64,000 nt of DNA, taken from assembly GCA_903871775.1 (NCBI GenBank), contig CAIQIA010000011.1, positions 186,001 to 250,000 on the forward strand, written 5' to 3'. The DNA is from an uncultured cyanobacterium. Its GTDB lineage: Bacteria > Cyanobacteriota > Cyanobacteriia > PCC-6307 > Cyanobiaceae. The translations under genes and the position numbers were made by a program. The notes below the pieces were generated by a model. The model had not been told where the DNA came from. It searched no databases and worked only from the letters and a program-made list of their open reading frames with translations. Positions within the stretch are counted from its first letter, which is position 1. Each line of letters begins with the position of its first letter. This document shows, one piece after another, positions 1 through 64,000 of the stretch.

Positions 1-1247
<1,247 letters not shown>

Positions 1248-1285
1248 GCGGGGGTCATCAATGGTGAAGAAGTGTAGGCCGGGCG

Positions 1286-2974
1286 TCAGGCGACCCGGCG
1301 GCCCAGCAAGCTGGCGGCGAACTCCCGCGCCTCGCCGCTGTCGCCGCCGGCGAGTTCCGCCAGCTCGGCCTCGCGGGCGCGGGTGTCCCGCAGGGGGGAC
1401 ACCTGCGAACGGGTGATCCCGTCTTCGACGCTCTTGCTGACGCGGAAATGATGGTCAGCGGCGGCCGCCACCAGGGGCTGGTGGGTGACGCAGAACACCT
1501 GGCGGCTGGCGGCCAGGCGCCGCAGCAGCCGGGCCATGGTGCCGCTCACCCGGCCGCTCACGCCGCTGTCGATCTCGTCGAACAGCAGCGTCACGTGGGG
1601 ATCGGCGGCGGCCAGGCAGGTCTTGAGGGCCAGCAGAAAGCGGCTCATCTCACCGCCGGAGGCCACTTCGGCGAGGGGAGCGAGGGGCTGGCCCGGGTTG
1701 GCCGAGAACAGAAAGGCGACGGCATCGGCACCGTCTTCCGACGGATCGCCAGGCTCGACCGCCACGGCGAAGCGGACGTTGGCCAGGCCCATCGGCCGCA
1801 GGGCCTCCATCAGCTGCTCTTCGAGGGTGATCGCCGAACGACGGCGCTGGTCGCTCAGCAGGCCCTGGCAGCGGTCACGCTCGGCCCGGGCCTCGGCTTC
1901 GGCCTGCTGCAGCCGCGCGAGGCCCGCGGCGGCACCGCCCGGCTCCAGCTCGAGCCGCAGCCGGTCCCTGAGCGCGATCAGCCCGGCCAGGGTGAGCCCA
2001 TGGCGCCGCTCCAGGGCCCTGAGATTCGCCAGCCGCTCCTGCACCGCCGCCAGGCTGGCCGGATCACTCTCGAGGGCGGCGCCATAGCGCTCGAGCGAGC
2101 GCACCAGGGTCTCGAGGCCCGCCTGGGCGTCGAGCAGCTCCTCCAGGCAGGGGGCAAGGCCCCCGTCGAGCTGCGCCATCTGCTGCAGCTCGTGGCCACA
2201 GGCGGCGAGGTGATCGAGGGCCGACGGGGCCCCGTCGGCTCCGTCCACCAGCCGCCCGCTGAGCACGGCCAGACCCTCCTGCAGCCGCACCCCGTGGGCG
2301 GCGCGGTCCTGCTCACCCTGCAACCGCTCCCGCTCGTGGGGATCCTGCAGATCGGCGGCCTCCAGGTCCTGCAGCAGCTGCTCCTGGCGCTCCCGGTCCC
2401 GCTGGCGGTCCTGCTCCTGCTCCCGGGCCTGCTGCAGGGCAGCGGCGGCCTCGCGCCAGCGGCGAAAGGCCCGGCGGGCACCATCGAAGATGGCCAGCCC
2501 CTCCTCACCGGCACAGCGGTCGAGCCAGCGGCGCTGCTGGCCCGGCCGGGCCAGCTGCTGGGTCTGGCCCTGAACGGTGAGATCGATCAGCAGCGGCCGA
2601 AGGTCCTGCACCTGGGCACGGCCGAGGGCGATGCCGTTGAGCCGGTGGCGGCTGCTGAGGCGCCCGTCCTGCAGGCGCCAGTCACGGCTGAGCAGCAGCT
2701 CGTCATCGTCGACCTCCAGCTCCTGGGCCTCGAGCCAGGCGGCGACGGGGGGCGTGAGGCTGAAGCTGGCCTCGATGCGGCCACGGCTGGCGCCGGCCCG
2801 CAGCAGCCGGCCCCCCTGGCTCCCCTGGGCGCCGCCGGTGAGGGCATCAAGGGCATCGAGCAGCAGCGACTTGCCGGCACCGGTCTCACCGGTGAAGACG
2901 CTGAACCCCTCGGCAAAGCTCAGCTCAAGGCTTTCGGCCAGGGCGATGTTCTCGAGCCGCAGGGCGGTGAGCAC
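1286..2974 (-). CDS. recN: DNA repair protein RecN
   Basis: RecN is an SMC-like ATPase that helps process double-strand breaks by homologous recombination. The 562-residue product has the family's normal length. Walker A (GETGAGKS) is at residues 29-36. A long Gln/Arg/Glu-rich coiled-coil region fills the middle (about 150-370). Near residue 470 lie the ABC signature region (SGGEMSRF) and Walker B ([12 protein letters not shown]). The start is GTG 2974; no ATG precedes it in frame after an upstream stop. It is followed on the same strand by uvrA after 38 bases and preceded by amt. Two repair genes therefore sit together. In many bacteria recN is SOS-regulated, but no LexA-like box is seen in the 59-base gap upstream. 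Confidence 0.96.
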
Positions 2975-3033
2975 GGCAGCTGCCCATGAACATGCCGACC
3001 GTAGCGAGTCTGACGGTGATCCCCAAGGGGCGG

Positions 3034-4317
3034 TCAGCCGGTGAATTCGTTGTTGTAGGCCTCTTCACCATGGGCATTCACATCGAGGCCCTGGCGTTCT
3101 TCATCCGGATGCACGCGCAAGGGCTCGACCAGGGCCACCAGCCGCAGCACCACGTAGGTGCCCACCACCACCCACAACGCCGTGAAGGCAGCGGCCTGCA
3201 GCTGAAGCCACAGCTGGCCGGGGCCACCGTGGAAAACACCGGTGAGCAGCACCCCCAGCAGGCCGGCGAGGCCATGGACCGGCAGCACGTCGAGGCTGTC
3301 GTCGAGATGGAGGCGGCCCTTGAGCTGCAGGGCCTGGCTGCAGGCCAGGGCCGCCAGGGCACCGATGGCCAGGGCGGCCATCGGGGTGACGAAACCGGCG
3401 GCCGGGGTGATCGCCACCAGGCCGGCCACCGCCCCGGTGGCGACGCCGACGGCGGTGGGTTTGCCCCGCTGCTGGGTCTCGATCAGCATCCACACCAGGG
3501 CGGCGGCGGCCCCGGCGCTGTTGGTGGTGAGGCAGGCCAGGCTGGCCAGCTCGCCGGCCACCAGGCCGCTGCCGCCGTTGAATCCCAGCCAGCCGAACCA
3601 GAGCAGGCCGGCCCCCAGCACGATCAACGGCACGTTGTGGGGCGGGGCGATCTGGGCCGGATGGCCGCGCCGGGGACCGACCACGACGGCCGCCACCGCC
3701 GCCGCGAGGCCCGAGGCCATCTCGACCGGATAGCCACCGGCGAAATCAAGGGCCCCGAGCCCCCCCGACGTGCCGAGAAATCCACCCGGTGCCCAGACCA
3801 TGTGGGCCACGGGGATGTAGACGACAAAGCTCCACAGCAGCACGAAGAGCATCCAGGCCCTGAAGGCCATCCGCTCGACCACGGCCCCCGAGATCAGGGC
3901 GGGGGTGATGACGGCGAAGGTGAGCTGAAAGAGGGCGACGGCCCCGTGGCTGGGCCCCCCGTCACTGACGGGGGTCGACCAGTTGACCAGGCCCGCCCAG
4001 CCGAGGCCGCCGATGAAAGGGGCGAGGGGGCCATGGCCGGGGGAGAAGGCCAGGCTGTAGCCCACCACGACCCAGACCACGCTGACCAGGGCCAGGGAGC
4101 CGAAGCTCATCATCAGGGTGTTGAGCACATTGCGACCCCGCACGAAGCCGGCGTAGAAGAACGCCAGCGCCGGTGTCATCAGCAGCACCAGGGCAGCACT
4201 GATCAGCACGAAGCCGTTGTTGGCGGTCCCCACCGAGGGCACGGCGGCGGCCACGGGGGCCAGGGTCAGCATCGGCAGGGGCAGGGCAACCCCCAACGTC
4301 CCCGCTAACAGGGGCAC
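3034..4317 (-). CDS. amt: Ammonium transporter (Amt family) with Glu at the first twin-His position
   Basis: This is a trimeric inner-membrane ammonium channel/transporter of 427 residues with about 11 hydrophobic segments. Family signatures are visible: FYAGFVRGRN near residue 55, DFAGG at 191-195 and FGWLGFNGGS near 245. The conserved pore histidine that normally lies eight residues after the Asp of DFAGG is replaced by glutamate (E199, codon 3721-3723), while the second pore histidine (H348, PVHGLAG) is kept. Fungal Mep1/Mep3 carry the same His-to-Glu change. The called start is GTG 4317; ATG 4272 (residue 16) is an alternative and would leave more room for the NtcA-type box at 4323-4336. 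The N-terminus is hydrophobic, as expected for Amt. It lies 59 bases upstream of recN. Confidence 0.93.
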   Translation of the reverse strand: MPLLAGTLGVALPLPMLTLAPVAAAVPSVGTANNGFVLISAALVLLMTPALAFFYAGFVRGRNVLNTLMMSFGSLALVSVVWVVVGYSLAFSPGHGPLAPFIGGLGWAGLVNWSTPVSDGGPSHGAVALFQLTFAVITPALISGAVVERMAFRAWMLFVLLWSFVVYIPVAHMVWAPGGFLGTSGGLGALDFAGGYPVEMASGLAAAVAAVVVGPRRGHPAQIAPPHNVPLIVLGAGLLWFGWLGFNGGSGLVAGELASLACLTTNSAGAAAALVWMLIETQQRGKPTAVGVATGAVAGLVAITPAAGFVTPMAALAIGALAALACSQALQLKGRLHLDDSLDVLPVHGLAGLLGVLLTGVFHGGPGQLWLQLQAAAFTALWVVVGTYVVLRLVALVEPLRVHPDEERQGLDVNAHGEEAYNNEFTG

Positions 4318-4321
4318 TTCA

Positions 4322-4368
4322 TGTAGCGATTACTACCAAATCAAGGGTCAATGGTTCCAATCGCTACA
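4322..4368. promoter_or_regulatory. NtcA-type box inside a 10-bp inverted repeat between amt and the ABC1 kinase gene
   Basis: The sequence GTAGCGATTACTAC (4323-4336) fits the cyanobacterial nitrogen regulator NtcA consensus GTA-N8-TAC exactly, and amt genes are classic NtcA targets. The same bases take part in a perfect inverted repeat: TGTAGCGATT (4322-4331) pairs with AATCGCTACA (4359-4368) across 27 bases. The region separates two divergent genes, so it is unlikely to be a terminator. No good -10 box lies about 22 bases from the NtcA box in either direction, and the box is only 5 bases from the called amt start. The promoter geometry is therefore unresolved. Confidence 0.6.
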
Positions 4369-4415
4369 GAACGCCAGCCAGGGCCGGCCACGACCCTCCA
4401 CCCAGGCCACCTACG

Positions 4416-6464
4416 GTGGTCCCCCTTTCCAGTCCAGCCAGTCCCGCCGCCCTGCCGATGCCGCCAACCACTGCCGAAGCCAGCCTGGCCGCCATGCGCG
4501 CCGCCGTGCTCGGTGATGCCGTGCTCGGTGATGCCCCACCTGCTGATGCAGCGGCGGCGGCAGAACCGTCGGGCGACATCGGCGACTTCATCGAAGCCGC
4601 GGGGCTGCTGAGCTACGACCCGGCGGCCATCACCCGCATCTATGCCGGCCATCCCCAGCGCCTGCTGCGCCGGCTCTGGCAGACGCTCGTGCCCATCGGG
4701 CTCTACCTGCTGGCCGTGGCCAGCGACCGTCTCAGCGGCGCCCTGCGCCAGCCCGAACGGGCCCGGGCCCGGGCCCGCGAATGCGCGGCCCTGCTGGCTG
4801 ACCTGGGCCCGGCGTTCATCAAGGCCGGCCAGGCCCTCTCGACCCGGCCCGACATCGTGCCGCCGGTGTTGCTCGAAGAACTGGCGCGGCTGCAGGACCA
4901 GCTGCCGGCCTTTCCCAGTGATCTGGCCATGGCCTGCATCGAAGAGGACCTGGGGGCAACAGTGGCCGAGCTCTACGGGCAGCTCGATGCCGAACCGATC
5001 TCGGCGGCGTCCCTGGGCCAGGTGTACCGGGGCAGCCTTCCTGACGGCCGACCGGTGGCGGTCAAGGTGCAACGACCCGGCCTACGGGAACAGATCACCC
5101 TCGACCTCTACATCGTCCGCAACATCGCCGTCTGGCTGATGGCCAACATCGGCCTGATCCGCAGCGATCTGGTGGCCCTGATCGACGAGCTGGGCAAACG
5201 GGTCTTCGAAGAGATGGACTATTTCAACGAAGCCTCGAATGCCGAACGCTTCGCGGCCCTCCATGCCCACAACCATCGCATCGCCGTGCCGGCGATCCAT
5301 CGCTCCCACACCAGCCGGCGGGTGCTGACGATGGAGTGGATCGATGGGGTCAAGCTGACCCGCCTTGACGCGGTCAAGGCCCTTGGGGTCGATCCCGAAG
5401 AACTGGTGGAGGTGGGGGTGAACTGCAGCCTGCAGCAGCTGCTTGAGCACGGCTTCTTCCATGCCGACCCCCATCCGGGCAACCTGCTGGCCCTGGCCGA
5501 CGGACGCCTGGCCTACCTCGACTTCGGCATGATGAGTGAGGTGGCCCGCGAATCGCGCAACGGTCTGATCCGCGCCGTCGTGCACCTGGTCAACCGCGAT
5601 TTCGACAAGCTCTCCAAAGACTTCGTCACCCTCGGCTTTCTCAGCGAGGAAGTGGACCTGCGGCCGATCGTGCCCGCCTTTGAGACGGTGTTCAGCCAGG
5701 CCCTCGAGGCGGGGGTGAGCCGCATGGACTTCAAGGCGGTCACCGATGACCTCTCCGGGGTCATGTATCGCTTCCCCTTCCGGGTTCCGCCGTATTACGC
5801 CCTGATCATCCGTTCGTTGATCACGCTCGAAGGCATCGCCCTCAGCGTCGACCGCGATTTCAAGATCCTCGGCGCCGCCTACCCCTATTTCGCCCGGCGA
5901 CTGCTCGAAGACGACGATCCAGACCTGCGCCGCTCCCTGCGCGAGATGCTCTTCGACGGGGACCATTTCCGCTGGAGCCGGCTCGAGAACCTGGTGCTCA
6001 GCGCCGCCAACCAGCAGCAGCTCGACCTCGAACAGCTGCTCGACCAGACCCTCGATTTTCTGTTCTCCCCCGGTGGTGGACTGCTGCGGCAGCAGCTGGT
6101 CGATGCCGCCGTCGAACGGGTGGATGCGGCGGGCTGGCGATTGCTGCTGACCCTGGGCCGGCAGCTGCCCCGCCAGCTGCGCCCTCCGGGTCTGCAACGA
6201 CCCCTGCGTGGGGCCGGCGGCCGTGATCCCCTGCTCGACCTCGAGCCGGTGCGGGAGCTGCTGCGGATCCTGCGGCAGCTGCCGGGGTTCGAGGTGGGCC
6301 TGCTCACCCGGCGGCTGCCGAGGCTGCTGCGGGAACCCGACCTGCGTCGGATGGGGCTCGACCTGGCCCGGGGACTGGCCGAACGGGGGGTGGTGCGGCT
6401 GGTGCGCGACGTGATGGTCGAACCCGACCTGCGTCGGGAGCTCGATATCGCCCAACCGGCGTAA
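4416..6464 (+). CDS. ABC1/AarF (UbiB) family atypical protein kinase
   Basis: The family consists of atypical kinase-like ATPases linked to quinone and prenyl-lipid metabolism; cyanobacteria carry several copies. Visible motifs are the KxGQ region (FIKAGQALSTRPD, about residues 134-147), the Ala-rich loop (SAASLGQVY, about 197), the ATP-binding lysine (VAVKVQRP, about 215), the catalytic loop (HADPHPGN, about 348) and the metal-binding motif (LDFG, about 368). The last 200 residues are Leu/Arg-rich and lack a recognised domain. The start is uncertain: GTG 4416 gives 682 residues and ATG 4458 gives 668. A 15-base tandem repeat (4506-4535) duplicates VLGDA near the N-terminus. It is divergent from amt and probably heads the run toward thrC. 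Confidence 0.9.
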   Translation: MVPLSSPASPAALPMPPTTAEASLAAMRAAVLGDAVLGDAPPADAAAAAEPSGDIGDFIEAAGLLSYDPAAITRIYAGHPQRLLRRLWQTLVPIGLYLLAVASDRLSGALRQPERARARARECAALLADLGPAFIKAGQALSTRPDIVPPVLLEELARLQDQLPAFPSDLAMACIEEDLGATVAELYGQLDAEPISAASLGQVYRGSLPDGRPVAVKVQRPGLREQITLDLYIVRNIAVWLMANIGLIRSDLVALIDELGKRVFEEMDYFNEASNAERFAALHAHNHRIAVPAIHRSHTSRRVLTMEWIDGVKLTRLDAVKALGVDPEELVEVGVNCSLQQLLEHGFFHADPHPGNLLALADGRLAYLDFGMMSEVARESRNGLIRAVVHLVNRDFDKLSKDFVTLGFLSEEVDLRPIVPAFETVFSQALEAGVSRMDFKAVTDDLSGVMYRFPFRVPPYYALIIRSLITLEGIALSVDRDFKILGAAYPYFARRLLEDDDPDLRRSLREMLFDGDHFRWSRLENLVLSAANQQQLDLEQLLDQTLDFLFSPGGGLLRQQLVDAAVERVDAAGWRLLLTLGRQLPRQLRPPGLQRPLRGAGGRDPLLDLEPVRELLRILRQLPGFEVGLLTRRLPRLLREPDLRRMGLDLARGLAERGVVRLVRDVMVEPDLRRELDIAQPA

Positions 6465-6491
6465 ATTGCCCTGACCTCTGCGGCGCCCCTG

Positions 6492-7064
6492 GTGCGGACC
6501 CCTCTGCGATCGGTCAGCCCGGCCCGTCAGGCCGGCCTGATGCTGGCGGTGACCCTGGCCATGGGCGCCGGCCCGGCCCTGGCCACCGAGAACATCGTCT
6601 TTGTGAGCGGCGCCTTCCGCCGCACCATCTACACCCGCGACCTCGAGAGCTTCGTGCGCACCGGCGTGCCCAGCGGCCTGCTGGCCGATGTGCTGCGCTT
6701 CGGCAACCAGAACCCGGCCAGTGTCCGCAGCCTGCTCACCACCGAGCTGCCCGTGCCCGTGTCGCTCACCAGCCGCCTGCTCAACACCCGCATCGGTGAA
6801 GCGCTGCTCACCAGGGCCACCGCCGTGGTGCACCCCCTGCGGGCCCCCCGGGCCGGCGTGCCGGCCCTGCGGTCGGCCCTGGTGCTGGGGGTCGCCGAAG
6901 GGGGCGGTCGGTTGTCGCCCCTCGGGGTGCTGCGGGCCTACCCGGCCGAGGAGATGGCCGTGGATCTGCCCCAGCTGCTCGGACTGCTCAAGAAGGCGTC
7001 CTCGATCAGCGATCTGGTGCGGTTCTTCTCCGAAGCGCCCCTCGACGGCCTGCGGGGCAACTGA
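6492..7064 (+). CDS. Exported DUF1400-like protein of unknown function
   Basis: The 190-residue product begins at GTG 6492 with a basic stretch and a hydrophobic segment ending in GPALA-TEN, a plausible signal peptide of about 32 residues. The mature part resembles the DUF1400 domain often fused to alpha/beta hydrolases in cyanobacteria: a short beta strand with FVSGAFRRTI, then LESFVRTGVPSG, and later SRLLNTRIGEALL. No hydrolase domain or catalytic serine motif follows, so it appears to be a stand-alone DUF1400. It sits 27 bases after the ABC1 kinase gene and 39 bases before thrC. The family link is a recollection from pattern, and the function is unknown. Confidence 0.7.
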   Translation: MRTPLRSVSPARQAGLMLAVTLAMGAGPALATENIVFVSGAFRRTIYTRDLESFVRTGVPSGLLADVLRFGNQNPASVRSLLTTELPVPVSLTSRLLNTRIGEALLTRATAVVHPLRAPRAGVPALRSALVLGVAEGGGRLSPLGVLRAYPAEEMAVDLPQLLGLLKKASSISDLVRFFSEAPLDGLRGN

Positions 7065-7103
7065 GGGCCGGACCCGGGCCTAGATTCGCCTTTTTCAGGG
7101 CCC

Positions 7104-8207
7104 GTGCCTGTCCCCGAGACGCTGCGGCGGCTGCTCAAGCCACCGATCACCCAGGCCTGGCCGGGTCTGATCGACAGCTACCGGCCCTGGTTGCCGGTGA
7201 CGGACCGCACACCGGTGGTGAGCCTCGGCGAAGGCGCGACGCCGCTGGTGCCGGCTCCGGCCCTCGAGCAACGGCTCGGGCGGGGAATCCGGGTGTGGCT
7301 CAAGGTCGACGGTCTCAACCCCACCGGCAGCTTCAAGGACCGGGGGATGACCATGGCGGTGAGCAAGGCCAAGGAAGACGGCGCCGAGGCGGTGATCTGC
7401 GCCAGCACGGGCAACACCTCGGCCGCCGCCGCCGCCTACGCCCGCCGCGGGGGCATGCGGGCCTATGTGCTCATCCCCGATGGCTACGTGGCCCAGGGCA
7501 AGCTCGCCCAGGCCCTTGTCTATGGCGCCGAGGTGCTGGCGGTGAAGGGCAACTTCGACCGGGCTCTGGCGATCGTCCGCGAGGTGGCCGAGCGCTATCC
7601 GGTGACCCTGGTCAACTCGCTCAACCCCTACCGGCTCCAGGGGCAGAAGACGGCCGCCTTCGAGATCGTCGACGTGCTCGGTGATGCCCCCGACTGGCTG
7701 TGCATTCCCATGGGCAACGCCGGCAACATCACGGCGTACTGGATGGGCTTTCAGGAATACCGGCAGAACGGTCGCAGCCGCGGCCTGCCGCGGATGATGG
7801 GCTTCCAGGCCGCCGGTGCGGCGCCGCTGGTGAGCGGCACCACCGTCGAAGACCCCGAAACCGTGGCGACGGCGATCCGCATCGGCAATCCCGCCAACCG
7901 GGCGCGGGCGCTGCAGGTGCGGGAGGAGAGCGGTGGTGGTTTCGCCGCCATCAGCGACGAGGCGATCCTCGAGGCCTACCGCTTCCTTGCCTCTCAGGAG
8001 GGCGTCTTCTGCGAACCGGCCAGCGCCGCATCGGTGGCGGGCCTGCTCAGCCGGGCCGAAGAGGTGCCGGCTGGAGCCCGGGTGGTGTGCGTGCTCACCG
8101 GCAATGGCCTGAAGGACCCCGGCACAGCCCTGGAGAACGGCAGTGCCGGCTTCCACGCCGGGCTGCAGCCCGACCTGGAGACCGTGGCGCGGGTGCTGGG
8201 GTTCTGA
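7104..8207 (+). CDS. thrC: Threonine synthase
   Basis: This PLP enzyme converts O-phosphohomoserine to threonine and phosphate in the last step of threonine synthesis. The 367-residue length is normal for the short bacterial type. The PLP lysine is K78 in NPTGSFKDRG. The phosphate-cradle loop and the STGNTSAAAAAYA motif follow at about residues 100-112, and SLNPYRLQGQKT near 175. The start is GTG 7104, the only reasonable start after the upstream gene. It is the last gene before the candidate origin and dnaN, as in several picocyanobacteria where thrC closes the numbered chromosome. Confidence 0.96.
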   Translation: MPVPETLRRLLKPPITQAWPGLIDSYRPWLPVTDRTPVVSLGEGATPLVPAPALEQRLGRGIRVWLKVDGLNPTGSFKDRGMTMAVSKAKEDGAEAVICASTGNTSAAAAAYARRGGMRAYVLIPDGYVAQGKLAQALVYGAEVLAVKGNFDRALAIVREVAERYPVTLVNSLNPYRLQGQKTAAFEIVDVLGDAPDWLCIPMGNAGNITAYWMGFQEYRQNGRSRGLPRMMGFQAAGAAPLVSGTTVEDPETVATAIRIGNPANRARALQVREESGGGFAAISDEAILEAYRFLASQEGVFCEPASAASVAGLLSRAEEVPAGARVVCVLTGNGLKDPGTALENGSAGFHAGLQPDLETVARVLGF

Positions 8208-8572
8208 GGCAACGGCGGCGGCCGGCCGGCGGACTGTCTGGGGAGCACGGGCGGCAAAGCTGCGGAGAACGGGTGGAGAACCGGGCGCCCCCCGATCCCA
8301 CGGTTCTCCCCAGGCTGCGGAGAATGGGGAGAACGCCGCTATCGTCCCCGATTGGATGAAAACCCTCCTCAGACCTGGGGAGGCAGCTGTCCAGGTCTGA
8401 CGGGGCTCCTCGATGTTTTCCACCATTTCCCCAGGCTCTACGACCACTGGCTGTTGGTCTTCCTTCTTGAAATCCTTTGAACCTATGGACAGGAAGTGGG
8501 GGGTTCGGTGGGCCCGCATTGCGCTTCCGGGGCCGGTGTGGAAGCGTGGTGTGACCTCCGGCGGCCGTGGCG
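8208..8572. other. Candidate replication origin (oriC) upstream of dnaN
   Basis: This 365-base gap holds no convincing gene. It carries at least six 9-mers close to the DnaA box TTATCCACA and its cyanobacterial variant TTTTCCACA. On the minus strand these are TTCTCCGCA (8261-8269 and 8316-8324), TTCTCCACC (8272-8280) and TTCTCCCCA (8325-8333). On the plus strand they are TTCTCCCCA (8304-8312) and TTTTCCACC (8416-8424). A 10-bp inverted repeat GTTCTCCCCA / TGGGGAGAAC (8303-8312, 8325-8334) is built from two of them. An AT-richer patch lies at 8455-8490. In Synechococcus elongatus the origin lies next to dnaN, and the flanking thrC and dnaN fit. None of the boxes matches the consensus perfectly. 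Confidence 0.55.
8369..8400. repeat. Perfect 10-bp inverted repeat downstream of thrC
   Basis: TCAGACCTGG (8369-8378) and CCAGGTCTGA (8391-8400) are exact reverse complements around a 12-base loop. The hairpin lies 161 bases past the thrC stop, inside the candidate origin. No T-run follows directly, so it is a poor intrinsic terminator. It could be an origin structure or a weak terminator. Confidence 0.5.
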
Positions 8573-9733
8573 ATGAAGGTGGTCTGCAGCCAGTCAGAAC
8601 TCAGCGCGAGCCTGCAGCTCGTGAGCCGGGCGATCGCCGCTCGCCCGACCCATCCGGTGCTGGCGAACGTGCTCGTGGCGGCCGATGCCGCCGCCGGTCG
8701 CCTCAGCCTCACCGGCTTTGACCTCAGCCTCGGCATCCAGACCAGCTTTCCTGCCGCCGTCGAGGCCAGCGGCGCCATCACCTTGCCCGCCCGCCTGCTC
8801 GGAGACATCGTCAGCCGCCTTCCCCCCGAGGGCCCCCTCACCCTGGCGGTGGCCGAAGGGGACGAGCAGGCCCACCTCTCGGCCCTCAGCGGCAGCTACC
8901 AGGTGCGTGGCCTCACCGCCGAAGACTTCCCCGACCTGCCCCTGGTCCAGTCGGGCCAGACCCTGCAGCTCAGTGGCACGGCCATGGTCGAGGGGCTGCG
9001 CCGCACCCTCTTCGCCGCCAGTGGCGATGAGGCCAAGCAGATCCTCACCGGGGTGCACCTGCGCGTCGACGCCGCCGGGCTCGAATTCGCCGCCACCGAC
9101 GGCCATCGCCTGGCGGTGCTGCGCAATGCCGGTGCCGAGGCGGAATCGACGGCCACGACCGGCGACACCGTTGACAGCTTCGCCGTGACCGTGCCCGCCC
9201 GCTCCCTGCGCGAGCTGGAACGGCTGCTGTCGGCCCGCAGCGGCGACCAGCCCCTGAGCCTCTTCTGCGACAGGGGGCAGATCGTCTTCCTCTGGGAGGA
9301 CCAGGTGCTTACCAGCCGCACCCTGGAGGGCACCTACCCCAACTACGGCCAGCTGGTGCCCGACAGCTTCAGCCGAGCGGTGCGGGTCGAACGCCGGCCC
9401 CTCGTGGGGGCCCTCGAGCGCATCGCCGTGCTGGCCGATCAGCAGAGCAGCGTGGTCAAGCTGCGGGTCGAAGGGGCCAGCGCCGGGCGGCTGCAGATCA
9501 GCGCCGATGCCCAGGACGTGGGCAGCGGCTCCGAGTCGCTGGCGGCCAGCATCGAGGGTGACCCCTTCGAGATCGCCTTCAACGTGCGTTACCTGCTCGA
9601 TGGCCTCAAGGTGATGCCCGATGCCGAGGTCGAGCTGCGCTGCAACGCCCCCACCAGCCCGGCGGTGTTCGTCGGCACTGATGCCGTCGAGCGCTTCACG
9701 TACCTGGTCATGCCCGTGCAGATCCGCAGCTGA
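8573..9733 (+). CDS. dnaN: DNA polymerase III beta subunit (sliding clamp)
   Basis: DnaN is the ring clamp that holds DNA polymerase III and other factors on DNA. The product of 386 residues has the three-fold clamp repeat length. The N-terminus MKVVCSQSEL matches picocyanobacterial clamps, and the C-terminus TYLVMPVQIRS carries the usual (M/L)P(V/M)R-like ending that lines the binding pocket. ATG 8573 is preferred over GTG 8567 because it gives the conserved N-terminus. It is the first gene after the candidate origin and is followed after 7 bases by the PRC-barrel gene. Confidence 0.97.
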   Translation: MKVVCSQSELSASLQLVSRAIAARPTHPVLANVLVAADAAAGRLSLTGFDLSLGIQTSFPAAVEASGAITLPARLLGDIVSRLPPEGPLTLAVAEGDEQAHLSALSGSYQVRGLTAEDFPDLPLVQSGQTLQLSGTAMVEGLRRTLFAASGDEAKQILTGVHLRVDAAGLEFAATDGHRLAVLRNAGAEAESTATTGDTVDSFAVTVPARSLRELERLLSARSGDQPLSLFCDRGQIVFLWEDQVLTSRTLEGTYPNYGQLVPDSFSRAVRVERRPLVGALERIAVLADQQSSVVKLRVEGASAGRLQISADAQDVGSGSESLAASIEGDPFEIAFNVRYLLDGLKVMPDAEVELRCNAPTSPAVFVGTDAVERFTYLVMPVQIRS

Positions 9734-9740
9734 CGTTCCG

Positions 9741-10538
9741 ATGCCCGCCTCCCGCCATCTGGCCGTCTCCGAGCTGCTGCGGGCGCGGGTGCAGCACAGC
9801 GATGGCGGCGACCGGGGTCTCGGCCATCAGATCTGGATGCATCCCCCCTGCCACCGGGTGCTGGGCTGGAGCTGCCGGCCGGCGACCTTCGGTCCGCGGC
9901 GCACCGTCTGGCGCCTCGATCAGCTGCTCAGCCTCAACCCCGGCGAAGCGCTGGTCCGCGGTGAACCGGCCGACACCGACCAGGAGACCCTTGACCTGCT
10001 CCCCACGCTGCTGGAGGCCGAGCTGATCGGCCGTGGCGGCCAGCCCCTCGGCCGCCTGATCGATGCCGTCGTCGAACACGCCAGCGGTCGCATCGTCCAC
10101 TACCTGGTGGCCCGCAGCGACCCGCGGCTGCCGGGCACCAGCCGCTGGCGCCTCGATCCCGATCGCATCCTTGATCAGCGCCCCGGCCAGGTCGAAGCGG
10201 CCCTGCAGGGTCTCGACGACCTGCCCCTCGATCGCGCCGGCGTGCGGGAGCAGGTGCTGAGCCGATCCCGCCGCTGGCGCGACGGCCTGCGCGACCGCTT
10301 CGGGGGTGACGAGGTCGAGGGCTTCGGGCTCGATGGCGTCGAGGAGCGTCTGCGGGGCTGGGGCGAGCGCCTGCGGGACAGCGGCGAGGATCTCATCGGT
10401 CGTCTCCGCGATGACCTCCGCGATGACGACCGTGATGCCGTCCGTGACCGCGATGCCGTCCGTGATGACCAACCCCGGCGTCCCTCATCCCGCCGACCGG
10501 CGCGATCGCTGGATGACGACGAGGACCCCTGGATCTGA
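9741..10538 (+). CDS. PRC-barrel domain protein with charged Asp/Arg repeat tail
   Basis: The product has 265 residues from ATG 9741. The N-terminal 180 residues look like two PRC-barrel-like halves ([14 protein letters not shown]... and [25 protein letters not shown]). The PRC barrel is a small beta-barrel used in photosynthetic reaction centre H-subunits and in ribosome-maturation proteins. The C-terminal 80 residues are almost entirely Arg, Asp, Gly and Leu, with short repeats of the type RDAVRD and LRDDLRDD. It is conserved between dnaN and purL in picocyanobacteria. No function is known to me. The 7-base gap after dnaN suggests co-transcription. Confidence 0.8.
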
Positions 10539-10594
10539 CCCCGGGTCGCGGGGGGCGCATCGGCGAGACTGAACAGTCCCTGGTGCCGTTCGCC

Positions 10595-12940
10595 ATGGCC
10601 TCCTCCGCCACCGCCTTCGCCGCGGCCGATCCGGCCATCGCCGCCCAGGTGTCCCGCGAAGGCCTCACCCCTGACGACTACGACGAGATCGTGCGGCGGC
10701 TGGGGCGGCACCCCAACCGGGCCGAGCTCGGCATGTTCGGCGTCATGTGGTCCGAACACTGCTGCTATCGCAATTCGAGGCCTCTGCTGCGGGGTTTTCC
10801 GACCGAGGGGCCGCGCATCCTCGTGGGTCCGGGGGAGAACGCCGGCGTGGTCGACCTCGGCGACGGCCACCGGCTGGCCTTCAAGATCGAAAGCCACAAC
10901 CATCCCTCGGCCGTCGAACCCTTCCAGGGGGCGGCCACCGGTGTGGGGGGCATCCTGCGCGACATCTTCACCATGGGCGCCCGTCCCATCGCCCTGCTCA
11001 ACGCCCTGCGTTTCGGTCCCCTCGACGATCCCCGCAACGTCGGCCTGATGGAGGGTGTGGTGGCGGGCATCGCCCACTACGGCAACTGCGTCGGTGTGCC
11101 GACGGTCGCCGGTGAGGTGGCCTTTGACGGCAGCTACGCCGGCAATCCGCTGGTCAATGCCATGGCCCTGGGGCTGATGGAGACCGACGACATCGTCCGT
11201 TCGGGGGCCGCCGGGGTGGGTAATCCGGTGGTCTACGTGGGCAGCACCACCGGCCGCGATGGCATGGGCGGGGCCAGCTTCGCCAGTGCCGAGCTCAGCG
11301 AGGCGTCGCTGGATGACCGGCCGGCGGTGCAGGTGGGTGACCCCTTTCTCGAGAAGGGGCTGATCGAGGCCTGCCTCGAGGCCTTCCAGAGCGGTGATGT
11401 GGTCGCCGCCCAGGACATGGGGGCCGCCGGCCTCACCTGCAGCTGTGCCGAGATGGCCGCCAAGGGCCATGTGGGCATCGAGCTCGACCTCGATCGGGTG
11501 CCGGCCCGCGAGACCGGCATGACGGCCTACGAGTACCTGCTCAGTGAATCCCAGGAGCGGATGCTGTTCGTGGTCACGGCCGGCACCGAAGAGGCCCTGA
11601 TGCAGCGGTTCCGCCGCTGGGGGCTCCAGGCGGCGGTGGTGGGGCGGGTGCTGGCCGAGCCGGTGGTGCGGGTGCTGCACCAGGGGGCCGTGGCGGCCGA
11701 GGTGCCGGCCCGGGCCCTGGCGGAGGACACCCCGATCAACCAGCGGTCGCTGCTGGCCGAGCCCCCCGCCGAGGTGCAGGCCCACTGGGCCTGGCAGGAG
11801 GCGACTCTGCCCCCCCTGGAGCCGGCGATCGTGCTCGAGCAGCTGCCCCGGCTCCTCGATGACCCCACCATCGCCAGCAAGCGCTGGGTGTGGCGCCAGT
11901 ACGACCACCAGGTGCAGGCCAACACCGTGGTGCCCCCCGGTGGCGCCGATGCCGCCGTGCTGCGGCTGCGGCCGCAGCAGGGGCCGCTGGCCGTCCAGCC
12001 CAGTCGCCTCGGTGTGGCCGCCACCGTCGACTGCCCCAACCGCTGGGTCGCCCTCGATCCCGAGCGGGGGGCGATGGCCGCCGTCGCCGAGGCCGCCCGC
12101 AACCTCAGCTGTGTGGGGGCCGAGCCGCTGGCGGTCACCGACAACCTCAACTTCCCGTCCCCCGAGACCCCCACCGGCTACTGGCAGCTGGCGATGGCCT
12201 GCCGCGGGCTGGCCGAGGCCTGCCGTGCCCTCGACACCCCCGTCACCGGCGGCAACGTCTCGCTCTACAACGACACCCGCCTGCCTGACGGCACGGTGCA
12301 GCCCATCCAGCCCACACCGGTGGTGGGGATGGTGGGCCGCATCGCTGACCTCGACCGTCTCGCCGGCCTGGCCTGGCGCCAGCCGGGGCGGCCGCTGCTG
12401 CTGCTGGGCCTGCCCCTCGACACGCCGCCCGGCGATGACCGCCTGGGGCTGGCCGGAAGCAGCTGGCTGCAGGTGTGCCATGGCCTCTGCACCGGCCGGC
12501 CGCCGCGCCCCGACCTCGACCTCGAGAAGCGGGTGCAGGCCGCCCTGCGGGCCGCCATCGCCGCCGGTCTGGTGGAGGCCGCCCACGACCTCTCCGACGG
12601 TGGTCTGCTGGTGGCCCTGGCCGAGATGGCGATGGCCTCGGCGGCTGGCGTCACCATCCAGCTGCCCCCATCGCCGCTGCCGCTGCAGCGCCTGCTGTTC
12701 GCCGAAGGCGGCAGCCGCGTGCTGGTGGCCGCCGCCGGCGACGATCCCGCTCCCCTGCTGGCCCTGCTCGCGGAGCAGGGCTGTCCCGCCCAGGTCCTCG
12801 GCAGCAGCAGCGCCGAGGGCAGGCTGCGGCTGCAGCTCGGTGCCGCCGATCCCCTCGACTGGTCGGTGGAGGCCCTGCGGCGGGTCTACGAAGGCGCCCT
12901 GCCCCGGCGGCTGGCTGCTGACCCCGATGGGGCACAATGA
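10595..12940 (+). CDS. purL: Phosphoribosylformylglycinamidine synthase subunit PurL
   Basis: PurL is the large ATP-dependent subunit of FGAM synthase in de novo purine synthesis and works with PurQ and PurS. The 781-residue length fits the small bacterial PurL type, not the 1300-residue fused form. Landmarks include [13 protein letters not shown] near residue 48, [21 protein letters not shown] near 95, the second AIRS-like half from about 420, and [17 protein letters not shown] near 665. ATG 10595 is preferred to GTG 10583 (four residues longer). purF follows after 10 bases, so the pair is an operon. Confidence 0.96.
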
Positions 12941-12950
12941 TTAAGCGGTC

Positions 12951-14471
12951 ATGATGAACGAGCCCGTGGTGCCGTCGCACGTCCGCTCCGAGTCTTCGGA
13001 CGCCCCCGATCGACCGCAGGAAGCCTGCGGGGTGTTCGCCGTGCTGTCGGCATCCGAACCCGTCGCCAGCCTCTGCTATTTCGGCCTCTATGCCCTGCAG
13101 CACCGGGGCCAGGAATCGGCGGGAATCGCCGTCTTCGACCGCCAGAAGGTGCGCCTGCACAAGGACATGGGCCTGGTGAGCCAGGTGTTCGACCAGGACG
13201 TGCTCGAGCGCCTGCCGGGCACCCAGGCCGTGGGCCACACCCGCTACTCGACCACCGGCAGCTCGCGGGTCTGCAACGCCCAGCCCCTGGTGCTGATGAC
13301 CCGCCTCGGGCCCTTCGCCCTGGCCCACAACGGCAATCTGGTCAACACCGTCACCCTGCGGGACGAGCTGGCCCAGGAGGGTTTCTGCACCTCCACCAGC
13401 ACCGACAGCGAACTGATCGCCTTCGCCGTCCAGCGGCAGGTCAACGCCGGCCTCGACTGGGATGCGGCGATCATGGCCGCCGCGGCCCGCTGCCGGGGGG
13501 CCTTCAGCCTCGCCATCGGCACCCCCGAGGCCCTCTATGCCCTGCGGGACGACCACGGCCTGCGGCCCCTCGTCTTCGGTCGCCTCGGCGATGATCCCGG
13601 TGCCGGCTGGGTCGTGAGCAGCGAAACCTGTGGGCTCGACATCATCGGCGCCGCCCATGTGGATGATGTGGCCGCCGGGGAGCTGGTGCGCTTCCGCGCC
13701 GGCGAGGCCGAGCCCCTGCGGCGGCGCTGGGCCGAGGCGACTCCGCATCTGTGCGTCTTCGAGCTCATCTACTTCGCCCGGCCCGACAGCTGCTTTTTCG
13801 GTGAATCCCTCTACAGCTACCGCCGTCGCATCGGCCAGCAGCTGGCCCGCGAATCGCCGGTCGAGGCTGATCTGGTGATTGGTGTGCCCGATTCGGGCAT
13901 TCCCGCCGCCATCGGCTTCTCCCAGATCAGCGGCATTCCCTTCGGCGATGGTCTGATCAAGAACCGCTACGTGGGCCGCACCTTCATTCAGCCCACCCAG
14001 GCCATGCGTGAGGCAGGCATCCGCGTCAAGCTCAATCCCCTGCGCGACGTGCTGGAAGGCCAGCGGATCGTCGTCGTTGATGATTCGATCGTGCGGGGTA
14101 CCACCAGCCGCAAGCTGGTGCAGGCGTTCCGCGAGGCCGGGGCCCGGGAGGTGCACATGCGCATCAGTTCACCACCGGTCACCCACCCCTGCTTCTACGG
14201 CATCGACACCGACAGCCAGGACCAGCTGATCGCCGCCCGTCTCGACCAGGCCGCCATCGCCGCCCACCTGGGGGTCGATTCCCTCGGCTACCTCAGCCGC
14301 GAGGGCATGGTGACCTGCGCCAGGGCCGAGGCCGGCCAGTTCTGCACCGCCTGCTTCGACGGCAACTACCCGATCCCGGTGGAAGAGGGGCTGAAGTCCA
14401 GCAAGCTGATGCTTGAACCGGCCGCGATCAGCGCTGGCGCAGCTCCTGCCGTCGCTGGTCCACCAGCGTAG
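12951..14471 (+). CDS. purF: Amidophosphoribosyltransferase
   Basis: PurF makes phosphoribosylamine from PRPP and glutamine, the first committed step of purine synthesis. A propeptide of 25 residues precedes the catalytic Cys26 (EACGVFAVL), which must become N-terminal after processing. The glutaminase half contains HTRYSTTG and LAHNGNL. The phosphoribosyltransferase half has the PRPP loop VVVDDSIVRGTT at about residue 368. The cysteines in SCFFGE, PCFYGID and CTACF match the iron-sulfur type of PurF. The C-terminal 44 bases overlap the convergent tolC-like gene, and the last residues (Ala/Pro-rich) look poorly conserved. Confidence 0.96.
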   Translation: MMNEPVVPSHVRSESSDAPDRPQEACGVFAVLSASEPVASLCYFGLYALQHRGQESAGIAVFDRQKVRLHKDMGLVSQVFDQDVLERLPGTQAVGHTRYSTTGSSRVCNAQPLVLMTRLGPFALAHNGNLVNTVTLRDELAQEGFCTSTSTDSELIAFAVQRQVNAGLDWDAAIMAAAARCRGAFSLAIGTPEALYALRDDHGLRPLVFGRLGDDPGAGWVVSSETCGLDIIGAAHVDDVAAGELVRFRAGEAEPLRRRWAEATPHLCVFELIYFARPDSCFFGESLYSYRRRIGQQLARESPVEADLVIGVPDSGIPAAIGFSQISGIPFGDGLIKNRYVGRTFIQPTQAMREAGIRVKLNPLRDVLEGQRIVVVDDSIVRGTTSRKLVQAFREAGAREVHMRISSPPVTHPCFYGIDTDSQDQLIAARLDQAAIAAHLGVDSLGYLSREGMVTCARAEAGQFCTACFDGNYPIPVEEGLKSSKLMLEPAAISAGAAPAVAGPPA

Positions 14472-15862
14472 GGGCCCCCTCCGGCCAGCGGGCCGAATAG
14501 CGGTAGAGCTCGGCCAGGGCGGTGTTGTGCTGCTCGCGGGCGGCGGCTTCGGCCTCCAGGGCCTGACGCAGCTTCTCGATCGTCTGCACCAGGGTCGTGG
14601 CGTCCTTTCCGCTGCTTCCGTCCAGGGCCCCCCGGGCGGCCCGCAGCTGCTCGCGGGTGCTGTCGAGCAGGATCCGGCTGGTGGTGTAGCTCGCGTGGCT
14701 GCTTTCCACCTGTCGCGTCACCGTCAGCCGGTCGAGGGCGGCCTGTTGCAGCGACTGATCCGCCTGGCGCCGCAGGGCCGTCGCCTCGGCGGCGAGGATG
14801 CCGCCGTCGAACAGGCGCCAGCTCAGCTGCAGCCCGCCGTCGAGCCGCGTGCTGCCGTTGCCGCCGCTGGTGGTGCTGCTGGGGGCTTCGAGCGACTGCA
14901 GGTTGTAGTTCTCGATTTCTGATTTCAGCTGTCCCCGCAGGCCCAGGCTGGGCAGGTAGCGGCTCTGCACCGCCCGTGCCGACCACGACAGGCCGTCTGC
15001 GCCGGTCAGGCTGCGGCGGATCTCTTCCCGCAGGGCCAGGGCCTCGGTGATGGTGGTCGACCGGTCCAGGGGCCAGCTGCCGCTGGCCTGCAGGGGTTCG
15101 GCGGGCAGGGCGAGATCTCCGGGGGCCAGGCTCAGCAGGTCTGCCAGCTCGGCCGCCGTGCGCACCAGGGCGTCGTGGGTGCGCACCCGCCTCTCGACCA
15201 GGGCCAGTTCCTCGGTGCGCAGCTGGTCGTTGCCGCCGGCGGCCTGGGCCAGGGAGCCGGCCAGTTTGTAGAGCCTGCGGTAGGCCTGCTCGAGCTCCTG
15301 CAGTCGCTGCAGGGCGTAGTAGCGGGTCTGGATGTCGAGGATCAGGTCGCGGGCGGTGATGTCGAACAGCAGTTCCTGGGCCTGCTGGGCCGCCAGGTTC
15401 GATCGCAGCCGTGGGGTGCGGCTGGGGTCGAAGAAGGTCCAGTCGAGGGTGAGGCGCGGCACGCTGTAGGCGCTGCTGCGCAGGTTGTTGGTGAGGCTGA
15501 TGCCATCCAGGGTGTCGTTGCTGCTGTCGCGTTCGCGGACGCGGCGCCAGCCCACCAGGCCCGGATCGTCGTTGTCGGCCAGCAGGGAGGGCGACCATTC
15601 CCGGCGGATGGCGATGCCCTGCCATTGCAGCGCCTGCAGCTGGTCGTAGTCGCGGGCGAGCCGCGGCTGACGCTGCAGCCCCAGCACCACCGCCTCCTGC
15701 AGCGTCAGCCGGCGGGCGTTCTGCTCCAGACGATCTCCCAGCCGCTCCAGCCGTTCCTTCAGGATCCTGAGGCCGGCGGCGTCGCCGGGGCCGGCCACCG
15801 CCACGGCGGGTTGAAGCAGCAGCAGCAGCCCCACCAGGGCGAAGCGGCCGGCCTTCGCGCGT

Positions 15863-15879
<17 letters not shown>
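14428..15879 (-). CDS. TolC-family outer membrane efflux/secretion protein
   Basis: TolC proteins form the outer-membrane and periplasmic tunnel of efflux pumps and type I secretion. From ATG 15879 the product has 483 residues. It starts with a basic N-terminus and a hydrophobic signal segment ([17 protein letters not shown]), followed by long amphipathic Ala/Leu/Arg/Gln helices and two short beta-rich stretches ([12 protein letters not shown] and [11 protein letters not shown]), the repeated layout of TolC monomers. The start codon lies within the end of the gyrA-like gene (17-base overlap), so the two are co-translated. Its 3' end overlaps purF by 44 bases. The substrate cannot be told. Confidence 0.85.
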
Positions 15880-18343
<2,464 letters not shown>

Positions 18344-18413
18344 CCCGGCCGCTGTCGTTGGAATCGGTGTGCGTCAGCCTACAGATGGTCTTCGGTTCTG
18401 ACGCCCGGCGGGG

Positions 18414-19277
18414 TCAGTCGCCGCCGCTGCCCGCCAGCCCCTGGGCCCGGTCCACCGCCGTGCGCAGGCGTTCATCGCGGAACATCGCCTGGGTGTCGCG
18501 CCGCAGCCGTTCCCCCCAGAGCTGATCCTTCTGGTACTTGTCGAGGGCGTAGTCGGGTTCCTTGGCCAGGGCCTGCACCGCCATGCCCACGGTCTCGGCG
18601 CTGGTGCGTCCCTGGGTGTAGAGGGCGGTGGCGAGGGCGAGGGTGGGTTCGGCGGCCCCGGGGCTGAGTTCCAGGGCCTTGCGCCAGCGGTTCACCGCCT
18701 CGTTGCTCTGCCCCAGTTCGTAGAGCACGATCGCCTGGTTGTTGACGGCCTCCCAGAAGTTGCGCCGCAGCCCCGAGGCCTTTTCGAACGATCCCAGGGC
18801 CGTGGCCAGATCCCCCAGCTGAATCTGGGCATTGCCGAGGTCGAAGTAGGCCGCGGCGTTGTTGCCGTCGAGGCGCAGGCCCTCACGGATCAGCCGCTGG
18901 GCCTCCTCGGCCCTGCCCTTGCGCAGATTGAGGGCCCCCTCGGCGAACCAGACCCCCGGATTGGAGGGGTTGAGCTGCTTGGCCCGGCTCAGGGCGGCGG
19001 CGGCGGCATCGGGTTTGTCGCTGCGCAGCTGCGCCTCGGCCAGCACCAGCCAGGCGCGGGGATCGGAGGGCAGCACCTGCACCGCCAGTTCGGCCAGCCG
19101 TCGGGCCTCTTCCGCCTGGCCCATCTGTAGCAGCCCGGCGGCTGCGCCGGCGATGCCCAGGCCCGCCTCGGTCAGCTCCTTGCTGCTGGGCACATAGACG
19201 TAGGGCACCAGGGCCGAGGCCGGCAGGGGCATCAGACCTGCGGCCGCCGCCAGCAAGGGAAGCAGCCACCGACGCAT
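18414..19277 (-). CDS. Exported tetratricopeptide-repeat protein
   Basis: From ATG 19277 the product has 287 residues. A signal peptide is clear (MRRWLLPLLAAAAGLMP, cleavage near ASALVP). Four to five TPR units follow between about residues 55 and 220, with the usual pattern of A at position 8 and P at the unit end (for example LAELAVQVLPSDPRAWLVLA). TPRs mediate protein contacts; the partner is unknown. It is conserved in the dnaN-side block of picocyanobacteria next to the gyrA-like gene and queG. A longer start at 19355 would add a Gln/Gly-rich stretch without homology and spoil the signal peptide, so it was not chosen. Confidence 0.85.
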   Translation of the reverse strand: MRRWLLPLLAAAAGLMPLPASALVPYVYVPSSKELTEAGLGIAGAAAGLLQMGQAEEARRLAELAVQVLPSDPRAWLVLAEAQLRSDKPDAAAAALSRAKQLNPSNPGVWFAEGALNLRKGRAEEAQRLIREGLRLDGNNAAAYFDLGNAQIQLGDLATALGSFEKASGLRRNFWEAVNNQAIVLYELGQSNEAVNRWRKALELSPGAAEPTLALATALYTQGRTSAETVGMAVQALAKEPDYALDKYQKDQLWGERLRRDTQAMFRDERLRTAVDRAQGLAGSGGD

Positions 19278-19303
19278 CGTTCTGTTCCGTAGTGGCTCCG
19301 AGC

Positions 19304-20257
19304 CTAGGGGCTGCGGGTGGCGCTGCCTGCCGCCGCCTGCAGGTTGCGCCGCCACATCCAGGGGCGGATGCGGCGCAGGGCCGAAGCCCGAAGGGCCTCA
19401 TCCCAGCGCTGGTCATCCCAGCCCAGCAGGGTGCCGCTGTCGCTCGAGAGGATCCAGTCGCGGGGGCGGCAGTCGGGATCGTCGGGGGCCGGCGGCAGCT
19501 CCTGGTTCCAGGGGCAGGCCTCCTGGCAGAGGTCGCAGCCCGCCACCCAGCCCTGCAGCTGGGCGCTGATGGCGGCGGGCAGCACCGGGTCGCGGTTCTC
19601 GATCGTGTGGTACGCGATGCAGCGGCGGCTGTCGACCACGAATGGTTCGCGGATCGCCCCGGTGGGGCAGGCCGGCAGGCAGCGGCTGCAGCTGCCGCAC
19701 TGGGGCCGGGCCGGGGTGTCGGCGGGCAGGGGCAGGTCGGTGATCAGCGCCCCCAGCAGCAGCCACGACCCCCGCCGGGGGTGGATCAGGTTGCCGTGCT
19801 TGCCGATCCAGCCCAGGCCGGCCTCTTCGGCCCAGGCCTTTTCCATCAGGGGGGCGGCGTCGACGCAGACCCGCCAGCGGCAGTCGGGCCGTCGCTGCTG
19901 CAGCCAGCGCCCCAGCCGTCGCAGCCGGCCGTCGATGACGCGGTGGTAGTCGCGGCCCCAGCCGTAACGGGCGATGCGGGGGGCCCGGGGGTCCTGGCGT
20001 TCGGGGCGGCTGTAGTCGAGGGCCACGAGCAGCAGGCTGGCGGCGCCGGGCAGCAGGGCCTGCACCTGCCGCCGGCGCGGGTCGTGCATCCAGGCCAGGT
20101 CGGCGGCATGGCCGGCCGCCAGCCAGCGTTCCAGGGCTTCGGTGCGCAGCTGCAGCCGCCCACTGCCCGCGGCGCTGGCCAGCCCCGCCAGGGCGAAGCC
20201 TGCGGCCAGGGCCTCGGCCTTGAGGTCGGCGGCCAGGTCAGCCAGGCGATCGGCCAT
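19304..20257 (-). CDS. queG: Epoxyqueuosine reductase
   Basis: QueG is a cobalamin- and iron-sulfur-dependent enzyme that reduces epoxyqueuosine to queuosine in tRNA wobble position 34. The 317-residue product has the QueG landmarks: CVDAAPLMEKAWAEEAGLGWIGKHGNLI near residue 130-160, and two ferredoxin-type cysteine clusters (CGSCSRCLPACPTGA near 187 and CDLCQEACPWN near 242). The start at 20257 gives a short, helical N-terminus typical of the family. The upstream neighbour is divergent (50 bases between starts). Confidence 0.95.
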   Translation of the reverse strand: MADRLADLAADLKAEALAAGFALAGLASAAGSGRLQLRTEALERWLAAGHAADLAWMHDPRRRQVQALLPGAASLLLVALDYSRPERQDPRAPRIARYGWGRDYHRVIDGRLRRLGRWLQQRRPDCRWRVCVDAAPLMEKAWAEEAGLGWIGKHGNLIHPRRGSWLLLGALITDLPLPADTPARPQCGSCSRCLPACPTGAIREPFVVDSRRCIAYHTIENRDPVLPAAISAQLQGWVAGCDLCQEACPWNQELPPAPDDPDCRPRDWILSSDSGTLLGWDDQRWDEALRASALRRIRPWMWRRNLQAAAGSATRSP

Positions 20258-20307
20258 CGGACAGGGTCTCCAGACGCCCGTACAGTTGCGCCCACAGGCA
20301 TTCTCCC

Positions 20308-20958
20308 GTGAGCTCCTTCTCTCCCTCCCGCCTTCCCACGCTCCTGCGCTGGATGGGTGGCGTGCAGGTGCTGGTGCTGCTGCTGCAGCTGCTGTCGGTG
20401 CTCGTGGCCAACGCCTGGGGCGAAGAGGCCTTCCGCCAGCTGCTGGCCGAGACCCTGATCAAGGGATCTCCACTGGCCCTGCTGGGCCTGTTGCTGATGC
20501 TCATCGCCGACCGGCTGCACCAGCCCGGCCCCGACCGCACGCCCCTGCGCTGGACGGTGATGGTGGTCTCGGGGCTGCTGGCCCTCGGCCTGCTGTTTGC
20601 GGTGCCCGTGTCGGTGGCGGGCAACGGCATCCTCGAGAGCCAGGCCGACCAGGCGGTCACCCAGAAACGCACCGAGCTTGACCGGGCCCGGCAGGAAAGC
20701 CGCAATCCGCAGCTGATCGAGGCGCTCACGGGCCAGCTGCGCCAGACGGGTCAGGTGCCCCCCGAGGCCACCGCCGCCCAGGTGCGCCAGCAGGTGCAGC
20801 GTTTCATCGATGGGCGCCTGAACCAGCTGCAGCAGCAGCTCAACCAGGCCGAACGGGCCCGCAGCCTCGCCCTGGGGCAGCGGCGTTTCAGCGGCACCGC
20901 CGTGGCGCTGGTGATGGCCCTGGCGGCCGCCGCCCTGGCCGCGGCGGCGGTCCTCTGA
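20308..20958 (+). CDS. Multi-pass membrane protein (HpsJ-like, tentative)
   Basis: The 216-residue product begins at GTG 20308. Hydrophobic segments are at about residues 15-35, 50-65, 80-105 and 195-215, with a charged, Gln-rich coiled-coil stretch between (about 115-190). This layout resembles proteins called HpsJ-like in cyanobacteria, but I cannot confirm it. It occupies the fixed place between queG and the DUF502 gene in picocyanobacteria. The product would be a membrane protein with a soluble helical loop. Function is unknown. Confidence 0.7.
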   Translation: MSSFSPSRLPTLLRWMGGVQVLVLLLQLLSVLVANAWGEEAFRQLLAETLIKGSPLALLGLLLMLIADRLHQPGPDRTPLRWTVMVVSGLLALGLLFAVPVSVAGNGILESQADQAVTQKRTELDRARQESRNPQLIEALTGQLRQTGQVPPEATAAQVRQQVQRFIDGRLNQLQQQLNQAERARSLALGQRRFSGTAVALVMALAAAALAAAAVL

Positions 20959-21013
20959 CCGCACCCCGGTCGCTAAGTTGCACAGCAGACCGCGTCCCCC
21001 TGGATCTGCCTTG

Positions 21014-21754
21014 GTGCCGACCCGACCCAGCCCGGAGCCGCCGGTCACCCTGCGCCTCCAGAACGATCTCAAGAACGACCTGATCGCCGGTCTGCTGGTC
21101 GTCATTCCCCTGGCGACCACGATCTGGTTGATCACGGTGGTCACCCGCTTCGTCGTCTCGTTTCTGACGTCGGTTCCGAAGCAGTTCAACCCCTTCAACA
21201 CCCTCAACCCGCTGCTGCAGGAGCTGATCAACCTGTCAGTGGGCCTGCTGGTGCCGCTGCTGGCGATTCTGCTCATCGGCCTGATGGCCCGCAACATCGT
21301 GGGTCGCTGGCTGCTTGATTTTGGTGAGGGCACCCTGGCCCGCATTCCCCTGGCGGGCACGATCTACAAGACCCTGAAGCAGATCCTCGAGACGGTGCTG
21401 CGCGACAACAGCACCCGTTTTCGGCGGGTGGTGCTGGTCGAATACCCCCGCGAGGGCCTGTTCGCCCTCGGCTTCGTGACCGGGGTGCTGGGGGCGGCGA
21501 TGCAGGGGGGATTCAGCCAGCCGATGCTGAGCGTGTTCATCCCCACGGCCCCCAACCCCACCACCGGCTGGTACTGCGTGGTGCCCGAGACGGCCGTGCG
21601 CGACCTCGACATGAGCGTCGAGGATGCCTTTCGCACCATCATCTCGGCCGGCATCGTGAGTCCAGACGATCGGGAACCGCCGGCCAGCCGCAGCTTCGCC
21701 AGCCTGCTGGCCCAGCTGCGGCCGTCGTCTGCCACCGTGCCGCCCAAGGCCTGA
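21014..21754 (+). CDS. DUF502 family membrane protein
   Basis: The product of 246 residues (GTG 21014) has two transmembrane segments (LIAGLLVVIPLATTIWLI and LLVPLLAILLIGLMA). The DUF502 hallmarks PLAGTIYKTLKQILETVL and PREGLFALGFVTG, and the C-terminal pattern VFIPTAPNPTTGWYCVVP, are all present. Related proteins occur in plants (LIKE COV) and many bacteria; the biochemical role is unclear. A longer start at TTG 20978 is possible but adds a non-conserved basic stretch. It is followed by nusB after 4 bases. Confidence 0.88.
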   Translation: MPTRPSPEPPVTLRLQNDLKNDLIAGLLVVIPLATTIWLITVVTRFVVSFLTSVPKQFNPFNTLNPLLQELINLSVGLLVPLLAILLIGLMARNIVGRWLLDFGEGTLARIPLAGTIYKTLKQILETVLRDNSTRFRRVVLVEYPREGLFALGFVTGVLGAAMQGGFSQPMLSVFIPTAPNPTTGWYCVVPETAVRDLDMSVEDAFRTIISAGIVSPDDREPPASRSFASLLAQLRPSSATVPPKA

Positions 21755-21758
21755 ACCC

Positions 21759-22379
21759 ATGTCTGATCGTTCCATCGCCAGGGAACTGGCCCTGCTGATC
21801 CTGGGTCAGCGCAACGGCCGGGCTGAGCGGGCGCCGGGGGTCGACCAGCTGCTGGCCCAGGCCCTGGGGTCGCTGGCCAGCCATCTGCGCGATGCCCTCG
21901 ACCGGTCGGCCGAGGATCTGCAGCAGGTGCAGCAGGCCCTGCTCGAGAGCGAACTGGCCGAAGGCGACCTGCCCCGGGTGCGTCAGCACCTCAGCCAGGG
22001 CCTTGAGCGTTCTGAGCAGGTGCTCAACCGCCTGTCGGCCAGCCTCGACCTGCCGCGGCTGCTGTCGCTGGCCGACCAGGCCAGCCTGCGCAGCTGGGCC
22101 CTCGAACGCAGCCAGGCGGTCATCGATGCCCAGCCCGACCTCGACCGCCGCATCGATGGCGTGATGGAGGGCTGGCGCCTCACCCGGCTGCCCCGCATCG
22201 ACCAGGACATCCTGCGGCTGGCGGTGGTGGAGATCGAGACCTTCGGCACCCCGGCGGCGGTGGCCTGCAACGAGGCGGTGGAACTGGCCCACCGCTACAG
22301 CGATGAGGCCGGACGGCGCATGATCAACGGGGTCCTGCGCCGTTACACGGTCGCCCTCGACCACCCCCTGCAGCCCTGA
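21759..22379 (+). CDS. nusB: Transcription antitermination protein NusB
   Basis: NusB binds boxA RNA with NusE (S10) and supports rRNA transcription. The product has 206 residues, longer than the E. coli protein (139) because of an insert in the N-terminal half (about residues 25-110), as in other cyanobacteria. The conserved C-terminal half reads RLPRIDQDILRLAVVEIE then AVELAHRYSDEAGRRMINGVL. ATG 21759 lies 4 bases after the DUF502 stop and ftsY starts 3 bases after nusB, so the three are one transcript. Confidence 0.94.
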   Translation: MSDRSIARELALLILGQRNGRAERAPGVDQLLAQALGSLASHLRDALDRSAEDLQQVQQALLESELAEGDLPRVRQHLSQGLERSEQVLNRLSASLDLPRLLSLADQASLRSWALERSQAVIDAQPDLDRRIDGVMEGWRLTRLPRIDQDILRLAVVEIETFGTPAAVACNEAVELAHRYSDEAGRRMINGVLRRYTVALDHPLQP

Positions 22380-22382
22380 CCG

Positions 22383-23753
22383 ATGGCCGAGTTCGACTGG
22401 TTCCAGCGCAGCGCCAGCCCGCCGCCCGAGACGACCGATCCGCAGCAGGACGCCCTGGCCTGGGCGCGGGAGGCCTACGCCCGCCTCAAGGCCCAGCAGC
22501 AGGGGGCCGCTGCGCCCGAACCCGACTCGCCATCGGAACCTGCGCCTGAACCCCCGCCAGAGCCCGAACCCGAACCCGAGCCTCAACCCGAACCCGAACA
22601 GAACCAGCAACCCACCCCCTCGCTGCTGGAGCAGGCCATGGCCCAGCGCCAGGAGCGGCTGGCGGTGCTCCAGACCCCCGAGGCAGCGGTGGTGGTGGAG
22701 GGGCCGACCCCATCCGACGCGAACGGGGATGACCCGAACCTCGGGGCCCTTGACGATGCCTTTCTCTGGTCGGCCGAGGTGCTTGCCGCCCAGGGCCGGT
22801 CGGTCGACGACGTGTCGCTGGAAGAGATCGACTGGCTCAGCCGCCTGCGCCGCGGCATGGAGAAGACCCGCCAGGGGTTCGTCACCGGTCTGCTCGAGCG
22901 GCTCGGCACCGACCCCCTCAGCGGCGAGACCCTCGACGAGATCGAGTCGCTGCTGCTGCGGGCCGATGTGGGGGTGCAGGCCACCGACCAGCTGCTCGAC
23001 CGCCTGCGGCGACGCATGAACGAAACGGTGCTCGAAGGGCCCGAAGCCCTCGATCTGCTGCGTTCAGAGCTGCGGCAGCTGCTCGATGCACCTCTGGCCG
23101 ACGGCCGCAGCCCCCTGCTCGCCCCCCGCCGCGGGGTGCTCAACGTCTGGCTGCTGGTGGGGGTGAACGGGGTGGGCAAGACCACCACCCTGGGCAAGCT
23201 GGCCCATCTCGCCGTGCGCAGCGGCTACAGCTGCCTGATCGCGGCAGGCGACACCTTCCGGGCGGCGGCGGTGCAGCAGCTGCAGGTGTGGGCTGATCGC
23301 AGCGGTGTGCCGCTGATCGCCAATCCGTCGGCGAATGCCGATCCGGCGGCGGTGGTCTACGACGCCATCGGCGCCGCCCGCTCCCGCGGCAGCGAGCTGC
23401 TGCTCGTCGACACCGCCGGCCGTCTGCAGACCAAGAACAACCTGATGGATGAGCTGGCCAAGGTGCGCCGCATCGTCGACCGCCTCGCCCCCGAAGCCTG
23501 CGTCGAATCGCTGCTGGTGCTCGATGCCAGCCAGGGCCAGAACGGCCTGCGCCAGGCGATGGCCTTTGCCCCCGCCGCCGGCCTCAGCGGCGTGGTGCTC
23601 ACCAAGCTCGACGGCAGCGCCCGCGGCGGTGTCGCCCTGGCGGTGGCGGCCGAAGCGGGGCTGCCGATCCGTTTCATCGGTGCCGGCGAGGGTCTGCAGG
23701 ATCTGCGGCCGTTCAACAGCTTCGAGTTCGTCGAAGCGTTGCTGGCCCGCTGA
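22383..23753 (+). CDS. ftsY: Signal recognition particle receptor FtsY
   Basis: FtsY is the SRP receptor GTPase that docks ribosomes at the membrane. Of 456 residues, the first 150 form the acidic A domain, with a Pro-Glu repeat (about residues 46-74). The NG domain follows: G1 GVNGVGKTTTLGKLA near 260, DTFRAAAVQQL near 290, DTAGR near 342 and TKLDG near 408. It ends in the usual LRPFNSFEFVEALL. It lies in an operon with nusB upstream. Confidence 0.96.
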   Translation: MAEFDWFQRSASPPPETTDPQQDALAWAREAYARLKAQQQGAAAPEPDSPSEPAPEPPPEPEPEPEPQPEPEQNQQPTPSLLEQAMAQRQERLAVLQTPEAAVVVEGPTPSDANGDDPNLGALDDAFLWSAEVLAAQGRSVDDVSLEEIDWLSRLRRGMEKTRQGFVTGLLERLGTDPLSGETLDEIESLLLRADVGVQATDQLLDRLRRRMNETVLEGPEALDLLRSELRQLLDAPLADGRSPLLAPRRGVLNVWLLVGVNGVGKTTTLGKLAHLAVRSGYSCLIAAGDTFRAAAVQQLQVWADRSGVPLIANPSANADPAAVVYDAIGAARSRGSELLLVDTAGRLQTKNNLMDELAKVRRIVDRLAPEACVESLLVLDASQGQNGLRQAMAFAPAAGLSGVVLTKLDGSARGGVALAVAAEAGLPIRFIGAGEGLQDLRPFNSFEFVEALLAR

Positions 23754-23804
23754 GCCGCGCCACGGCCGATCGTCGCTACGGTGAGGCCCCTTCCGGCACC
23801 ACCG

Positions 23805-25202
23805 ATGGGTGCCCAGCCGCCCGCCCAGCACTCCCCGCTGCCGCTCACTCCGGCCGCTTCGCTGCGGCAGCTGATCGACAGCCTCAACCGGGAGCAGCGC
23901 CGCACCCAGGAGCTGCTGGCCTCCCTCGGTTTCGCCCTGCGCAGCTTCACCAACCTCAGCCGTTTTCTTGAGCTGGTGCCGCTGCTCACCGCCCGCCTCG
24001 TCGATGCCGAGGGGTCGCTGCTGCTGTCGTTCCGCAGCGACGGCAGCCTCTGGCGCGAGCAGCTGCACAGCTCCCCCCCCGACCGCTGTGCGGCCCTGCT
24101 GCAGCAGCTGACGCTGCTCAGCGACCAGGACCTCGATCGCCAGGCCGGTGATGAGGCGATGGCGACACGGCTCGACCGGCTGGTGCGGCGCCATCTGGGC
24201 GACGTGCAGCTGTTCGGCACGTCGGTGGTGGCCAAGAACCGCCAGCGGGGGCGCCTCTATGTGTTCAGCGCCGATCCGCAGTTCTCGTGGAGCGATGTGC
24301 GCCGCCGCCATGTGCAGCTGGTGGCCGACCAGACCGCCGTCGCGATCGAGAACGAACTGCTGCTCGAAGAGATGCGCCGCCATCAGCGGCTCGATCAGCA
24401 GGTCAGCATCGGCGGCGAGATCCAGGCGCAGCTGCTGCCCAGCCGCTGCCCGGTGATCGAAGGGGTCGAACTCGCGGCCCGCTGCCGACCGGCCTTCCAG
24501 GTGGGTGGCGACTACTACGACTTCATCCCCACCCGGCCCGATGTGAGCGACCGGCGCCGGGAGACGGGCCGCTGGGCCCTGGTGATGGGCGATGTGATGG
24601 GCAAGGGCATCCCCGCCGGTCTGCTGATGACCCTGCTGCGGGGCATGCTGCGGGCGGAGGTGATCACCGGCCATTCGCCCGACCGCATCCTGCATGACCT
24701 CAACCAGCTGGCCCAGGAAGACCTGGCCCACTCGAACCGGTTCGTGACGCTCTTCTATTCCGACTACGACCCCGTGAGCCGGCGGCTGCGCTTCAGCAAT
24801 GCCGCCCACAACCCACCGTTGCTGTGGCGGCGCCAGCGCCACAGCGTCGAGCGGCTCGATGCCCCCGGCCTGCTGATCGGCCTGCAGCCCGATGCCGACT
24901 ACGGCTGCGAGCAGGTGCAGCTTGAGCCCGGCGACGTGCTGCTCTATTACACCGATGGCGTCACCGAGGCCCTCGGTGCCAACGGCGAGCGCTTCGATGA
25001 ACAGCGGCTGATGGAGACGCTGCAGAGCGTGTCGGGGTCGGGGGCGACGGCCCAGGGGATTCTGGACCGCGTGTTCGAGCGGCTCGACCGCTTCATCGGT
25101 CCGGGGCGCCAGCTCGAAGACGACGCCTCGATCGTGGTGCTCAAGGTGCGTGATGAGGTGGTGCTGCCCCCCCTGCCGGAGCCGCCGCCGGCCGCTGCCT
25201 AG
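23805..25202 (+). CDS. GAF-like plus PP2C (RsbU/SpoIIE-type) serine phosphatase
   Basis: The product (465 residues from ATG 23805) has an N-terminal region with a GAF-like sensor (about 30-195) and a short coiled coil, then a SpoIIE-type PP2C phosphatase domain (about 200-455). Metal-binding Asp residues lie in GGDYYDFI (about 233) and MGDVMGKGI (about 261), and the later DDASIVVL motif is present. Such enzymes often act in anti-sigma partner switching; no partner gene is adjacent. GTG 23781 is an alternative start, eight residues longer. The position before argH is conserved in Prochlorococcus. Confidence 0.88.
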
Positions 25203-25225
25203 AGTCCGATGGGCACAGGGCAGCC

Positions 25226-26632
25226 ATGGCGGGTACGGATGGGGTGACCGGCGGCACGGGGGCCGGCTGGAGCGATCGCTTCGAGCAGGGTCTGCACCCG
25301 TTCATCGAACGGTTCAACGCCTCCATCGGCTTCGACATCACCCTGCTGCAGGAGGACCTCGACGGATCGGTGGCCCATGCCCGCATGCTCGGCCGCTGCG
25401 GGCTGATCAGCAGCGACGAGAGCGCCGCGTTGATCGAGGGCCTCGAGACCATCCGGCGGGAGGCGGCCGCGGGCAGCTTCGTGCCGGGCCTCGACGACGA
25501 AGACGTGCACTTCGCCGTCGAGCGGCGGCTGATCGCCCTGCTGGGCCCCCTGGGCAAGAAGCTGCACACGGGCCGCAGCCGCAACGACCAGGTGGGCACC
25601 GACCTGCGCCTGTGGCTGCGGCGTCGCATCGACGGGCTCGACGAACGGCTGCAGCGGTTCCAGCGGGCGCTGCTGCACCAGGCCCTCGACCATGCCGAGA
25701 CCCTGATTCCGGGCTACACCCATCTGCAGCGGGCCCAGCCGCTGCTGCTGGCCCACCATTTGCTGGCCTACGTCGAGATGGCCCAGCGCGACCGCGAGCG
25801 GCTGGCTGATGTGCGACGGCGGGTGAACGTGTCGCCCCTGGGGGCGGCGGCCCTGGCCGGCACGCCGTTGCCGATCGACCGGCGGGCCACCGCCGCTGAT
25901 CTGGGCTTCGAGGGGGTGTACGCCAACAGCCTCGATGCCGTGAGCGACCGCGACTTCACGGTCGAGTTCGCCGCCGCCGCGTCGCTGGTGATGGCCCACC
26001 TCAGCCGTCTGGCTGAGGAGGTGATTGTCTGGGCGAGCGAAGAATTCGGCTTTGTGCGCCTCAGCGACCGCTGTGCCACCGGCAGCAGCCTGATGCCGCA
26101 GAAGAAGAATCCGGATGTGCCTGAACTCGTGCGGGGCAAGACGGGCCGGGTGTTCGGCCATCTGCAGGGTCTGCTGACGATGATCAAGGGCCTGCCCCTG
26201 GCTTACAACAAAGACTTTCAGGAAGACAAGGAAGCGCTGTTCGACTGCGTGCGCACCACCGAAGACTGCCTGGAGGCGATGGCGATCGTGTTCGAGGAAG
26301 GGCTGGCGTTCCGCCCTGAGCGCCTGGCGCGGGCGGTGCAGAGCGACTATGCCAATGCCACCGATGTGGCCGACTACCTGGTGGGGCGGGGGGTGCCGTT
26401 CCGGGAGGCGTACCAGCTGGTGGGCGGTCTGGTGAAGACCTGCCTGGAGGAGGGGGTGTTGCTGCGGGATCTGCCGCTGGAGCGCTGGCAGGCCCTGCAT
26501 CCGTCGTTCGAGGCGGACATCCATGCGGCGATCGACCCCCGCCGGGTGGTTGAGGTGCGCACCAGTGAGGGGGGCACGGGCCATCGCCGCGTCAGGGAGC
26601 AGCTGGAGCGCTGGAGCGCCCTGTTGCTGTGA
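25226..26632 (+). CDS. argH: Argininosuccinate lyase
   Basis: ArgH splits argininosuccinate into arginine and fumarate, the last step of arginine synthesis. The 468-residue product carries the fumarase/aspartase superfamily signature [12 protein letters not shown] (about residue 290), the substrate motif HTGRSRNDQ (about 113) and the [12 protein letters not shown] region (about 160). The N-terminus before [20 protein letters not shown] is slightly Gly-rich. argG, the preceding enzyme of the pathway, is also in this window (62544-63755) but not in the same operon. Confidence 0.97.
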
Positions 26633-26680
26633 TCACCGCGACAACTGACGCCACGCAGCTGACGGCCTAGATTGGAGCCT

Positions 26681-26702
26681 GATCTCCCGATCGCAGGAGA
26701 TC
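26681..26702. promoter_or_regulatory. Inverted repeat in the 5' region of the RRM gene
   Basis: GATCTCC (26681-26687) and GGAGATC (26696-26702) are perfect reverse complements around the 8-base loop CGATCGCA. The hairpin lies 43 bases before the GTG start of the RNA-binding protein gene, probably in its leader. Genes of this family are known to be post-transcriptionally or cold regulated in cyanobacteria; a role for this hairpin is only inferred. Nothing else clear is seen in 26633-26745. Confidence 0.4.
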
Positions 26703-26745
26703 GTCCCGCGTCCCCATTCAACGGTCCAATCGGTCCCTACGGCCA

Positions 26746-27312
26746 GTGAGTATTTTCGTCGGCAACCTCCCCTTCCGTGCAGAGAAGGAGGACATCATCG
26801 AACTTTTTTCTCCCTACGGAGAAGTGAGCAACTGCTCCCTTCCGCTCGAGCGCGACACCGGTCGCAAGCGTGGCTTCGCCTTTGTCGAACTGGTGGATGA
26901 TGCCAGTGAGACGGCGGCCATCGACGCCCTCCAGGGTGTCGAGCTGATGGGTCGTCCCCTGCGCATCAACAAGGCCGAACCCCGGGGCGCCGGCGGTGGT
27001 GGCGGCTACGGCGGCGGCGGCGGCCAGCGCCGTGGCGGCTACGGCGGTGGCGGTGGCGGCGGTGGTTACGGCGGCGGCGGCGGTGGTGGCGGCTACGGCG
27101 CCCCCCGCGGCGGCGGCGACCGGGGCTCAGGCGCCCGGGGCTGGGAAGACCGCAGCTACGGCTCCCGCACCGAAGCGGCCCCCTATCCCGCCGCCGATGC
27201 GCCCCGCGACAGCTTCGACGACGGCCGCAGCCGTCGCCGTCGCGGCGAGCGCTCCTCCACCTCGTCGGCTCCGTCGGAAGACTGGGGCGATTACGGCGGC
27301 GCCGAGGGCTGA
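26746..27312 (+). CDS. RRM-type RNA-binding protein with glycine-rich tail
   Basis: The 188-residue product begins at GTG 26746. One RRM domain (residues 1-80) shows RNP2 (IFVGNLPF, 3-10) and RNP1 (KRGFAFVEL, about 45-53). A Gly-rich tail with Tyr-Gly repeats runs from about 84 to 125, then a basic/Ser-rich end. This is the cyanobacterial Rbp type, linked to cold response and to mRNA localisation at thylakoids in some species. The tail is low-complexity and may promote condensation. It is convergent with dusA, 24 bases away. Confidence 0.92.
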   Translation: MSIFVGNLPFRAEKEDIIELFSPYGEVSNCSLPLERDTGRKRGFAFVELVDDASETAAIDALQGVELMGRPLRINKAEPRGAGGGGGYGGGGGQRRGGYGGGGGGGGYGGGGGGGGYGAPRGGGDRGSGARGWEDRSYGSRTEAAPYPAADAPRDSFDDGRSRRRRGERSSTSSAPSEDWGDYGGAEG

Positions 27313-27336
27313 TCGCCCTTCGCTGACCACCAGTGG

Positions 27337-28374
27337 TCAGTGGCCGTGGGCCTCGAGTTGTCGGGCGGCCTGCTCGAACACCTCGGGGCCTGCCCCTGTC
27401 GTGCACGCATCGCGGGTGAGCTGCTGGCGCCAGCGCCGCGCACCGGCCACCCCTTCGACGAGGTGGACCAGGTGCCTGGCGATGGCCCAGAGCCTGCCGC
27501 CGCCGCGACACCAGGTGTCGCTGTAGTCGAGCAGGCCGCGGATCACCGTCGACGGCCGGATGGTGTCGCCGTCGTCGCCATCGTTGGTGGCTGGTGCGGC
27601 ACCGAAGACCTCCCGATCGACCGCCGCCCAGCGCAGGGGATGGTGGTAGGCCGCCCGGCCCACCATCACGCCGTCGACACCCACCAGGGCCTCGTGGCAG
27701 GCGGCGAGGGTTTCGAGGCCACCGTTCAGCTCGACCGTGAGCTGGGGTCGGTCGCGTTTGAGTGCCTGCACCAGGTCGTAGCGCAGGGGGGGAATGGTGC
27801 GGTTCTGGCGGGGATCAAGGCCCTGCAGCCAGGCCTTGCGGGCATGCACCGCAAAACGGACGGCACCGGCGGCGGCGACCGTGTCAACGAAGGCCAGCAG
27901 TTCGGCGTAGCTGTCGTGGTCGTCGATGCCGATCCGGTGCTTGACCGTGACCGGCAACGGTGCGGCGGCCGCCATGGCGGCGATGCAACGGGCGACCCGG
28001 GCGGGATCGGCCATGAGGCAGGCGCCGAAATTGCCCTGCTGCACCCGCGGGCTGGGGCAGCCCACGTTGAGGTTGATCTCGTCATAGCCCCAGTCGTGGG
28101 CGAGGCGGGCGGCCTCGGCCAGCAGCACAGGGTCGTCACCGCCCACCTGCAGCGCCAGCGGATGCTCGGCCGGATCGAAATCCAGCAGCCGGTCGCGGCG
28201 GCCGTGGTGCAAGGCCTGGGCCACCACCATTTCGGTGTACAGCAGCGCCCGCCGGCTCACCTGCCGCATGATCATGCGGAAGTGACGGTCGGTGCAGTCC
28301 ATCATCGGCGCCACACTGAAGCGGTGGGGCGGCGGTGCGCCGTCACGGGCGGTGCTGGTTGCGGTGCTGCTCAC
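27337..28374 (-). CDS. dusA: tRNA-dihydrouridine synthase A
   Basis: Dus enzymes use FMN and NADPH to reduce uridine in the tRNA D-loop. From GTG 28374 the product has 345 residues. It has the DusA start (HRFSVAPMMDCTDRHFR), the FMN-barrel motif INLNVGCPSPRVQ (about residue 100) and the catalytic cysteine in GNFGACLM. VKHRIGIDD and ELNGGLET follow. A much longer upstream extension has no Dus similarity and lies antisense to msrB, so it was not used. The start is only 21 bases from that of divergent msrB, so their promoters must overlap. Confidence 0.94.
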   Translation of the reverse strand: MSSTATSTARDGAPPPHRFSVAPMMDCTDRHFRMIMRQVSRRALLYTEMVVAQALHHGRRDRLLDFDPAEHPLALQVGGDDPVLLAEAARLAHDWGYDEINLNVGCPSPRVQQGNFGACLMADPARVARCIAAMAAAAPLPVTVKHRIGIDDHDSYAELLAFVDTVAAAGAVRFAVHARKAWLQGLDPRQNRTIPPLRYDLVQALKRDRPQLTVELNGGLETLAACHEALVGVDGVMVGRAAYHHPLRWAAVDREVFGAAPATNDGDDGDTIRPSTVIRGLLDYSDTWCRGGGRLWAIARHLVHLVEGVAGARRWRQQLTRDACTTGAGPEVFEQAARQLEAHGH

Positions 28375-28395
28375 CTGTCCATGCTGCCTGTTGCC

Positions 28396-28884
28396 ATGAC
28401 CGATCCCGGCCGCCGTTCCCTGCTCCGTTCGTTGTTGTCGTTGCCCCTGGCCCTGGCGGCGCCGGGCCGGGCGGCGGCGGCCGAAGCCACCGACCCCGCC
28501 TGGCTCCTCAGCCCGGATGAGTGGCGCCGTCGCCTCAGCCCCGAGGCCTACCGGGTGCTGCGGCAGGAGGGCACCGAACGGCCCTTCACCAGCCCACTCA
28601 ACAACGAAAAGCGCAAGGGCACGTTTCTCTGCGCCGGCTGCCGGCTGCCGTTGTTCGCCAGCAGTAGCAAGTTCGACAGCGGCACCGGCTGGCCCAGCTT
28701 CTGGCAGCCGCTGGCTGGTGCGGTGGCGACCAAGGCCGACTACAAGCTGATCCTGCCGCGCACCGAATACCACTGCCGCCGTTGCGGCGGCCACCAGGGC
28801 CATGTGTTCGACGACGGGCCGGCCCCCACCGGCAAGCGCTACTGCAACAACGGTGTGGCGCTGGTGTTTGACGCCAGCGCATGA
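28396..28884 (+). CDS. msrB: Peptide-methionine (R)-S-oxide reductase, exported
   Basis: MsrB repairs the R-form of oxidised methionine. The 162-residue product has two zinc-binding pairs (CAGC near residue 76 and CRRC near 122), the SGTGWPSFW core and the catalytic cysteine in RYCNNGVAL near the end. The N-terminus GRRSLLRSLLSLPLALAAPG looks like a Tat-type signal, so the enzyme probably acts in the periplasm or lumen. ATG 28381 is a possible alternative start. The stop overlaps the start of the next gene (ATGA at 28881-28884), showing translational coupling. Confidence 0.94.
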   Translation: MTDPGRRSLLRSLLSLPLALAAPGRAAAAEATDPAWLLSPDEWRRRLSPEAYRVLRQEGTERPFTSPLNNEKRKGTFLCAGCRLPLFASSSKFDSGTGWPSFWQPLAGAVATKADYKLILPRTEYHCRRCGGHQGHVFDDGPAPTGKRYCNNGVALVFDASA

Positions 28885-30167
28885 GCAGGCCGGCGGCGTT
28901 GGTGGTGGCGGGGGGTGGAGCGGCCGGTTTTCTGGCGGCCATCACCGCGGCTGAGGCCGGTGTGGCGGATGTGCATGTGCTCGAGGCCACGGCCGAACCG
29001 CTGACGAAGGTGCGCATCAGCGGCGGCGGTCGCTGCAATGTGACCCATGCCTGCTGGGATCCGCTGACGCTGGTGGGCCATTACCCGCGGGGCAGCCGGG
29101 CCCTGCGCGGACCCTTCAGCCGGTTTGCCCCAGGGGATGCCGTCGCCTGGTTCGCCGACCACGGCGTTGAGCTGATCACCGAAGCCGATGGGCGCATGTT
29201 TCCGAGCACCCACAGTTCGGCCACGGTGGTGGCTGCATTGCGTACGGCGGCACGGCGGGCGGGGGTGCAGCTGCACAGCCGATGTGCGTTGCGGGGGGTG
29301 GTGGCCCCTGCGGGGCCGGCTGAACCGTTCGGATTGCAGTTGCGGGGGGAGGGCAGTGGGGCGGCACCGGTGGCCTGCCGGCGGTTGCTGCTGGCGACCG
29401 GTGGCCATCCCAGCGGCCGGGCATTGGCGGCGCAGCTGGGCCATCGGCTGCAGGCGCCGGTGCCGTCGTTGTTCACCGTGCGGCTGCACGAGCCACGGCT
29501 GCAGGCCCTGGCGGGGCTGGTGCAGGAGCCGGTGGGGCTTGAGCTGCAGATCGAGGGGGTGGCCCGCCCGTGGCGCCAGCGGGGGCCGCTGCTGCTCACC
29601 CACTGGGGTTGCAGCGGGCCGGCATTGCTGCGGCTCACGGCCTTTGCCGCCCGCGATCTGGCGGCGGCGGGTTACCGCGGATGGCTCACGGTCGACTGGA
29701 CCGGTGGCCTGCCGGCGGCCGAGGTGCAGGAGGGTCTGCGGCACCAGCGGCAACAGCATGGCGGCCGCACCCTGGGTGCCCAGCGGCCTGTACCAGCGTT
29801 GAGGCGACGGCTGTGGCTGGCGTTGCTGGATCAGGCCCAGCTGGCGGCCGATCTGTGCTGGGCGGCATTGCCACGGGCGGGGGAGCAACGGTTGCTGCAG
29901 GGTCTGCTGGTGAGCAGGTACGCGATCGTGGGGCGTGGGCCCTTCGGTGAAGAATTCGTGACGGCCGGTGGGGTCGATCTGGGCGAGGTGAATCTGGCAA
30001 CCATGGAAAGCCGCCGGGTGAGCGGCCTGCACCTGGCGGGTGAACTGCTGGATGTGGATGGTGTGACCGGCGGCTTCAACTTTCAGCACTGCTGGACCAG
30101 CGGCTGGCTCGCCGGCCAGGCGATCGCGGCGGCATTGGCCGACAGTGGCTCTGGTGATCACGGGTAG
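28881..30167 (+). CDS. HI0933/BaiN-family NAD(P)/FAD-dependent oxidoreductase
   Basis: The 428-residue flavoprotein shows the FAD dinucleotide motif GGGAAGFLAAI (about residues 10-20), the family motif KVRISGGGRCNVTHA (about 42) and the C-terminal TAGGVDLGEVNLATMESR and VTGGFNFQHCWTSGW. The family includes YhiN/HI0933 proteins of uncertain substrate. It is translationally coupled to msrB through ATGA, hinting at a redox-related job. It is the last native gene before the low-GC insertion; a perfect palindrome lies 12 bases after its stop. Confidence 0.9.
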   Translation: MSRPAALVVAGGGAAGFLAAITAAEAGVADVHVLEATAEPLTKVRISGGGRCNVTHACWDPLTLVGHYPRGSRALRGPFSRFAPGDAVAWFADHGVELITEADGRMFPSTHSSATVVAALRTAARRAGVQLHSRCALRGVVAPAGPAEPFGLQLRGEGSGAAPVACRRLLLATGGHPSGRALAAQLGHRLQAPVPSLFTVRLHEPRLQALAGLVQEPVGLELQIEGVARPWRQRGPLLLTHWGCSGPALLRLTAFAARDLAAAGYRGWLTVDWTGGLPAAEVQEGLRHQRQQHGGRTLGAQRPVPALRRRLWLALLDQAQLAADLCWAALPRAGEQRLLQGLLVSRYAIVGRGPFGEEFVTAGGVDLGEVNLATMESRRVSGLHLAGELLDVDGVTGGFNFQHCWTSGWLAGQAIAAALADSGSGDHG

Positions 30168-30178
30168 CGCTCGGAGGG

Positions 30179-30200
30179 TTTTATGCGGGTCTGCATAAAA
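30179..30200. repeat. Perfect 22-bp palindrome at the left border of the low-GC insertion
   Basis: TTTTATGC (30179-30186) and GCATAAAA (30193-30200) are exact reverse complements around the 6-base spacer GGGTCT. The stem is AT-rich and lacks a T-tail, so it is a poor terminator. The geometry (8-bp arms, 6-bp spacer) is that of an operator or of a tyrosine-recombinase core site. It sits exactly where GC content falls. No second copy is seen on the right side of the insertion. Confidence 0.5.
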
Positions 30201-30258
30201 GTCGTCGATTGGATCAAGGATCCCCTGGGTGACCAGTCTGTCTGGGTTTTGGGGCGTT

Positions 30259-30295
30259 ACCACTGGCTGAGCTGGGGATTTATGCTGCCAGTGGT
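30259..30295. repeat. 9-bp inverted repeat upstream of the mrr-like gene
   Basis: ACCACTGGC (30259-30267) pairs perfectly with GCCAGTGGT (30287-30295) across 19 bases, ending 57 bases before the start of the restriction gene. It may be an operator or a 5' leader hairpin. The preceding GCGTTACC (30254-30261) resembles the GCGTTAGC of the attC right end at 31309-31316, but that likeness is weak. The remaining bases of the gap 30168-30352 show no gene. Confidence 0.4.
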
Positions 30296-30352
30296 TGTGA
30301 GTTGCTTTGGTTCAGCGGATCCGTCCAATCAGCGTTGAACCAAGATTGGGCC

Positions 30353-31204
30353 ATGGCAAAGGGACCTCAGTTCACTCGGTATATCCTTCCCATCCTCCAC
30401 GTGCTGAGGGAGATGGGAGGATCAGCCACAGCGGCTGAGGTTACTGATGCGGTTATAGAGCGCGAAGACTTGCCGGAGGAGTTGCTTGAGCAGACAAACA
30501 AGAATGGCCAGTCCAAAGTCCGAAACCAGATTGCATGGGCGCGGATGTATTTGGTCCATTCAGGACATATTGACTCATCTACGCGGGGCGTCTGGAGGCT
30601 AACTGACAAGGGCCAACACGAGGATTTGGCGAAGCTCAATGTCTCTTCGCTGTTTAAGGGTGTTCAAAGTGTATTCAAGGCAAATGCGGAGGATCTCACC
30701 CCAGCAAAGCCCTCTGAATCTGTCGAGGAAGCCGAGAGTCGATTTGAAGCTGAGGAGACAGCGCTTCTCCCGGTGATCAAATCACTCAGTCCCGAAGGAT
30801 TTGAGCGCCTGTGTCAACGGTTATTGCGGGAGTACGGATTCCAGAATGTGCGAGTAACCGGACGCTCCGGTGATGGAGGAATCGACGGCGAAGGGATACT
30901 TGAGATTAATCCACTACTCAGCTTCAAAGTCTTATTTCAGTGCAAGCGTTACCAGGGCTCTGTAGGGGCCGCAATGATCAGAGACTTTCGTGGAGCGCTC
31001 ATCGGTAAGGCTGACAAGGGGATTCTGCTCACAACGGGAAGCTTCACAATGGATGCCAAGCGCGAGGCAGTTAGAGACGGTGCTAATCCAATCGAATTGG
31101 TTGACGGTGAAAAGCTTGTCAGGATGTTTGAGCGTCTTGAGCTGGGTGTCAAGCCTAAAGTTGTCTACGAAGTTGACTTGGAGTTCTTCAATGACTTCAA
31201 GTGA
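30353..31204 (+). CDS. mrr: Mrr-type restriction endonuclease
   Basis: Mrr is a type IV restriction enzyme that cuts modified DNA. From ATG 30353 the product has 283 residues. The N-terminal part (about 1-90) is a winged-helix Mrr_N domain (FTRYILPILHVLREMGG then QNQIAW-like VRNQIAWARMYL). The C-terminal Mrr catalytic domain has SPEGFERLCQRLLREYGF, GDGGIDGEGIL with the catalytic Asp, and FQCKRYQGS, the PD-(D/E)xK-type QxK motif. All active-site residues look intact. GC content and codon use are plainly lower than in the flanks, a sign of transfer. The stop is followed after 9 bases by an attC-like site, as for a gene cassette. Confidence 0.9.
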   Translation: MAKGPQFTRYILPILHVLREMGGSATAAEVTDAVIEREDLPEELLEQTNKNGQSKVRNQIAWARMYLVHSGHIDSSTRGVWRLTDKGQHEDLAKLNVSSLFKGVQSVFKANAEDLTPAKPSESVEEAESRFEAEETALLPVIKSLSPEGFERLCQRLLREYGFQNVRVTGRSGDGGIDGEGILEINPLLSFKVLFQCKRYQGSVGAAMIRDFRGALIGKADKGILLTTGSFTMDAKREAVRDGANPIELVDGEKLVRMFERLELGVKPKVVYEVDLEFFNDFK

Positions 31205-31213
31205 GCAGGGTCT

Positions 31214-31316
31214 TTCTAACACGGCCATGCACCTGACCCGCCACCGCAGATTCACCATGCCCACTGAGTATCTTCTCTTATGGCTCTTTGCAGGCAGGTG
31301 ATGGCCAGCGTTAGCA
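31214..31316 (+). other. Integron-type attC-like recombination site
   Basis: The left end CTAACACGGCCATGCACCTG (31216-31235) and the right end CAGGTGATGGCCAGCGTTAG (31295-31314) form an imperfect inverted repeat. Read against the reverse complement of the right arm, CTAAC, GGCCAT and CACCTG match exactly. One unpaired G (31229) interrupts the left arm and one extra base the right arm. The outer boxes TTCTAAC (31214-31220) and GTTAGCA (31310-31316) match the R'' (RYYYAAC) and R' (GTTRRRY) boxes except at single positions. Total length (103 bases), a bulged base and position 9 bases after a stop codon are all typical of attC sites. No integrase gene is in the window. Confidence 0.72.
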
Positions 31317-31383
31317 AGAGCAGGGGGGATGCGCGGAGGTTGCCGCTGTGGCCACAATGTGATCACGTCTGCGGGGTGGGGTG

Positions 31384-31626
31384 ATGGTTCGAGCAAAGCT
31401 GGTCAAAATCGGTAACTCGAGAGGGATTCGCCTCGCCAAGCCGTTGCTTGAGGTTGCAGGGTTGGCTGAGGAAGTCGAGATTGAGGCTTCTCCAGGGGTT
31501 CTGACCATCAGGCCCTCTGCTCACTCGAGGGCTGGCTGGGCAGAGGCAGCAGCGTCGGTCTAGCCGGAGGGGCTTCTTGATGAGATGAGCGCTACACGGT
31601 TTGATGATGAAGAGTGGTCATGGTGA
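31384..31626 (+). pseudogene. mazE: MazE-like antitoxin interrupted by an in-frame TAG
   Basis: The frame starts at ATG 31384 with the AbrB/MazE DNA-binding motif MVRAKLVKIGNSRGIRLAKPLL split as usual into VKIGNSRGIR and LAKPLLE. It meets TAG at 31561-31563 after 59 residues. Reading through gives PEGLLDEMSATRFDDEEWSW and a TGA at 31624-31626, which is the acidic, Trp-rich toxin-binding C-terminus normal for MazE. One base change (CAG to TAG) would explain it. The full-length frame overlaps the mazF start (ATGGTGA), the usual coupling. The truncated product would keep DNA binding but lose the toxin-neutralising tail. A sequencing error or stop-codon readthrough is possible. Confidence 0.8.
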
Positions 31627-31913
31627 CTGAGGAGCGTGTCTCACGAGGTGACATCTTCCTTGTCGCGTTGAATCCCACCCGAGGGTCTGAAATCAGGAAG
31701 GCCAGGCCTTGTGTCATTGTGGCGCCGCTCACCACCGGCGGCCATCCATACCCGTTCCGTGTGCGTAGCAAGTTAGATGGCAAAGACGGTTATGTTGTAG
31801 CTGACCAGCTCAGGGCCGTAGATAAGGAACGTCTCGTCAGGCGATTGGGGAGCCTGTCGGAGACTACGTTGACTGAGCTGCTGGGTGTTCTTCAGGCGAT
31901 GTTCGCTGTGTAG
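31620..31913 (+). CDS. mazF: MazF-family mRNA interferase toxin
   Basis: MazF cuts mRNA at short single-strand sites and is normally neutralised by MazE. The 97-residue product (ATG 31620) has RGDIFLVALNPTRGSEIRKARP, split here as RGDIFLVALNPTRGSE and the catalytic-arginine segment IRKARPCVIV, followed by the conserved VADQLRAVDKERL motif. It appears full length and undamaged. Two residues more are possible from GTG 31614. The start overlaps the full-length antitoxin frame. An attC-like half-site begins 7 bases after the stop. Intact toxin next to a nonsense-mutated antitoxin is odd and discussed in the findings. Confidence 0.9.
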   Translation: MVTEERVSRGDIFLVALNPTRGSEIRKARPCVIVAPLTTGGHPYPFRVRSKLDGKDGYVVADQLRAVDKERLVRRLGSLSETTLTELLGVLQAMFAV

Positions 31914-31919
31914 AGGCCT

Positions 31920-31954
31920 TGCTAACACGCCCCTGCACCTGGCCCGCCAGCGCA
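31920..31954 (+). other. Left half of a second attC-like site
   Basis: GCTAACACGCCCCTGCACCTG (31921 onward) and the following GGCCCGCCAGCGCA repeat the left arm of the attC-like site at 31214-31250 with only a few changes (shared CTAACACG-CC-TGCACCTG-CCCGCCA-CGCA). It begins 7 bases after the mazF stop. No matching right half (CAGGTG...GTTAG) is recognisable in the next 250 bases, so the site is truncated or badly decayed. The remaining gap to 32184 contains no gene that I can support. Confidence 0.6.
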
Positions 31955-32184
31955 TATTCCTGTTGGCTGTGTTGACACCCCAAGGTCACAACGTCAGAGT
32001 CTCCTGCCTGTCAGGTTCATACATCTTCTTGGGGGCAGCTGCATTCCGGCGAGCCATGGCTAGCCTCCGACCGTGGTCTGTCGTGGTGCATCGTCCCCCC
32101 GTCATCTGGTGACCATAGGCGGCATCTCTTGGCAAACAACGCGCCAGCAGATTTCAGCTGATCTGATCTGACCCCCCCCTCCTG

Positions 32185-34983
32185 ATGCCCCACTGCCTCC
32201 GGCCCACCCTGATCGTCGCCCTGGCTGGACTCACCGTTCAAGCTCCCCTGCTGGCTCGTCCGCTGCAGCCAGCTGCCGACAGCGCGCAGACGCGCCTGGG
32301 CACCTTGCAGCTCGAGAACGGCTACCCCAGCAAGGCCACCGCCGCCAGGTTGTACGACGAGCTTGATTTTCAGCGGGCCACCCAGGCTTACCTCTGGGCC
32401 CTGCCGGCGGTGGGTTTCAAGGCCCTCTACGACGCCCAGGCCCGCACCTTTGGGGCCCGCAACGGTGATGTGGTGCTCTACCAGACCCTCAAGGACAAGG
32501 CGGGGATGCTCACCCCCAACATCACCACCCTCTATGCCTTCAGCTTCTGGGATCTGGCCCGCCAGGGCCCCCTGGTGGTCGAGGTGCCTGAGGGTGCCAC
32601 CGCTGGAGGTGTGCTCGACATCTGGCAGCAGCCCATCACCGACATGGGCCAGACCGGGCCCGACCAGGGTGCCGGCGGCCGTTACCTGATCCTTCCCCCA
32701 GGCAGCCCTGATGTCGATGCGCCCGGCTATCGCATCGTGCGTTCCCCCAGCCACCAGATCTGGTTCGGCACCCGCGGTCTCGATCCCGACAAGGCCGCCG
32801 CTGAAGCCACCGTGCGCCGTCATCGCCTCTACAGCTGGAGTCAACGCGACAACCCCCCCGTCACCGCCTACATCCCCGTGGCCGGTCGCGCCTGGCAGTC
32901 GGCCCAGCCCAGCACCCTCAGCTACTGGCGCCTGCTCAGTGAGCTGTACGCCAACGAACCAGTCGCCCCCCGCGATCGGATGCTCTTCGGCATGCTGGCG
33001 CCCCTCGGCATCAGCCCCGGCCAGCCGTTTCAGCCCGATGCCCGCCAGGCCCGCCTCCTGGGTGATGCCGCCCGGGTCGGTGATCTGATGGCCCGCACCA
33101 TCGCCTACGACAAGCGCATCCCTGGCGCCACCGTCTACCCCGGCAAGCACTGGGAGTACGCGGTGCTGTTTGACCTTGACCACGAAACCCCAGACCGTCG
33201 CCGCGTGCAGCTTGATGAACGCAGCTCCTGGTTTTATGAGGCGATCGGCATGTCGGCTGGCATGCAGGGACGCATCGTGGGCTTCGGGCAGGTCTACCTC
33301 GAAGCCTCCAAAGACAAGGCCGGCCGCTGGCTCGACGGTGGCCGTACCTACCGCCTGCGCGTGCCTGCCGCGGCACCGGTGAAGCAGTTCTGGTCCATCA
33401 CCCTCTACGACAACCTCAGCCGTGGTCCGCTGATCACCGATCAGGGCGCCGCCGACATCAGCTCGCGCAAGCCCGACCTGGTCAGCAACCCTGATGGTTC
33501 GGTCGATGTCACCTTCGGGCCGGTGCGACCCGCCGGTGCCAGCAACTGGATCAAGACCACCCCCGGCAAGGGCTGGTTCGCTTATTTCCGCCTCTACGGC
33601 CCCACCGAGCCCTACTTCACCAAGGCCTGGCAGCTCAACGACATCGAACCGCTGCAGCTTCAGAAGGTCAGCCCCGGGCTCTCTGCCGATGAGGCCCGCG
33701 CCATCGCCAGGGATGCCTGGCTCTATGCCTATGCACCGCTGCAGGGCTATCAGACCCTCTGGAACCAGACCCAGAACAAGGCCTTTCCGGGTTACGTGGG
33801 TGGCTTCAACCGCTTCCGCCATTACGCCCGTTCGGCCACCCCAGCCGACAAGGACATCGTCACCCCCAACAACGACACCCCCTATTCCTGGGCCTGGCTT
33901 GATCTGCGGGCCGAGCCCATGGTGCTGTCGCTGCCGGAGGTCCCGCCGCCGCGCTACTACGTGAACCAGTGGTTTGACCTTTACACCCACAACTTCGCCT
34001 ACACAGGGGTCCGTTCCACCGGCCGCCAGGCTGGCACTTACCTCTTTGCCGGCCCCCACTGGACGGGCCCCGTGCCCAGGGGTGTCACGCGGGTGTTCCG
34101 CTCCGAGACCGATGTCGTCGGCACCCTCACCCGCACCCAGCTCAACGGTCCTGACGACATTCCGGCGTTGCAGGCGCTCCAGGCGCAATACATCCTCACG
34201 CCCCTATCCCGTTTTCTCGGCAACCCCGCTCCGCCCGCTGCGCCGCCCATCGCCTGGCCCGTCTGGGATGCCGGCAAAGCCGAAGGAATCGGCTTCATCA
34301 GCTATCTCAATGCGCTGCTGCCGTTCATGCCCACCGTGCCTTCAGAGCGCACGATGATGGCCCGCTTCGCACGCATCGGCATCGGGCCTGGCCTGCCGTT
34401 TGATCCCGATCGGCTTGACCCCGCCATCCGTGGCGCCATGGCCGAAGGTGTCGCCAGTGCCGCCGCCGATCTCAAGGCCAGGGCCCTTGCCCAGACCAGC
34501 TCCCAGGGGTTCTTCGGCACCCGGGACGAGCTGGGGCCTGACTATCTCACCTTCCGTTCGATGGGGGCCCTGCTGGGCATCTACGGCAACAGTAGCGCCG
34601 AGGCCATCTACGCCAGCCAGCAGACCGGACCTGACGGTCAGGTGCTTGATGGCCGCCGCCGCTGGGTGCTGCGCTTTGAGCCCGGCCAGCTGCCGCCGGT
34701 CTCTGAGTTCTGGTCGGTGACCATGTACAACCTGCCCGAACGTCTGCTGGTCGATAACCCCATCCAGCGTTACTCGATCGGTGATCGCACCCCCGGCCTG
34801 CAGCTGGGTCCCGATGGATCCCTCGAGATCTACATCCAGAACGACAACCCCGGTGCCGACAAAGCCGCCAACTGGTTGCCTGCCCCAGCCGGTCCTTTCT
34901 TCTTCGTCGCCCGTCTCTACGCCCCCCAGCCCCCCGCCCTTGATGGCCGCTGGACCCTGCCAAGGCTCATCGAACGGCCCTGA
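32185..34983 (+). CDS. Exported tandem DUF1254-DUF1214 protein (two fused copies)
   Basis: The 932-residue product begins with a signal peptide (about 1-25, ending LLARP). It contains two full DUF1254 + DUF1214 units. Copy 1: DUF1254 from QRATQAYLWALPAVGF (about 62) and DUF1214 around FWSITLYDNLSRGPLI (about 402). Copy 2: DUF1254 from AIARDAWLYAYAPLQGYQ (about 505) with NNDTPYSWAWLDLR, and DUF1214 around FWSVTMYNLPERLLVDNP (about 840). Single-unit proteins are usually 350-480 residues. The enzymatic role of the family is unknown. GC is near the genome average, unlike the neighbouring cassette region. It converges with pilC, 16 bases away. Confidence 0.88.
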   Translation: MPHCLRPTLIVALAGLTVQAPLLARPLQPAADSAQTRLGTLQLENGYPSKATAARLYDELDFQRATQAYLWALPAVGFKALYDAQARTFGARNGDVVLYQTLKDKAGMLTPNITTLYAFSFWDLARQGPLVVEVPEGATAGGVLDIWQQPITDMGQTGPDQGAGGRYLILPPGSPDVDAPGYRIVRSPSHQIWFGTRGLDPDKAAAEATVRRHRLYSWSQRDNPPVTAYIPVAGRAWQSAQPSTLSYWRLLSELYANEPVAPRDRMLFGMLAPLGISPGQPFQPDARQARLLGDAARVGDLMARTIAYDKRIPGATVYPGKHWEYAVLFDLDHETPDRRRVQLDERSSWFYEAIGMSAGMQGRIVGFGQVYLEASKDKAGRWLDGGRTYRLRVPAAAPVKQFWSITLYDNLSRGPLITDQGAADISSRKPDLVSNPDGSVDVTFGPVRPAGASNWIKTTPGKGWFAYFRLYGPTEPYFTKAWQLNDIEPLQLQKVSPGLSADEARAIARDAWLYAYAPLQGYQTLWNQTQNKAFPGYVGGFNRFRHYARSATPADKDIVTPNNDTPYSWAWLDLRAEPMVLSLPEVPPPRYYVNQWFDLYTHNFAYTGVRSTGRQAGTYLFAGPHWTGPVPRGVTRVFRSETDVVGTLTRTQLNGPDDIPALQALQAQYILTPLSRFLGNPAPPAAPPIAWPVWDAGKAEGIGFISYLNALLPFMPTVPSERTMMARFARIGIGPGLPFDPDRLDPAIRGAMAEGVASAAADLKARALAQTSSQGFFGTRDELGPDYLTFRSMGALLGIYGNSSAEAIYASQQTGPDGQVLDGRRRWVLRFEPGQLPPVSEFWSVTMYNLPERLLVDNPIQRYSIGDRTPGLQLGPDGSLEIYIQNDNPGADKAANWLPAPAGPFFFVARLYAPQPPALDGRWTLPRLIERP

Positions 34984-34999
34984 GCAGGGCCCCCAGCCA

Positions 35000-36223
35000 T
35001 CACTTGATCTTGTCAAACACGCTGAACATCGGCAGGTACATCGCCATCAGAATCGAGCCCACAATGCCGCCCACCAGCACGATCATCATCGGTTCGAGCA
35101 TGGCCGTCATCGCCTTCACGGTCGCCGAGATCTCGTCTTCGTAGAAGTCGGCCACCTTCGAGAGCATGCCGTCGAGCTGGCCGGTTTCTTCACCGATGGC
35201 CAGCATGCTCATCGCCATGTCGGGAAACACCTGCCGCCGGTTCAGGGCCTGGCTCAACATGCCACCCTCCTGCACCTCATGCTTCGAGGCCTCGACCGCA
35301 TCCGCCAGGATGCTGTTGCCGACCGTGTCACGCACGATGTCGAGCGTCATCAGAATCGGCACCCCCGCCCGGCTCAATGAACTGAACGTGCGGCAGAACT
35401 GGGCCGTTGCTGTTTTCTGGATCAGGTCACCGAACAACGGCACCTTGAGCAATAACGCATCGATCTGCCGCCGCCCGCTGCGGCTTGCATACAGCTGCTG
35501 GATGCCCCACACCAGCAGCAGCAGCAGCCCCGCCAGCACCAGCGAGAACGATGACCGCAGCAGACCACTGAGGTCGACCATGAACTGCGTGAACGGCGGC
35601 AGGTCGGCCCCCAGTTCCTTGAAGATGCCCGCAAAGGTGGGAATCAGAAAGATCGTCATCCCCAGAAACACCAATATCGCGATCGCGAGCACCGTCAGCG
35701 GATACCCCAGCGCCCCACGGATCTGGTTGCGCAGCTTGGCGTTGTCTTCGAGCAGTTTCGCCAGCCGCTTCAGCACCTCCTCCAGCACCCCACCGGCTTC
35801 GCCGGCTTCAATCATCGCCACCGTCAGCTGGTCGAACACCTGCGGCCATCGCCGCATCGCCGATCCCAGCGAGGCGCCCTGGTTCACATCCTGCGCCACC
35901 CGCGTGATCGCCCGCCGGAACAGCGGCTGCTTCTGCTGCCTTGCCATCAGGTCGAGGCTGCGCACGATCGGCACCCCCGCCCCCACCAGGGCCGCCAGCT
36001 TGCTGGCGAACACCGCCTTCTCCTTCACCCCCGGGGCCTGTTCCAGCTGCAGCCGCAATCCCCGCTGCACCTTGTCGATGCGTTCGGCTTCGGCCTTGAG
36101 GCTCAACGCCAGAATTCCCCGCTGCCGCAGCAGCCGTTTGGCCGCCTGCAGGTCAGCGGCGGTAAGCCGCAGCTGCTTTTCGCGCCCCTGCCGGTCCCGG
36201 TAGGTGGCCAGGTAGCTCGTCAT
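35000..36223 (-). CDS. pilC: Type IV pilus inner-membrane platform protein
   Basis: PilC (GspF family) is the inner-membrane platform on which the assembly ATPases act. The 407-residue product has the two repeated cytoplasmic helical domains (KLAALVGAGVPIVRSLDLM near 78 and RTFSSLSRAGVPILMTLDIV near 285) and three membrane segments (about 170-190, 220-240 and 375-395). The start overlaps the pilT stop (ATGA at 36220-36223). It ends the pilB-pilT-pilC operon. Confidence 0.95.
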   Translation of the reverse strand: MTSYLATYRDRQGREKQLRLTAADLQAAKRLLRQRGILALSLKAEAERIDKVQRGLRLQLEQAPGVKEKAVFASKLAALVGAGVPIVRSLDLMARQQKQPLFRRAITRVAQDVNQGASLGSAMRRWPQVFDQLTVAMIEAGEAGGVLEEVLKRLAKLLEDNAKLRNQIRGALGYPLTVLAIAILVFLGMTIFLIPTFAGIFKELGADLPPFTQFMVDLSGLLRSSFSLVLAGLLLLLVWGIQQLYASRSGRRQIDALLLKVPLFGDLIQKTATAQFCRTFSSLSRAGVPILMTLDIVRDTVGNSILADAVEASKHEVQEGGMLSQALNRRQVFPDMAMSMLAIGEETGQLDGMLSKVADFYEDEISATVKAMTAMLEPMMIVLVGGIVGSILMAMYLPMFSVFDKIK

Positions 36224-37299
36224 CCGCCGTCACCCAGCAGTCGCACCAGCTCATCGGGTTTGCCCGCCTTGGCCAGGCCCTCCTCCCGCTCGATCTCGCC
36301 CGCCTCGATCAGGTTCGCCAGCGCCCGTTCGAGGGTCTGCATGCCGTACTGGCCGCCGGTCTGCAGCTGCGAATAGATCTGCGCCGTCTTGCCCTCGCGG
36401 ATCAGGTTCGCCAGGGCCGGCGTGTTCACCATGATCTCCTGGGCCATCACCCGCCCGAAGGCCCCCGGCGGAGGGTTGCGGCGCCTGCAGAGGGTCTGGG
36501 CGAACACCGCCATCAGGCTGCCGCTCAGCTGCACCCTGATCTGCGTCTGCTGCGACGGCGGAAACACATCGACCATCCGGTCGACCGTCTGGGCTGCCGA
36601 ACTGGTGTGCAGGGTGCCGAACACCAGGTGCCCCGTCTCGGCTGCTGTGATCGCCAGCTGGATCGTCTCGAGGTCGCGCATCTCTCCCACCAGAATCACG
36701 TCGGGGTCTTCCCGCAGGGCTGCCCTGAGGGCATTGGCGAAGCTGCGGGTGTCTTCCCCCAGTTCGCGCTGGTGGATGACGCTGCGGGCCGGGTGGTACA
36801 CGAACTCGATCGGATCCTCCACCGTGAGGATGTGCTCGGCGCGGGTCTGGTTGATGTGTTCGAGCAACGCCGCCAGGGTCGTGGTTTTGCCAGAACCCGT
36901 CGGCCCCGTCACCAGCACCAGCCCCCGCGGCCGTTCGCTGATGTCGCGCACCACCTGCGGCAGCCTCAGCTGCTCCAGGGTGGGGATCGTGCTGCCCAGG
37001 GCCCGCAGGCAGGCCGCATACGATCCCTTCTCGCGGTAGACGTTCACCCGGAAGCGGGCGACCCCCCGCAGGCCGTAGGAGCAGTCGAGTTCCCAGTTCT
37101 GCTCCAGCTGCTTGCGCTGGTTGTTGTTCAGCAGTGAAAAGATCAGCCGGTTGCAGAGTTCCTCGCTCAGGGCCTCGGGTTCCATGGCCTGCAGCTGACC
37201 GCTGAAGCGTCCGTAGGGCGGCAGGCCCGCCGACAGGTGCAGGTCGCTGCCGCCCCGCTGCACCAGCTGCTCCATCAGTTCCTCGATTGCCACGGCCAT
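36220..37299 (-). CDS. pilT: Type IV pilus retraction ATPase
   Basis: PilT powers pilus retraction, needed for twitching motility and DNA uptake. The 359-residue hexameric ATPase has Walker A (GPTGSGKTTTLAALL, near residue 131), the Asp box (EDPIEFVYHP), Walker B (DPDVILVGEMRD) and the His box (HLVFGTLHTSSAAQTVDR). The LIREGKTAQIYSQ region near 300 matches the AIRNLIRE-type PilT signature in relaxed form. It lies 27 bases downstream of pilB and is coupled to pilC. Confidence 0.95.
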   Translation of the reverse strand: MAVAIEELMEQLVQRGGSDLHLSAGLPPYGRFSGQLQAMEPEALSEELCNRLIFSLLNNNQRKQLEQNWELDCSYGLRGVARFRVNVYREKGSYAACLRALGSTIPTLEQLRLPQVVRDISERPRGLVLVTGPTGSGKTTTLAALLEHINQTRAEHILTVEDPIEFVYHPARSVIHQRELGEDTRSFANALRAALREDPDVILVGEMRDLETIQLAITAAETGHLVFGTLHTSSAAQTVDRMVDVFPPSQQTQIRVQLSGSLMAVFAQTLCRRRNPPPGAFGRVMAQEIMVNTPALANLIREGKTAQIYSQLQTGGQYGMQTLERALANLIEAGEIEREEGLAKAGKPDELVRLLGDGG

Positions 37300-37326
37300 C
37301 GCTCAGCGGTCTCCGACGCCTGCCAC

Positions 37327-38763
37327 CTATGCCTGCAGTGTGCCCCGCGGGGTCAGGCAATAGGGGCAATCGATCCAGTCGTCCCGCAGGCCGGCGCCGC
37401 AGCCCCGGCAGGTGCTGGTCGTCAGCTGGCGGGCGCGGATCTCCTGTTCAAGACCCGAATCAGTGAGCAGCACGCGCTCCACCTCCTCAAGACTGGTGGT
37501 GCCGTCGCGGGCCAGGCTGAGGCCGTACCCCAGCAGGGTGCGCATGCCGTTCTCGAGGGCCAGACGCCGCAGCTGGTCGGTGCCCAGGCCCCGGCCGATC
37601 GCTTCGCTCATCTCCTCGTTGATGCGCATCACCTCGTAGACGCCGATCCGCCCCCGGTAGCCCACCCCGCCGCAGTGGCTGCACGCCGTGCCGGCCTCTG
37701 GCGTGCGCTGGAAGGTCAGCGAGGCCGGGTCGCTGGCGCTGAGCCCCAGCCGGGCCAGGTCGGCCGCCGTGGGCACATGCGGCACCCGGCACACCGGGCA
37801 GAGCCGCCGCAGCAGCCGCTGGGACAGCACCCCGATCAGGGCGGCGCTGAGCATGAAGGTCTCCACCCCCATCTCGGCCAGCCGCGCGACGGCGCTGGGG
37901 GCGTCGTTGCAGTGCAGGGTCGTGAACACCAGATGGCCCGTCAGGGCCGCCTCCAGGGCGGTCTTGGCCGTCTCGAGGTCGCGGGTCTCGCCCACCAGCA
38001 GCACATCCGGGTCCTGCCGCATGAACGCCCGCAGGGTCTGGGCAAAGTCGAGCCCCTTGTCGCGGTTCACCTGCGTCTGGGTGATGCCGGGCAGGGTGTA
38101 CTCGATCGGGTCTTCAACGGTCGAGATGTTCAGCCCCGGGTCGTTCCGTTCTGCCAGCAGCGAATAGAGCGTCGTCGACTTGCCCGACCCCGTGGGCCCT
38201 GTCACCAGCAGGATCCCGTAGGGCTTGGAGCCCATGTCGCGGATTTCGGCCAGGGCCAGCGGGTCGGTCACCAGCTGGTCGAGCCCCAGCTGCGTGGCGC
38301 TCGAATCGAGCAGCCGCAGCACCACCTTCTCGCCGAAGCGGCTCGGCAGCACACTCACCCTGAAGTCGACGGTCCGCCCCTTCCAGCGCCGACGGATGCG
38401 GCCGTCCTGGGGCAGCCGCCGCTCGGCGATGTCGAGGTCGGCCAGGATCTTGAAGCGGCTCGTGAGTGCCGGGATCACCCGGGTCGGCAGCGGTTCGAAC
38501 GCATTGCGCAGCACCCCGTCGAGCCGCAGCCGCACGTTCAGCCCCTGCTCCTGCGGTTCGATGTGGATGTCGCTGGCACCACTGGCCAGGGCCCGCACCA
38601 GAATCCGGTCGGCCAGCTGCACCACCGGCGCGGCCGTGCGGTCTTCGGCGCTGACCTCCAGATCGGGGCCGTCGGCCGCCGGTGGGGGCGCGAAGGTCTC
38701 GAAGCTGTCATCCAGCTCGAAGCGTTCCAGGAGCGGCCCCCGGGGTGTCGTCAGCGTCATCAT
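37327..38763 (-). CDS. pilB: Type IV pilus assembly ATPase, short form
   Basis: PilB drives pilin polymerisation. From ATG 38763 the product has 478 residues. It begins almost directly with the N2 domain ([22 protein letters not shown]); the N-terminal GspE_N domain usual in PilB is missing. Walker A is [17 protein letters not shown] (about 218), Walker [13 protein letters not shown] (about 280), and the zinc-binding CPVC...CSHC lies near 345-385. After the normal end an extra zinc-ribbon-like segment (CRGCGAGL...DCPYC) closes the protein. ATG 38760 is an equal start. It is transcribed toward pilT and pilC and is divergent from grpE. Confidence 0.92.
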
Positions 38764-38852
38764 CCGCCCTCCGGACCGGCCTGGTGTCCCATGGCGGGAT
38801 TTCCTCCCTTGATCCAGGTGCTGCCGCCCCTGCAACATGTTGTGACCCTCAG

Positions 38853-39521
38853 ATGTCCCGCATGACCGGCGCGTCCACGTCCCCCGAGTCCGTCCCCGAC
38901 GAGATCGGGTCCGCCGGGGAGCCGCCCGAGGCAGCCGCCGAGGCTCCCGAGGGCCAGGAGCACCCCGAGGGTCCTGAAGGCCACGACACCGATGCCGACA
39001 CCGCTGATGGCGCCCCCGCCGGTGCGGGTGAAGCCCTCGAGCGCCTGCGCGGCGAGCACGAGACCCTGCGCGGCCAGTACATGCGCCTGGCCGCCGATTT
39101 CGACAACTTCCGCAAGCGCCAGCAGCGTGACGCCGCCGACCAGCGGCTGCAGATCACCTGCACCGCCCTCCGCGCGATCCTGCCGGTGGTCGACAACTTC
39201 GACCGGGCCCGCCAGCAGCTCGATCCCCAGGGGGAAGAGGCCCAGGCGTTGCACCGCAGCTACCAGGGCCTCTACAAGCAGCTGGTGGAAGCCTTCAAGG
39301 AGCTGGGGGTGTCGCCGATGCGGGTGCAGGGGGAACCCTTCGACCCCAACCTGCACGAGGCCGTGCTGCGGGAGCCCAGCGACGATTACGCCGAAGATGT
39401 GGTGATCGAAGAGCTGCAGCGCGGCTACCAGCTCGAGTCCCTCGTGCTGCGCCATGCCCTCGTCAAGGTGTCCATGGGACCCGGTCCCGCCGCCGACCGT
39501 TCTGACCCCGACGCCGACTGA
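38853..39521 (+). CDS. grpE: Nucleotide exchange factor GrpE
   Basis: GrpE releases ADP from DnaK. The 222-residue product has an acidic, disordered N-terminus (about 1-55), a long coiled-coil helix ([18 protein letters not shown], about 60-90) and the conserved beta-domain with PVVDNFDRA and [11 protein letters not shown]. Starts ATG 38853 and ATG 38862 are both possible. The stop overlaps the dnaJ start by one base (TGATG). dnaK is not in the window. Confidence 0.95.
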
Positions 39522-40627
39522 TGGCCGATTACTACGACCTGCTGGGTGTCGCCCGCGATGCCGATGCCGAGACCCTCAAGCGGGCCTATCGGCGCCTGGC
39601 GCGCCAGTACCACCCGGATGTGAACAAGGATCCGGGTGCCGAAGACCGCTTCAAGGAGATCGGCCGGGCCTACGAGGTGCTGGGTGATCCCAAGACCCGC
39701 GCCCGCTACGACCAGTTCGGGGAGGCCGGCGTCTCGGGTGCCGGGGCCGGCGGCATGCCCGACATGGGCGACATGGGCGGCTTCGCCGACCTGTTCGAGA
39801 CCTTCTTCAGCGGCTTCGGCGGTCAAGCCGGTGCCCGCCAGACCCGGGGCCCCCGCCAGGGTGAAGACCTGCGCTTCGACCTCAACATCAGCTTCCGCGA
39901 AGCCGTCTTCGGCGACGAAAAAGAGGTGCAGGTGCGTCACCTCGAGACCTGCAGCACCTGCCGCGGCAGCGGTGCCAAGGCCGGCAGCGGTCCGGTGTCG
40001 TGCAGCACCTGCGGCGGTGCCGGCCAGGTGCGGCGCGCCACCCGCACCCCCTTCGGCACCTTCACCCAGGTGGCCCCCTGCCCCAGCTGCGAAGGCCAGG
40101 GCCAGGTGATCAGCGATCCCTGCGGCGACTGCGGCGGGCAGGGGGTGCAGCAGGTGCGCAAGAAGCTGCGCATCACCGTTCCCGCCGGTGTCGACTCGGG
40201 CACCCGGCTGCGCATCAGCGGCGAAGGCAATGCCGGGCCCCGGGGGGGTCCTGCCGGTGACCTCTACGTGGTGCTGTTCGTGCAGCCCGATCCGAAGCTG
40301 CGGCGCGATGGCGTCACGATCCAGTCCGAGATCACCGTCAGCTATCTGCAGGCGATCCTCGGCGACCGCATCAGCATCGACACCGTCGATGGCCCCGAAG
40401 AGATCAGCCTGCCCGCCGGCACCCAGCCCGGGGTGGTGCTCACCCTCAAGGACAAGGGCGTGCCGCGGCTGGGCAACCCCGTCGCCCGCGGCCAGCACCA
40501 GGTGACCGTGCGGGTGCAGCTGCCCCAGAAGATCGATGCCACCGAACGGCGGCTGCTGGAGGAACTGGCCGAACACTGCCGCCAGCACGGCAAGGGCAAG
40601 GGGCTGTTCGGCGGGCTGTTCCAATGA
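39521..40627 (+). CDS. dnaJ: Chaperone DnaJ (type I)
   Basis: DnaJ delivers clients to DnaK and stimulates its ATPase. The 368-residue product has a J domain with the YHPDVNKD motif (HPD near residue 28), a Gly/Met-rich linker (about 70-100) and four CxxCxGxG-type zinc repeats between about residues 145 and 205 ([32 protein letters not shown]). Substrate domains follow. The next gene's ATG overlaps the stop (ATGA at 40624-40627). Confidence 0.96.
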
Positions 40628-40857
40628 CGGCGGCGCCGCCGCCGGACCTGGATCTGCGGGGTACCCCCTGCCCGCTCAACTTCGTGCGCACCCGCCTGGC
40701 CCTCGAACGCCTCACCCCCGGGGATCGGCTGGTGGTGTGGCTCGACGCCGGTGAGCCCGACCAGCTGGTGACCGAAGGCATCGCCGCCGCTGGCCATGGG
40801 GTCGAACGCCAGGCCCCGGTCGCCGGGGCCGTGCAGCTCACCATCACCCGTGCCTGA
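40624..40857 (+). CDS. TusA-family sulfur carrier protein
   Basis: The 77-residue product has the TusA/SirA/YedF fold pattern: [21 protein letters not shown] with the conserved Cys-Pro that carries persulfide in TusA, here within residues 9-30, followed by [13 protein letters not shown]. The role may be sulfur relay for tRNA thiolation or another pathway. It is coupled to dnaJ upstream (ATGA) and overlaps the rsgA start downstream by 8 bases, so the four genes grpE to rsgA form one translational chain. Confidence 0.85.
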
Positions 40858-41791
40858 CCGGCTCCGGGGTCGGGTGATGGCCCTCGAGGCCAACTACTGC
40901 CGCGTGCGGCTCGATCCGCACCCCACCGATCCCGATTCAGCCAATCCCGCCTCAGCTGATCCCGGCGCCACCCTGCTCTGCACGCGCCGCTCGCGCCTCG
41001 CCCACGGTGGTCAGCAGGTCTGCGTCGGCGACTGGGTCGCGGTCGATGGCATCGACTGGGTTCAGGCCCGCGGTGCCGTGGCCGCCATCGAACCCCGCAC
41101 CAGCCTGCTGCTGCGCCCCCCCCTGGCCAATGCCGACCGGGTCGTGGTCATGGTCGCCCTGGCCCGGCCCGCCCCCGAGGCCGATGCCCTCAGCCGCTTT
41201 CTGCTCGCCGCCGAGGCCACCGGTCTCGAGGTGCTGGTGCTGCTCTCGAAGGCCGATCTGGTGGCCCCCGAGGTGCTGGCCCACTGGCGGCAGCGCCTGC
41301 AGGGGTGGGGCTACGAGACCCTCGGCCTCAGCCACGACGACCCCGCCGCCGTCGCCGCCGTGGGTCGCTGGCTCGCCGATGGGGTGTCGGTGCTCTGCGG
41401 CCCCAGCGGCGTCGGCAAGAGCAGCCTGCTCAATGCCCTCATCCCCGGCCTCGCCCTGCGCACCGCCGCCGTTTCCGGGCGCCTCGAGCGGGGCCGGCAC
41501 ACCACCCGCCATGTCGAGCTGCACGATCTCGGCGCCGCGGCCCTGCTGGCCGACACGCCGGGGTTCAACCGCCCCGACCTGCCGGGCGATCCCCACCACT
41601 GGCCGTTGCTGTTCCCCGAGATCCGCCGCCAGGTGCAGGCCGGGGCGACCTGCCGCTTCCGCGACTGCCGCCACGGCGACGAACCCGGCTGTGCCATCGC
41701 CCGCGACTGGGAGCGCTACGGCCAGTACCGCGACGGCCTAGCCGTCCTCAGCCCCCCAGGCCCAGACCGGACAGGTTCAGGCCGCCGGTGA
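40850..41791 (+). CDS. rsgA: Ribosome small-subunit-dependent GTPase RsgA
   Basis: RsgA is a circularly permuted GTPase that checks 30S maturation. From GTG 40850 the product has 313 residues. An N-terminal OB-fold is followed by the permuted G motifs: G4 LLSKADL (about 128), G1 [14 protein letters not shown] (about 183) and G3 LLADTPGFN (about 233). The C-terminal zinc-binding region has [14 protein letters not shown]. The GTG start lies inside the end of the tusA-like gene. The 3' end overlaps ybaB on the other strand by 44 bases. Confidence 0.94.
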
Positions 41792-42089
41792 GCTCTTCCA
41801 TCCGTTCCTTCATCGTGGCGGTGGAGAGGGCATAGGCGTTCTGCAGCGCCTCGAGGGTGGCGGCTTCGGCGGCGGCGGCCCCATCCGCCAGCAGTTCCGG
41901 CGCCAGCCGCACCCGCAGGGGCTGCTGGTTGCCCGACAGCCAGACACTGGCCCGCCCGTCGACGCTGCTCCCCTCGATCTCGAGGGCGTCGAGTTCCTCC
42001 TGCAGCTTCTGGGCGTCCTGCTGGATCTGCTGGGCCTTGCGGAAGGCCTCGGTGAGCTGACCGAAGTTGGGAAGACCGAAGCCGGCCAT
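41748..42089 (-). CDS. YbaB/EbfC family nucleoid-associated protein
   Basis: This small DNA-binding dimer has 113 residues. It shows the family's helical start ([20 protein letters not shown], shown here only in part: [18 protein letters not shown]), the central beta region ([20 protein letters not shown]) and the C-terminal helix ([21 protein letters not shown]). Its 3' end overlaps rsgA by 44 bases (convergent). The start is 24 bases after murB, so it belongs to the murC-murB-ybaB transcript. Confidence 0.92.
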
Positions 42090-42113
42090 CGTGACGGGGC
42101 GGAAGCCTGCAGG

Positions 42114-43019
42114 CTAGGACCCGGTCCCGAAGCGCCCCAGCCGCATCACCTCCGGGTGCAGGCGGATGCCGTGGGCCTCCTCCACCCGGTCCTGAACGTG
42201 GTGGATCAGCGCCGCCATGTCGTCGGCCCTGGCGGCACCGGTGTTGACGATGAAGTTGGCGTGCAGGGTCGACACCTCGGCCCCGCCGATGCGGTGCCCC
42301 TTGAGGCCCAGGCCTTCGATCAGCCGGCCCGCCTTCTGGGGTTCGGGATTGCGGAAGACACTGCCGCAGCTGGGCAGCTGGTACGGCTGGGTGCTGGTGC
42401 GGCTGTGCAGGTTGCTGCTCGTGCGGGCCGACACCGCATCGGGATTCTGACCCGGCTGCAGCTGGAAGCGGGCCGACAGCACCACCAGCGGTTCCTCCTG
42501 CAGGCGACTGTGGCGATAGGCAAAGGCCAGATCGCCGTTGCTCAGCACCGCCGTGCGGCCCGTGGCCGGGTCGACCACGGTCACATCCCGCAGGCAGTCG
42601 GCGACGCAGCCCCCCTGGGCGCCGGCATTCATCACCACGGCACCGCCCACGGTGCCCGGGATGCCCACCGACCACTCCAGGCCGGCCAGCCCGGCCCGGG
42701 CCGCCCGGCGGGCCAGGGTCGGGATGGGTTCACCGGCCTGGGCCTCCACCAGCCCGTCGCCCGGCTCCAGCTGTGCCCCCTGCAATCGGCGGGTGCAGAT
42801 CACCAGTCCCGGCAGGCCGGCATCACTGATCAGCAGGTTCGATCCGGCGCCGATCAGTTGCAGGGGCAGCCCCCGCCGCCGGGCCTCCGCCACCAGCTCG
42901 AGCAGCAGGGCCTGCTGATCGGGTTCGGCGAAGCTCTCGGCCCTGCCGCCCACCCGCCAGGTGGTGTAGTCGCTCAGGGCGACCCCGGCCCGCAGGTCCC
43001 GCAGCAGATCCAGAGCCAT
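42114..43019 (-). CDS. murB: UDP-N-acetylmuramate dehydrogenase
   Basis: MurB is the FAD enzyme that reduces UDP-GlcNAc-enolpyruvate in peptidoglycan synthesis. The 301-residue product has [15 protein letters not shown] near the start, [18 protein letters not shown] (about 55), the [18 protein letters not shown] motif (about 118), [12 protein letters not shown] with the catalytic Ser (about 218) and a Glu in HPEVMRLG near the end. The start overlaps the murC stop by one base. The position after murC is conserved in picocyanobacteria. Confidence 0.95.
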
Positions 43020-44530
43020 CAGCGGCCGGCGGGGCTGGTGGTGCGGACCAGCAGATCCCAGAGGCGGTTCACATCACCGGCCCCCATCACCAGCAGCAGA
43101 TCACCCTCCCGGCTGGTGCGGGCGGTGGCCTCCGCCAGCTCCTCAAGGGTCGCGGTCACCTCGACGCTGCTGTGCAGGTCGTGCAGCCGGGTCGCCAGGG
43201 CCTCGCTGCTCACCCCCGCGATCGGTGCCTCGCCGGCGCTGTAGAGCGGCGCCAGCAGGATGCTGTCGGCGCCCGTCAGGGCCTCGGCGAAACGGTCCAT
43301 GAAGTCGGCGGTGCGGCTGTAGCGATGGGGCTGAAACACCGCCACCACCCGTTGCGGCACCCAGGGCAGGCTGCTGCGGCCGCTCTCGACCATCAGCCGC
43401 GCCATCGCCAGGGTGGCTGCCACCTCACTGGGATGGTGGGCGTAGTCGTCGACCACCAGCCGCCCCTCCCATTCCCCGCGGCAGTCGAACCGCCGCCCCG
43501 GGGCCTCGAGACCGGCGAGGGCCTCCAGCAGGTCGGAGAAGGGAACCCCCATCAGCCGGCAGGCGGCGATGGCCCCCAGGGCATTGCTGAGGTTGTGGCG
43601 TCCGGCCATCGGCAGCTGGAAGCGGCCCATGGGCACCCCCTCCTCGATGTAATCGGCGGTGGTGCCGGCCCCGTCCATGGCCACCGGAATCGCCCGGAAC
43701 TGGGCGGTGGGTCCGTCGCCCCCCTCGCCATCGCCCCCCTCGCCATCGTCGGGTTCGATGCTCCACCAGTGCTGGGCGCGCATCGTTTCGCGCACCACGG
43801 GGCAGTCGCGGTTGGCCAGCACCGAGCGGCAGTTGCCGGCGAAGCGCCGCATCGTCGCCACCAGACTGTCGAGGTCGGGGTAGTGGTCGGTGTGGTCGAG
43901 TTCGAGGTTGGTGATCAGACCGAGGCTCGGATGAAACTTCACCAACGAGCCGTCGGATTCGTCGGCTTCGGCCACCAGCAGATCTCCCCGGCCGCTGCGG
44001 GCATTGCTGCCGAAGGCCGGCACCACGCCCCCGATGACCGCGGTGGGGTCCCGGTCGACGGCGGTCAGCAGGGTGGCGATCAGGGTGCTGGTGGTGGTCT
44101 TGCCGTGGCTGCCGGCCACGGCGATGCTGCGCTGGCCTTCGATCAGCCAGGCCAGCAGTTCCGAGCGGTGGCGGATCTCGAGCCCCGCCCGCCGGGCGGC
44201 CTGCAGTTCAGGGTTGCTTTCGGGCACGGCGGTGCTCACCACCACCAGGGGTGCCAGCGACACTCCGCTGCGGATGGCATCGACGGTGGAGGCCGTCTGG
44301 TCCTTGAAGATGCGCACCCCCCGCACCCGCAGGGCCTTGCTGATGTCGCCCTCTCTGGGGTCCGAGCCGCTCACGTCAAAGCCCCTGTCAGCCAGGATTC
44401 CGGCAAGGGCCGACATGCCGATGCCTCCGACACCGATGAAATGGACCGGCCGCTGAGGGGGCAGGGACAGGGTCGGGGACGGGGACGTCAAGGCCGGTGA
44501 TCCGCAGCGAAAGGTGGCGTTCGGGGGCAA
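43019..44530 (-). CDS. murC: UDP-N-acetylmuramate--L-alanine ligase
   Basis: MurC adds the first amino acid to the cell-wall precursor in an ATP-dependent reaction. The product has the nucleotide-sugar binding start [17 protein letters not shown] (about residue 30), the ATP motif [15 protein letters not shown] (about 118), [13 protein letters not shown] (about 205) and the later [10 protein letters not shown] motif (about 365). A small Gly/Glu/Asp repeat ([11 protein letters not shown], about 264) is an insertion. The start is uncertain: TTG 44530 gives 503 residues and TTG 44491 gives 490; no ATG or GTG is available in frame. Confidence 0.94.
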
Positions 44531-44591
44531 CCTAGAGCCATTCCCGCCACCTGTCCGGAGGCTGAAGCGTCAGGCTGCAGCGGCTTGCCGG

Positions 44592-44597
44592 TATAGT
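44592..44597 (+). promoter_or_regulatory. Candidate -10 box of gap2
   Basis: TATAGT lies 41 bases before the gap2 start and is the best -10-like hexamer in the murC-gap2 intergenic region. The -35 region 17 bases upstream (GTCAGG) is weak. This would put the transcript start near 44604, leaving a leader of about 35 bases. It is a visual call only. Confidence 0.4.
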
Positions 44598-44638
44598 CAG
44601 TCGCCGAAAACTCAGCTGCGGGCAGCCCCACCGAACCC

Positions 44639-45661
44639 ATGACCCTTCGCGTCGCCATCAATGGCTTCGGCCGCATCGGCCGGAACTTCCTCCGCTGCTG
44701 GCTGAGCCGTGGGGCGAACACCGGCATCGAGGTGGTGGGTCTCAATGACACGTCTGACCCGCGCACCAACGCGCACCTGCTGCAGTACGACTCGATGCTC
44801 GGCAAGATCCGGGATGCCGAGGTCAGCGCCACCGACGACACGATCATCGTCAACGGCAAGCCGATCAAGTGCTTCTCGGACCGCAACCCCCTCAACCTGC
44901 CCTGGAAGCAGTGGGGCGTTGATCTGGTGATCGAGGCCACCGGCGTGTTCGTCGATCAGGCCGGCGCCGGCAAGCACATCGAGGCCGGTGCCAAGAAGGT
45001 TCTGATCACCGCCCCCGGCAAGGGTGAAGGGGTCGGCACCTTCGTGGTCGGCGTCAACGACGACCAGTACCGCCACGGCGATTTCGACATCATCAGCAAC
45101 GCCAGCTGCACCACCAACTGCATGGCGCCCCTGATCAAGGTGCTGGATGAGTCCCTGGGCATCGTCAAGGGCACGATGACCACCACCCACAGCTACACGG
45201 GTGACCAGCGCATCCTCGATGCCAGCCACCGTGATCTGCGCCGGGCTCGGGCTGCCGCGATCAACATCGTTCCCACCTCCACCGGTGCCGCCAAGGCCGT
45301 TGCCCTGGTGTATCCGCCGGTCAAGGGCAAGCTGAACGGCATCGCCCTGCGGGTTCCCACCCCCAACGTGTCGGTGGTCGACATGGTGCTCGAAGTGAGC
45401 CGCTCCACCACCAAGGATGAAGTCAACGGTGTTCTCAAGGCCGCCTCTGAAAACGGCATGAAGGGCATCATCAAGTACAGCGACCTGCCCCTCGTCTCCA
45501 GCGACCATGCCGGCACCGACGAATCCACCATCGTCGATTCCGATCTGACCCTGGTGATGGGCGACAACATGGTCAAGGTCATCGCCTGGTACGACAACGA
45601 GTGGGGCTACAGCCAGCGCGTCGTCGACCTTGCCGAAGTCGTTGCTCGCAACTGGGCCTGA
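44639..45661 (+). CDS. gap2: Glyceraldehyde-3-phosphate dehydrogenase, Calvin-cycle type
   Basis: Gap2 reduces 1,3-bisphosphoglycerate in the Calvin cycle and can use NADPH or NADH. The 340-residue product begins with the Rossmann motif [12 protein letters not shown] and carries the catalytic cysteine in [13 protein letters not shown] (about residue 155). [16 protein letters not shown] near 35-50 is the cofactor-specificity region and is typical of the cyanobacterial/plastid Gap2 type. The conserved place between murC and thiL supports this. Codon use is highly biased, as for a strongly expressed gene. Confidence 0.96.
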
Positions 45662-45690
45662 ACACACCCGCAACTGCGCCTGAACGCCAG

Positions 45691-46698
45691 TCAGCCGAAG
45701 TGGTGGAATTGCGCCCCTGAGGCCCTGACCGGGTTCTGATCATCCCCCCAGAGCACCTCTCCCCTACGGGAGGGGTGCTCTGCCGTTTGCAGGGCACCGA
45801 TCAACGTGCATCCCGGCAGCCGTCGGCAGAGGGCCTCGGCCCAGGCGGGCGGCAGGGCCAGCACCAGTTCGAAGTCTTCGCCACCCTCAAGGCACCAGCG
45901 CACCGCGGGGTCGAGGCGGGCCAGCTCAGAATCCAGCGGCAGCTGCTGGCGCTCCAGCAGGGCGGTGCAACCGCTGCTGGTGGCGATGGCCGCCACCGAC
46001 GCCAGCAACCCATCGCTGCTGTCACAGCCCCCCACGCGCCAGGGCTGGGCCGGCGGGCGACAGTCTTCGAGGGCGGCCACGGCGTCGAAGCGGGGCTGCG
46101 GCCGCCGGTGGCAGGCCACCGCCCGCGCAGCCAGCCCTGTCCCCGGCAGATCCGCCAGGGCAGGGTCAGGGTCCTGCTGCAGCAGCGCCAGCCCGAGACG
46201 GCTCAGGCCGTGGGGGCCGGTGCTCACCAGCCGGTCCCCCGGCCGCCCATCGCCGCGGCGGATCGGCCCCTCCCCCACATGACCCAGGGCGGTCACCGCC
46301 AGCAACCGCTGCTCCCCCCGGCAGCAATCTCCCCCCAGCAGGCTGCCTCCATAGCGCCCCAGGGCCTCGGCGAGCCCGTCGTAGACCCCCACCACCCAGG
46401 GCCAGGGGGTGGCCCCGGGGGCCACCAGCCCCACCGTCAGCCCCACCACCTCGCGGCAGCCCATGGCCGCCAGATCGGACAGGTTGGCCGCCGCGGCCCG
46501 CCAGCCCAGATCGCTGGCGCCCATCGTGCTGTCGCTGAAGTGAACCCCCTCCACCAGCACGTCGGTGTTGACCACCAGCAGGCGGCCGCTGCGTTCCTCC
46601 AGCAGGGCCGCGTCGTCGTCGAACTGACCTGCCGGCGCCCAGGCCGCCAGCCGCCGCAGCAACTCGCTTTCCCCCAGATCGGCCAGCCGCTCCTCCAT
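45691..46698 (-). CDS. thiL: Thiamine-monophosphate kinase
   Basis: ThiL phosphorylates thiamine phosphate to the active cofactor TPP. The 335-residue product has the PurM/ThiL fold: DDAALLEERSGRLLVVNTDVLVEGVHF (shown in part: DDAALL and NTDVLVEGVHF, about 28-55), NLSDLAAMG (about 73), GGDCCRGE (about 121) and CDSSDGLLASV (about 222). A strong hairpin (45749-45782) lies inside the last 30 codons and may terminate the convergent gap2. The cyclophilin gene ends 6 bases upstream of its start, so they are co-transcribed. Confidence 0.95.
   Translation of the reverse strand: MEERLADLGESELLRRLAAWAPAGQFDDDAALLEERSGRLLVVNTDVLVEGVHFSDSTMGASDLGWRAAAANLSDLAAMGCREVVGLTVGLVAPGATPWPWVVGVYDGLAEALGRYGGSLLGGDCCRGEQRLLAVTALGHVGEGPIRRGDGRPGDRLVSTGPHGLSRLGLALLQQDPDPALADLPGTGLAARAVACHRRPQPRFDAVAALEDCRPPAQPWRVGGCDSSDGLLASVAAIATSSGCTALLERQQLPLDSELARLDPAVRWCLEGGEDFELVLALPPAWAEALCRRLPGCTLIGALQTAEHPSRRGEVLWGDDQNPVRASGAQFHHFG
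45749..45782 (+). terminator. Strong hairpin 88 bases after gap2, inside the thiL coding end
   Basis: CAGAGCACCTCTCCC (45749-45763) and GGGAGGGGTGCTCTG (45768-45782) pair at 14 of 15 positions (the other is a G-T wobble in RNA) around the 4-base loop CTAC. On the plus strand CCGTTTGC follows, a very short T-run. The stem is by far the strongest in the gap2-thiL junction and probably stops gap2 transcripts, possibly by Rho-independent or factor-assisted means. It is embedded in the 3' coding part of the opposite gene. Confidence 0.55.
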
Positions 46699-46703
46699 CC
46701 GCC

Positions 46704-47768
46704 TCAGCCGTGGGCCTGCAGGTTCTCGCCCCCCTCCACCACCTTCATGCTGTCGATGCGGTCGTTCACCCCGAGTTCTCGCAGCACATCGAAGCCATCG
46801 ACCACGTAGCCGAAGGCTGCATAGCGGCCGTCGACGAGGTTGAGGCCCGCCGGCGTGAGCTCGGCTTCGTAGAGGAAGAAGAAGAACTGCGACGAGCCGT
46901 CATTCAGGGCCTCGTCGGAATGGGCCCAGCCCATGGTGCCGAGGGTGGCGAAGGGCAGCACCGGTGTCGTCTTGAACAGGCCCATGTCTTCGAAGGTGGT
47001 GTCGTAGACCGGCTCGGTGCGTCCAGGAATGCGGATCTCGAGGGGTACAGGCCGCTCCTGGCCCGTGCGGGGGTTCACATACCCGGTGGCCGGACCCTCG
47101 GGGTCGCCGGTCTGCAGCACGTAGAAGTCTTCGGCCCGGTTGAACGGCAGGCCGTCGTAGAAGCCCCGCTGCACCAGATCGATGAAGGCGCCGGCGGTCA
47201 GCGGGGCGTTGTAGCCGTCGACCACCGCCGTCATCGGGCCCTTGCTGGTGTTGATCGCCACGGTCGCCCGCCCCAGCAGCCGCGGCAGATCGTTGAACTC
47301 GGCCGGGATGGTGAAGGGAAAGGTCTGCACGGCCATGGCTTCCACGGCGCCGATGGCCGCCAGGGCCTGGCGGCGGCTGCTGAGGATGGCGTCACGATCC
47401 TGGCGATCGGCCGCCTCGCAGAGCTCCTGCAGATGCCCGTCGGCCGTGGTCAGGTCGGCGGCGGCCGCCGCCCGACGGTCTGCCGGCAGGGCCTCGAGGA
47501 TGGCGTTGCGCCGCCCTTCGAGCCGCTGGCGGCTGCGGTCGCAGCTGCTGCGCAGGGCGCTCCAGCGGCGGGCGCGCAGATCGTCGCTGGTGGCCTCCAG
47601 GCCGTGCTGCAGATCGCGCAGCTCGGGCTGGTCCAGGGGCAGGGCATCCCGCAGGATCGCCGCCGGGTCGGTCACGGCGTTGCCGGGGGGCAGGGCGGCC
47701 TGGACGGGTGCCCCGAGGCCCAGCCCCAGCAGCAGCACCAGCAGGAGCGTGAGCAGGGAGCCAGGCAT
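46704..47768 (-). CDS. Exported cyclophilin-type peptidyl-prolyl isomerase (TLP38/40-like)
   Basis: From ATG 47768 the product has 354 residues. It has a signal peptide ([20 protein letters not shown]), an alpha-helical N-terminal domain (about 25-150) and a cyclophilin domain (about 160-350) with [17 protein letters not shown] and [24 protein letters not shown]. This layout matches the cyanobacterial and plant thylakoid-lumen proteins TLP38/TLP40. It probably folds proteins in the lumen or periplasm. It is divergent from efp (59 bases between starts). Confidence 0.9.
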
Positions 47769-47827
47769 GGGGCGCCGGGACGGTAGCGGCGACCACCGTA
47801 CAATCCGCCCCACGCGTCTCCGCCGGA

Positions 47828-48388
47828 ATGATCTCCAGCAACGACTTCCGCACTGGTACCACGATCGAGATTGATGGCCAGGTCTGGCGGGTGCTGGAGT
47901 TCCTGCACGTCAAGCCCGGCAAGGGATCGGCCTTCGTGCGCACCAAGCTCAAGTCGGCCCAGAGCGGCAATGTCATGGAGAAGACGTTCCGCGCCGGTGA
48001 GATGCTCCCCTCCGCCCAGCTGGAGAAGGCCACCCTCGAGCACACCTACCGGGAGGGTGACGATTACGTCTTCATGAACATGGCCTCCTACGAGGAGACC
48101 CGCCTCACCGCCAAGCAGATCGGTGACGGTTGCAAGTACCTCAAGGAGGGCATGGCGGTCAACGTGGTGAGCTGGAACGACAAGCCCATCGAGGTCGAGC
48201 TGCCCAACTCGGTCATCCTCGAGGTCACCCAGACCGACCCCGGCGTCAAGGGCGACACGGCCACCGGCGGCACCAAACCCGCCATCGTCGAGACCGGCGC
48301 CCAGGTGATGGTGCCGCTCTTCATCACCATCGGGGAGAAGATCAAGATCGACACCCGCAACGACACCTACCTCGGCCGGGAGGCCTGA
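47828..48388 (+). CDS. efp: Translation elongation factor P
   Basis: EF-P rescues ribosomes stalled at proline runs. The 186-residue product has the three KOW/OB domains and the tip loop [14 protein letters not shown] (about residues 30-43), where the modified or unmodified Lys/Arg enters the ribosome. The C-terminal signature [23 protein letters not shown] matches the family (given here only in parts: [14 protein letters not shown]). It is followed by accB after 3 bases. Confidence 0.96.
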
Positions 48389-48391
48389 TCC

Positions 48392-48874
48392 ATGGCTCTT
48401 GATCCCCAGGAACTGCGTTCCCTGCTCGAGTTTCTCTCCGGCAGCGACATCCAGGAGCTGAAGCTCGAGGTCGACGATTTCCGCCTTGAGGTGAGGCGCA
48501 ACCTGCCGCCGGTGGTGTCCCTGCCTGCGGTGCTGCCCCCCACGGTGGCGGCCATGCCCTCCCTGGCGGCCCCGGCCGACGTTCCGGCTGCTCCGGCTGC
48601 GCCCCCCCCGGCCGCGGCGGCCAGCCGCAGCGATCTGCTCGAGATCCGCGCCCCGATGGTGGGCACGTTCTACCGGGCCCCCGCCCCCGGCGATCCCCCC
48701 TTCGTCGAGATCGGCAGCCGCATCACGCCCGGGCAGCCCATCTGCATCCTTGAGGCCATGAAGCTGATGAACGAGCTCGAGGCCGAGCTGGGGGGTGAGG
48801 TGGTCGAGATTCTCGTCGAGAACGGCACCCCCGTGGAATACGACCAAGTGTTGATGCGGCTGCGGCCCGTCTGA
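48392..48874 (+). CDS. accB: Biotin carboxyl carrier protein of acetyl-CoA carboxylase
   Basis: AccB carries the biotin on which acetyl-CoA carboxylase makes malonyl-CoA. The 160-residue product has a helical N-terminus, a Pro/Ala-rich flexible linker (about 45-75) and the biotinyl domain with APMVGTFYRAP and the biotin lysine in ILEAMKLMNELEAE (about residue 122). The efp-accB pair is conserved in cyanobacteria and the 3-base gap indicates one transcript. It is convergent with pdxA, 6 bases apart. Confidence 0.96.
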   Translation: MALDPQELRSLLEFLSGSDIQELKLEVDDFRLEVRRNLPPVVSLPAVLPPTVAAMPSLAAPADVPAAPAAPPPAAAASRSDLLEIRAPMVGTFYRAPAPGDPPFVEIGSRITPGQPICILEAMKLMNELEAELGGEVVEILVENGTPVEYDQVLMRLRPV

Positions 48875-48880
48875 GGGTCT

Positions 48881-49879
48881 TCAGCCCAGGTCGAGGGCCG
48901 TCACGATCGCTGCCTCCATGCTGGCCGACCGGGCCAGTCCCCGTCCGGCCAGGTCGAAGGCCGTGCCGTGGTCGGGTGACGTGCGCAGGAACGGCAGGCC
49001 CAGGGTCGTGTTGACGGCCTGGTCGAAGGCCAGCAGCTTCACCGGAATCAGCCCCTGGTCGTGGTACATCGCCAGGGTGCCGTCGGGCGCTTCTGCGGCG
49101 GCCCCGATCCCATGCCAGGCCCGGGCTGCCTCCAGCCAGCAGGTGTCGGGCGGCAGGGGCCCCAGCAGCCGACGGCCGGGATGCAGGCGCCGCCATTGCT
49201 CCAGCAGCGGCGTCAGCCAGCGCTGCTCGTCATCCCCCAGCACCCCGGCCTCGCCGGCATGGGGATTCACCCCCGCGACCGCCAGCCGTGGGTCGGGGCT
49301 GAAGCGGGCGCAGAAGGCGTCGAGCTGTGTGAGCCGGCGCTCCACCAGGGCGGGCCCCAGCCGGCTCGGCACGCTGGCGAGGGGAATGTGGGTGGTGGCC
49401 AGCAGGGTGTTGAAGCGCCAGCCGCTGTGGGGTGACACCGCCGTGAACAGCATGGCCGCATCGGCGCCATCGCAGAGCTGCGCCAGCCGATCGGTCTGAC
49501 CCGCCAGCCGATGGCCGGCGGCGTGCCAGTGCTCCTTGGCGATGGGGGCCGTCACCAGGGCCTTGCCCTGGCCGGCCTGCACCGCGGCCACGGCGGCGTC
49601 GAGCCAGCGGAACGAGGCATCCCCCGTCAGGGCGCCGGGGTGTCCGGGTTCCACCTCCCCGGCCAGGGGCAGGTCCAGCATCGCCAGGTTGTCGGGATCG
49701 GCGAAGTCGCCGTCGATGAGGGGCCGCAGCCGGCGGTGGGTGGCCTGCAGCCAGCGGCGGCAGCCCACCAGCAGCACGTCGATGGGGCCCCGCTGGCGCG
49801 TCAGCCGCCCCAGGGCCCGCAGGCAGACCTCAGCTCCGATCCCTGCCGGATCCCCGAGGGCGATCACCAGCCGCGACAC
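48881..49879 (-). CDS. pdxA: 4-hydroxythreonine-4-phosphate dehydrogenase
   Basis: PdxA oxidises 4-phosphohydroxythreonine in vitamin B6 synthesis. The 332-residue product begins with ALGDPAGIGAEV (family motif GDPAGIGPE), contains TAPIAKEHWHAAGH (about 110), VAGVNPHAGEAGVLGDDE (about 205, metal-binding His) and the late AMYHDQGLIPVKLLAF motif (about 270). All landmarks are intact. The following gene on the strand is a small conserved protein, 21 bases upstream of its start. Confidence 0.95.
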   Translation of the reverse strand: MSRLVIALGDPAGIGAEVCLRALGRLTRQRGPIDVLLVGCRRWLQATHRRLRPLIDGDFADPDNLAMLDLPLAGEVEPGHPGALTGDASFRWLDAAVAAVQAGQGKALVTAPIAKEHWHAAGHRLAGQTDRLAQLCDGADAAMLFTAVSPHSGWRFNTLLATTHIPLASVPSRLGPALVERRLTQLDAFCARFSPDPRLAVAGVNPHAGEAGVLGDDEQRWLTPLLEQWRRLHPGRRLLGPLPPDTCWLEAARAWHGIGAAAEAPDGTLAMYHDQGLIPVKLLAFDQAVNTTLGLPFLRTSPDHGTAFDLAGRGLARSASMEAAIVTALDLG

Positions 49880-49900
49880 GGCAGATCCAGCGCCGAAGCG

Positions 49901-50242
49901 TCAGGCTACGGCTTCTGACCACTCCACCTCGACACCGGGCAGGCTGCGGAACAGCGTCACCAGGTTGTCGAACGAGTCGCGGCAGCGGTTGTCGCCACTG
50001 CCTGCGATCGCCTCGTTGCTGACCACGCACTGCAGCTCACGGCCATCGGCCTGGCGGCGCTCGTCGAGCACCACCACCACCCGCTCGCGCAGGCGCCGGG
50101 CTGGCCGGCCGTCCACCAGGCGCATCGAGTCACCCAGTTCGGAGAGGATCTTGAACCCCTCGCCCTCCAGTGCTTGTCTGGCGATGGGAAGCAGCCGATC
50201 CTCGGCACCCGTTGACCGCGTGAAGCACTCGTAGCGCGCCAT
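49901..50242 (-). CDS. Small conserved protein of unknown function
   Basis: From ATG 50242 the product has 113 residues: MARYECFTRSTGAEDRLLP, then LSELGDSMRLVDGRP, RERVVVVLDERRQADGRELQC and a C-terminal SFDNLVTLFRSLPGVEVEW. It looks like a compact alpha/beta protein without signal peptide or membrane segment. Picocyanobacteria have a gene of this kind beside pdxA. It is 21 bases upstream of pdxA on the same strand, so it may be co-transcribed. Function is not known to me. Confidence 0.75.
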   Translation of the reverse strand: MARYECFTRSTGAEDRLLPIARQALEGEGFKILSELGDSMRLVDGRPARRLRERVVVVLDERRQADGRELQCVVSNEAIAGSGDNRCRDSFDNLVTLFRSLPGVEVEWSEAVA

Positions 50243-50353
50243 GACAGCAGCAGATCTGGGGCGAGTCAATGGGGACGTGGTTAAGAGACGGTTAAGCCTT
50301 GTGCGCCCTGTCTGCCGCCCCGGACATGTCCTGCCCTTGCCGTCTGCGCCGCA

Positions 50354-50524
50354 ATGATCCGCCTGCTGCTCCTGGCGCTGCTGCTGCTCTCCTTCGGCAT
50401 GGGGCTGCGCCGGGGCTGGCTCGAGATCCGCTGGGACCGCATCGGCCAGGATCTGCAGCGTTCCCTCAGTGGTCAGCCGGCCGAGGGGCAGCCTGGGCAG
50501 GAGCCGGCAGCCCCTCCTCCCTGA
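50354..50524 (+). CDS. Small single-span membrane protein
   Basis: ATG 50354 opens a 56-residue frame: MIRLLLLALLLLSFGMGL forms one hydrophobic span, then a soluble part RRGWLEIRWDRIGQDLQRSL and a Pro/Gln-rich tail. It is short but has a convincing hydrophobic-then-amphipathic design and a position seen next to pdxA in relatives. Its last 59 bases overlap the 3' end of the opposite SDR gene. No function is known. Confidence 0.5.
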   Translation: MIRLLLLALLLLSFGMGLRRGWLEIRWDRIGQDLQRSLSGQPAEGQPGQEPAAPPP

Positions 50525-51452
50525 GGCAGCTCCGCAGCCCCTCCCGGTAGGTGGGGTGCTGCAGCCCATACCCCAGGCCGTCGGTGAGCCGGCGGCTGCT
50601 CACCCGCCGGTTGTCCTGCCAGAAGCTGCGGGCCATGGGCCCCATCGTGGCCTCGGCCTCGGCGTACCAGCGGAACGGGGGCAGGGGCACCCCGAGCAGG
50701 TGGGCGGCGAAGCCCAGCACCTCGCTGCTCGGCGCCGGCCGCTGGTCGGCCACGTTCAGCAGGGTCGGCCGCTGGTCGGCGGGCAGGGCCAGGCAGTGGA
50801 GGATCGCGCCGATGATGTCGTCGACGTGCACCCGGCTGAACACCTGCCCCGGCTTGTGCAACAGCCGCGCCTCCCCCCGGCGGAGGCCGGCCAGGGGGTT
50901 TCTGCCGGGTCCGTAGATGCCGGGCAGGCGCAGGATCTGCAGCGGCAGATCGAGGGACCGCCAGGTCTCCTCGCAGCGGATGCGACTGGCGCTGCGCCCG
51001 CTGGCGGCGGGCAGGGGGGTCTCCTCATCCACCCAGGCCCCGCCGCTGTCGCCGTAGACCCCTGTGCTCGACAGCACCCCCACCCAGCGCAGCGGCCAGC
51101 CGGCCAGCTCCCCGGCCAGCAGCCGCAGGGCCGGGTCGAGGCCGTCGGCGGCCGGTGCCGCCGTCACCAGCAGGTGGGTGGTGTCGGCGAGCCGGTCGGG
51201 ATCGGGTCGCACCCCCGTGGCGTCATCCAGCACCAGATCGTCGGCGCCGTCGGGCTGGCGGCGGGTCACCCGCACCTGGCCGCCACCGGCCCGCACCCGC
51301 CGGGCCAGCCGGCTGCCGCAGTAGCCGCCGCCGACGATCAGCAGCCGGCCCGCGGCCAGTGCGGGCGGCAGGTTGACAGCGGCGCCATCCGTGAGTACAG
51401 ATGTACTGCTGTCGTCGTTGTCGCCATGACCGTCCGTCCGCTCGTGCTCCAC
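50466..51452 (-). CDS. NAD(P)-dependent epimerase/reductase (extended SDR)
   Basis: The protein has the Rossmann start LLIVGGGYCGSRLARRV, then VLSSTGVYGDSGGAWVDEETP (about residue 120 of the domain; catalytic Ser/Tyr region) and LRLPGIYGPGRNPL, all typical of atypical or extended short-chain dehydrogenases (YeeZ-like). The substrate is unknown. The start is a problem: no ATG, GTG or TTG lies in frame between the GGGYCG motif and GTG 51452, and the N-terminal 40 residues from that GTG are non-conserved. The LexA box (51394-51407) would then lie inside the coding region. A non-standard start nearer the domain is possible. Confidence 0.8.
   Translation of the reverse strand: MEHERTDGHGDNDDSSTSVLTDGAAVNLPPALAAGRLLIVGGGYCGSRLARRVRAGGGQVRVTRRQPDGADDLVLDDATGVRPDPDRLADTTHLLVTAAPAADGLDPALRLLAGELAGWPLRWVGVLSSTGVYGDSGGAWVDEETPLPAASGRSASRIRCEETWRSLDLPLQILRLPGIYGPGRNPLAGLRRGEARLLHKPGQVFSRVHVDDIIGAILHCLALPADQRPTLLNVADQRPAPSSEVLGFAAHLLGVPLPPFRWYAEAEATMGPMARSFWQDNRRVSSRRLTDGLGYGLQHPTYREGLRSCLREEGLPAPAQAAPRPADH
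51373..51407 (+). promoter_or_regulatory. LexA-controlled promoter of the 54-residue ORF
   Basis: AGTACAGATGTACT (51394-51407) fits the cyanobacterial LexA consensus RGTACNNNDGTWCB at every position. A perfect -35 hexamer TTGACA (51373-51378) lies upstream. A 17-base spacer leads to TACAGA (51396-51401), a fair -10 that lies inside the LexA box, so a bound repressor would block RNA polymerase. The transcript would start near 51408, 18 bases before ATG 51426. The box is nearly identical to that before umuD (54930-54943). Confidence 0.7.
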
Positions 51453-51590
51453 CTGTCCCGGGGTCCCGTGGTGAGCTCCATCCTCGCCACCATGCTCATC
51501 TCCTCCGGGTTGCTGGTGCCTGACCAACCCCAGCGGCAGGAGAGCCTCTGTGTCCGCGCCGTGGGGGCTGCGGCCTGCCAGGTCTGGTGA
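51426..51590 (+). CDS. Putative SOS-induced 54-residue membrane peptide
   Basis: ATG 51426 opens a 54-residue frame: MTVRPLVLHLSRGP, then the hydrophobic run VVSSILATMLISSGLLVP (about residues 15-32) and a polar tail PDQPQRQESLCVRAVGAA with two cysteines near the end. It stands directly behind a promoter whose -10 overlaps a LexA box, so damage induction is expected. I know no family for it. Small membrane proteins under LexA control (SidA in Caulobacter, YneA in Bacillus) block cell division; that role is only a guess by analogy. It converges with the HNH gene, 8 bases away. Confidence 0.55.
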   Translation: MTVRPLVLHLSRGPVVSSILATMLISSGLLVPDQPQRQESLCVRAVGAAACQVW

Positions 51591-51598
51591 GGGCGGCC

Positions 51599-52030
51599 TC
51601 AGGCCGCCTGCGCCTGCAGGTTCCGATCACCCCGCGGCTGGCGATCACCCCGTGACCGTTCCGGTTCGGTCCCGCCCCGGGTGGCTGCCGGTGTGGCCCA
51701 CTGCAGCAATCTCACCGCCAGTCGGATGTCGCCATCCATCCAGGCCCTGATCGCCATGGCCCGGCGGGGGTCGTAGAACCGCTGCCGCCTGTACCACTGA
51801 AAGGCGTCGGTGTCGCTCTTGTGCCCGTTGCACGAGAGACAGGAGGGGACGCAGTTTTCGGTGACGCTCAGGCCGCCGCGGCTCCGGGGCAGCACATGGT
51901 CGATCGATTCGGAGGGCTTCCCGCAGTAAATGCAGGTGTGCGCCGTGTGGTCATGGAGCGATTGTCGCCAGCGTCGGACTCGGAGCTTCGGACAGAGTTC
52001 CTCGAGGAACACCGCATCGCTCGCATGCAT
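51599..52030 (-). CDS. HNH endonuclease family protein
   Basis: From ATG 52030 the product has 143 residues. It has the zinc pair CIYCGK, the HNH core SIDHVLPRSRGGLSVTENCVPSC (the His of DHV and the Asn of ENC), and the second pair CLSC with NGHKSD. The N-terminus MHASDAVFLEELCPKLRVRRW is conserved in picocyanobacteria as far as I recall. Single-domain HNH proteins of this kind may be nickases in repair or relics of mobile elements; the conserved position suggests a housekeeping role. The last 30 residues are Gly/Arg-rich and variable. Confidence 0.88.
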   Translation of the reverse strand: MHASDAVFLEELCPKLRVRRWRQSLHDHTAHTCIYCGKPSESIDHVLPRSRGGLSVTENCVPSCLSCNGHKSDTDAFQWYRRQRFYDPRRAMAIRAWMDGDIRLAVRLLQWATPAATRGGTEPERSRGDRQPRGDRNLQAQAA

Positions 52031-52203
52031 CCGAAACCCCCGGACTTGCGCCAAGTCTGCGGCTCCTGACCCGGGTGTCAATGTGTCGGTCGCTGCACTC
52101 GGGAGCCTTTCCGGCGCCTGGATTCCTCGGGTCCGGATCCGTGGCGTCGGGGGCTTGTGCCGGCCCGTGAATTTCTTAAACTTCCAGCTTGTCCGGGGTC
52201 GCC

Positions 52204-53784
52204 ATGGTCTCCGGCCTCAGCCTCACCGACAGCGGCGACGTGCTGCTCCGCTGTCCCTTCGATGCCGTCACCGCAGCGCAGGTGCGGGCCATTCGCCCCC
52301 GCGGACGCTGGCACCCCCGTCAGGGGGGCTGGCTCTTTCCCTTCGAGGCATCGCGGCGCCTGGTCGATCAGTTCGGTGCGCGTTTCCACACCGATCCGGC
52401 CCTGGTCCAGCGGCTGGCCGATGCCGCCCATCCCCTGCCGCCCCTGCCACCCCATCGGGACCTGGTGGCTGCCGCCGCCCTGGCCGACCCCCTGGCCGAT
52501 GGCCGCCGGCTGCTCGCCCACCAGCGGGCCGGTGCCCGCTGGCTTCTCGCCCGCCGCGGCGCCCTGCTGGCCGATGAGATGGGGCTCGGCAAGACCCTCA
52601 CGGCCCTGGCGGCGGCCCGGGCCCTGCTGCGTTGCGGGGCCACCCGCCTGCTGGTGGTGGCCCCCGTCGCGGTCCACCCCCACTGGCGTCGCGAAGCCCT
52701 GGCCCTGGGGCTGCAGCCCCAGCTGCTCAGCTGGGCCCGCCTGCCCCGCGATCTGCCCCCCGGTGGCGTCGTGCTGCTGGTGGACGAGGCCCACTGCGCC
52801 CAGAACCTCGAGGCCCAGCGGAGTCGCCGCCTGCTGGCCCTCGCCCGCCATCCCCGCATCCGCGCCGTCTGGCTGCTCACCGGCACTCCCCTGCGCAACG
52901 GCCGTCCGATCCAGCTGCTGCCCCTGCTCATGGCCATCGGCCATCCCCTGGCCCGGGATCGCCTCGCCTACGAACAGCTGTTCTGCAACGGCCACTGGCG
53001 CAGCGTCGGCCACCGCCAGGTCTGGGACTGTCAGGGGGCCAGCCGCCTCCCCGAGCTGGAACGCCTCCTGCGCCCCCAGCTGCTGCATCGCCGCAAGGTC
53101 GATTGCCTCGACCTGCCCCCCAAGGGGCGTTGCTTCCATCCTGTCGTGCTGGAGCCCCCTGTGCAGCGCGCCTTCCAGCGGGCCTGCGACCGCCAGGTGC
53201 AGGCCTACCGCCGGCGTGCAGCCGCCGGCGAGGTGAAGGCCGACGCGGAGGCCCTGGCCCTGCTCACCGTGCTGCGGCGGCTGGCGGGTCTCTACAAGCT
53301 GCCGGCCGCCGTGGCCCTCATCACGGCCCTGCGGGATGCCGGGGAACCGTTGGTGGTCTTCAGCAGCTTCGTCGCCCCCCTGCGGCAGCTGCAGCGCCGC
53401 TGCGGCGGCCTGGTGCTCTGCGGGGCGGTGGCGCCCCCCGAGCGGCAGCGCTGCCTCGAGGCCTTCCAGGCCGGCGCCAGCGACCTGCTGCTCTGCACCT
53501 ACGGCGTGGCGGGGGTGGGCCTCGGGCTGCAGCGGGCCTCGCAGGTGCTGCTGCTCGAACGTCCCTGGACCCCGGGGGATGTGGATCAGGCCGAAGACCG
53601 TTGCCATCGCATCGGCAGCCGCCGGCCCGTCACCAGCCACTGGCTGCAGCTCGGCTTCCCCGACGATCTCGTCGATGCCCTTGTGCTCAGCAAGGCCGAC
53701 CGCATCGAGGTGGTGCTGGGCCGCCGTCGCCGCACCCTGCAGCGCGAGCCCGTGGTCCGGATGCTGCGGCGCCTGCTGCAGTGA
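52204..53784 (+). CDS. SNF2-family DEAD/DEAH helicase, SMARCAL1/HARP-like
   Basis: From ATG 52204 the product has 526 residues. The first 60 residues (LLRCPFDAVTAAQVRAI, GRWHPRQGGWLFPFEAS) resemble the HARP domain that binds fork DNA in SMARCAL1. Motor motifs follow: Walker A ADEMGLGKTLTA (about 120), DEAH (about 192, VDEAHCAQN), LTGTPLRNG (about 222), then the C-terminal half with VVFSSFVAPLRQL (about 380), GVGLGLQRASQVLLLERPW and DQAEDRCHRIGS (motif VI, about 460). It is probably an ATP-driven annealing or fork-remodelling enzyme. No partner nuclease is fused. Confidence 0.88.
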   Translation: MVSGLSLTDSGDVLLRCPFDAVTAAQVRAIRPRGRWHPRQGGWLFPFEASRRLVDQFGARFHTDPALVQRLADAAHPLPPLPPHRDLVAAAALADPLADGRRLLAHQRAGARWLLARRGALLADEMGLGKTLTALAAARALLRCGATRLLVVAPVAVHPHWRREALALGLQPQLLSWARLPRDLPPGGVVLLVDEAHCAQNLEAQRSRRLLALARHPRIRAVWLLTGTPLRNGRPIQLLPLLMAIGHPLARDRLAYEQLFCNGHWRSVGHRQVWDCQGASRLPELERLLRPQLLHRRKVDCLDLPPKGRCFHPVVLEPPVQRAFQRACDRQVQAYRRRAAAGEVKADAEALALLTVLRRLAGLYKLPAAVALITALRDAGEPLVVFSSFVAPLRQLQRRCGGLVLCGAVAPPERQRCLEAFQAGASDLLLCTYGVAGVGLGLQRASQVLLLERPWTPGDVDQAEDRCHRIGSRRPVTSHWLQLGFPDDLVDALVLSKADRIEVVLGRRRRTLQREPVVRMLRRLLQ

Positions 53785-53790
53785 CCGGCC

Positions 53791-54132
53791 TCAGAGGCAG
53801 CTCTCCAGCCGCACCTGCACCTCGTCCTCTAGATCGTCCTTGACACTGCCCGGCTGCTCCTTCAGCAGCGCCGCCGCCCGGCGGATGTCGGCGCAGGCCG
53901 CCGGTGTGTTCTGCAGCAGTGTGTGCAGCAGGAAGCGGTCGTTCAGCGGCCGCGGATCGCGGGGATGGGCCCGCACGACGCTGTTGCAGTACTCCAGGGC
54001 CTGGGGCAGGGCGTTGGCCTGGGCCGTGCTGAGGCAGCTGTCGGCCGCCGGCGGCTGGCGCCGGCAGGCCCCCATCAGCACCATCAGCCCCAGCAGCGGT
54101 GCGGCGAGCCAGCGTGAGAGCCGGAGGAACAC
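53791..54132 (-). CDS. Small lipoprotein, unknown function
   Basis: The 113-residue product has a lipoprotein signal (LLGLMVLMGACRR; lipobox LMGAC, Cys23). The mature part SCLSTAQANALPQALEYCNSVVRAHPRDPRPLNDRFLLHTLL looks like one or two TPR-like helical pairs; parts shown in short only. A periplasmic or outer-leaflet location is likely. It follows the next upstream gene by 8 bases on the same strand. Family unknown to me. Confidence 0.7.
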   Translation of the reverse strand: MFLRLSRWLAAPLLGLMVLMGACRRQPPAADSCLSTAQANALPQALEYCNSVVRAHPRDPRPLNDRFLLHTLLQNTPAACADIRRAAALLKEQPGSVKDDLEDEVQVRLESCL

Positions 54133-54140
54133 CGGCCAGG

Positions 54141-54539
54141 TCAGTAGCTGTACCGCCCCTGGATCGGCGTCCCGCCGCCGGGGGCCTGGGTTTCGCCGGC
54201 CGCCGGAGCGCTCACTTCATTGCCCTGGTACAGGGACCCCAGGTAGCGGCCGCAGCCGGGGAACTTGTCCTTCTGCGTCACCACCGTCTCGGTGATCAGC
54301 ACAGCGGCGTGCTCGGGCGATGTCTTGAACAGGCTGCTGCTCTGGCGCTTGATGCGGGCATAGGCCGCATCCCAGCTCACCACGTGGGGGTTGCCGGCCT
54401 GGCGCATGAAGCAGTACACCTCCGCGCCCTTCTCACCCACGTCCTGGGTGCTCACCTGCTGGGCCCGCAGCGGAGCCGCCAGGGTGGTCCCCAGGGCCAG
54501 CAGCAGGGGAGCCAGCAGCAGTCCGTGGCGTACAGCCAT
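54141..54539 (-). CDS. Exported conserved protein, unknown function
   Basis: From ATG 54539 the product has 132 residues. A signal peptide is clear (LLLAPLLLALGTTLAAPLRAQQ). The mature part has VYCFMRQAGNPHVVSWDAAY, SSLFKTSPEHAAVLI and DKFPGCGRYLGSLY, with two cysteines that may pair. A Gly/Pro-rich tail ends in GRYSY. Picocyanobacteria have similar short exported proteins. GTG 54542 is one codon earlier. It probably shares a transcript with the lipoprotein gene downstream. Confidence 0.72.
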   Translation of the reverse strand: MAVRHGLLLAPLLLALGTTLAAPLRAQQVSTQDVGEKGAEVYCFMRQAGNPHVVSWDAAYARIKRQSSSLFKTSPEHAAVLITETVVTQKDKFPGCGRYLGSLYQGNEVSAPAAGETQAPGGGTPIQGRYSY

Positions 54540-54655
54540 CACGACCTTTCCGACAATGACGCTCCAAGGTATCGACCGTCCTCGGCCTGTCCAGGGGGCG
54601 GCTTGAGTCCGGGGGTGGTCCGTGCTGTCATCGCGGCATCGACCGCTCCTTCGCC

Positions 54656-54925
54656 ATGGCCTCCGAGTCGCCGTCCTTCCGCATCAGCCGCAGTGCCGAG
54701 GGTCTGGCCGAGACCGTCGCCCTGCTCTCCCAGCGCCTCGTGGCCCTGGAGCAGCGACTGGGGCTGCTGGAACGGCAGGTGCAGAACCAGCTCCTGCCCC
54801 AGCCCGAGGAGCTGGCCTCCCTGCGCACCGTCGAGACCCTGCTGGCCGATTGCCGCGCCCTGCTCGAGACCCCGCTCGAGACTTCGCTCGAGATCCCGCC
54901 TGCCGACCCCGGCGATCCGGCCTAG
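54656..54925 (+). CDS. Small coiled-coil protein, unknown function
   Basis: ATG 54656 opens an 89-residue frame: FRISRSAEGLAETVALLSQ, then RLVALEQRLGLLERQVQNQ, a strong heptad coiled coil, then LASLRTVETLLADCRALLE. The tail has the repeat LLETPLETSLEIPP. No membrane segment or known domain is seen. It ends 4 bases before the LexA box of umuD, so the umuDC promoter lies at its very end. It may be unrelated to SOS. Confidence 0.6.
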   Translation: MASESPSFRISRSAEGLAETVALLSQRLVALEQRLGLLERQVQNQLLPQPEELASLRTVETLLADCRALLETPLETSLEIPPADPGDPA

Positions 54926-54929
54926 GATC

Positions 54930-54943
54930 AGTACATCCGTACT
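54930..54943 (+). promoter_or_regulatory. LexA box upstream of umuDC
   Basis: AGTACATCCGTACT fits the cyanobacterial LexA consensus RGTACNNNDGTWCB on the minus strand (AGTACGGATGTACT). It differs from the box at 51394-51407 (AGTACAGATGTACT) at only one of 14 positions. It ends 11 bases before the umuD start. A -10-like TAGGAT (54923-54928) lies just upstream; the -35 is weak. Damage-induced expression of umuDC is expected. Confidence 0.7.
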
Positions 54944-54954
54944 GGTGCTGTCCC

Positions 54955-55335
54955 ATGGCGTCGGCGTCCGTCCCGCAGGTCGCGGCCGGTTTTCCCAGTC
55001 CCGCCGATGATGCCCTCGAGGCGGGGCTCGATCTGCATGCCCAGCTGATCGCCCACCCCAGCAGCACCTTTCTGCTGCGGGTCAACGGTGAGTCGATGCT
55101 GGCCGCGGGCATCCACCACGACGATCTGCTGCTGGTCGACCGCAGCCTCGAGCCCCGGCCCGGCCGGGTGGTGGTGGCTGTGCTCGATGGCGCCTTCACC
55201 CTCAAGCGTCTCGAGCGCCACCGCGGTCGCCTGCGGCTGCAGGCCGCGCACCCCGACTATCCCCCCCTGGAGATCGAGCACTGCGGTGAGCTGCAGATCT
55301 GGGGCGTGGCCACCCATGTGATCCATCCCCTCTGA
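54955..55335 (+). CDS. umuD: UmuD-like S24 autoprotease subunit of polymerase V
   Basis: UmuD cleaves itself after RecA activation and then joins UmuC in error-prone DNA synthesis. From ATG 54955 the product has 126 residues. The predicted cleavage site is Ala11-Gly12 (VAAGF), and the catalytic dyad is Ser47 (NGESMLAAG) and Lys84 (FTLKRLE). The Gly-to-Ser (35) and Ser-to-Lys (37) spacings equal those of E. coli UmuD (G25, S60, K97), which supports the assignment. The N-terminal arm is 13 residues shorter. It starts 11 bases after a LexA box and precedes umuC by 10 bases. Confidence 0.93.
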   Translation: MASASVPQVAAGFPSPADDALEAGLDLHAQLIAHPSSTFLLRVNGESMLAAGIHHDDLLLVDRSLEPRPGRVVVAVLDGAFTLKRLERHRGRLRLQAAHPDYPPLEIEHCGELQIWGVATHVIHPL

Positions 55336-55345
55336 GGGTCTGCCC

Positions 55346-56623
55346 ATGGCCGCCCCCCTGGCCCTGATCGACTGCAACAACTTCTATGCCTCCTGTGAGC
55401 AGGCCTTTGAGCCGTCGCTGCTTGGCCGGCCCCTGGTCGTGCTCTCGAACAACGACGGCTGCATCGTCGCCCGCAGTCGGGAGGCACGCCAGCTGGGGGT
55501 CGCCATGGGCGTTCCCTATGCCCAGGTGGCCGACCGCCTGCAGCGTCTCGGTGTGGTGGTGCGCAGTTCCAATTACGCCCTGTATGGCGACATGAGTCAG
55601 CGGGTGATGACCCTGCTGGAGGCGCGGGTGCCGCAGCTGGAGGTGTATTCCATCGACGAGGCCTTTGCCCACCTTCCGGCTCTGCCGCCGGCCGACCTGT
55701 CGCTCTGGGCTGCCGAGCTGCGGGTCGTGGTGCGTCAGCACCTCGGCCTGCCGATCGCGGTGGGGGTGGCGCCCTCCAAGGTGCTGGCCAAGCTGGCCAA
55801 CCGCTTCGCCAAGCACGAGCCCGGCCGCGCCGGGGTGTTCAACCTGCTGACCGAACCCACGCCGGACCCCTGGCTGCAGCGGCTGGCCGTGGAGGACGTC
55901 TGGGGGGTGGGGCGGCGGCTGGCGCGCTGGTGTCGCCTGCGGGGCATCGCCACGGCCCTGCAGCTGCGGGATGCCCCCCCCGGCCTGCTGCGCCGTGGTC
56001 TGGGGGTGGTGGGGCTGCGGCTGCAGGAGGAGCTGCACGGCCGGTCCTGCCTGCCCCTCTGCTCCCAGCCGCCGCCCCGCCAGGAGACCTGCGTCAGCCG
56101 CAGCTTCGGCTGCCCCGTGGTCGACCCTGCCAGCCTGCGCCAGGCGGTGGCCACCCATGTGGTGCGGGCAGCCGAGAAGCTGCGTCGCCAGGGTCAGCGG
56201 GCGGGCTGTCTCACGGTCTTCGTGCGCACCAGTCCGTTCGCGCCCGGCTTCTATGCCGCCAGTGCCAGCCAGGTGCTGCCCCTGGCGACCCAGGACACGG
56301 CCGTGCTGCTGCAGGCGGCCCTGCCCCTGGCCGATCGCCTCTTCCGGCCGGGCCGGCCGCTGCAGAAGGCGGGGGTGCTGCTGCAGGACCTGCGGCCCTG
56401 CGAGCGGTTGCAGCAGCATCTGTTCGTGGCCATGACGCCCGAGCAGCAGCAACGGCGCGAGCGGCTCATGGCCCTGGTGGACGGGATGAACGGGCGTTTC
56501 GGTGCCGGCACCCTCCAGTGGGCGGTGGCGGCCGATCCGGCGCCCTGGCGGCTGCGGCGCGAGCATCTGTCGCGGCATTTCACCACCCGCGCCACCGACT
56601 GGCCCGTGGTGCAGGCCCGCTGA
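55346..56623 (+). CDS. umuC: UmuC-type Y-family DNA polymerase
   Basis: UmuC is the catalytic subunit of polymerase V for synthesis past lesions. The 425-residue product has the palm residues in LIDCNNFYASCEQ (about 7-19) and YSIDEAF (about 100), the finger motif VVLSNNDGCIVARS (about 30), GVAPSKVLAKLAN (about 138) and VWGVGRRL (helix-hairpin-helix, about 182). The C-terminal DUF4113-like end (QWAVAADPAPWRLRREHLS) is typical of UmuC. It forms an operon with umuD under LexA control. Confidence 0.95.
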   Translation: MAAPLALIDCNNFYASCEQAFEPSLLGRPLVVLSNNDGCIVARSREARQLGVAMGVPYAQVADRLQRLGVVVRSSNYALYGDMSQRVMTLLEARVPQLEVYSIDEAFAHLPALPPADLSLWAAELRVVVRQHLGLPIAVGVAPSKVLAKLANRFAKHEPGRAGVFNLLTEPTPDPWLQRLAVEDVWGVGRRLARWCRLRGIATALQLRDAPPGLLRRGLGVVGLRLQEELHGRSCLPLCSQPPPRQETCVSRSFGCPVVDPASLRQAVATHVVRAAEKLRRQGQRAGCLTVFVRTSPFAPGFYAASASQVLPLATQDTAVLLQAALPLADRLFRPGRPLQKAGVLLQDLRPCERLQQHLFVAMTPEQQQRRERLMALVDGMNGRFGAGTLQWAVAADPAPWRLRREHLSRHFTTRATDWPVVQAR

Positions 56624-56717
56624 CACGGGGTCAGGGCGGCGTTCAGCGAAAAATGCGTGGAAATGCTTACCAGAAAACCCGGTCCACGGACTGGAAAGGG
56701 GGGCCGGGGATGGCAAA

Positions 56718-56960
56718 ATGAAAAGAAAGCGAACCATGGGAAGCTCCACGCACCCTCCCCGTCCGTCGCTCAGCGGCACGGTCGCCACCAGCGCCACACC
56801 CGCCTGCCAGCACCGCAGCGACGACGAGCGCGACCATCAGATGGAAAAGCTGCAGTTCGCCCTCGCGGTGGCTGTGAGCCGTGGTGATGCCATCCGCATT
56901 CAGGATCTTCGCAACCGGATCGCTGAATTCGGCGACGGTGGCGCTGAGCCGGGCACCTGA
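56718..56960 (+). CDS. Small protein of unknown function
   Basis: ATG 56718 opens an 80-residue frame. The first 40 residues are basic and Ser/Thr/Pro-rich; the second half (QMEKLQFALAVAVSRG then DAIRIQDLRNRIAEFG) is a helical segment that resembles a small conserved element in Synechococcus proteins. ATG 56736 is an alternative start. It stands 94 bases after umuC with an A-rich leader. No known domain is visible. The gap 56961-57091 has a 7-bp inverted repeat (GGCAGGA / TCCTGCC, about 57040-57082) but no gene. Confidence 0.5.
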   Translation: MKRKRTMGSSTHPPRPSLSGTVATSATPACQHRSDDERDHQMEKLQFALAVAVSRGDAIRIQDLRNRIAEFGDGGAEPGT

Positions 56961-57091
56961 ACCGGGGCTGCAACAGCGCATCTCAACCGAGGCGCCTGAC
57001 GAATTGGCATCGGCCATGGTTGTGAATCGGGTCGTCGTTTGGCAGGATTGATGCAGAGCAAATTTTGAATCTTCCTGCCAAGGGTTGATCA

Positions 57092-57373
57092 ATGTCACGC
57101 GGGTCAGGCATGTCATCAATGATGCAGGTGAAGGCGTCGGTCGCCGAACGGTCAGCAAAGCCATCGCTGCTCCCCAAGGTGTCGCGGGAAGCCTTGCTGC
57201 AGGAGGCCGCCCGCTGGGAGGCCGAGGCCCGGGAGGCCGCCGACCGTGGGGCCATCACCGAGGCCGGGCTGCTGATCTTGCGGGGCCTCGACTGTGAGCG
57301 GCGGGCCCGGGCGATCGGCCCCCAGGTGCTGGGGGTGATCCGCCGCCGCGATCCGGTGCCGGCCGGGCGATGA
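57092..57373 (+). CDS. Small helical protein of unknown function
   Basis: ATG 57092 gives 93 residues. The N-terminus is Ser/Met-rich (MSRGSGMSSMMQVKAS). The central part LLQEAARWEAEAREAADRG and ITEAGLLILRGLDCERRARA is a two-helix, Ala/Glu/Arg-rich hairpin. Later starts at 57110 or 57119 are possible. The stop overlaps the start of the hydrolase gene (ATGA at 57370-57373), implying coupling. No family is recognised. Confidence 0.55.
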   Translation: MSRGSGMSSMMQVKASVAERSAKPSLLPKVSREALLQEAARWEAEAREAADRGAITEAGLLILRGLDCERRARAIGPQVLGVIRRRDPVPAGR

Positions 57374-58869
57374 GGCCGGCGCCATTGGCGGTGCGCCGAC
57401 GCCGAGGACTGTTTCTGTCGGTCCTGGCCTGTGGGCTGGGGCTGGTCCCGGCATCACCGGCCCGGGCCATTGAAGAGCTGACCCTGCGGCTTCCGGTGCT
57501 CGACCTGTCGCTCTCGGCGCGGGTGTCAGAGCTGCAATCGCCCCAGGCCCTCTGGGCTGGCGACAGTGATCTCGCCCAGCTGAACCGGGCCTTCAGGGGC
57601 CGCTATGCCGCCCAGGTCGGGGAGCTGCTGCAGACGCCCCTGCCCCTGCAGCAGGATGCCGACAACCCGATGACGCGGCAGGCGACGCTGCTGCTGCGCA
57701 GTCTGGTCGATGTGGATGCGGCCGAACCCGACCTGCTGGCGGCCGATCCGGTGCAGATCGCCCTGGGACGGGTGCAGGCGGCCCGGCAGCCGCTGACCCT
57801 GCTCAACCTGCTGCAGGCCCTGCCCGGCCGCCACGTCACCATCCGCCTTGAGCGGGCCCTGCCCTACCTGCGGCGCCTGCAGCGGCAGGAAGGGGAGGCC
57901 GACGCGATGATCGCCGGTCGTCCCCCCCTGCCGCCGGCGCCGGTGAGCCTGCTGGCACCCGGTCCGCTGGCGCTGGTCACCGAAGAGCGGCAGCTGCCCG
58001 ATCCGCAGGGGCAGGAGCCCCTGCCGGTGACGGTGGTGCGTCCCGACGGGGTTGCCCGGCTGCCGACGGTGGTGATCTCGCACGGGCTCTGGGATGCGCC
58101 GGAAAGCTTCCTCGGCTGGGCGCGACACCTGGCCTCCCATGGGGCCACCGTGCTGCTGCCTCGCCATCGGGGCAGCGACATCAGCCAGCAGGCCGAGATG
58201 CTGGCCGGTGAGGCGCCACCGCCACCGCCGGACGAATTTCTGCGTCGTCCCCGGGAGGTGTCCCTGGTGCTCGATGCCCTCGGTGCCGGTCAGCTGGGTC
58301 TGCCGGCCACCACCCCCACCCGTGACGTGGTGTTCATGGGCCACTCGTGGGGCGGCACCACGGCCCTGCAGCTGGCCGGCGCCCGCAGCATCGCCAACCC
58401 CCTCTGGCAGGCCTGCAACCGCACCGATGCCCCCCAGCGCAACATCAGCTGGGTGCTGCAGTGCAGTTTCCTGCCGGCTGCCATCCCCGATTCCCTGGCC
58501 GATCCCCGCATTGCCCGGGTGGTGGCGGTCAGCCCACCCCAGGGGCTGGTGTTCGCTGCGGGGCTGGATCAGCTGAACGTGCCTGTGCTGCTGGTCAGCG
58601 GCACCCGGGACCTGGTGGTGCCCCCCCACCCCGAGGCGCTCAAGCCCTTCCCCGCCTATGGCGGACAGGGGCACCGGCTGGTGCTGGTGCAAGGGGGTAC
58701 CCACTTCAACCTGCCGGCCACCGCCGCCACCGCGGGGGGGCCCCTGCGGGCGCTGCTGCTGCGCTGGCTGCAGGGGCAGCCGGTCGAGCCGGGGGTTCCC
58801 CTCGGGGATCCGTCCGGCCTGCCGCTTCATGTCGTTCCCGTCACAGGAAACGGAAGCCAATCGTCCTGA
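57370..58869 (+). CDS. Exported alpha/beta hydrolase (DUF1400-like N-terminus)
   Basis: The 499-residue product has a signal peptide (LFLSVLACGLGLVPASPARA), an N-terminal DUF1400-like region (about 35-150; LTLRLPVLDLSLSARVSELQ) and an alpha/beta hydrolase domain (about 210-475). The oxyanion region is VISHGLWDAPES (about 237), the nucleophile Ser is in VFMGHSWGGTT (about 323), the Asp is probably in VSGTRDLVVPP (about 415) and the His in VQGGTHFNL (about 440). Substrate is unknown; lipases, dienelactone hydrolases and acyl esterases share this fold. It starts within the end of the upstream small gene. Confidence 0.88.
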   Translation: MRPAPLAVRRRRGLFLSVLACGLGLVPASPARAIEELTLRLPVLDLSLSARVSELQSPQALWAGDSDLAQLNRAFRGRYAAQVGELLQTPLPLQQDADNPMTRQATLLLRSLVDVDAAEPDLLAADPVQIALGRVQAARQPLTLLNLLQALPGRHVTIRLERALPYLRRLQRQEGEADAMIAGRPPLPPAPVSLLAPGPLALVTEERQLPDPQGQEPLPVTVVRPDGVARLPTVVISHGLWDAPESFLGWARHLASHGATVLLPRHRGSDISQQAEMLAGEAPPPPPDEFLRRPREVSLVLDALGAGQLGLPATTPTRDVVFMGHSWGGTTALQLAGARSIANPLWQACNRTDAPQRNISWVLQCSFLPAAIPDSLADPRIARVVAVSPPQGLVFAAGLDQLNVPVLLVSGTRDLVVPPHPEALKPFPAYGGQGHRLVLVQGGTHFNLPATAATAGGPLRALLLRWLQGQPVEPGVPLGDPSGLPLHVVPVTGNGSQSS

Positions 58870-58932
58870 TCCGCGACACAGCGGTCCAGCGCGGGTAAGC
58901 AGTGGGGACTCCCATCAGTCGGCCACCTGCGC

Positions 58933-60363
58933 ATGGGTCTGTACCTGCTCCATCTGCATCTGCACGGCCTGATCCGTGGCCATGATCTGGAGCTGGGGCG
59001 CGATGCCGACACCGGTGGCCAGACCACCTACGTGCTTGAGCTGGCGAGGGCTCTGGCCGAGCAGCCCCAGGTGGATCGTCTTGAGGTGATCACCCGCTGC
59101 ATCGAGGATCGCCGCATCAGTCCCGACTACGCCGTGCAGCGCGAGACGCTGCATCCGCGGGCGAGCCTGCTGCGGCTGTCGTTCGGGCCGCGCCGGTACC
59201 TGCGCAAGGAGCTGCTGTGGCCCCACCTTGAGGAGCTCGTCGACCGGCTGGTGCTGCACATCACCCGGCAGCAGCGCCGTCCCGACTGGATCCACGCCCA
59301 TTACGCCGACGCCGGCTGGGTGGGGGCAGAGCTGCAGCGTCGCCTTGGCATCCCGCTGGTGTTCACGGGCCATTCCCTCGGCCGTGAGAAGCGGCGGCGG
59401 CTGCTCGATCTGGGACACCATCCCGATCAGCTCAACCAGCATTACGCCATGGACCGACGCATCGCCGCCGAGGAGGACGCCCTGGCGGCCTCCAGCCTCG
59501 TGGTGACCAGCACCCGTCAGGAGGCGTCGGTGCAGTATGCCGGCTATCGCCACTTCCACCCCGACCTGCCGGAGGTGATCCCCCCCGGGGTCGACACCAC
59601 GGCCTTCCATCCCCACCTCGACGCCAGCGAGGACGATCGGGTCACGGCCCTGCTGCAGCCCTTTCTGCGCCAGCCCGAACGGCCGCCGCTGCTTGCCCTC
59701 TGCCGGCCCGACCGGCGTAAGAACATCCCGGCGCTGATCGAGGCCTACGGCGCCAGCGAATCCCTGCGCGGCAGCCGCAACCTGGTGCTGATCCTCGGCT
59801 GCCGCCACGATCTGCACCAGCTCGAGAAGTCGCAGCGCGAGGAATGGCAGCAGGTGCTCGAGGCCATTGACCGCCACGACCTCTATGGCCTTGTGGCCTA
59901 CCCGAAGCAGCATCAGCGCAGCCAGGTGCCGGCCGTGTACCGCTGGGCGGCCCGACGGCGGGGACTGTTCGTCAACCCCGCCCTCACCGAACCGTTCGGT
60001 CTGACGCTGCTGGAGGCCGCGGCCTGCGGCCTGCCGGTGGTCGCCACCGATGACGGGGGCCCCCGCGACATCCTGGCCCGCTGCCGCAACGGCCTGCTGG
60101 CGGCCGTGGCCGAACGGGGACGGCTGGGGCAGGTGCTCGAGCAGGCGGCCGGCCCCACGGCCCCCTGGGACGACTGGCAGCGCCAGGGCCTGGCCGCCGT
60201 CGCCGAGGCCTACAGCTGGCAGGCCCATGCCCGTCGCTATCTGCAGGTGGCCGCTGACCTCTGCGGCCAGGGCAGCCGCCCGGCCGACCTCGAGCGGATG
60301 CGGCCACGGCTGGCGGCCCCGACACGGTTGCGCAAGGTCTACGCCCGGATCAGCGAGCCGTGA
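58933..60363 (+). CDS. Sucrose-phosphate-synthase-like glycosyltransferase (GT4), no phosphatase domain
   Basis: The 476-residue product has the GT-B start YLLHLHLHGLIRGHDLELGR with DADTGGQTTYVLELA (residues 24-38), a hallmark of SPS and sucrose synthase. PDWIHAHYADAGWVGA, FTGHSLGREKRRRL and VIPPGVDTTAF follow. The donor-binding EX7E motif is TEPFGLTLLE (about 354). It matches the glucosyltransferase half of cyanobacterial SPS; the roughly 240-residue SPP-like C-terminal domain often fused there is missing. Sucrose synthase is the main alternative. It may make a compatible solute. It lies 63 bases after the hydrolase gene. Confidence 0.82.
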   Translation: MGLYLLHLHLHGLIRGHDLELGRDADTGGQTTYVLELARALAEQPQVDRLEVITRCIEDRRISPDYAVQRETLHPRASLLRLSFGPRRYLRKELLWPHLEELVDRLVLHITRQQRRPDWIHAHYADAGWVGAELQRRLGIPLVFTGHSLGREKRRRLLDLGHHPDQLNQHYAMDRRIAAEEDALAASSLVVTSTRQEASVQYAGYRHFHPDLPEVIPPGVDTTAFHPHLDASEDDRVTALLQPFLRQPERPPLLALCRPDRRKNIPALIEAYGASESLRGSRNLVLILGCRHDLHQLEKSQREEWQQVLEAIDRHDLYGLVAYPKQHQRSQVPAVYRWAARRRGLFVNPALTEPFGLTLLEAAACGLPVVATDDGGPRDILARCRNGLLAAVAERGRLGQVLEQAAGPTAPWDDWQRQGLAAVAEAYSWQAHARRYLQVAADLCGQGSRPADLERMRPRLAAPTRLRKVYARISEP

Positions 60364-60396
60364 CCCTGCCAGAGTGGAGATCGCCGCCGTCGGATC

Positions 60397-60543
60397 GTGT
60401 TCGCCTATGCCACGGCCGGGGATCCGGGGTCATTGCCCTTCGGCCTTGACATGGCCGGCCTGCAGACCGGTGCCCTGGCCTACGCCGGCCTCTCGGGGCT
60501 GGTCTTTGTGATCATCTGGGTGGTGGGTTATCTGCGCCGCTGA
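60397..60543 (+). CDS. Small single-span membrane protein
   Basis: GTG 60397 gives 48 residues; ATG 60451 gives 30 (MAGLQTGALAYAGLSGLVF then VIIWVVGYLRR). The C-terminal part forms one transmembrane helix capped by two arginines. The design is that of the tiny subunits found in photosynthetic or NDH complexes, but it matches none that I know. Its end overlaps the next, opposite gene by 32 bases. It may be co-transcribed with the glycosyltransferase. Confidence 0.45.
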   Translation: MFAYATAGDPGSLPFGLDMAGLQTGALAYAGLSGLVFVIIWVVGYLRR

Positions 60544-60784
60544 GCTCATCGAGCACCAGATCGAGCTGCCGTTCCGGCGCCTCTTCGCTCACGAAGCCGT
60601 AGGAGCTGAACAGGTCGGGGTCGCTGTGCACGATCCGCTGCACACCCTCGATCCGTTCGACGGCGAAGCCGGCCGCCGCCAGGCGACGCATCAGCTGGGC
60701 GGCCTCCTCCAGGCGTGAGGCCATGGCCGCCAGGCTGGCGCAGTCACCGGTCAGTCCCTGTTCCCTCCAGGTGAAGTACGGCAT
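60512..60784 (-). CDS. Conserved small protein (cyanobacterial, unknown function)
   Basis: From ATG 60784 the product has 90 residues: MPYFTWREQGLTGDCASLAAMA, LEEAAQLMRRLAAAGFAVERIE and SDPDLFSSYGFVSEEAPERQL, given in part. It looks like a compact alpha/beta protein. Short cyanobacterial proteins with this PYF-W start are known to me only as hypothetical. It lies 76 bases downstream of mraY on the same strand. Confidence 0.7.
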   Translation of the reverse strand: MPYFTWREQGLTGDCASLAAMASRLEEAAQLMRRLAAAGFAVERIEGVQRIVHSDPDLFSSYGFVSEEAPERQLDLVLDELSGADNPPPR

Positions 60785-60860
60785 GGCGGCCCCTGCGGCG
60801 GTGGGTCCATTGTTGCGCCGGGCCGGTGTTGCGCCGGGCCGGTGGGCGCCCGTCGGTTGG

Positions 60861-61958
60861 TCAGGGGCGCAGCAGCAGGCCAAGACCCACCAGGGCCAGG
60901 CTGGTGGCCCAGAAGCTCACCACCACCCGCAGTTCGCTCCAGCCTCCCAGCTCGAAGTGGTGATGCAGGGGTGCCATCCGGAACAGCCGGCGCCCCTGGC
61001 CGTCGGCTCCTTTGGTGGCCTTGAACACCCACACCTGCAGGATCACCGACAGGGACTCGGCCAGCAGCACCCCGCCCATCAGCAGCAGGGGCCAGAGGCT
61101 GTCGCTGAGCAGGGCGATGGCACTGAGGGCGGCCCCCATCGCCAGGGAACCGGTGTCACCCATGAAGGCCCGGGCCGGATTGCGGTTGTGCAGCAGAAAC
61201 CCGAGCCAGGCGCCGGCCAGGGCGGCGCAGAAGCCCGCCAGGGCGGGGTCGCCGCCGTGGCCCCGCAGCTGCAGCTGCAGCCCCAGCCCCAGGAACACGA
61301 TGGCCCCCACCCCCGAGGCCAGGCCATCGAGGCCGTCGGTGAGGTTGGTGGCGTTGCTTTCAGCCAGGAAGACGAAGAGGCCCAGGGGCCAGATCAGCAG
61401 GCCCAGGGGCAGGCTGATGCCGTAGGGCAGGGCTACCGCCGGCCCGAGGCTGCCGTGCCAGGCGCACCAGGCGAGAAAGCCGGCGGCGGCCAGGGCCTGC
61501 AGCAGCAGCTTGCCCCGGGGGGTGAGGCCGGTGTTGTGGCGTCTGGTGAGGCTGCGCCAGTCGTCGACGCCACCGATGAGCATGTAGGCCAGGGTCACCA
61601 GGGCCACCGGCAGCAGGCGCGGATCGCCGGGGGCCACCAGGCATCCCACCAGCACGCCGCAGGGCACGAGCAGCAGGCCGCCCATGGTCGGTGTGCCCGA
61701 TTTGGCCTGGTGCGACCGCGGCCCCTCTTCGCGGATCACCTGGCCCATCTTGAGGCGGCGCAGGAACGGGATGCCCACCTGGCCCGCCAGCCAGCTCAGG
61801 GCCGCCGCCAGCAGCAACGGCGGTGTGAGCTGCCACTGGTCGAGGCTGCCGTCGCACACCACCGCGAGCAGCAGCAGCAGGCCCACCAGCAGCAGGGCCC
61901 AGAAGCGGCCTGACCCGGGAAAGGACGTCGGGGCGTCGGAGGCGGTCGAAGGGGCCAC
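60861..61958 (-). CDS. mraY: Phospho-N-acetylmuramoyl-pentapeptide transferase
   Basis: MraY makes lipid I at the inner membrane in peptidoglycan synthesis. The 365-residue product has about ten transmembrane segments. The family motifs are present: GTPTMGGLL (about 88), the aspartates in [17 protein letters not shown] (about 208-224) and [14 protein letters not shown] (about 272), and the late [13 protein letters not shown] (about 335). The start is GTG 61958 with a Ser/Pro-rich N-terminus. It lies apart from murB and murC in this genome. Confidence 0.96.
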
Positions 61959-62008
61959 GGGGCGGCGACGGTGCGCCGGGACCCTAGGTCAGCGGCGCTG
62001 CGCCGGCC

Positions 62009-62272
62009 TCAGTCTTCCCAGGCTTCTTCCTGGGTGTCGTCCTGGGCGGCGTAGTCTTCCTTTTCGCCCATGAGTGCCGACAGCTCCTCTTCTTCGACCG
62101 TCGAGAGGTCGGCGCTGGCGGTTTCTTCATCCGCCACCAGGCGACCGCTGGCTTCAAGCCAGCTCAGCAGATCAGGCTCCTCCCGCAGGGGCAGCACCGG
62201 GGCCGGTTCGCTGCGGTGGTAGCGCGTCAGTGACGGGTTGAAACTGTCCTGGGTGTTCGCAAGGCTGCTCAT
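62009..62272 (-). CDS. DUF3134 family protein
   Basis: From ATG 62272 the product has 87 residues. The core is VLPLREEPDLLSWLEASGRLVAD, seen here as LLSWLEASGRL, which is the DUF3134 pattern of short cyanobacterial proteins. The tail is very acidic (EEEELSALMGEKEDYAAQDD). Function is unknown. A longer start at 62398 adds unrelated Gly/Gln-rich sequence antisense to the next gene and was not used. It is divergent from the small membrane protein gene (42 bases apart). Confidence 0.78.
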   Translation of the reverse strand: MSSLANTQDSFNPSLTRYHRSEPAPVLPLREEPDLLSWLEASGRLVADEETASADLSTVEEEELSALMGEKEDYAAQDDTQEEAWED

Positions 62273-62314
62273 CTCGAAAACCCCGCTTCGCGCCACAATC
62301 CAACACCCTAGGCC

Positions 62315-62527
62315 ATGCCCCCCAAAACCGTGCAACTGCTGATCGCCTGGGGTGGTGCCCTGCTGGGGGCCGCCCTGCTGCGCTGGGCCGGTCGCCACGA
62401 CCTGATGCCGTCACGCCATCCGGCGGTGGTGCTCTCGTTCGTGCTGGTGCCGGTTCTGATCACGGGCGTGGCGGTTCTGGTGCGCACCGCCGCCCGTCCC
62501 GCGGCATCGGACAATCCTCAGGACTGA
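62315..62527 (+). CDS. Small two-span membrane protein
   Basis: The 70-residue product (ATG 62315) has two hydrophobic stretches: [17 protein letters not shown] (about 6-22) and [19 protein letters not shown] (about 38-56), joined by a basic loop ([13 protein letters not shown]). The tail is polar. It precedes argG by 16 bases and is probably co-transcribed with it. No family is recognised. Confidence 0.65.
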
Positions 62528-62543
62528 ATCGGTATCAAGGCGC

Positions 62544-63755
62544 ATGGCTCGGGCGAAGAAGGTGGTGCTGGCCTACTCAGGGGGTGTCGACACCAGCGTC
62601 TGCATTCCGTACCTGATCAACGAGTGGGGCGTCGAGGAGGTGATCACCTTCGCGGCCGATCTGGGGCAGGGCGACGAACTCGAGCCCATCCGCCTCAAGG
62701 CCCTCGCCGCCGGTGCCAGCCAGTCGCTGGTGGGCGACCTTGTGGAACCGTTCATCGAAGGATTCGCCTTCCCGGCCATCCGTGCCAACGCCCTCTATCA
62801 GGGGCGCTATCCCCTCTCCACGGCCCTGGCCCGGCCGCTGATTGCCGAACGGCTGGTGGCGATCGCCCGCGAAGTCGGTGCCGACGGGGTGGCCCACGGC
62901 TGCACCGGCAAGGGCAACGACCAGGTGCGTTTCGATGTCGCCATCGGCGCCCTGGCCCCCGACCTGACGGTGCTCACCCCCGCCCGTGAATGGGGCATGA
63001 GCCGCGAGGAGACGATCGCCTACGGCGAATGCCACGGCATCCCCTCGCCGGTGAGCAAGGGTTCTCCGTATTCCATCGACCTCAACCTGCTGGGGCGGTC
63101 GATCGAGGCCGGTCCCCTCGAGGATCCCGATGTCGAGCCGCCGGAAGAGGTCTATGCCCTCACCGTGGCGGTGGACCAGGCCCCGGATGCGCCCGAGACC
63201 GTGACCATCGGTTTCGAGCGGGGCAATCCGGTGAGCCTCGATGGGGAACGCCTCGATCCGGTGAGCCTGGTGCGCCGCGCCAATGCCCTGGCGGGCCGCC
63301 ACGGCTTCGGTCGGCTCGACATGGTCGAGGACCGGGTGGTGGGCATCAAGAGCCGGGAGATCTACGAGACCCCCGGGCTGCTGCTGCTCATCCGTGCCCA
63401 TCAGGAGCTCGAGAGCCTCACCGTCTCTGCCGACGTGCTGCGCACCAAGCGCCAGCTCGAGATGCAGTGGGCCGATCTGGTGTACCAGGGCCTGTGGTTC
63501 GGCGCCCTCAAGGACGCCATCGATGGGTTCATGGACCGCAGCCAGCAGACCGTCAATGGCAGCGTGCGCATGAAGCTGCACAAGGGCAACGCCACGGCGG
63601 TGGGCCGCAGCAGCGCCACTGACAGCCTCTACGTGCCCGACATGGCGACCTACGGCGCCGAGGATCGCTTCGATCACCGGGCTGCCGAGGGTTTCATCTA
63701 CGTCTGGGGCCTTCCCACGCGGCTATCGGCGGCGGTGCGTCGCCGAGGGGGCTGA
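62544..63755 (+). CDS. argG: Argininosuccinate synthase
   Basis: ArgG joins citrulline and aspartate with ATP to form argininosuccinate. The 403-residue product has the ATP pyrophosphatase loop [13 protein letters not shown] (about 7-19), [13 protein letters not shown] (about 117-129), [12 protein letters not shown] (about 170) and [17 protein letters not shown] near the end. argH (25226-26632) is the next enzyme. The last 62 bases overlap the partial opposite gene at the window edge. Confidence 0.97.
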
Positions 63756-64000
63756 TGCCAGCCTGGGGCGACTGGCCACGGCCGCCGCGCAGCAACCGCA
63801 GCGGCGGTGGCACGGCCGGCCCCAGCAGCCGTGCCCGCAGCCATTCGTTCTCTTCCCGCAGCAGGTGTTCGCGTTCGATCAGCGGTTCGAGCCGCTGGCG
63901 AAACTTCCGCTCGAACAGGGCGGGCAGCTCCTGCAGCAGCCGCTCCATCTCGGCCAGCCGCTCCAGGCACTGGGCGTGTTCGGCCTCCAGACGGCTGTTG
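63694..64000 (-). CDS. Coiled-coil protein, C-terminal fragment (cut by window edge)
   Basis: The frame is open from the right window edge to the stop at 63694, giving at least 101 residues. The visible part is a Glu/Leu/Arg-rich coiled coil ([21 protein letters not shown], about 63900-63960; given in part) followed by [14 protein letters not shown] and a Pro/Gly-rich tail. The N-terminus is outside the window. Its end overlaps argG by 62 bases. Function is unknown. Confidence 0.6.

What the first reader, a model, noticed from the sequence alone, without database searches (positions are those of the whole stretch)
3721..3723. Ammonium transporter with Glu in place of the first pore histidine
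Eight residues after the Asp of DFAGG, where E. coli AmtB has His168, this protein has Glu199 in GGYPVEMASG; the second pore His (H348) is kept. The two histidines coordinate ammonium in the pore. In fungal Mep1/Mep3 the same change is natural and is reported to alter pH dependence and selectivity. Finding it in a cyanobacterium suggests different transport properties, perhaps suited to low ammonium or higher pH.
Basis: partly seen in the sequence, partly recalled or inferred. Interest (0 to 1): 0.6.

Follow-up and report, generated by a model that had tools for sequence, protein, structure and literature searches.

The report
Cyanobacterial ammonium transporter with pore glutamate
A second ammonium transporter in small cyanobacteria carries a glutamate where nearly all relatives have the first pore histidine, this is conserved and tied to a nitrogen-starvation control site, and it shows that a pore variant described as fungal also exists in bacteria.

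Summary
An intact Amt gene (window 4317/4272 to 3034, minus strand) has GAG (Glu) at 3721-3723, aligned without gaps to E. coli AmtB His168. The second pore His, Phe gate and S1 site are kept. It is not a sequencing error: about 35 of 400 genomes of the same family carry this orthologue, and Glu is invariant in every copy read. The genome also has an ordinary His-type Amt. All 31 Glu-type genes examined have a perfect NtcA box (GTAN8TAC) upstream (0.83 expected; 3 of 13 His-type paralogues), although the neighbouring genes differ, so the gene is probably induced by nitrogen shortage. The likely start is ATG 4272, making the residue Glu184. Elsewhere I found Glu-type Amts in 18/296 Actinomycetota, 3/299 Bacillota and 0/299 Pseudomonadota genomes, and in no other sampled cyanobacterial family. 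Glu arose more than once. The papers I read describe this variant only in fungal Mep1/Mep3. By analogy with AmtB H168E and Mep1 it should be an active, fast, lower-affinity transporter with changed proton handling.

The parts
3034..4272 (-). amt gene, Glu-type ammonium transporter, most likely extent (ATG 4272, 412 aa). The longest ORF starts at GTG 4317 (427 aa), inside or upstream of the promoter.
   Evidence: ORF and translation; NCBIfam TIGR00836 395.7 bits over cut-off 343.3. Start inferred: the genus-mate orthologue is closed by a stop just upstream of the matching ATG, and the NtcA box ends 6 bp from GTG 4317.
3721..3723 (-). GAG, Glu at the first twin-His position (E199 from GTG 4317; E184 from ATG 4272; AmtB H168)
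   Evidence: invariant in the orthologues
3274..3276 (-). CAT, second pore His (H348/H333; AmtB H318), kept
3916..3918 (-). Phe gate residue F134 (AmtB F107)
3580..3582 (-). Phe gate residue F246 (AmtB F215)
3793..3795 (-). periplasmic S1 site Trp W175 (AmtB W148)
3568..3570 (-). periplasmic S1 site Ser S250 (AmtB S219)
3052..3123 (-). conserved cytosolic tail PLRV...ERQGLDVNAHGEEAYNN, which aligns to the AmtB tail
   Evidence: ungapped alignment to AmtB tail; conserved in the clade
4323..4336 (-). NtcA box GTA-N8-TAC (GTAGTAATCGCTAC read on the minus strand) upstream of amt
   Evidence: only exact match in 64 kb, 0.25 expected; a perfect box in 31 of 31 orthologues, 0.83 expected

Best explanation
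This is a second, nitrogen-stress-controlled ammonium transporter of a cyanobacterial family that includes Cyanobium. It descends from an Amt lineage in which the first pore histidine was fixed as glutamate. Shown by sequence: an intact Amt, Glu in place of His168, all other pore landmarks kept, Glu invariant in the clade, a conserved NtcA box, and coexistence with a His-type Amt. Inferred: NtcA activates the gene when 2-oxoglutarate is high. Glu sits where His168 connects the two water wires of the pore and works as a proton acceptor and relay next to the retained second His. NH4+ is still mostly deprotonated and NH3 and H+ cross separately, but with higher turnover, lower affinity and possibly some leak of whole cations, as in AmtB H168E and Mep1-type proteins. 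The cell would thus have two Amts with different kinetics.
For: Alignment to AmtB and to the AmtB variant structure 2now with Glu at this site. NCBIfam amt match. Glu invariant across orthologues of 8 genera. His-type paralogue in the same genome. Clade monophyletic, support 98. NtcA box in 31 of 31, against 3 of 13 His-type paralogues and 0 of 13 actinobacterial Glu-type genes, and kept although the neighbours differ. NtcA consensus GTAN8TAC and amt genes as known targets: PMC3898017. Function by analogy: AmtB H168E current 22.28 vs 3.38 nA, Km 12.87 vs 0.8 mM, D2O cuts current about 4-fold but not to zero (PMC9040831); Mep1 electrogenic, Mep2 H194E shifts to higher Vmax and a Mep1-like pH optimum (PMC7048316).
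Against: No transport data exist for this protein or any bacterial natural Glu variant that I found. The AmtB H168E data come from a single mutant out of its natural context; reverting Mep1 to His-His made it inactive (PMC7048316), so surrounding residues matter and kinetics cannot be carried over. A 13 mM Km would be odd for a gene induced by nitrogen starvation, so the natural protein may have compensating residues. The structure model was poor (mean pLDDT 66), so pore geometry rests on homology. No TAN3T -10 box stood at canonical spacing after the NtcA box.
Confidence: 0.6

Rival explanations
1. The protein is mainly a sensor or a regulatory decoy for PII rather than a significant transporter, and Glu reflects loss of transport.
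For: The cytosolic tail that binds PII in AmtB is conserved, and a normal His-type Amt is present in the same genome.
Against: Phe gate, S1 site and second His are invariant. Glu is strictly conserved, whereas a dead pore should drift. AmtB H168E and Mep1 transport well (PMC9040831, PMC7048316).
Confidence: 0.08
2. Glu is close to neutral: the protein behaves like any Amt, and Glu is a frozen historical accident without physiological meaning.
For: Hall and Kustu found H168E AmtB supports growth on low ammonium (as cited in PMC3647058). In the groL-msrB slot, related genomes hold a His-type Amt instead.
Against: Glu is invariant in the clade and arose more than once. Single mutants change current, Km and pH optimum strongly (PMC9040831, PMC7048316).
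Confidence: 0.2
3. The Glu version lets the transporter pass whole NH4+ (channel-like, partly K+-permeable) for fast bulk uptake or for release of excess ammonium, rather than scavenging.
For: AmtB H168D/E keeps part of its current in D2O and lets K+ through in yeast (PMC9040831). Its Km is high.
Against: The NtcA box in 31 of 31 points to induction under nitrogen shortage, not excess.
Confidence: 0.15
4. A base-calling error or pseudogene.
For: None found.
Against: Intact frame, and Glu in independent assemblies of the genus mate and about 30 other genomes.
Confidence: 0.005

Closest known systems
Fungal Mep1/Mep3-type ammonium transporters
   Same: Glu at the first twin-His position with the second His kept; coexist with a His-His paralogue (Mep2) in one genome (PMC9040831, PMC7048316).
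   Different: Bacterial, about 412 aa. Closest by sequence to cyanobacterial Amts (tree). NtcA box instead of yeast control. No fungal Mep1 sequence was at hand, so kinship was not tested.
E. coli AmtB and its H168E variant (PDB 2now)
   Same: Same fold family, aligned over nearly the whole length; same pore residues including the engineered Glu.
   Different: Glu is natural and fixed here. Not an AmtB equivalog (306 bits against cut-off 657).
Cyanobacterial His-type Amt1 (paralogue L002 in the same genome)
   Same: 57% identity; among the nearest His-type relatives in the tree.
   Different: DFAGGTVVHI, with His. Lacks the clade's universal NtcA box in most genomes.
Actinomycetota and Bacillota Glu-type Amts (L139-L156, L313-L315)
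   Same: Glu at the same position, second pore His kept in the 18 Actinomycetota rows, Ser three residues on in nearly all.
   Different: Different clades. All Glu-type Amts as one clade is rejected (p 1.7e-42); union with the Solirubrobacteraceae-containing group is not rejected (p 0.335). Bacillota ones were not placed in the tree.

Membership tests
Amt/Mep/Rh family, bacterial Amt (PF00909, TIGR00836) | Profile match over the curated cut-off, full length | tested here: met
   TIGR00836 395.7 bits, cut-off 343.3, positions 2-406 of 406; PF00909 354.9 bits
Amt/Mep/Rh family, bacterial Amt (PF00909, TIGR00836) | Phe gate, S1 Trp/Ser, pore Asp of DFAGG | tested here: met
Amt/Mep/Rh family, bacterial Amt (PF00909, TIGR00836) | Two pore histidines (typical but not defining: Mep1/Mep3 lack the first) | tested here: not met
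   First is Glu, second is His. Lowers only the claim that it is a canonical twin-His Amt.
AmtB equivalog (NF007947) | Score over 657 bits | tested here: not met
   306 bits
Marine subtype transporter (TIGR03644) | Score over 514 bits | tested here: not met
   190.5 bits
Fungal Mep1/Mep3 type | Glu at His1 with His at His2 | tested here: met
   compared with the description in PMC7048316
Fungal Mep1/Mep3 type | Common descent with fungal Mep1/Mep3 | not testable with these tools
   No fungal Mep1 sequence held. The window protein groups with cyanobacterial Amts. Membership not claimed.
Fungal Mep1/Mep3 type | Electrogenic transport, higher pH optimum than the His-His paralogue | not testable with these tools
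   Needs electrophysiology
NtcA regulon | GTAN8TAC box upstream, conserved | tested here: met
NtcA regulon | TAN3T -10 box about 22 nt downstream (class II promoter) | tested here: not met
   No TAN3T within 40 nt of the box in the window or the orthologues listed; start point unknown. NtcA control is therefore inferred, not filed as shown.
NtcA regulon | NtcA binding and induction by nitrogen shortage | not testable with these tools
   Needs ChIP, gel shift or RNA data

The most novel reading that the evidence does not exclude
Bacteria evolved, more than once, a Mep1-like class of ammonium transporter with a Glu-His pore dyad. In picocyanobacteria it forms an NtcA-controlled second system whose proton-coupling and flux differ from the His-His Amt, with accompanying residues (Ser at +3, Leu/Val before the second His) that make Glu work well.
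Probability: 0.4. Interest if true: 0.62.

Novelty: new variant of a known kind. Interest (0 to 1): 0.48.

Why it matters
The role of the first pore histidine in ammonium transport is still argued. The papers I read know natural Glu only from fungi, where it is tied to filamentation signalling. Bacterial Glu-type Amts that sit beside His-type paralogues in one cell, one of them with a strict nitrogen-control signature, offer natural test material free of that complication. They could show which residues let Glu replace His, and why a cell would want both pore types.

Tried and rejected
Sequencing error or pseudogene: rejected by orthologues. Another His taking the pore place: none in the ungapped segment. 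Matches of the Glu pattern in Pseudomonadota were mostly SecF-like (L216-L218, L221; named from memory of the SecF motif, not by a profile search) and the other matches were not Amts either; four matches in other cyanobacteria and five in Bacillota were not Amts. NtcA box belonging to the divergent ABC1-kinase gene: unlikely, since that neighbour recurs in this arrangement only in the window's genus. Fixed co-varying residues: Ser202 (36 of 37 Glu rows against 17 of 62 His rows), Leu345 and Pro177 go with Glu, but there are too few independent pairs for significance. AlphaFold model: mean pLDDT 66, not used further. Rfam: nothing in 2900-4700.

Full report
What is there. The minus-strand ORF 4317..3034 encodes a complete ammonium transporter of 427 aa counted from a GTG. 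It matches NCBIfam TIGR00836 (amt) over its cut-off, 395.7 against 343.3 bits, and Pfam PF00909. In the ungapped alignment to E. [quoted passage not shown] The best PDB match, 2now, is an AmtB variant that itself has Glu there. The second His (3276-3274), Phe gate, Trp and Ser of the outer binding site, pore Asp and the tail are kept.

Start codon. The longest reading frame begins at GTG 4317, but an NtcA box ends only 6 bp upstream (4323-4336). In the genus mate the frame is closed by a stop just upstream of the ATG that corresponds to ATG 4272. The protein therefore most likely begins at ATG 4272 and has 412 aa; the residue is then Glu184 and the second His is His333. This is inference.

Conservation. 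Of 400 genomes of the same family, 35 have a full or nearly full-length orthologue at 71% identity or more, in 8 of the 59 genera sampled. All copies that I could read, including Cyanobium usitatum (L037), have Glu. 34 of the 35 genomes hold at least one further PF00909 match, though in a few fragmented assemblies that match is only a fragment. In the window's own genome the other copy reads DFAGGTVVHIAAG, with the normal His.

How common elsewhere. In an 80-locus sample from named genomes, Amts read 109 His to 2 Glu. A strict nucleotide pattern for D[F/Y]AGGxxVE, each hit checked for being an Amt, gave: in 386 cyanobacterial genomes, Glu-type Amts only in the window's own family; 18 of 296 Actinomycetota genomes; 3 of 299 Bacillota; none of 299 Pseudomonadota. 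The pattern demands Val before Glu, so these are lower bounds.

Origin. On a tree of 103 Amts the cyanobacterial Glu clade is one group (support 98) within a set dominated by cyanobacterial Amts. With the residue's own column left out, at least six changes between His and Glu are needed, and all Glu-type proteins as one clade is rejected (p 1.7e-42). A union of the cyanobacterial clade with the actinobacterial group around L095 (Solirubrobacteraceae) is not rejected (p 0.335), so an old transfer between these two remains possible.

Regulation. A perfect GTAN8TAC palindrome lies upstream in 31 of 31 Glu-type genes, against 0.83 expected from base-shuffled sequence. In the window it is the only such site in 64 kb. 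Of 13 His-type paralogues that could be scored, 3 had one, and 0 of 13 actinobacterial Glu-type genes. The orthologues are related, so the 31 are not independent, but the eight inner bases and the flanks have diverged. The window's neighbours recN and ABC1 kinase recur in this arrangement only in the genus mate; elsewhere the gene often sits between groL and msrB-gpmI (gene names given here from the protein sequences, not from a profile search). The box therefore travels with the transporter. GTAN8TAC is the NtcA consensus and amt genes are known NtcA targets (PMC3898017). I found no TAN3T -10 box at canonical spacing, so the promoter is unproven.

Locus history. In the groL-msrB-gpmI neighbourhood, sampled genomes carry a Glu-type amt (L299, L300, L302), a roughly 50% identical His-type amt (L293-L296), or nothing (L307, L308). 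L309 keeps groL-amt but not the adjacent msrB, and L298 keeps groL-amt-gpmI without a detected msrB. Glu- and His-type occupants occur within one genus code (g10). Replacement by recombination or differential loss of paralogues would both give this.

How it most likely works. In AmtB, ammonium is deprotonated at the outer site; NH3 passes the pore while the proton moves along two water wires joined through H168 (PMC9040831). AmtB H168E carries 22.28 nA against 3.38 nA for wild type, Km rises from 0.8 to about 13 mM, and D2O lowers the current about fourfold without abolishing it, so proton hopping stays dominant with some direct cation passage (PMC9040831). In yeast, Mep1 (Glu) is electrogenic and Mep2 (His) electroneutral; Mep2 H194E gains Vmax and a Mep1-like pH optimum; Mep1 with His restored is inactive (PMC7048316). 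By analogy the cyanobacterial protein should be an active transporter with altered proton handling and high flux. Whether it favours low ammonium or high pH cannot be told: the Km of the AmtB mutant speaks against high affinity, the NtcA box speaks for use in nitrogen shortage, and native context residues may retune it.

Novelty. PMC3647058 calls fungal Glu the only common natural variant, PMC7048316 states that the histidine pair is widely conserved except in fungal Mep1-like proteins, and a term search within a 2023 review of prokaryotic Amts (PMC10433425) showed no mention of a natural bacterial Glu in the passages displayed. Two further literature searches found no report of bacterial Glu-type Amts, but only open-licence papers were searchable. 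I rate it a new variant of a known kind.

Noticed in passing
L299, L300, L302 (Glu-type); L293-L296 (His-type); L307, L308 (empty): One groL-msrB-gpmI slot in related picocyanobacteria holds a Glu-type amt, a His-type amt or no amt; in the window's genus the Glu-type gene lies elsewhere, next to recN.
   Followed up: partly
Upstream of amt in L009, L014, L023-L026, L029, L031: About 20 nt after the NtcA box several orthologues carry a second palindrome of the form GTTCANNNTGAAC, possibly another regulator's site or part of the promoter.
   Followed up: no
window 3235-3245: The window protein and its genus mate lack about 14 residues (ALxSxNPAGADGLLAG-like) after TGVF that the other orthologues have, in the loop before the last helix.
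   Followed up: no
L139-L156: Actinomycetota carry Glu-type Amts in several separate clades, usually beside a second Amt in the same genome.
   Followed up: partly
L313-L315: Three Bacillota genomes carry Glu-type Amts reading DFAGGTVVEMASG; they were not placed in the tree.
   Followed up: no

Follow-up and report, generated by a model that had tools for sequence, protein, structure and literature searches.

The thrC-dnaN spacer of an uncultured GC-rich picocyanobacterium as the very probable chromosomal oriC, with candidate cytosine-centred DnaA-trios

Locus and Genomic Setting

Does a GC-rich picocyanobacterium start replicating its chromosome in the short thrC-dnaN spacer, which would then be its oriC, and how might its DnaA use a site in which both boxes and unwinding triplets depart from the familiar motifs? 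The question was raised by a sequence-only reading of a 64-kb stretch of DNA (referred to as the window), which corresponds to C11:186001-250000 of a 2.57-Mb, 27-contig draft genome. That reading placed a probable origin in a 365-base spacer between the two genes, and both the spacer and its neighbors are confirmed, with thrC and dnaN identified by scores exceeding the NCBIfam cut-offs:

7104-8207, plus strand: thrC, threonine synthase, flanking gene (TIGR00260, 323.5 bits, cut-off 167.1)
8208-8572, no strand: very probable oriC spacer between thrC and dnaN, 365 bases, 66% GC, with the T-A skew breakpoint at window position 8401
8573-9733, plus strand: dnaN, DNA polymerase III beta clamp (TIGR00663, 301.7 bits, cut-off 137.65; alternative start GTG at 8567)

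The dnaA gene lies away from the spacer, at C10:27245-28639 (TIGR00362, 516 bits), and encodes an intact DNA-binding domain. Scans of the 64-kb window with Rfam (gathering threshold) and for tRNAs gave no matches. The nearest named relative found is a MAG filed as Synechococcus sp. UW140 (L164), whose DnaN is 95% identical. One further genome of this genus (G001) was included in the searches and is referred to as the sister genome.

For comparison, we used 201 genomes of the family, in 184 of which dnaN was found. Spacers were read at 109 loci, a choice that favored contigs with sequence ahead of dnaN, and one of 5 bases (L040) was dropped to leave 108, our own included; at three loci with no detectable thrC (L086, L122, and L123), 400 bases were used instead. 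Comparisons with published systems refer to the passages of the cited papers that treat the feature in question.

The oriC of Synechococcus elongatus PCC 7942 lies beside dnaN, carries TTTTCCACA boxes, has dnaA elsewhere, and has ccbZp as its other neighbor (PMC3480399). Its position beside dnaN was shown by experiment (PMC7198777), and cyanobacterial oriC usually adjoins dnaN (PMC6323995). The spacer described here is similar in its location upstream of dnaN, its DnaA-box cluster, and its distant dnaA gene, but differs in having thrC as a neighbor, upstream boxes of the form TTCTCCNCM, and no TTTTCCACA. The sequence-only reading equated the place with the S. elongatus origin; this holds for the dnaN side only, since the other neighbor printed for S. 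elongatus is ccbZp (PMC3480399).

DnaA Boxes in the Spacer

Exactly six 9-mers of the form TTNTCCNCN are present in 8208-8572, and the first five of them fall within 73 bases (8261-8333), in line with the earlier count of at least six, five of them within 75 bases. Five more occur elsewhere in the window. The five upstream boxes, with offsets measured from the DUE-side box 2 described below, are:

8261-8269, minus strand: DnaA box TTCTCCGCA, offset -164; box at the same offset and strand in 11/108 spacers
8272-8280, minus strand: DnaA box TTCTCCACC, offset -153; same offset in 6/108 spacers
8304-8312, plus strand: DnaA box TTCTCCCCA, left arm of an inverted pair, offset -121; same offset in 34/108 spacers
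8316-8324, minus strand: DnaA box TTCTCCGCA, offset -109; same offset in 5/108 spacers with at most one mismatch
8325-8333, minus strand: DnaA box TTCTCCCCA, right arm of the inverted pair, offset -100; same offset in 35/108 spacers

With the sixth at offset -9, all six boxes (-164, -153, -121, -109, -100, and -9) occupy offsets that are also used in other spacers, those at -153 and -109 rarely (6 and 5 of 108, respectively). The arms of the inverted pair are 21 bases apart, and a plus-minus pair with this spacing recurs in 39 of the 108 spacers; the 10-bp inverted repeat that two boxes had been said to form is indeed there (GTTCTCCCCA at 8303-8312 and TGGGGAGAAC at 8325-8334). The claim that TTCTCC replaces TTATCC or TTTTCC holds for five of the six sites, while one reads TTTTCC. 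A separate, perfect 8-base inverted repeat (CAGACCTG...CAGGTCTG, window 8370-8399) lies between both box groups, and the sister genome differs there.

The clustering is far beyond chance. None of 3000 first-order simulations reached six sites with either spacer or window composition (maximum 3 and 2, respectively), and four copies of TTCTCCNCA, the number in the spacer, were never reached either (maximum 1 per simulation; 3000 each with spacer and window composition). Genome-wide, TTCTCCNCA has 34 copies in the 2.57-Mb draft, and the four inside the spacer are the only ones less than 1 kb apart, the next closest pair being separated by 1466 bases. With one mismatch allowed, there are 8 matches in 200 bases at the spacer, and no more than 3 anywhere else along the 384-kb contig. 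The simulations bear out the earlier expectation that these 9-mers be more frequent here than in random sequence of the same composition. Across the family, every real spacer contains at least one box, while the reversed controls are box-free in 81 of 108. The grouping of the DnaA boxes and their non-coding setting are among the features by which a DnaA-dependent oriC is recognized.

Strand-Composition Skew

A GC-skew minimum had been expected at the spacer. On contig C11, on which skew was tested and which represents 15% of the 27-contig draft, G-C skew has no switch there: its best change is at 255 kb and is equaled by 409 of 500 shuffles, and the cumulative extremes are at 19,683 and 341,912, so that G-C skew on this contig is uninformative. 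For the combined keto skew (GT minus AC), the best change point falls at about 255 kb (about 69 kb in window coordinates), about 61 kb from the spacer, and is reached by 2 of 500 shuffles.

T-A skew behaves differently. Its raw cumulative minimum is at C11:191402, with a change point at 191 kb that none of 500 block shuffles reached. To remove gene direction, 301 genes were called on C11 by codon usage, with thrC, dnaN, and purL recovered among them. If the origin is at the spacer, the third-codon T-A skew of leading-strand genes is +0.473 (left) and +0.436 (right), against +0.163 and +0.133 in lagging genes; third-codon G-C skew has no such pattern (leading -0.097 and -0.086 vs. lagging -0.059 and -0.097). 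The best between-gene T-A breakpoint on the 384-kb contig is at C11:194401, i.e., window position 8401, between the centers of thrC and dnaN, and exceeds a model without breakpoint by 199.8 log-likelihood units. All breakpoints within 10 units of the best lie in C11:188,904-196,918, and the bootstrap 95% range (200 gene bootstraps) is C11:191,629-196,681. As gene orientation is without leading bias (the leading share of coding bases is 44.5% and 39.9% on the two sides), the T-A signal is not due to gene direction. On C11 it is thus A/T rather than G/C that carries the strand bias. An origin, as opposed to a terminus, is usually marked by an excess of T on the leading strand.

The spacer therefore has a T-A strand-composition switch, and on C11 it lacks the GC-skew switch that is usual, though not universal, at an oriC. 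Set beside the S. elongatus oriC, GC skew is flat on this contig and T-A skew is strong. A clear V-shaped GC skew has been described for most cyanobacteria of clades C-G (PMC7198777), which would count against the site if the genus studied here belongs to them. Third-codon T-A skew can thus pinpoint an origin that GC skew leaves unmarked.

The Candidate Unwinding Module and Its Conservation

Of the downstream part of the spacer, the earlier list of boxes included a single box, and the remainder (8425-8489) went unnoticed. The features of this part, together with a block closer to dnaN, are:

8416-8424, plus strand: DUE-side DnaA box 1, TTTTCCACC; box at offset -9 on the plus strand in 56/108 spacers
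8425-8433, plus strand: DUE-side DnaA box 2, ATTTCCCCA, abutting box 1; box 2 and the first triplets are conserved
8434-8437, plus strand: GC-rich GGCT gap that separates box 2 from the trios
8438-8449, minus strand: DnaA-trio-like triplets CTACGACCACTG; top strand CTA CGA CCA CTG, captured strand 3'-GAT GCT GGT GAC-5'
8452-8489, no strand: stretch of lower GC content and candidate DNA unwinding element (15/38 bases G/C vs. 66% in the spacer)
8516-8549, plus strand: conserved block before dnaN, GCATTGCG...GGTGTGGAAGCGTGG, strongly conserved in close relatives

The counterpart of 8452-8489 is T-rich in relatives, and, judged by base composition, the spacer has the AT-richer candidate unwinding element that would be expected beside the boxes of an oriC. 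The block at 8516-8549 may be a DnaA box, albeit a weak one (GCTTCCACA), or else belong to the leader of dnaN; TGTGGAAG or its complement is present in 59 of the 109 spacers.

To align the module across the family, we used an anchor of 14 fixed letters, TTTCCNCANNNCCTACNAC, in which trio 1 is fully specified, trio 2 at its first and third letters, and trio 3 at its first letter, while the middles of trios 2-4 are left free. Box 2 and the first triplets match it with 0-2 mismatches in 104 of the 108 spacers (own included) and with 3-4 in the other 4, while no reversed control comes within 2 mismatches (0/108; range 4-6). The four weak rows (L054, L057, L097, and L123) may be misplaced, as their mismatch counts reach the control range. 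Over 24 fixed letters, the module is found with at most 7 mismatches in 101/108 spacers vs. 0/108 reversed controls. Its exact short form (box-gap-CTAC, TTTCCNCANNNNCTACNAC), with no mismatch allowed, has a single occurrence in the genome. Matches with 2 mismatches were rejected as chance-like, with 49 places (the exact one included) vs. 82 for the reversed control.

The same arrangement reaches beyond the family. Distant cyanobacteria have TTTTCCACA, 4 bases, and CTACTACTAC at the same place before dnaN (e.g., L206, L208, L214, and L232), and a homologous module with regular trios is present in outgroups. Among 80 named loci, the best match is without CTAC trios in 15, in a scan that keeps one best match per locus and can overlook a module, as it probably did in L200, whose contig equals in length that of L098, a locus with the module in the 24-letter comparison; a stricter regular expression missed 32 of the 80, many with a plain module, and was not used for calling absence. 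In eight Nostoc/Anabaena/Trichormus/Calothrix loci (L231, L234, L236, L237, L238, L240, L241, and L242), the best match is without CTAC trios, and CTACTAC occurs in none of the eight within the 700 bases searched before dnaN, although boxes are still present in two. This accords with the reported DnaA-independent replication of Nostoc sp. PCC 7120 (PMC7198777).

Some cyanobacteria carry dnaA yet replicate without using it (PMC7198777), and the spacer might likewise be a vestigial origin, with remnant sites and replication independent of DnaA as in Synechocystis 6803. The irregular GC skew would fit, as it is a trait of DnaA-independent cyanobacteria (PMC7198777), but a sharp T-A switch at the locus needs long-term initiation there, and the boxes and module are conserved, by contrast with the eight Nostoc-type loci; we therefore regard a vestigial origin as very unlikely. 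It is even less likely that the boxes merely regulate dnaN transcription while the origin lies elsewhere. They are upstream of dnaN, and a conserved block directly precedes the gene, but the skew switch falls between thrC and dnaN, an unwinding-type module is present, and elsewhere in the genome there are at most two strict TTNTCCACA, TTCTCCNCA, or TTTTCCNCA sites per 1 kb.

We conclude that the thrC-dnaN spacer is, with high confidence, the chromosomal oriC of this GC-rich picocyanobacterium. The boxes, their recurring spacing, the conserved module, the strand switch, and a dnaA with intact contact residues were all observed directly, and the original claim of a chromosomal origin is strongly supported by the strand-corrected T-A skew, the conserved architecture, and the once-per-genome box-gap-CTAC pattern. 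Counted against it are the flat G-C skew at the spacer, the keto change at 255 kb, the missing TTTTCCACA, and trios that fail the three-NAN rule (see below).

How the site might work can be predicted by analogy with B. subtilis and S. elongatus, from which binding, oligomerization, base capture, and opening are extrapolated. DnaA would bind the GC-shifted upstream boxes (8261-8333) and the abutting boxes at 8416-8433, and would then be passed from box 2 over the GGCT gap to the bottom strand at 8438-8449. There, each DnaA protomer would capture the first two bases of a triplet, namely G and then an amino-bearing A or C, after which the less GC-rich stretch at about 8452-8489 would open and two forks would depart in opposite directions.

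Candidate DnaA-trios With Cytosine for Adenine

In B. subtilis, the basal unwinding system (BUS) consists of a pair of boxes, a GC-rich gap, and DnaA-trios with the consensus 3'-GAT (PMC8287927, PMC8235120). The module described here is similar in its tandem boxes, 4-base GC-rich gap, G-first captured triplets, and less GC-rich DNA beyond, but differs in that the middle base in the family is often C rather than A, and GAT GCT GGT GAC in the window fails the requirement for three consecutive NAN triplets. The published rule calls for at least three consecutive 3'-NAN-5' triplets no more than 16 bp away from a DnaA box (PMC8287927). As for distance, 4 bases separate the first triplet from box 2; as for the triplets, the longest NAN run in the window is 1 (offsets 0-7). 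A simplified version of the NAN rule is passed by 30 of the 108 spacers, including 23/27 in the AT-richest quarter and 0/27 in the GC-richest, and NAN runs shorten with rising GC. The module stands in the place of the BUS and, by analogy, would work like it, yet is outside the published rule.

What replaces adenine is not random. Over the four triplets of the 108 spacers (captured strand), the first base is G in 417/432, the middle base is A in 268, C in 147, G in 10, and T in 7, and the third is T in 290, C in 128, A in 11, and G in 3; G[AC][CT] fits all four triplets in 82 of 108 rows and fails in 26. In trios 2-4, whose middles the anchor leaves free, the middle base is A in 165, C in 144, G in 8, and T in 7, whereas the next four triplets downstream, taken as a control, have C in 47, G in 48, and T in 62. 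Restriction to the 104 best-anchored rows gives C 141, G 4, and T 6 vs. C 47, G 41, and T 60 downstream. The Fisher test on these middles ignores relatedness. At triplet 2, C becomes more frequent with GC and dominates the GC-richest quarter (n = 27; C 20, A 5, G 1, and T 1), and it is seen in 14 of the 35 genera, compared with 2 for G. The only trio count that allows for relatedness comes from a quick tree of at most 190 ThrC residues in 103 rows, on which the fewest A/C changes are 18, 11, and 16 at triplets 2, 3, and 4, respectively (21, 16, and 19 for all states). A-to-G is a transition and the ordinary mutation toward GC while A-to-C is a transversion, and selection is therefore the likelier reason for the excess of C.

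DnaA itself is consistent with such a substitution. The base-capturing residues (B. subtilis N187, I190, I193, R202, and E228) are identical in 30/30 DnaA loci, our own included. Their numbering was transferred by alignment to 8btg, which we take to be the B. subtilis DnaA structure. Cytosine serves at the captured middle position in B. subtilis assays of laboratory mutants, and it was suggested that DnaA homologs might accept other bases, as cytosine shares the amino group of adenine (PMC10721633). We favor, with some reservation, the reading that GC-rich picocyanobacteria rewrote their trios from 3'-GAT to 3'-G(A/C)(T/C), that DnaA recognizes the middle base by its amino group, and that cytosine-centered trios are a working natural variant. 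If DnaA reads this group, cytosine would be allowed in nature as well as in B. subtilis constructs. The organism in the window would then represent a late stage of trio drift: its GAT GCT GGT GAC has one C middle and one G middle, with A only in GAT and GAC, and the sister genome has GAT GCC GAC GCC. Because of the G-middle triplet, the genome here is not the best example of the A/C rule.

It is also possible, although we think it distinctly less likely, that the changes reflect decay or a local T-to-G bias, and that DnaA opens the origin with no more than one or two triplets that contain adenine, together with the AT-richer stretch. The G-middle GGT of the window, whose A middles are limited to GAT and GAC, the shrinking of NAN runs with GC, and the 26 of 108 rows in which G[AC][CT] does not fit all four triplets are as decay would have them; moreover, the rows are related, so that counts overstate independence, and the downstream control region may carry constraints of its own. 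Decay should, however, yield G as well as C, which is not what the middles of trios 2-4 show against the downstream control, either in all rows or in the 104 best-anchored ones. Nor does it account for the parsimony minimum of repeated A/C changes, the first base still being G in 417/432 triplets, or the identical capture residues in 30/30 DnaA loci.

No report of cytosine-centered trios in cyanobacteria was found among the openly accessible papers searched, and the A-to-C swap in the trios is the new point here, GC-shifted boxes having been published already. With A-to-C recurring and A-to-G rare, the family amounts to a naturally replicated test of how DnaA captures bases during origin opening. 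In practice, an origin finder that requires three adenine-centered triplets would miss most GC-rich members of the family.

Position 3 of the Boxes and DnaA Specificity

The sequence-only reading proposed that DnaA of this organism reads a shifted motif. The commonest strict boxes in the 109 spacers are TTTTCCCCA (74) and TTTTCCACA (41), with TTCTCCCCA at 16, and those of relatives read TTTTCC[C/A]CA. The four strict boxes (TTNTCCNCA) of our spacer, like the three of the sister genome, all have C at position 3. Ranked by GC, the loci have T/C at position 3 in a ratio of 38/0 in the AT-richest sixth, and 20/9 and 11/10 in the two GC-richest sixths, the last of which includes this genus as the source of 7 of its 10 position-3 C boxes. 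Without this genus, position-3 C still tracks GC (Spearman 0.33, p 0.001, 92 spacers).

The base contacts of DnaA domain IV are at E. coli positions 399, 423, 432-435, and 438-439 (PMC5043019). Among 30 DnaA loci, our own included, none of the contacts is unique to this organism: P423, K432, D433, H434, T436, and Y439 are invariant in 30/30, including relatives with TTTTCC boxes, M438 is present in 29/30, and T435 in 11/30 (our own and 10 of the other 29). All 30 have Q at the position of E. coli R399. Chain 3pvp, presumably M. tuberculosis DnaA, also has Q at 399 in the alignment. The M. tuberculosis DnaA box is TTGTCCACA (PMC4285127). Tolerance at position 3 would thus seem to extend across the whole family.

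A DnaA of changed specificity that prefers TTCTCC would explain why every strict box has C at position 3 (4/4 in the spacer and 3/3 in the sister genome), and Q does replace E. coli R399. This explanation is nevertheless improbable, as none of the contact residues sets this organism apart among the 30 DnaA loci, TTTTCC users included, TTTTCC and ATTTCC are retained in the two DUE-side boxes of the spacer, and position-3 C follows GC even without this genus. With GC-shifted boxes already published, the proposal of a shifted motif is not upheld. Most likely, the T-to-C change at position 3 of the boxes and the A-to-C change in the trios represent GC drift within the tolerance of an unchanged DnaA.

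Similar shifts have been described elsewhere. GC-shifted boxes were noted in DoriC 10 for Cyanobium gracile PCC 6307 (PMC6323995), likewise a GC-rich cyanobacterium in which A or T of TTTTCCACA is swapped for G or C; the passage on it gives no positions and no changed trios, while here there is position-3 C in four strict boxes together with the module. High-GC actinomycetes have DnaA boxes of the form TT(G/C)TCCACA (PMC4285127), similar in having G or C at position 3 in a GC-rich genome but belonging to another phylum, and the four strict boxes here have C or G at position 7.

Box-Like Sites and Other Observations Elsewhere in the Genome

Genome-wide, TTNTCCACA has 9 sites and TTTTCCNCA 14. 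As for a rival origin elsewhere, the boxes offered only two close pairs, and this candidate was rejected. One pair consists of two TTTTCCCCA boxes 23 bases apart (G000:C8:11087-11118), and the other of TTTTCCCCA and TTCTCCCCA 42 bases apart (G000:C27:199925-199975); both are perhaps DnaA-titrating or regulatory sites.

The sole TTTTCCACA of the genome, with a nearby TTTCCACAG, is at C11:374750-374859 (L051:14750-14859). On one side of it is an ORF that looks by eye like an integrase (L051:13535-14743), and on the other a large ORF that resembles a primase/helicase (L051:15134-17827). Given these ORFs, the pair was rejected as a rival origin; it more probably belongs to a mobile element, and might mark where an integrated one replicates.

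Within the window, GC falls to 56-64% and local GC skew rises to about 0.16 at about 29000-33000, where the ORF at 30302-31204 resembles an Mrr-type restriction endonuclease by eye. From the GC dip and this ORF, the stretch may have been acquired recently.

Follow-up and report, generated by a model that had tools for sequence, protein, structure and literature searches.

The window analysed here, the 64,000-nucleotide stretch C11:186001-250000, belongs to a 2.57 Mb genome assembled into 27 contigs. Within the window, an HI0933-like flavoprotein gene and a pilC gene, both part of the host chromosome, are separated by 4.8 kb of DNA containing an attI site, two gene cassettes, a complete attC site, half of a second attC and a gene for a DUF1254/DUF1214 protein (Table 1). 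The elements are arranged in the order attI - Mrr cassette - attC - MazEF cassette (damaged) - half attC. As the original prediction had remarked, GC content is low in this region, with values of 52% for the Mrr cassette and 59% for the MazEF cassette against 70% for the window; less than 0.1% of equal-sized window stretches reach a value as low as that of the Mrr cassette.

Table 1. Features of the integron-derived locus and its flanks (positions are those of the window).
Feature	Position	Strand	Remarks
Left flank, HI0933-like flavoprotein gene (host chromosome)	28881..30167	+	Adjoins pilC in L098-L101
attI	30175..30346	+	Blocks at about 30176-30204 and 30310-30334; crossover G30334^T30335; nhmmer profile and visual alignment
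Gene cassette 1 (Mrr)	30335..31310	+	Begins at the T that follows the attI crossover and ends at the G of the attC R' core; predicted from integron chemistry
mrr, Mrr-type (type IV, methyl-directed) restriction endonuclease, 283 aa	30353..31204	+	Pfam Mrr_cat 2e-32, Mrr_N 3e-21; PADLOC mREase_IV 4e-30
attC site, complete	31214-31316	+	103 nt; alignment, covariance model, covariation, folding
attC R'' box TTCTAAC	31214-31220	+	CTAAC at 31216-31220
attC unpaired spacer	AC 31221-31222 / AGC 31307-31309	+	Sequence
attC L box	31223-31235 with 31295-31306	+	GGCCAT 31223-31228, CACCTG 31230-31235
attC extrahelical bases	G31229, A31236	+	Sequence
attC terminal part	31237-31294	+	Sequence
attC right arm	CAGGTG 31295-31300, ATGGCC 31301-31306	+	Sequence
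attC R' box GTTAGCA	31310-31316	+	Sequence
Gene cassette 2 (MazEF), ending in truncated attC	31311..31950	+	Homologous block in five other places
mazE-like antitoxin	31381..31563	+	Cut by TAG where the C6 copy has GAG
mazF/pemK-like toxin	31614..31913	+	PemK_toxin 6e-19; 42-bp in-frame deletion relative to the C6 copy
Left half of second attC	31920..31948	+	R'' TGCTAAC and L'' arm; alignment with the complete attC in the C6 copy
DUF1254/DUF1214 protein, 932 aa	32185..34983	+	Within the inserted segment; absent from empty sites
Right flank, pilC (host chromosome)	35000..36223	-	Named from likeness to type IV pilus assembly protein PilC

The hairpin that follows mrr had been proposed to be an integron recombination site. 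Re-examination of the sequence showed the arms, boxes and bulged base to lie exactly where the original prediction had placed them: the pairings CTAAC/GTTAG, GGCCAT/ATGGCC and CACCTG/CAGGTG are all present with G31229 bulged, and the stop codon at 31204 is indeed followed, at a distance of 9 bases, by the start of the site at 31214. Absent from that prediction were the attI, the truncated second attC after the MazEF cassette, the second extrahelical base (A31236) and an extra five-pair stem, CCCGC/GCAGG (31237-31241 with 31290-31294), in which a single C-A mismatch in the top strand becomes a G-T pair in the bottom strand. By definition, attC sites have an L box, an unpaired central spacer, two to three extrahelical bases and a variable terminal structure (PMC11641012). 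All of these are found here, the spacer being AC/AGC and the extrahelical bases G31229 and A31236. The site is an imperfect palindrome able to form a hairpin and, at 103 nt, lies within the size limit of about 150 nt. The R-box motif RYYYAAC/GTTRRRY with its G^TT core is represented by CTAAC/GTTAG, the outer letters of the 7-mers TTCTAAC and GTTAGCA deviating slightly from the strict consensus. The site closes the 3' end of the Mrr cassette, and the next cassette begins at G^TT. Folded as DNA, the bottom strand has an energy of -21.6 kcal/mol (z -3.2, with one shuffle in 200 doing as well), as compared to -15.4 kcal/mol (z -1.4) for the top strand. The preferential folding of the bottom strand extends to six of the seven attC sites of the genome, with a tie in the remaining one. 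An asymmetry of wobble pairs on the bottom strand, taken over all sites, was discarded as evidence because it is mainly due to one spacer pair.

Elsewhere in the genome, six homologues were identified besides the window site. BLAST with the hairpin sequence returned five relatives within the genome. A covariance model was built on the genome's seven sites and then run on the genome itself and on its relatives. In the former, it returned exactly these seven sites (E about 1e-14 or better, the next match being at E=1.65); as the model was trained on the seven sites themselves, what is informative is the score gap and the matches in other genomes. The sites are distributed among contigs C11 (the window, one), C4 (three), C6 (two) and C27 (one), and all seven lie at cassette borders. 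In the family (Cyanobiaceae), 74 of 300 genomes contain a match to the attC model at E<=1e-3.

The integrase gene, which the original prediction had supposed to be either distant or lost, is represented in this genome by broken pieces: two frames at C4:73251-73642 and, at C27:30908, a stretch of 29 residues. An intact intI was found nowhere in the genome. Downstream of the pieces at either locus come an attI region, cassettes and attC. Contig C4 ends beside its attC array and C6 ends beside attI and cassettes; because both contigs end in or beside cassette arrays, the two may be one array broken by the assembly, and the array there is probably incomplete. Within the C4 cassette array, a transposase-like gene interrupted by a stop codon (L014:6820-7961) lies just ahead of the attC at 8028-8111.

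Among the relatives, the integron integrase model TIGR02249 matched 72 of the 300 family genomes (60 of which exceeded the curated cut-off) and no genome in a control set of 14. An intact IntI from a relative scored 466 bits (cut-off, 265) and proved homologous to VchIntIA, the integrase of the Vibrio cholerae superintegron (PDB 2a3v), over 307 residues (aligned 4-310; E=2e-89), with the IntI-specific insertion region common to both. The occurrence of intI and that of attC are tightly associated: 62 of the 300 genomes have both, 10 have only intI, 12 have only attC and 216 have neither (Fisher p=5e-41, a value that overstates the number of independent events since the genomes share descent). 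The position of attC relative to intI was tallied by searching 14 complete or near-complete genomes, which yielded 50 attC sites in 12 genomes (G180 had no attC and G174 was left out). Thirty of the 50 sites lie within 15 kb of intI or of a remnant, and all 30 are downstream and in the same direction as intI; the other 20 lie in clusters with no intI nearby.

In relatives with an intact intI, two conserved blocks about 150 bp apart are found downstream from the gene and are followed by GTT. An nhmmer profile was made from the attI regions that follow intact intI genes in 21 relatives, all from one IntI subclade, the window being excluded. It identified a complete attI at 30175-30346 (E=8e-11), immediately ahead of the first cassette. 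This was the sole significant match of the profile in the 64 kb and in six other loci. A profile from a second subclade (13 relatives) matched C4 (E=6e-20), C27 (E=2e-27) and C6 (E=1e-12) instead. Since the two profiles match different loci, the genome must once have carried at least two integron types, that of the window differing from the type at the C4, C27 and C6 loci. The mrr start codon lies 18 bp past the attI crossover, and the gene looks intact.

The MazEF block (31303/31307-31948) recurs with 77-84% identity in five other places in four genomes: two of these are in G023, one in G051, one in G229 and the remaining one in contig C6 of the genome studied here. Every copy starts within 7 bases of the G^TT core. 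With the intact pair in C6 as reference, the window copy is seen to be damaged in both genes, and because of the premature TAG in MazE and the 42-bp loss in MazF the pair is probably dead, as is its attC. The right half of the latter is absent, and the covariance model finds no full site after MazEF. The DUF1254/DUF1214 gene further downstream is possibly a former cassette, a passenger or integron cargo; in three relatives, no attC was found beside it. In G037, which belongs to another genus, such a gene also lies downstream of an intI remnant, at another place in the chromosome (L216:4837-7814). The origin of this gene and the segment 31951-32184 fall outside the account of a decayed integron developed below.

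In four other genera (L098, L099, L100 and L101), the HI0933-like gene and pilC are convergent and directly abut each other. Neither intI nor a remnant of it was found within the window. The orthologous place in G032, the sole other genome of the genus compared, contains an intI remnant with both ends recognisable and the middle lost, a second, N-terminal intI remnant on the opposite strand, and cassettes in reverse orientation with another attC type. In that genome (L102, contig 41, 1350-4300, minus strand), the two inverted intI remnants enclose a ParDE-like cassette, whose attC differs in type: GCTCAAGATCAGAAGCGG ... CCGCTGTATCTTGATGTTAG. Because intI is missing from the window and persists as a remnant at the G032 locus, the window locus is the remnant of an integron rather than an integron. 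From the G032 remnants it also follows that the platform formerly possessed an IntI of its own, since lost. In the simplest account of these sequences, a platform with intI would predate the split of the two species, and intI would then have been lost wholly in the lineage of the window. Thus, of the two possibilities raised by the original prediction, a lost integrase is the better supported, by the attI in the window and the intI remnants of G032, and a distant one less so.

Alternatively, an integrase working in trans could have inserted a lone cassette outside any integron, into an attG site of the genome. Such insertion is an established route (Loot 2024, as cited in PMC12444791) and would agree with the lack of intI in the window and with the attC clusters of complete relatives that have no intI nearby. 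This explanation was set aside because a full-length attI, with both conserved blocks, was found ahead of the Mrr cassette; furthermore, two cassettes lie in series and the same-genus G032 keeps intI remnants at the same site. We therefore consider attG insertion improbable, and the attI together with the G032 remnants leads us to favour a decayed integron over a mere lone attC or a cassette that landed far from any integron.

An alignment of 65 distinct sites from many genomes provided further evidence on the nature of the hairpin. The 23 stem pairs are paired in 92.7% of cases, against 32-44% when slid by 1-3 columns, and double-changed cells number 62 compared to 22.9 in shuffles, no shuffle matching any of the observed measures; the alignment was fitted to the proposed structure, so the pairing counts lean towards it, while the double changes are less easily explained in that way. 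The R-box cores are largely kept (GTT in 59 sites, AAC in 62). The loops vary freely while arms and R boxes stay conserved, a pattern that fits attC sites and not a transposable repeat. A dispersed, non-mobile or transposable element of the MITE or REP type, unrelated to integrons, could produce several similar hairpins in the genome and its relatives, but would leave unexplained why arms covary around unconserved loops, why there are only seven copies in the genome with every one at a cassette border, why the hairpins are so closely linked to intI in presence, side and orientation, and why 216 of the 228 intI-free family genomes have no attC; we give it next to no chance. Equally far-fetched is a role downstream of mrr as a transcription terminator or regulatory RNA hairpin, for which the location directly behind the stop codon would speak, but not the long variable loop, the missing T-run, the better folding of the bottom strand relative to the would-be transcribed one, the lack of any Rfam match in the window or the terminator scan, which returned nothing at the hairpin site. 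Anatomy, covariation, cassette borders, co-occurrence with intI and the side and orientation relative to intI all support the attC identity originally proposed. Membership in the attC family rests on a model from the genome's own sites and on the independent links to intI. We conclude that the hairpin is almost certainly the attC belonging to an Mrr cassette of a chromosomal integron that has decayed, and infer that the site underwent recombination.

The history of the decayed integron may be pictured as follows. The ancestor of the genus would have had, between the HI0933-like gene and pilC, an intI with attI downstream and cassettes in the direction of intI. The substrate bound by IntI would be the folded bottom strand of attC, which the enzyme would join to attI through a cut at G^TT; single cassettes would be inserted in order, and Mrr and MazEF would have entered in this manner. 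At a later time, a deletion reaching roughly to attI would have removed intI, damage would have struck the MazEF genes as well as the last attC, and the array would have become fixed. Anatomy, homology, attI, cassette borders, the empty site in other genera, the integrase remnants at the orthologous locus and the intact integrases of relatives are observed, while strand choice, crossover point and order of decay in this scheme are those we infer.

Integrons of Cyanobacteria are listed in reviews (PMC8618304, PMC9668308), a Synechococcus IntI appears in published trees (PMC3108266, PMC3607928) and a Cyanobacteria-specific attC covariance model, attC-taxa, has been published; as described in that report (PMC8352920), a recognisable sequence and structure are common to cyanobacterial attC, as is the case here. 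Hence integrons and attC of Cyanobacteria are already described, and the window is a decayed addition to a known kind. The Synechococcus IntI falls within a cluster with those of Treponema, Blastopirellula and Kuenenia (PMC3607928), which is the same IntI family with cassettes bearing attC. Unlike in this cluster, intI here is broken or gone, and the genomes of relatives each contain several small platforms in place of one array. The attI sites seen in this study lie on the 3' side of intI, with cassettes in the intI direction; an inverted layout (attI 3' of intI) is typical of the cluster. The window shares with CALIN and SALIN the presence of attC without a neighbouring intI, but retains attI, and the loss of intI at the locus can be deduced from the same-genus G032. 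A CALIN, in IntegronFinder terms, has at least two complete attC and no intI, whereas the window has one complete and one half attC; SALIN, the term for a single attC without integrase, would apply to a one-site case. The Vibrio superintegron is one large array, whereas the clusters described here have from one to about six detected attC. A literature search with thin coverage of subscription journals found no papers focused on integrons in Cyanobium, Vulcanococcus or picocyanobacteria. The frequency, multi-locus nature and defence load of picocyanobacterial integrons are apparently undescribed so far.

Integron platforms are present in about one quarter of the sampled species of the family and one third of its high-quality genomes. 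Carriers include Cyanobium spp., Synechococcus sp. 1G10 and Tobar12-5m-g, and Vulcanococcus limneticus LL; intI is intact in strains 1G10 and LL. In carrier species, platforms are often several per genome and loaded with restriction and toxin-antitoxin genes. The 61 integron loci have 38 different upstream contexts, placing platforms at many chromosomal positions, and many genes in the relatives' arrays have their stop codon inside the R'' box. Cargo, in a sample picked by eye and not amounting to a count, comprises Mrr homologues, HicAB, a TIR-TPR protein, a GmrSD/NsnA-like protein, a type IIG restriction enzyme and a PDC-S11 candidate defence protein. Deep IntI subclades coexist in single genomes: G242 (three copies), G285, G291, G297, G188 and G156. 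Tentatively, and at somewhat less than even chances, picocyanobacterial integrons could be described as several small platforms per genome, with different coexisting integrases, tens of chromosomal sites and a single attC type. Cassettes for defence and toxin-antitoxin functions would be exchanged between platforms, both inside a species and across species, and the platforms themselves would relocate and then decay. Many small platforms, divergent integrases and a shared attC type form a pattern worth specialist attention. Picocyanobacteria are among the most abundant photosynthetic cells, and gene exchange in them is usually attributed to phages and other islands; cassette capture is an additional route visible in these organisms.

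In a sample of 292 genomes from the phylum, 12 of those outside the family contain an intI that exceeds the cut-off. In a tree of IntI sequences, 50 picocyanobacterial IntI grouped apart from seven of other cyanobacteria (100/100), a grouping which, all rows being cyanobacterial, says nothing on monophyly among all IntI. Outside the family, the sequences closest to the query integrase include some from metagenome-assembled genomes labelled Actinomycetes (66%), Planctomycetota (63%) and Treponema (61%), and because of these matches transfer is likely. The attC model also gives weaker matches (32-51 bits) in some 45 cyanobacterial genomes from outside the family, the majority lacking an intI match; two of these sequences (L225:1501-1590 and L226:1501-1581) are attC-like on reading. 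No attC able to move a whole platform was seen upstream of intI. A short motif resembling GGGRAnnCTGAA is conserved 35-60 bp upstream of nearly all picocyanobacterial intI (L020-L049, L109-L128), the preceding genes being different; it could be either a promoter element or the left end of the platform.
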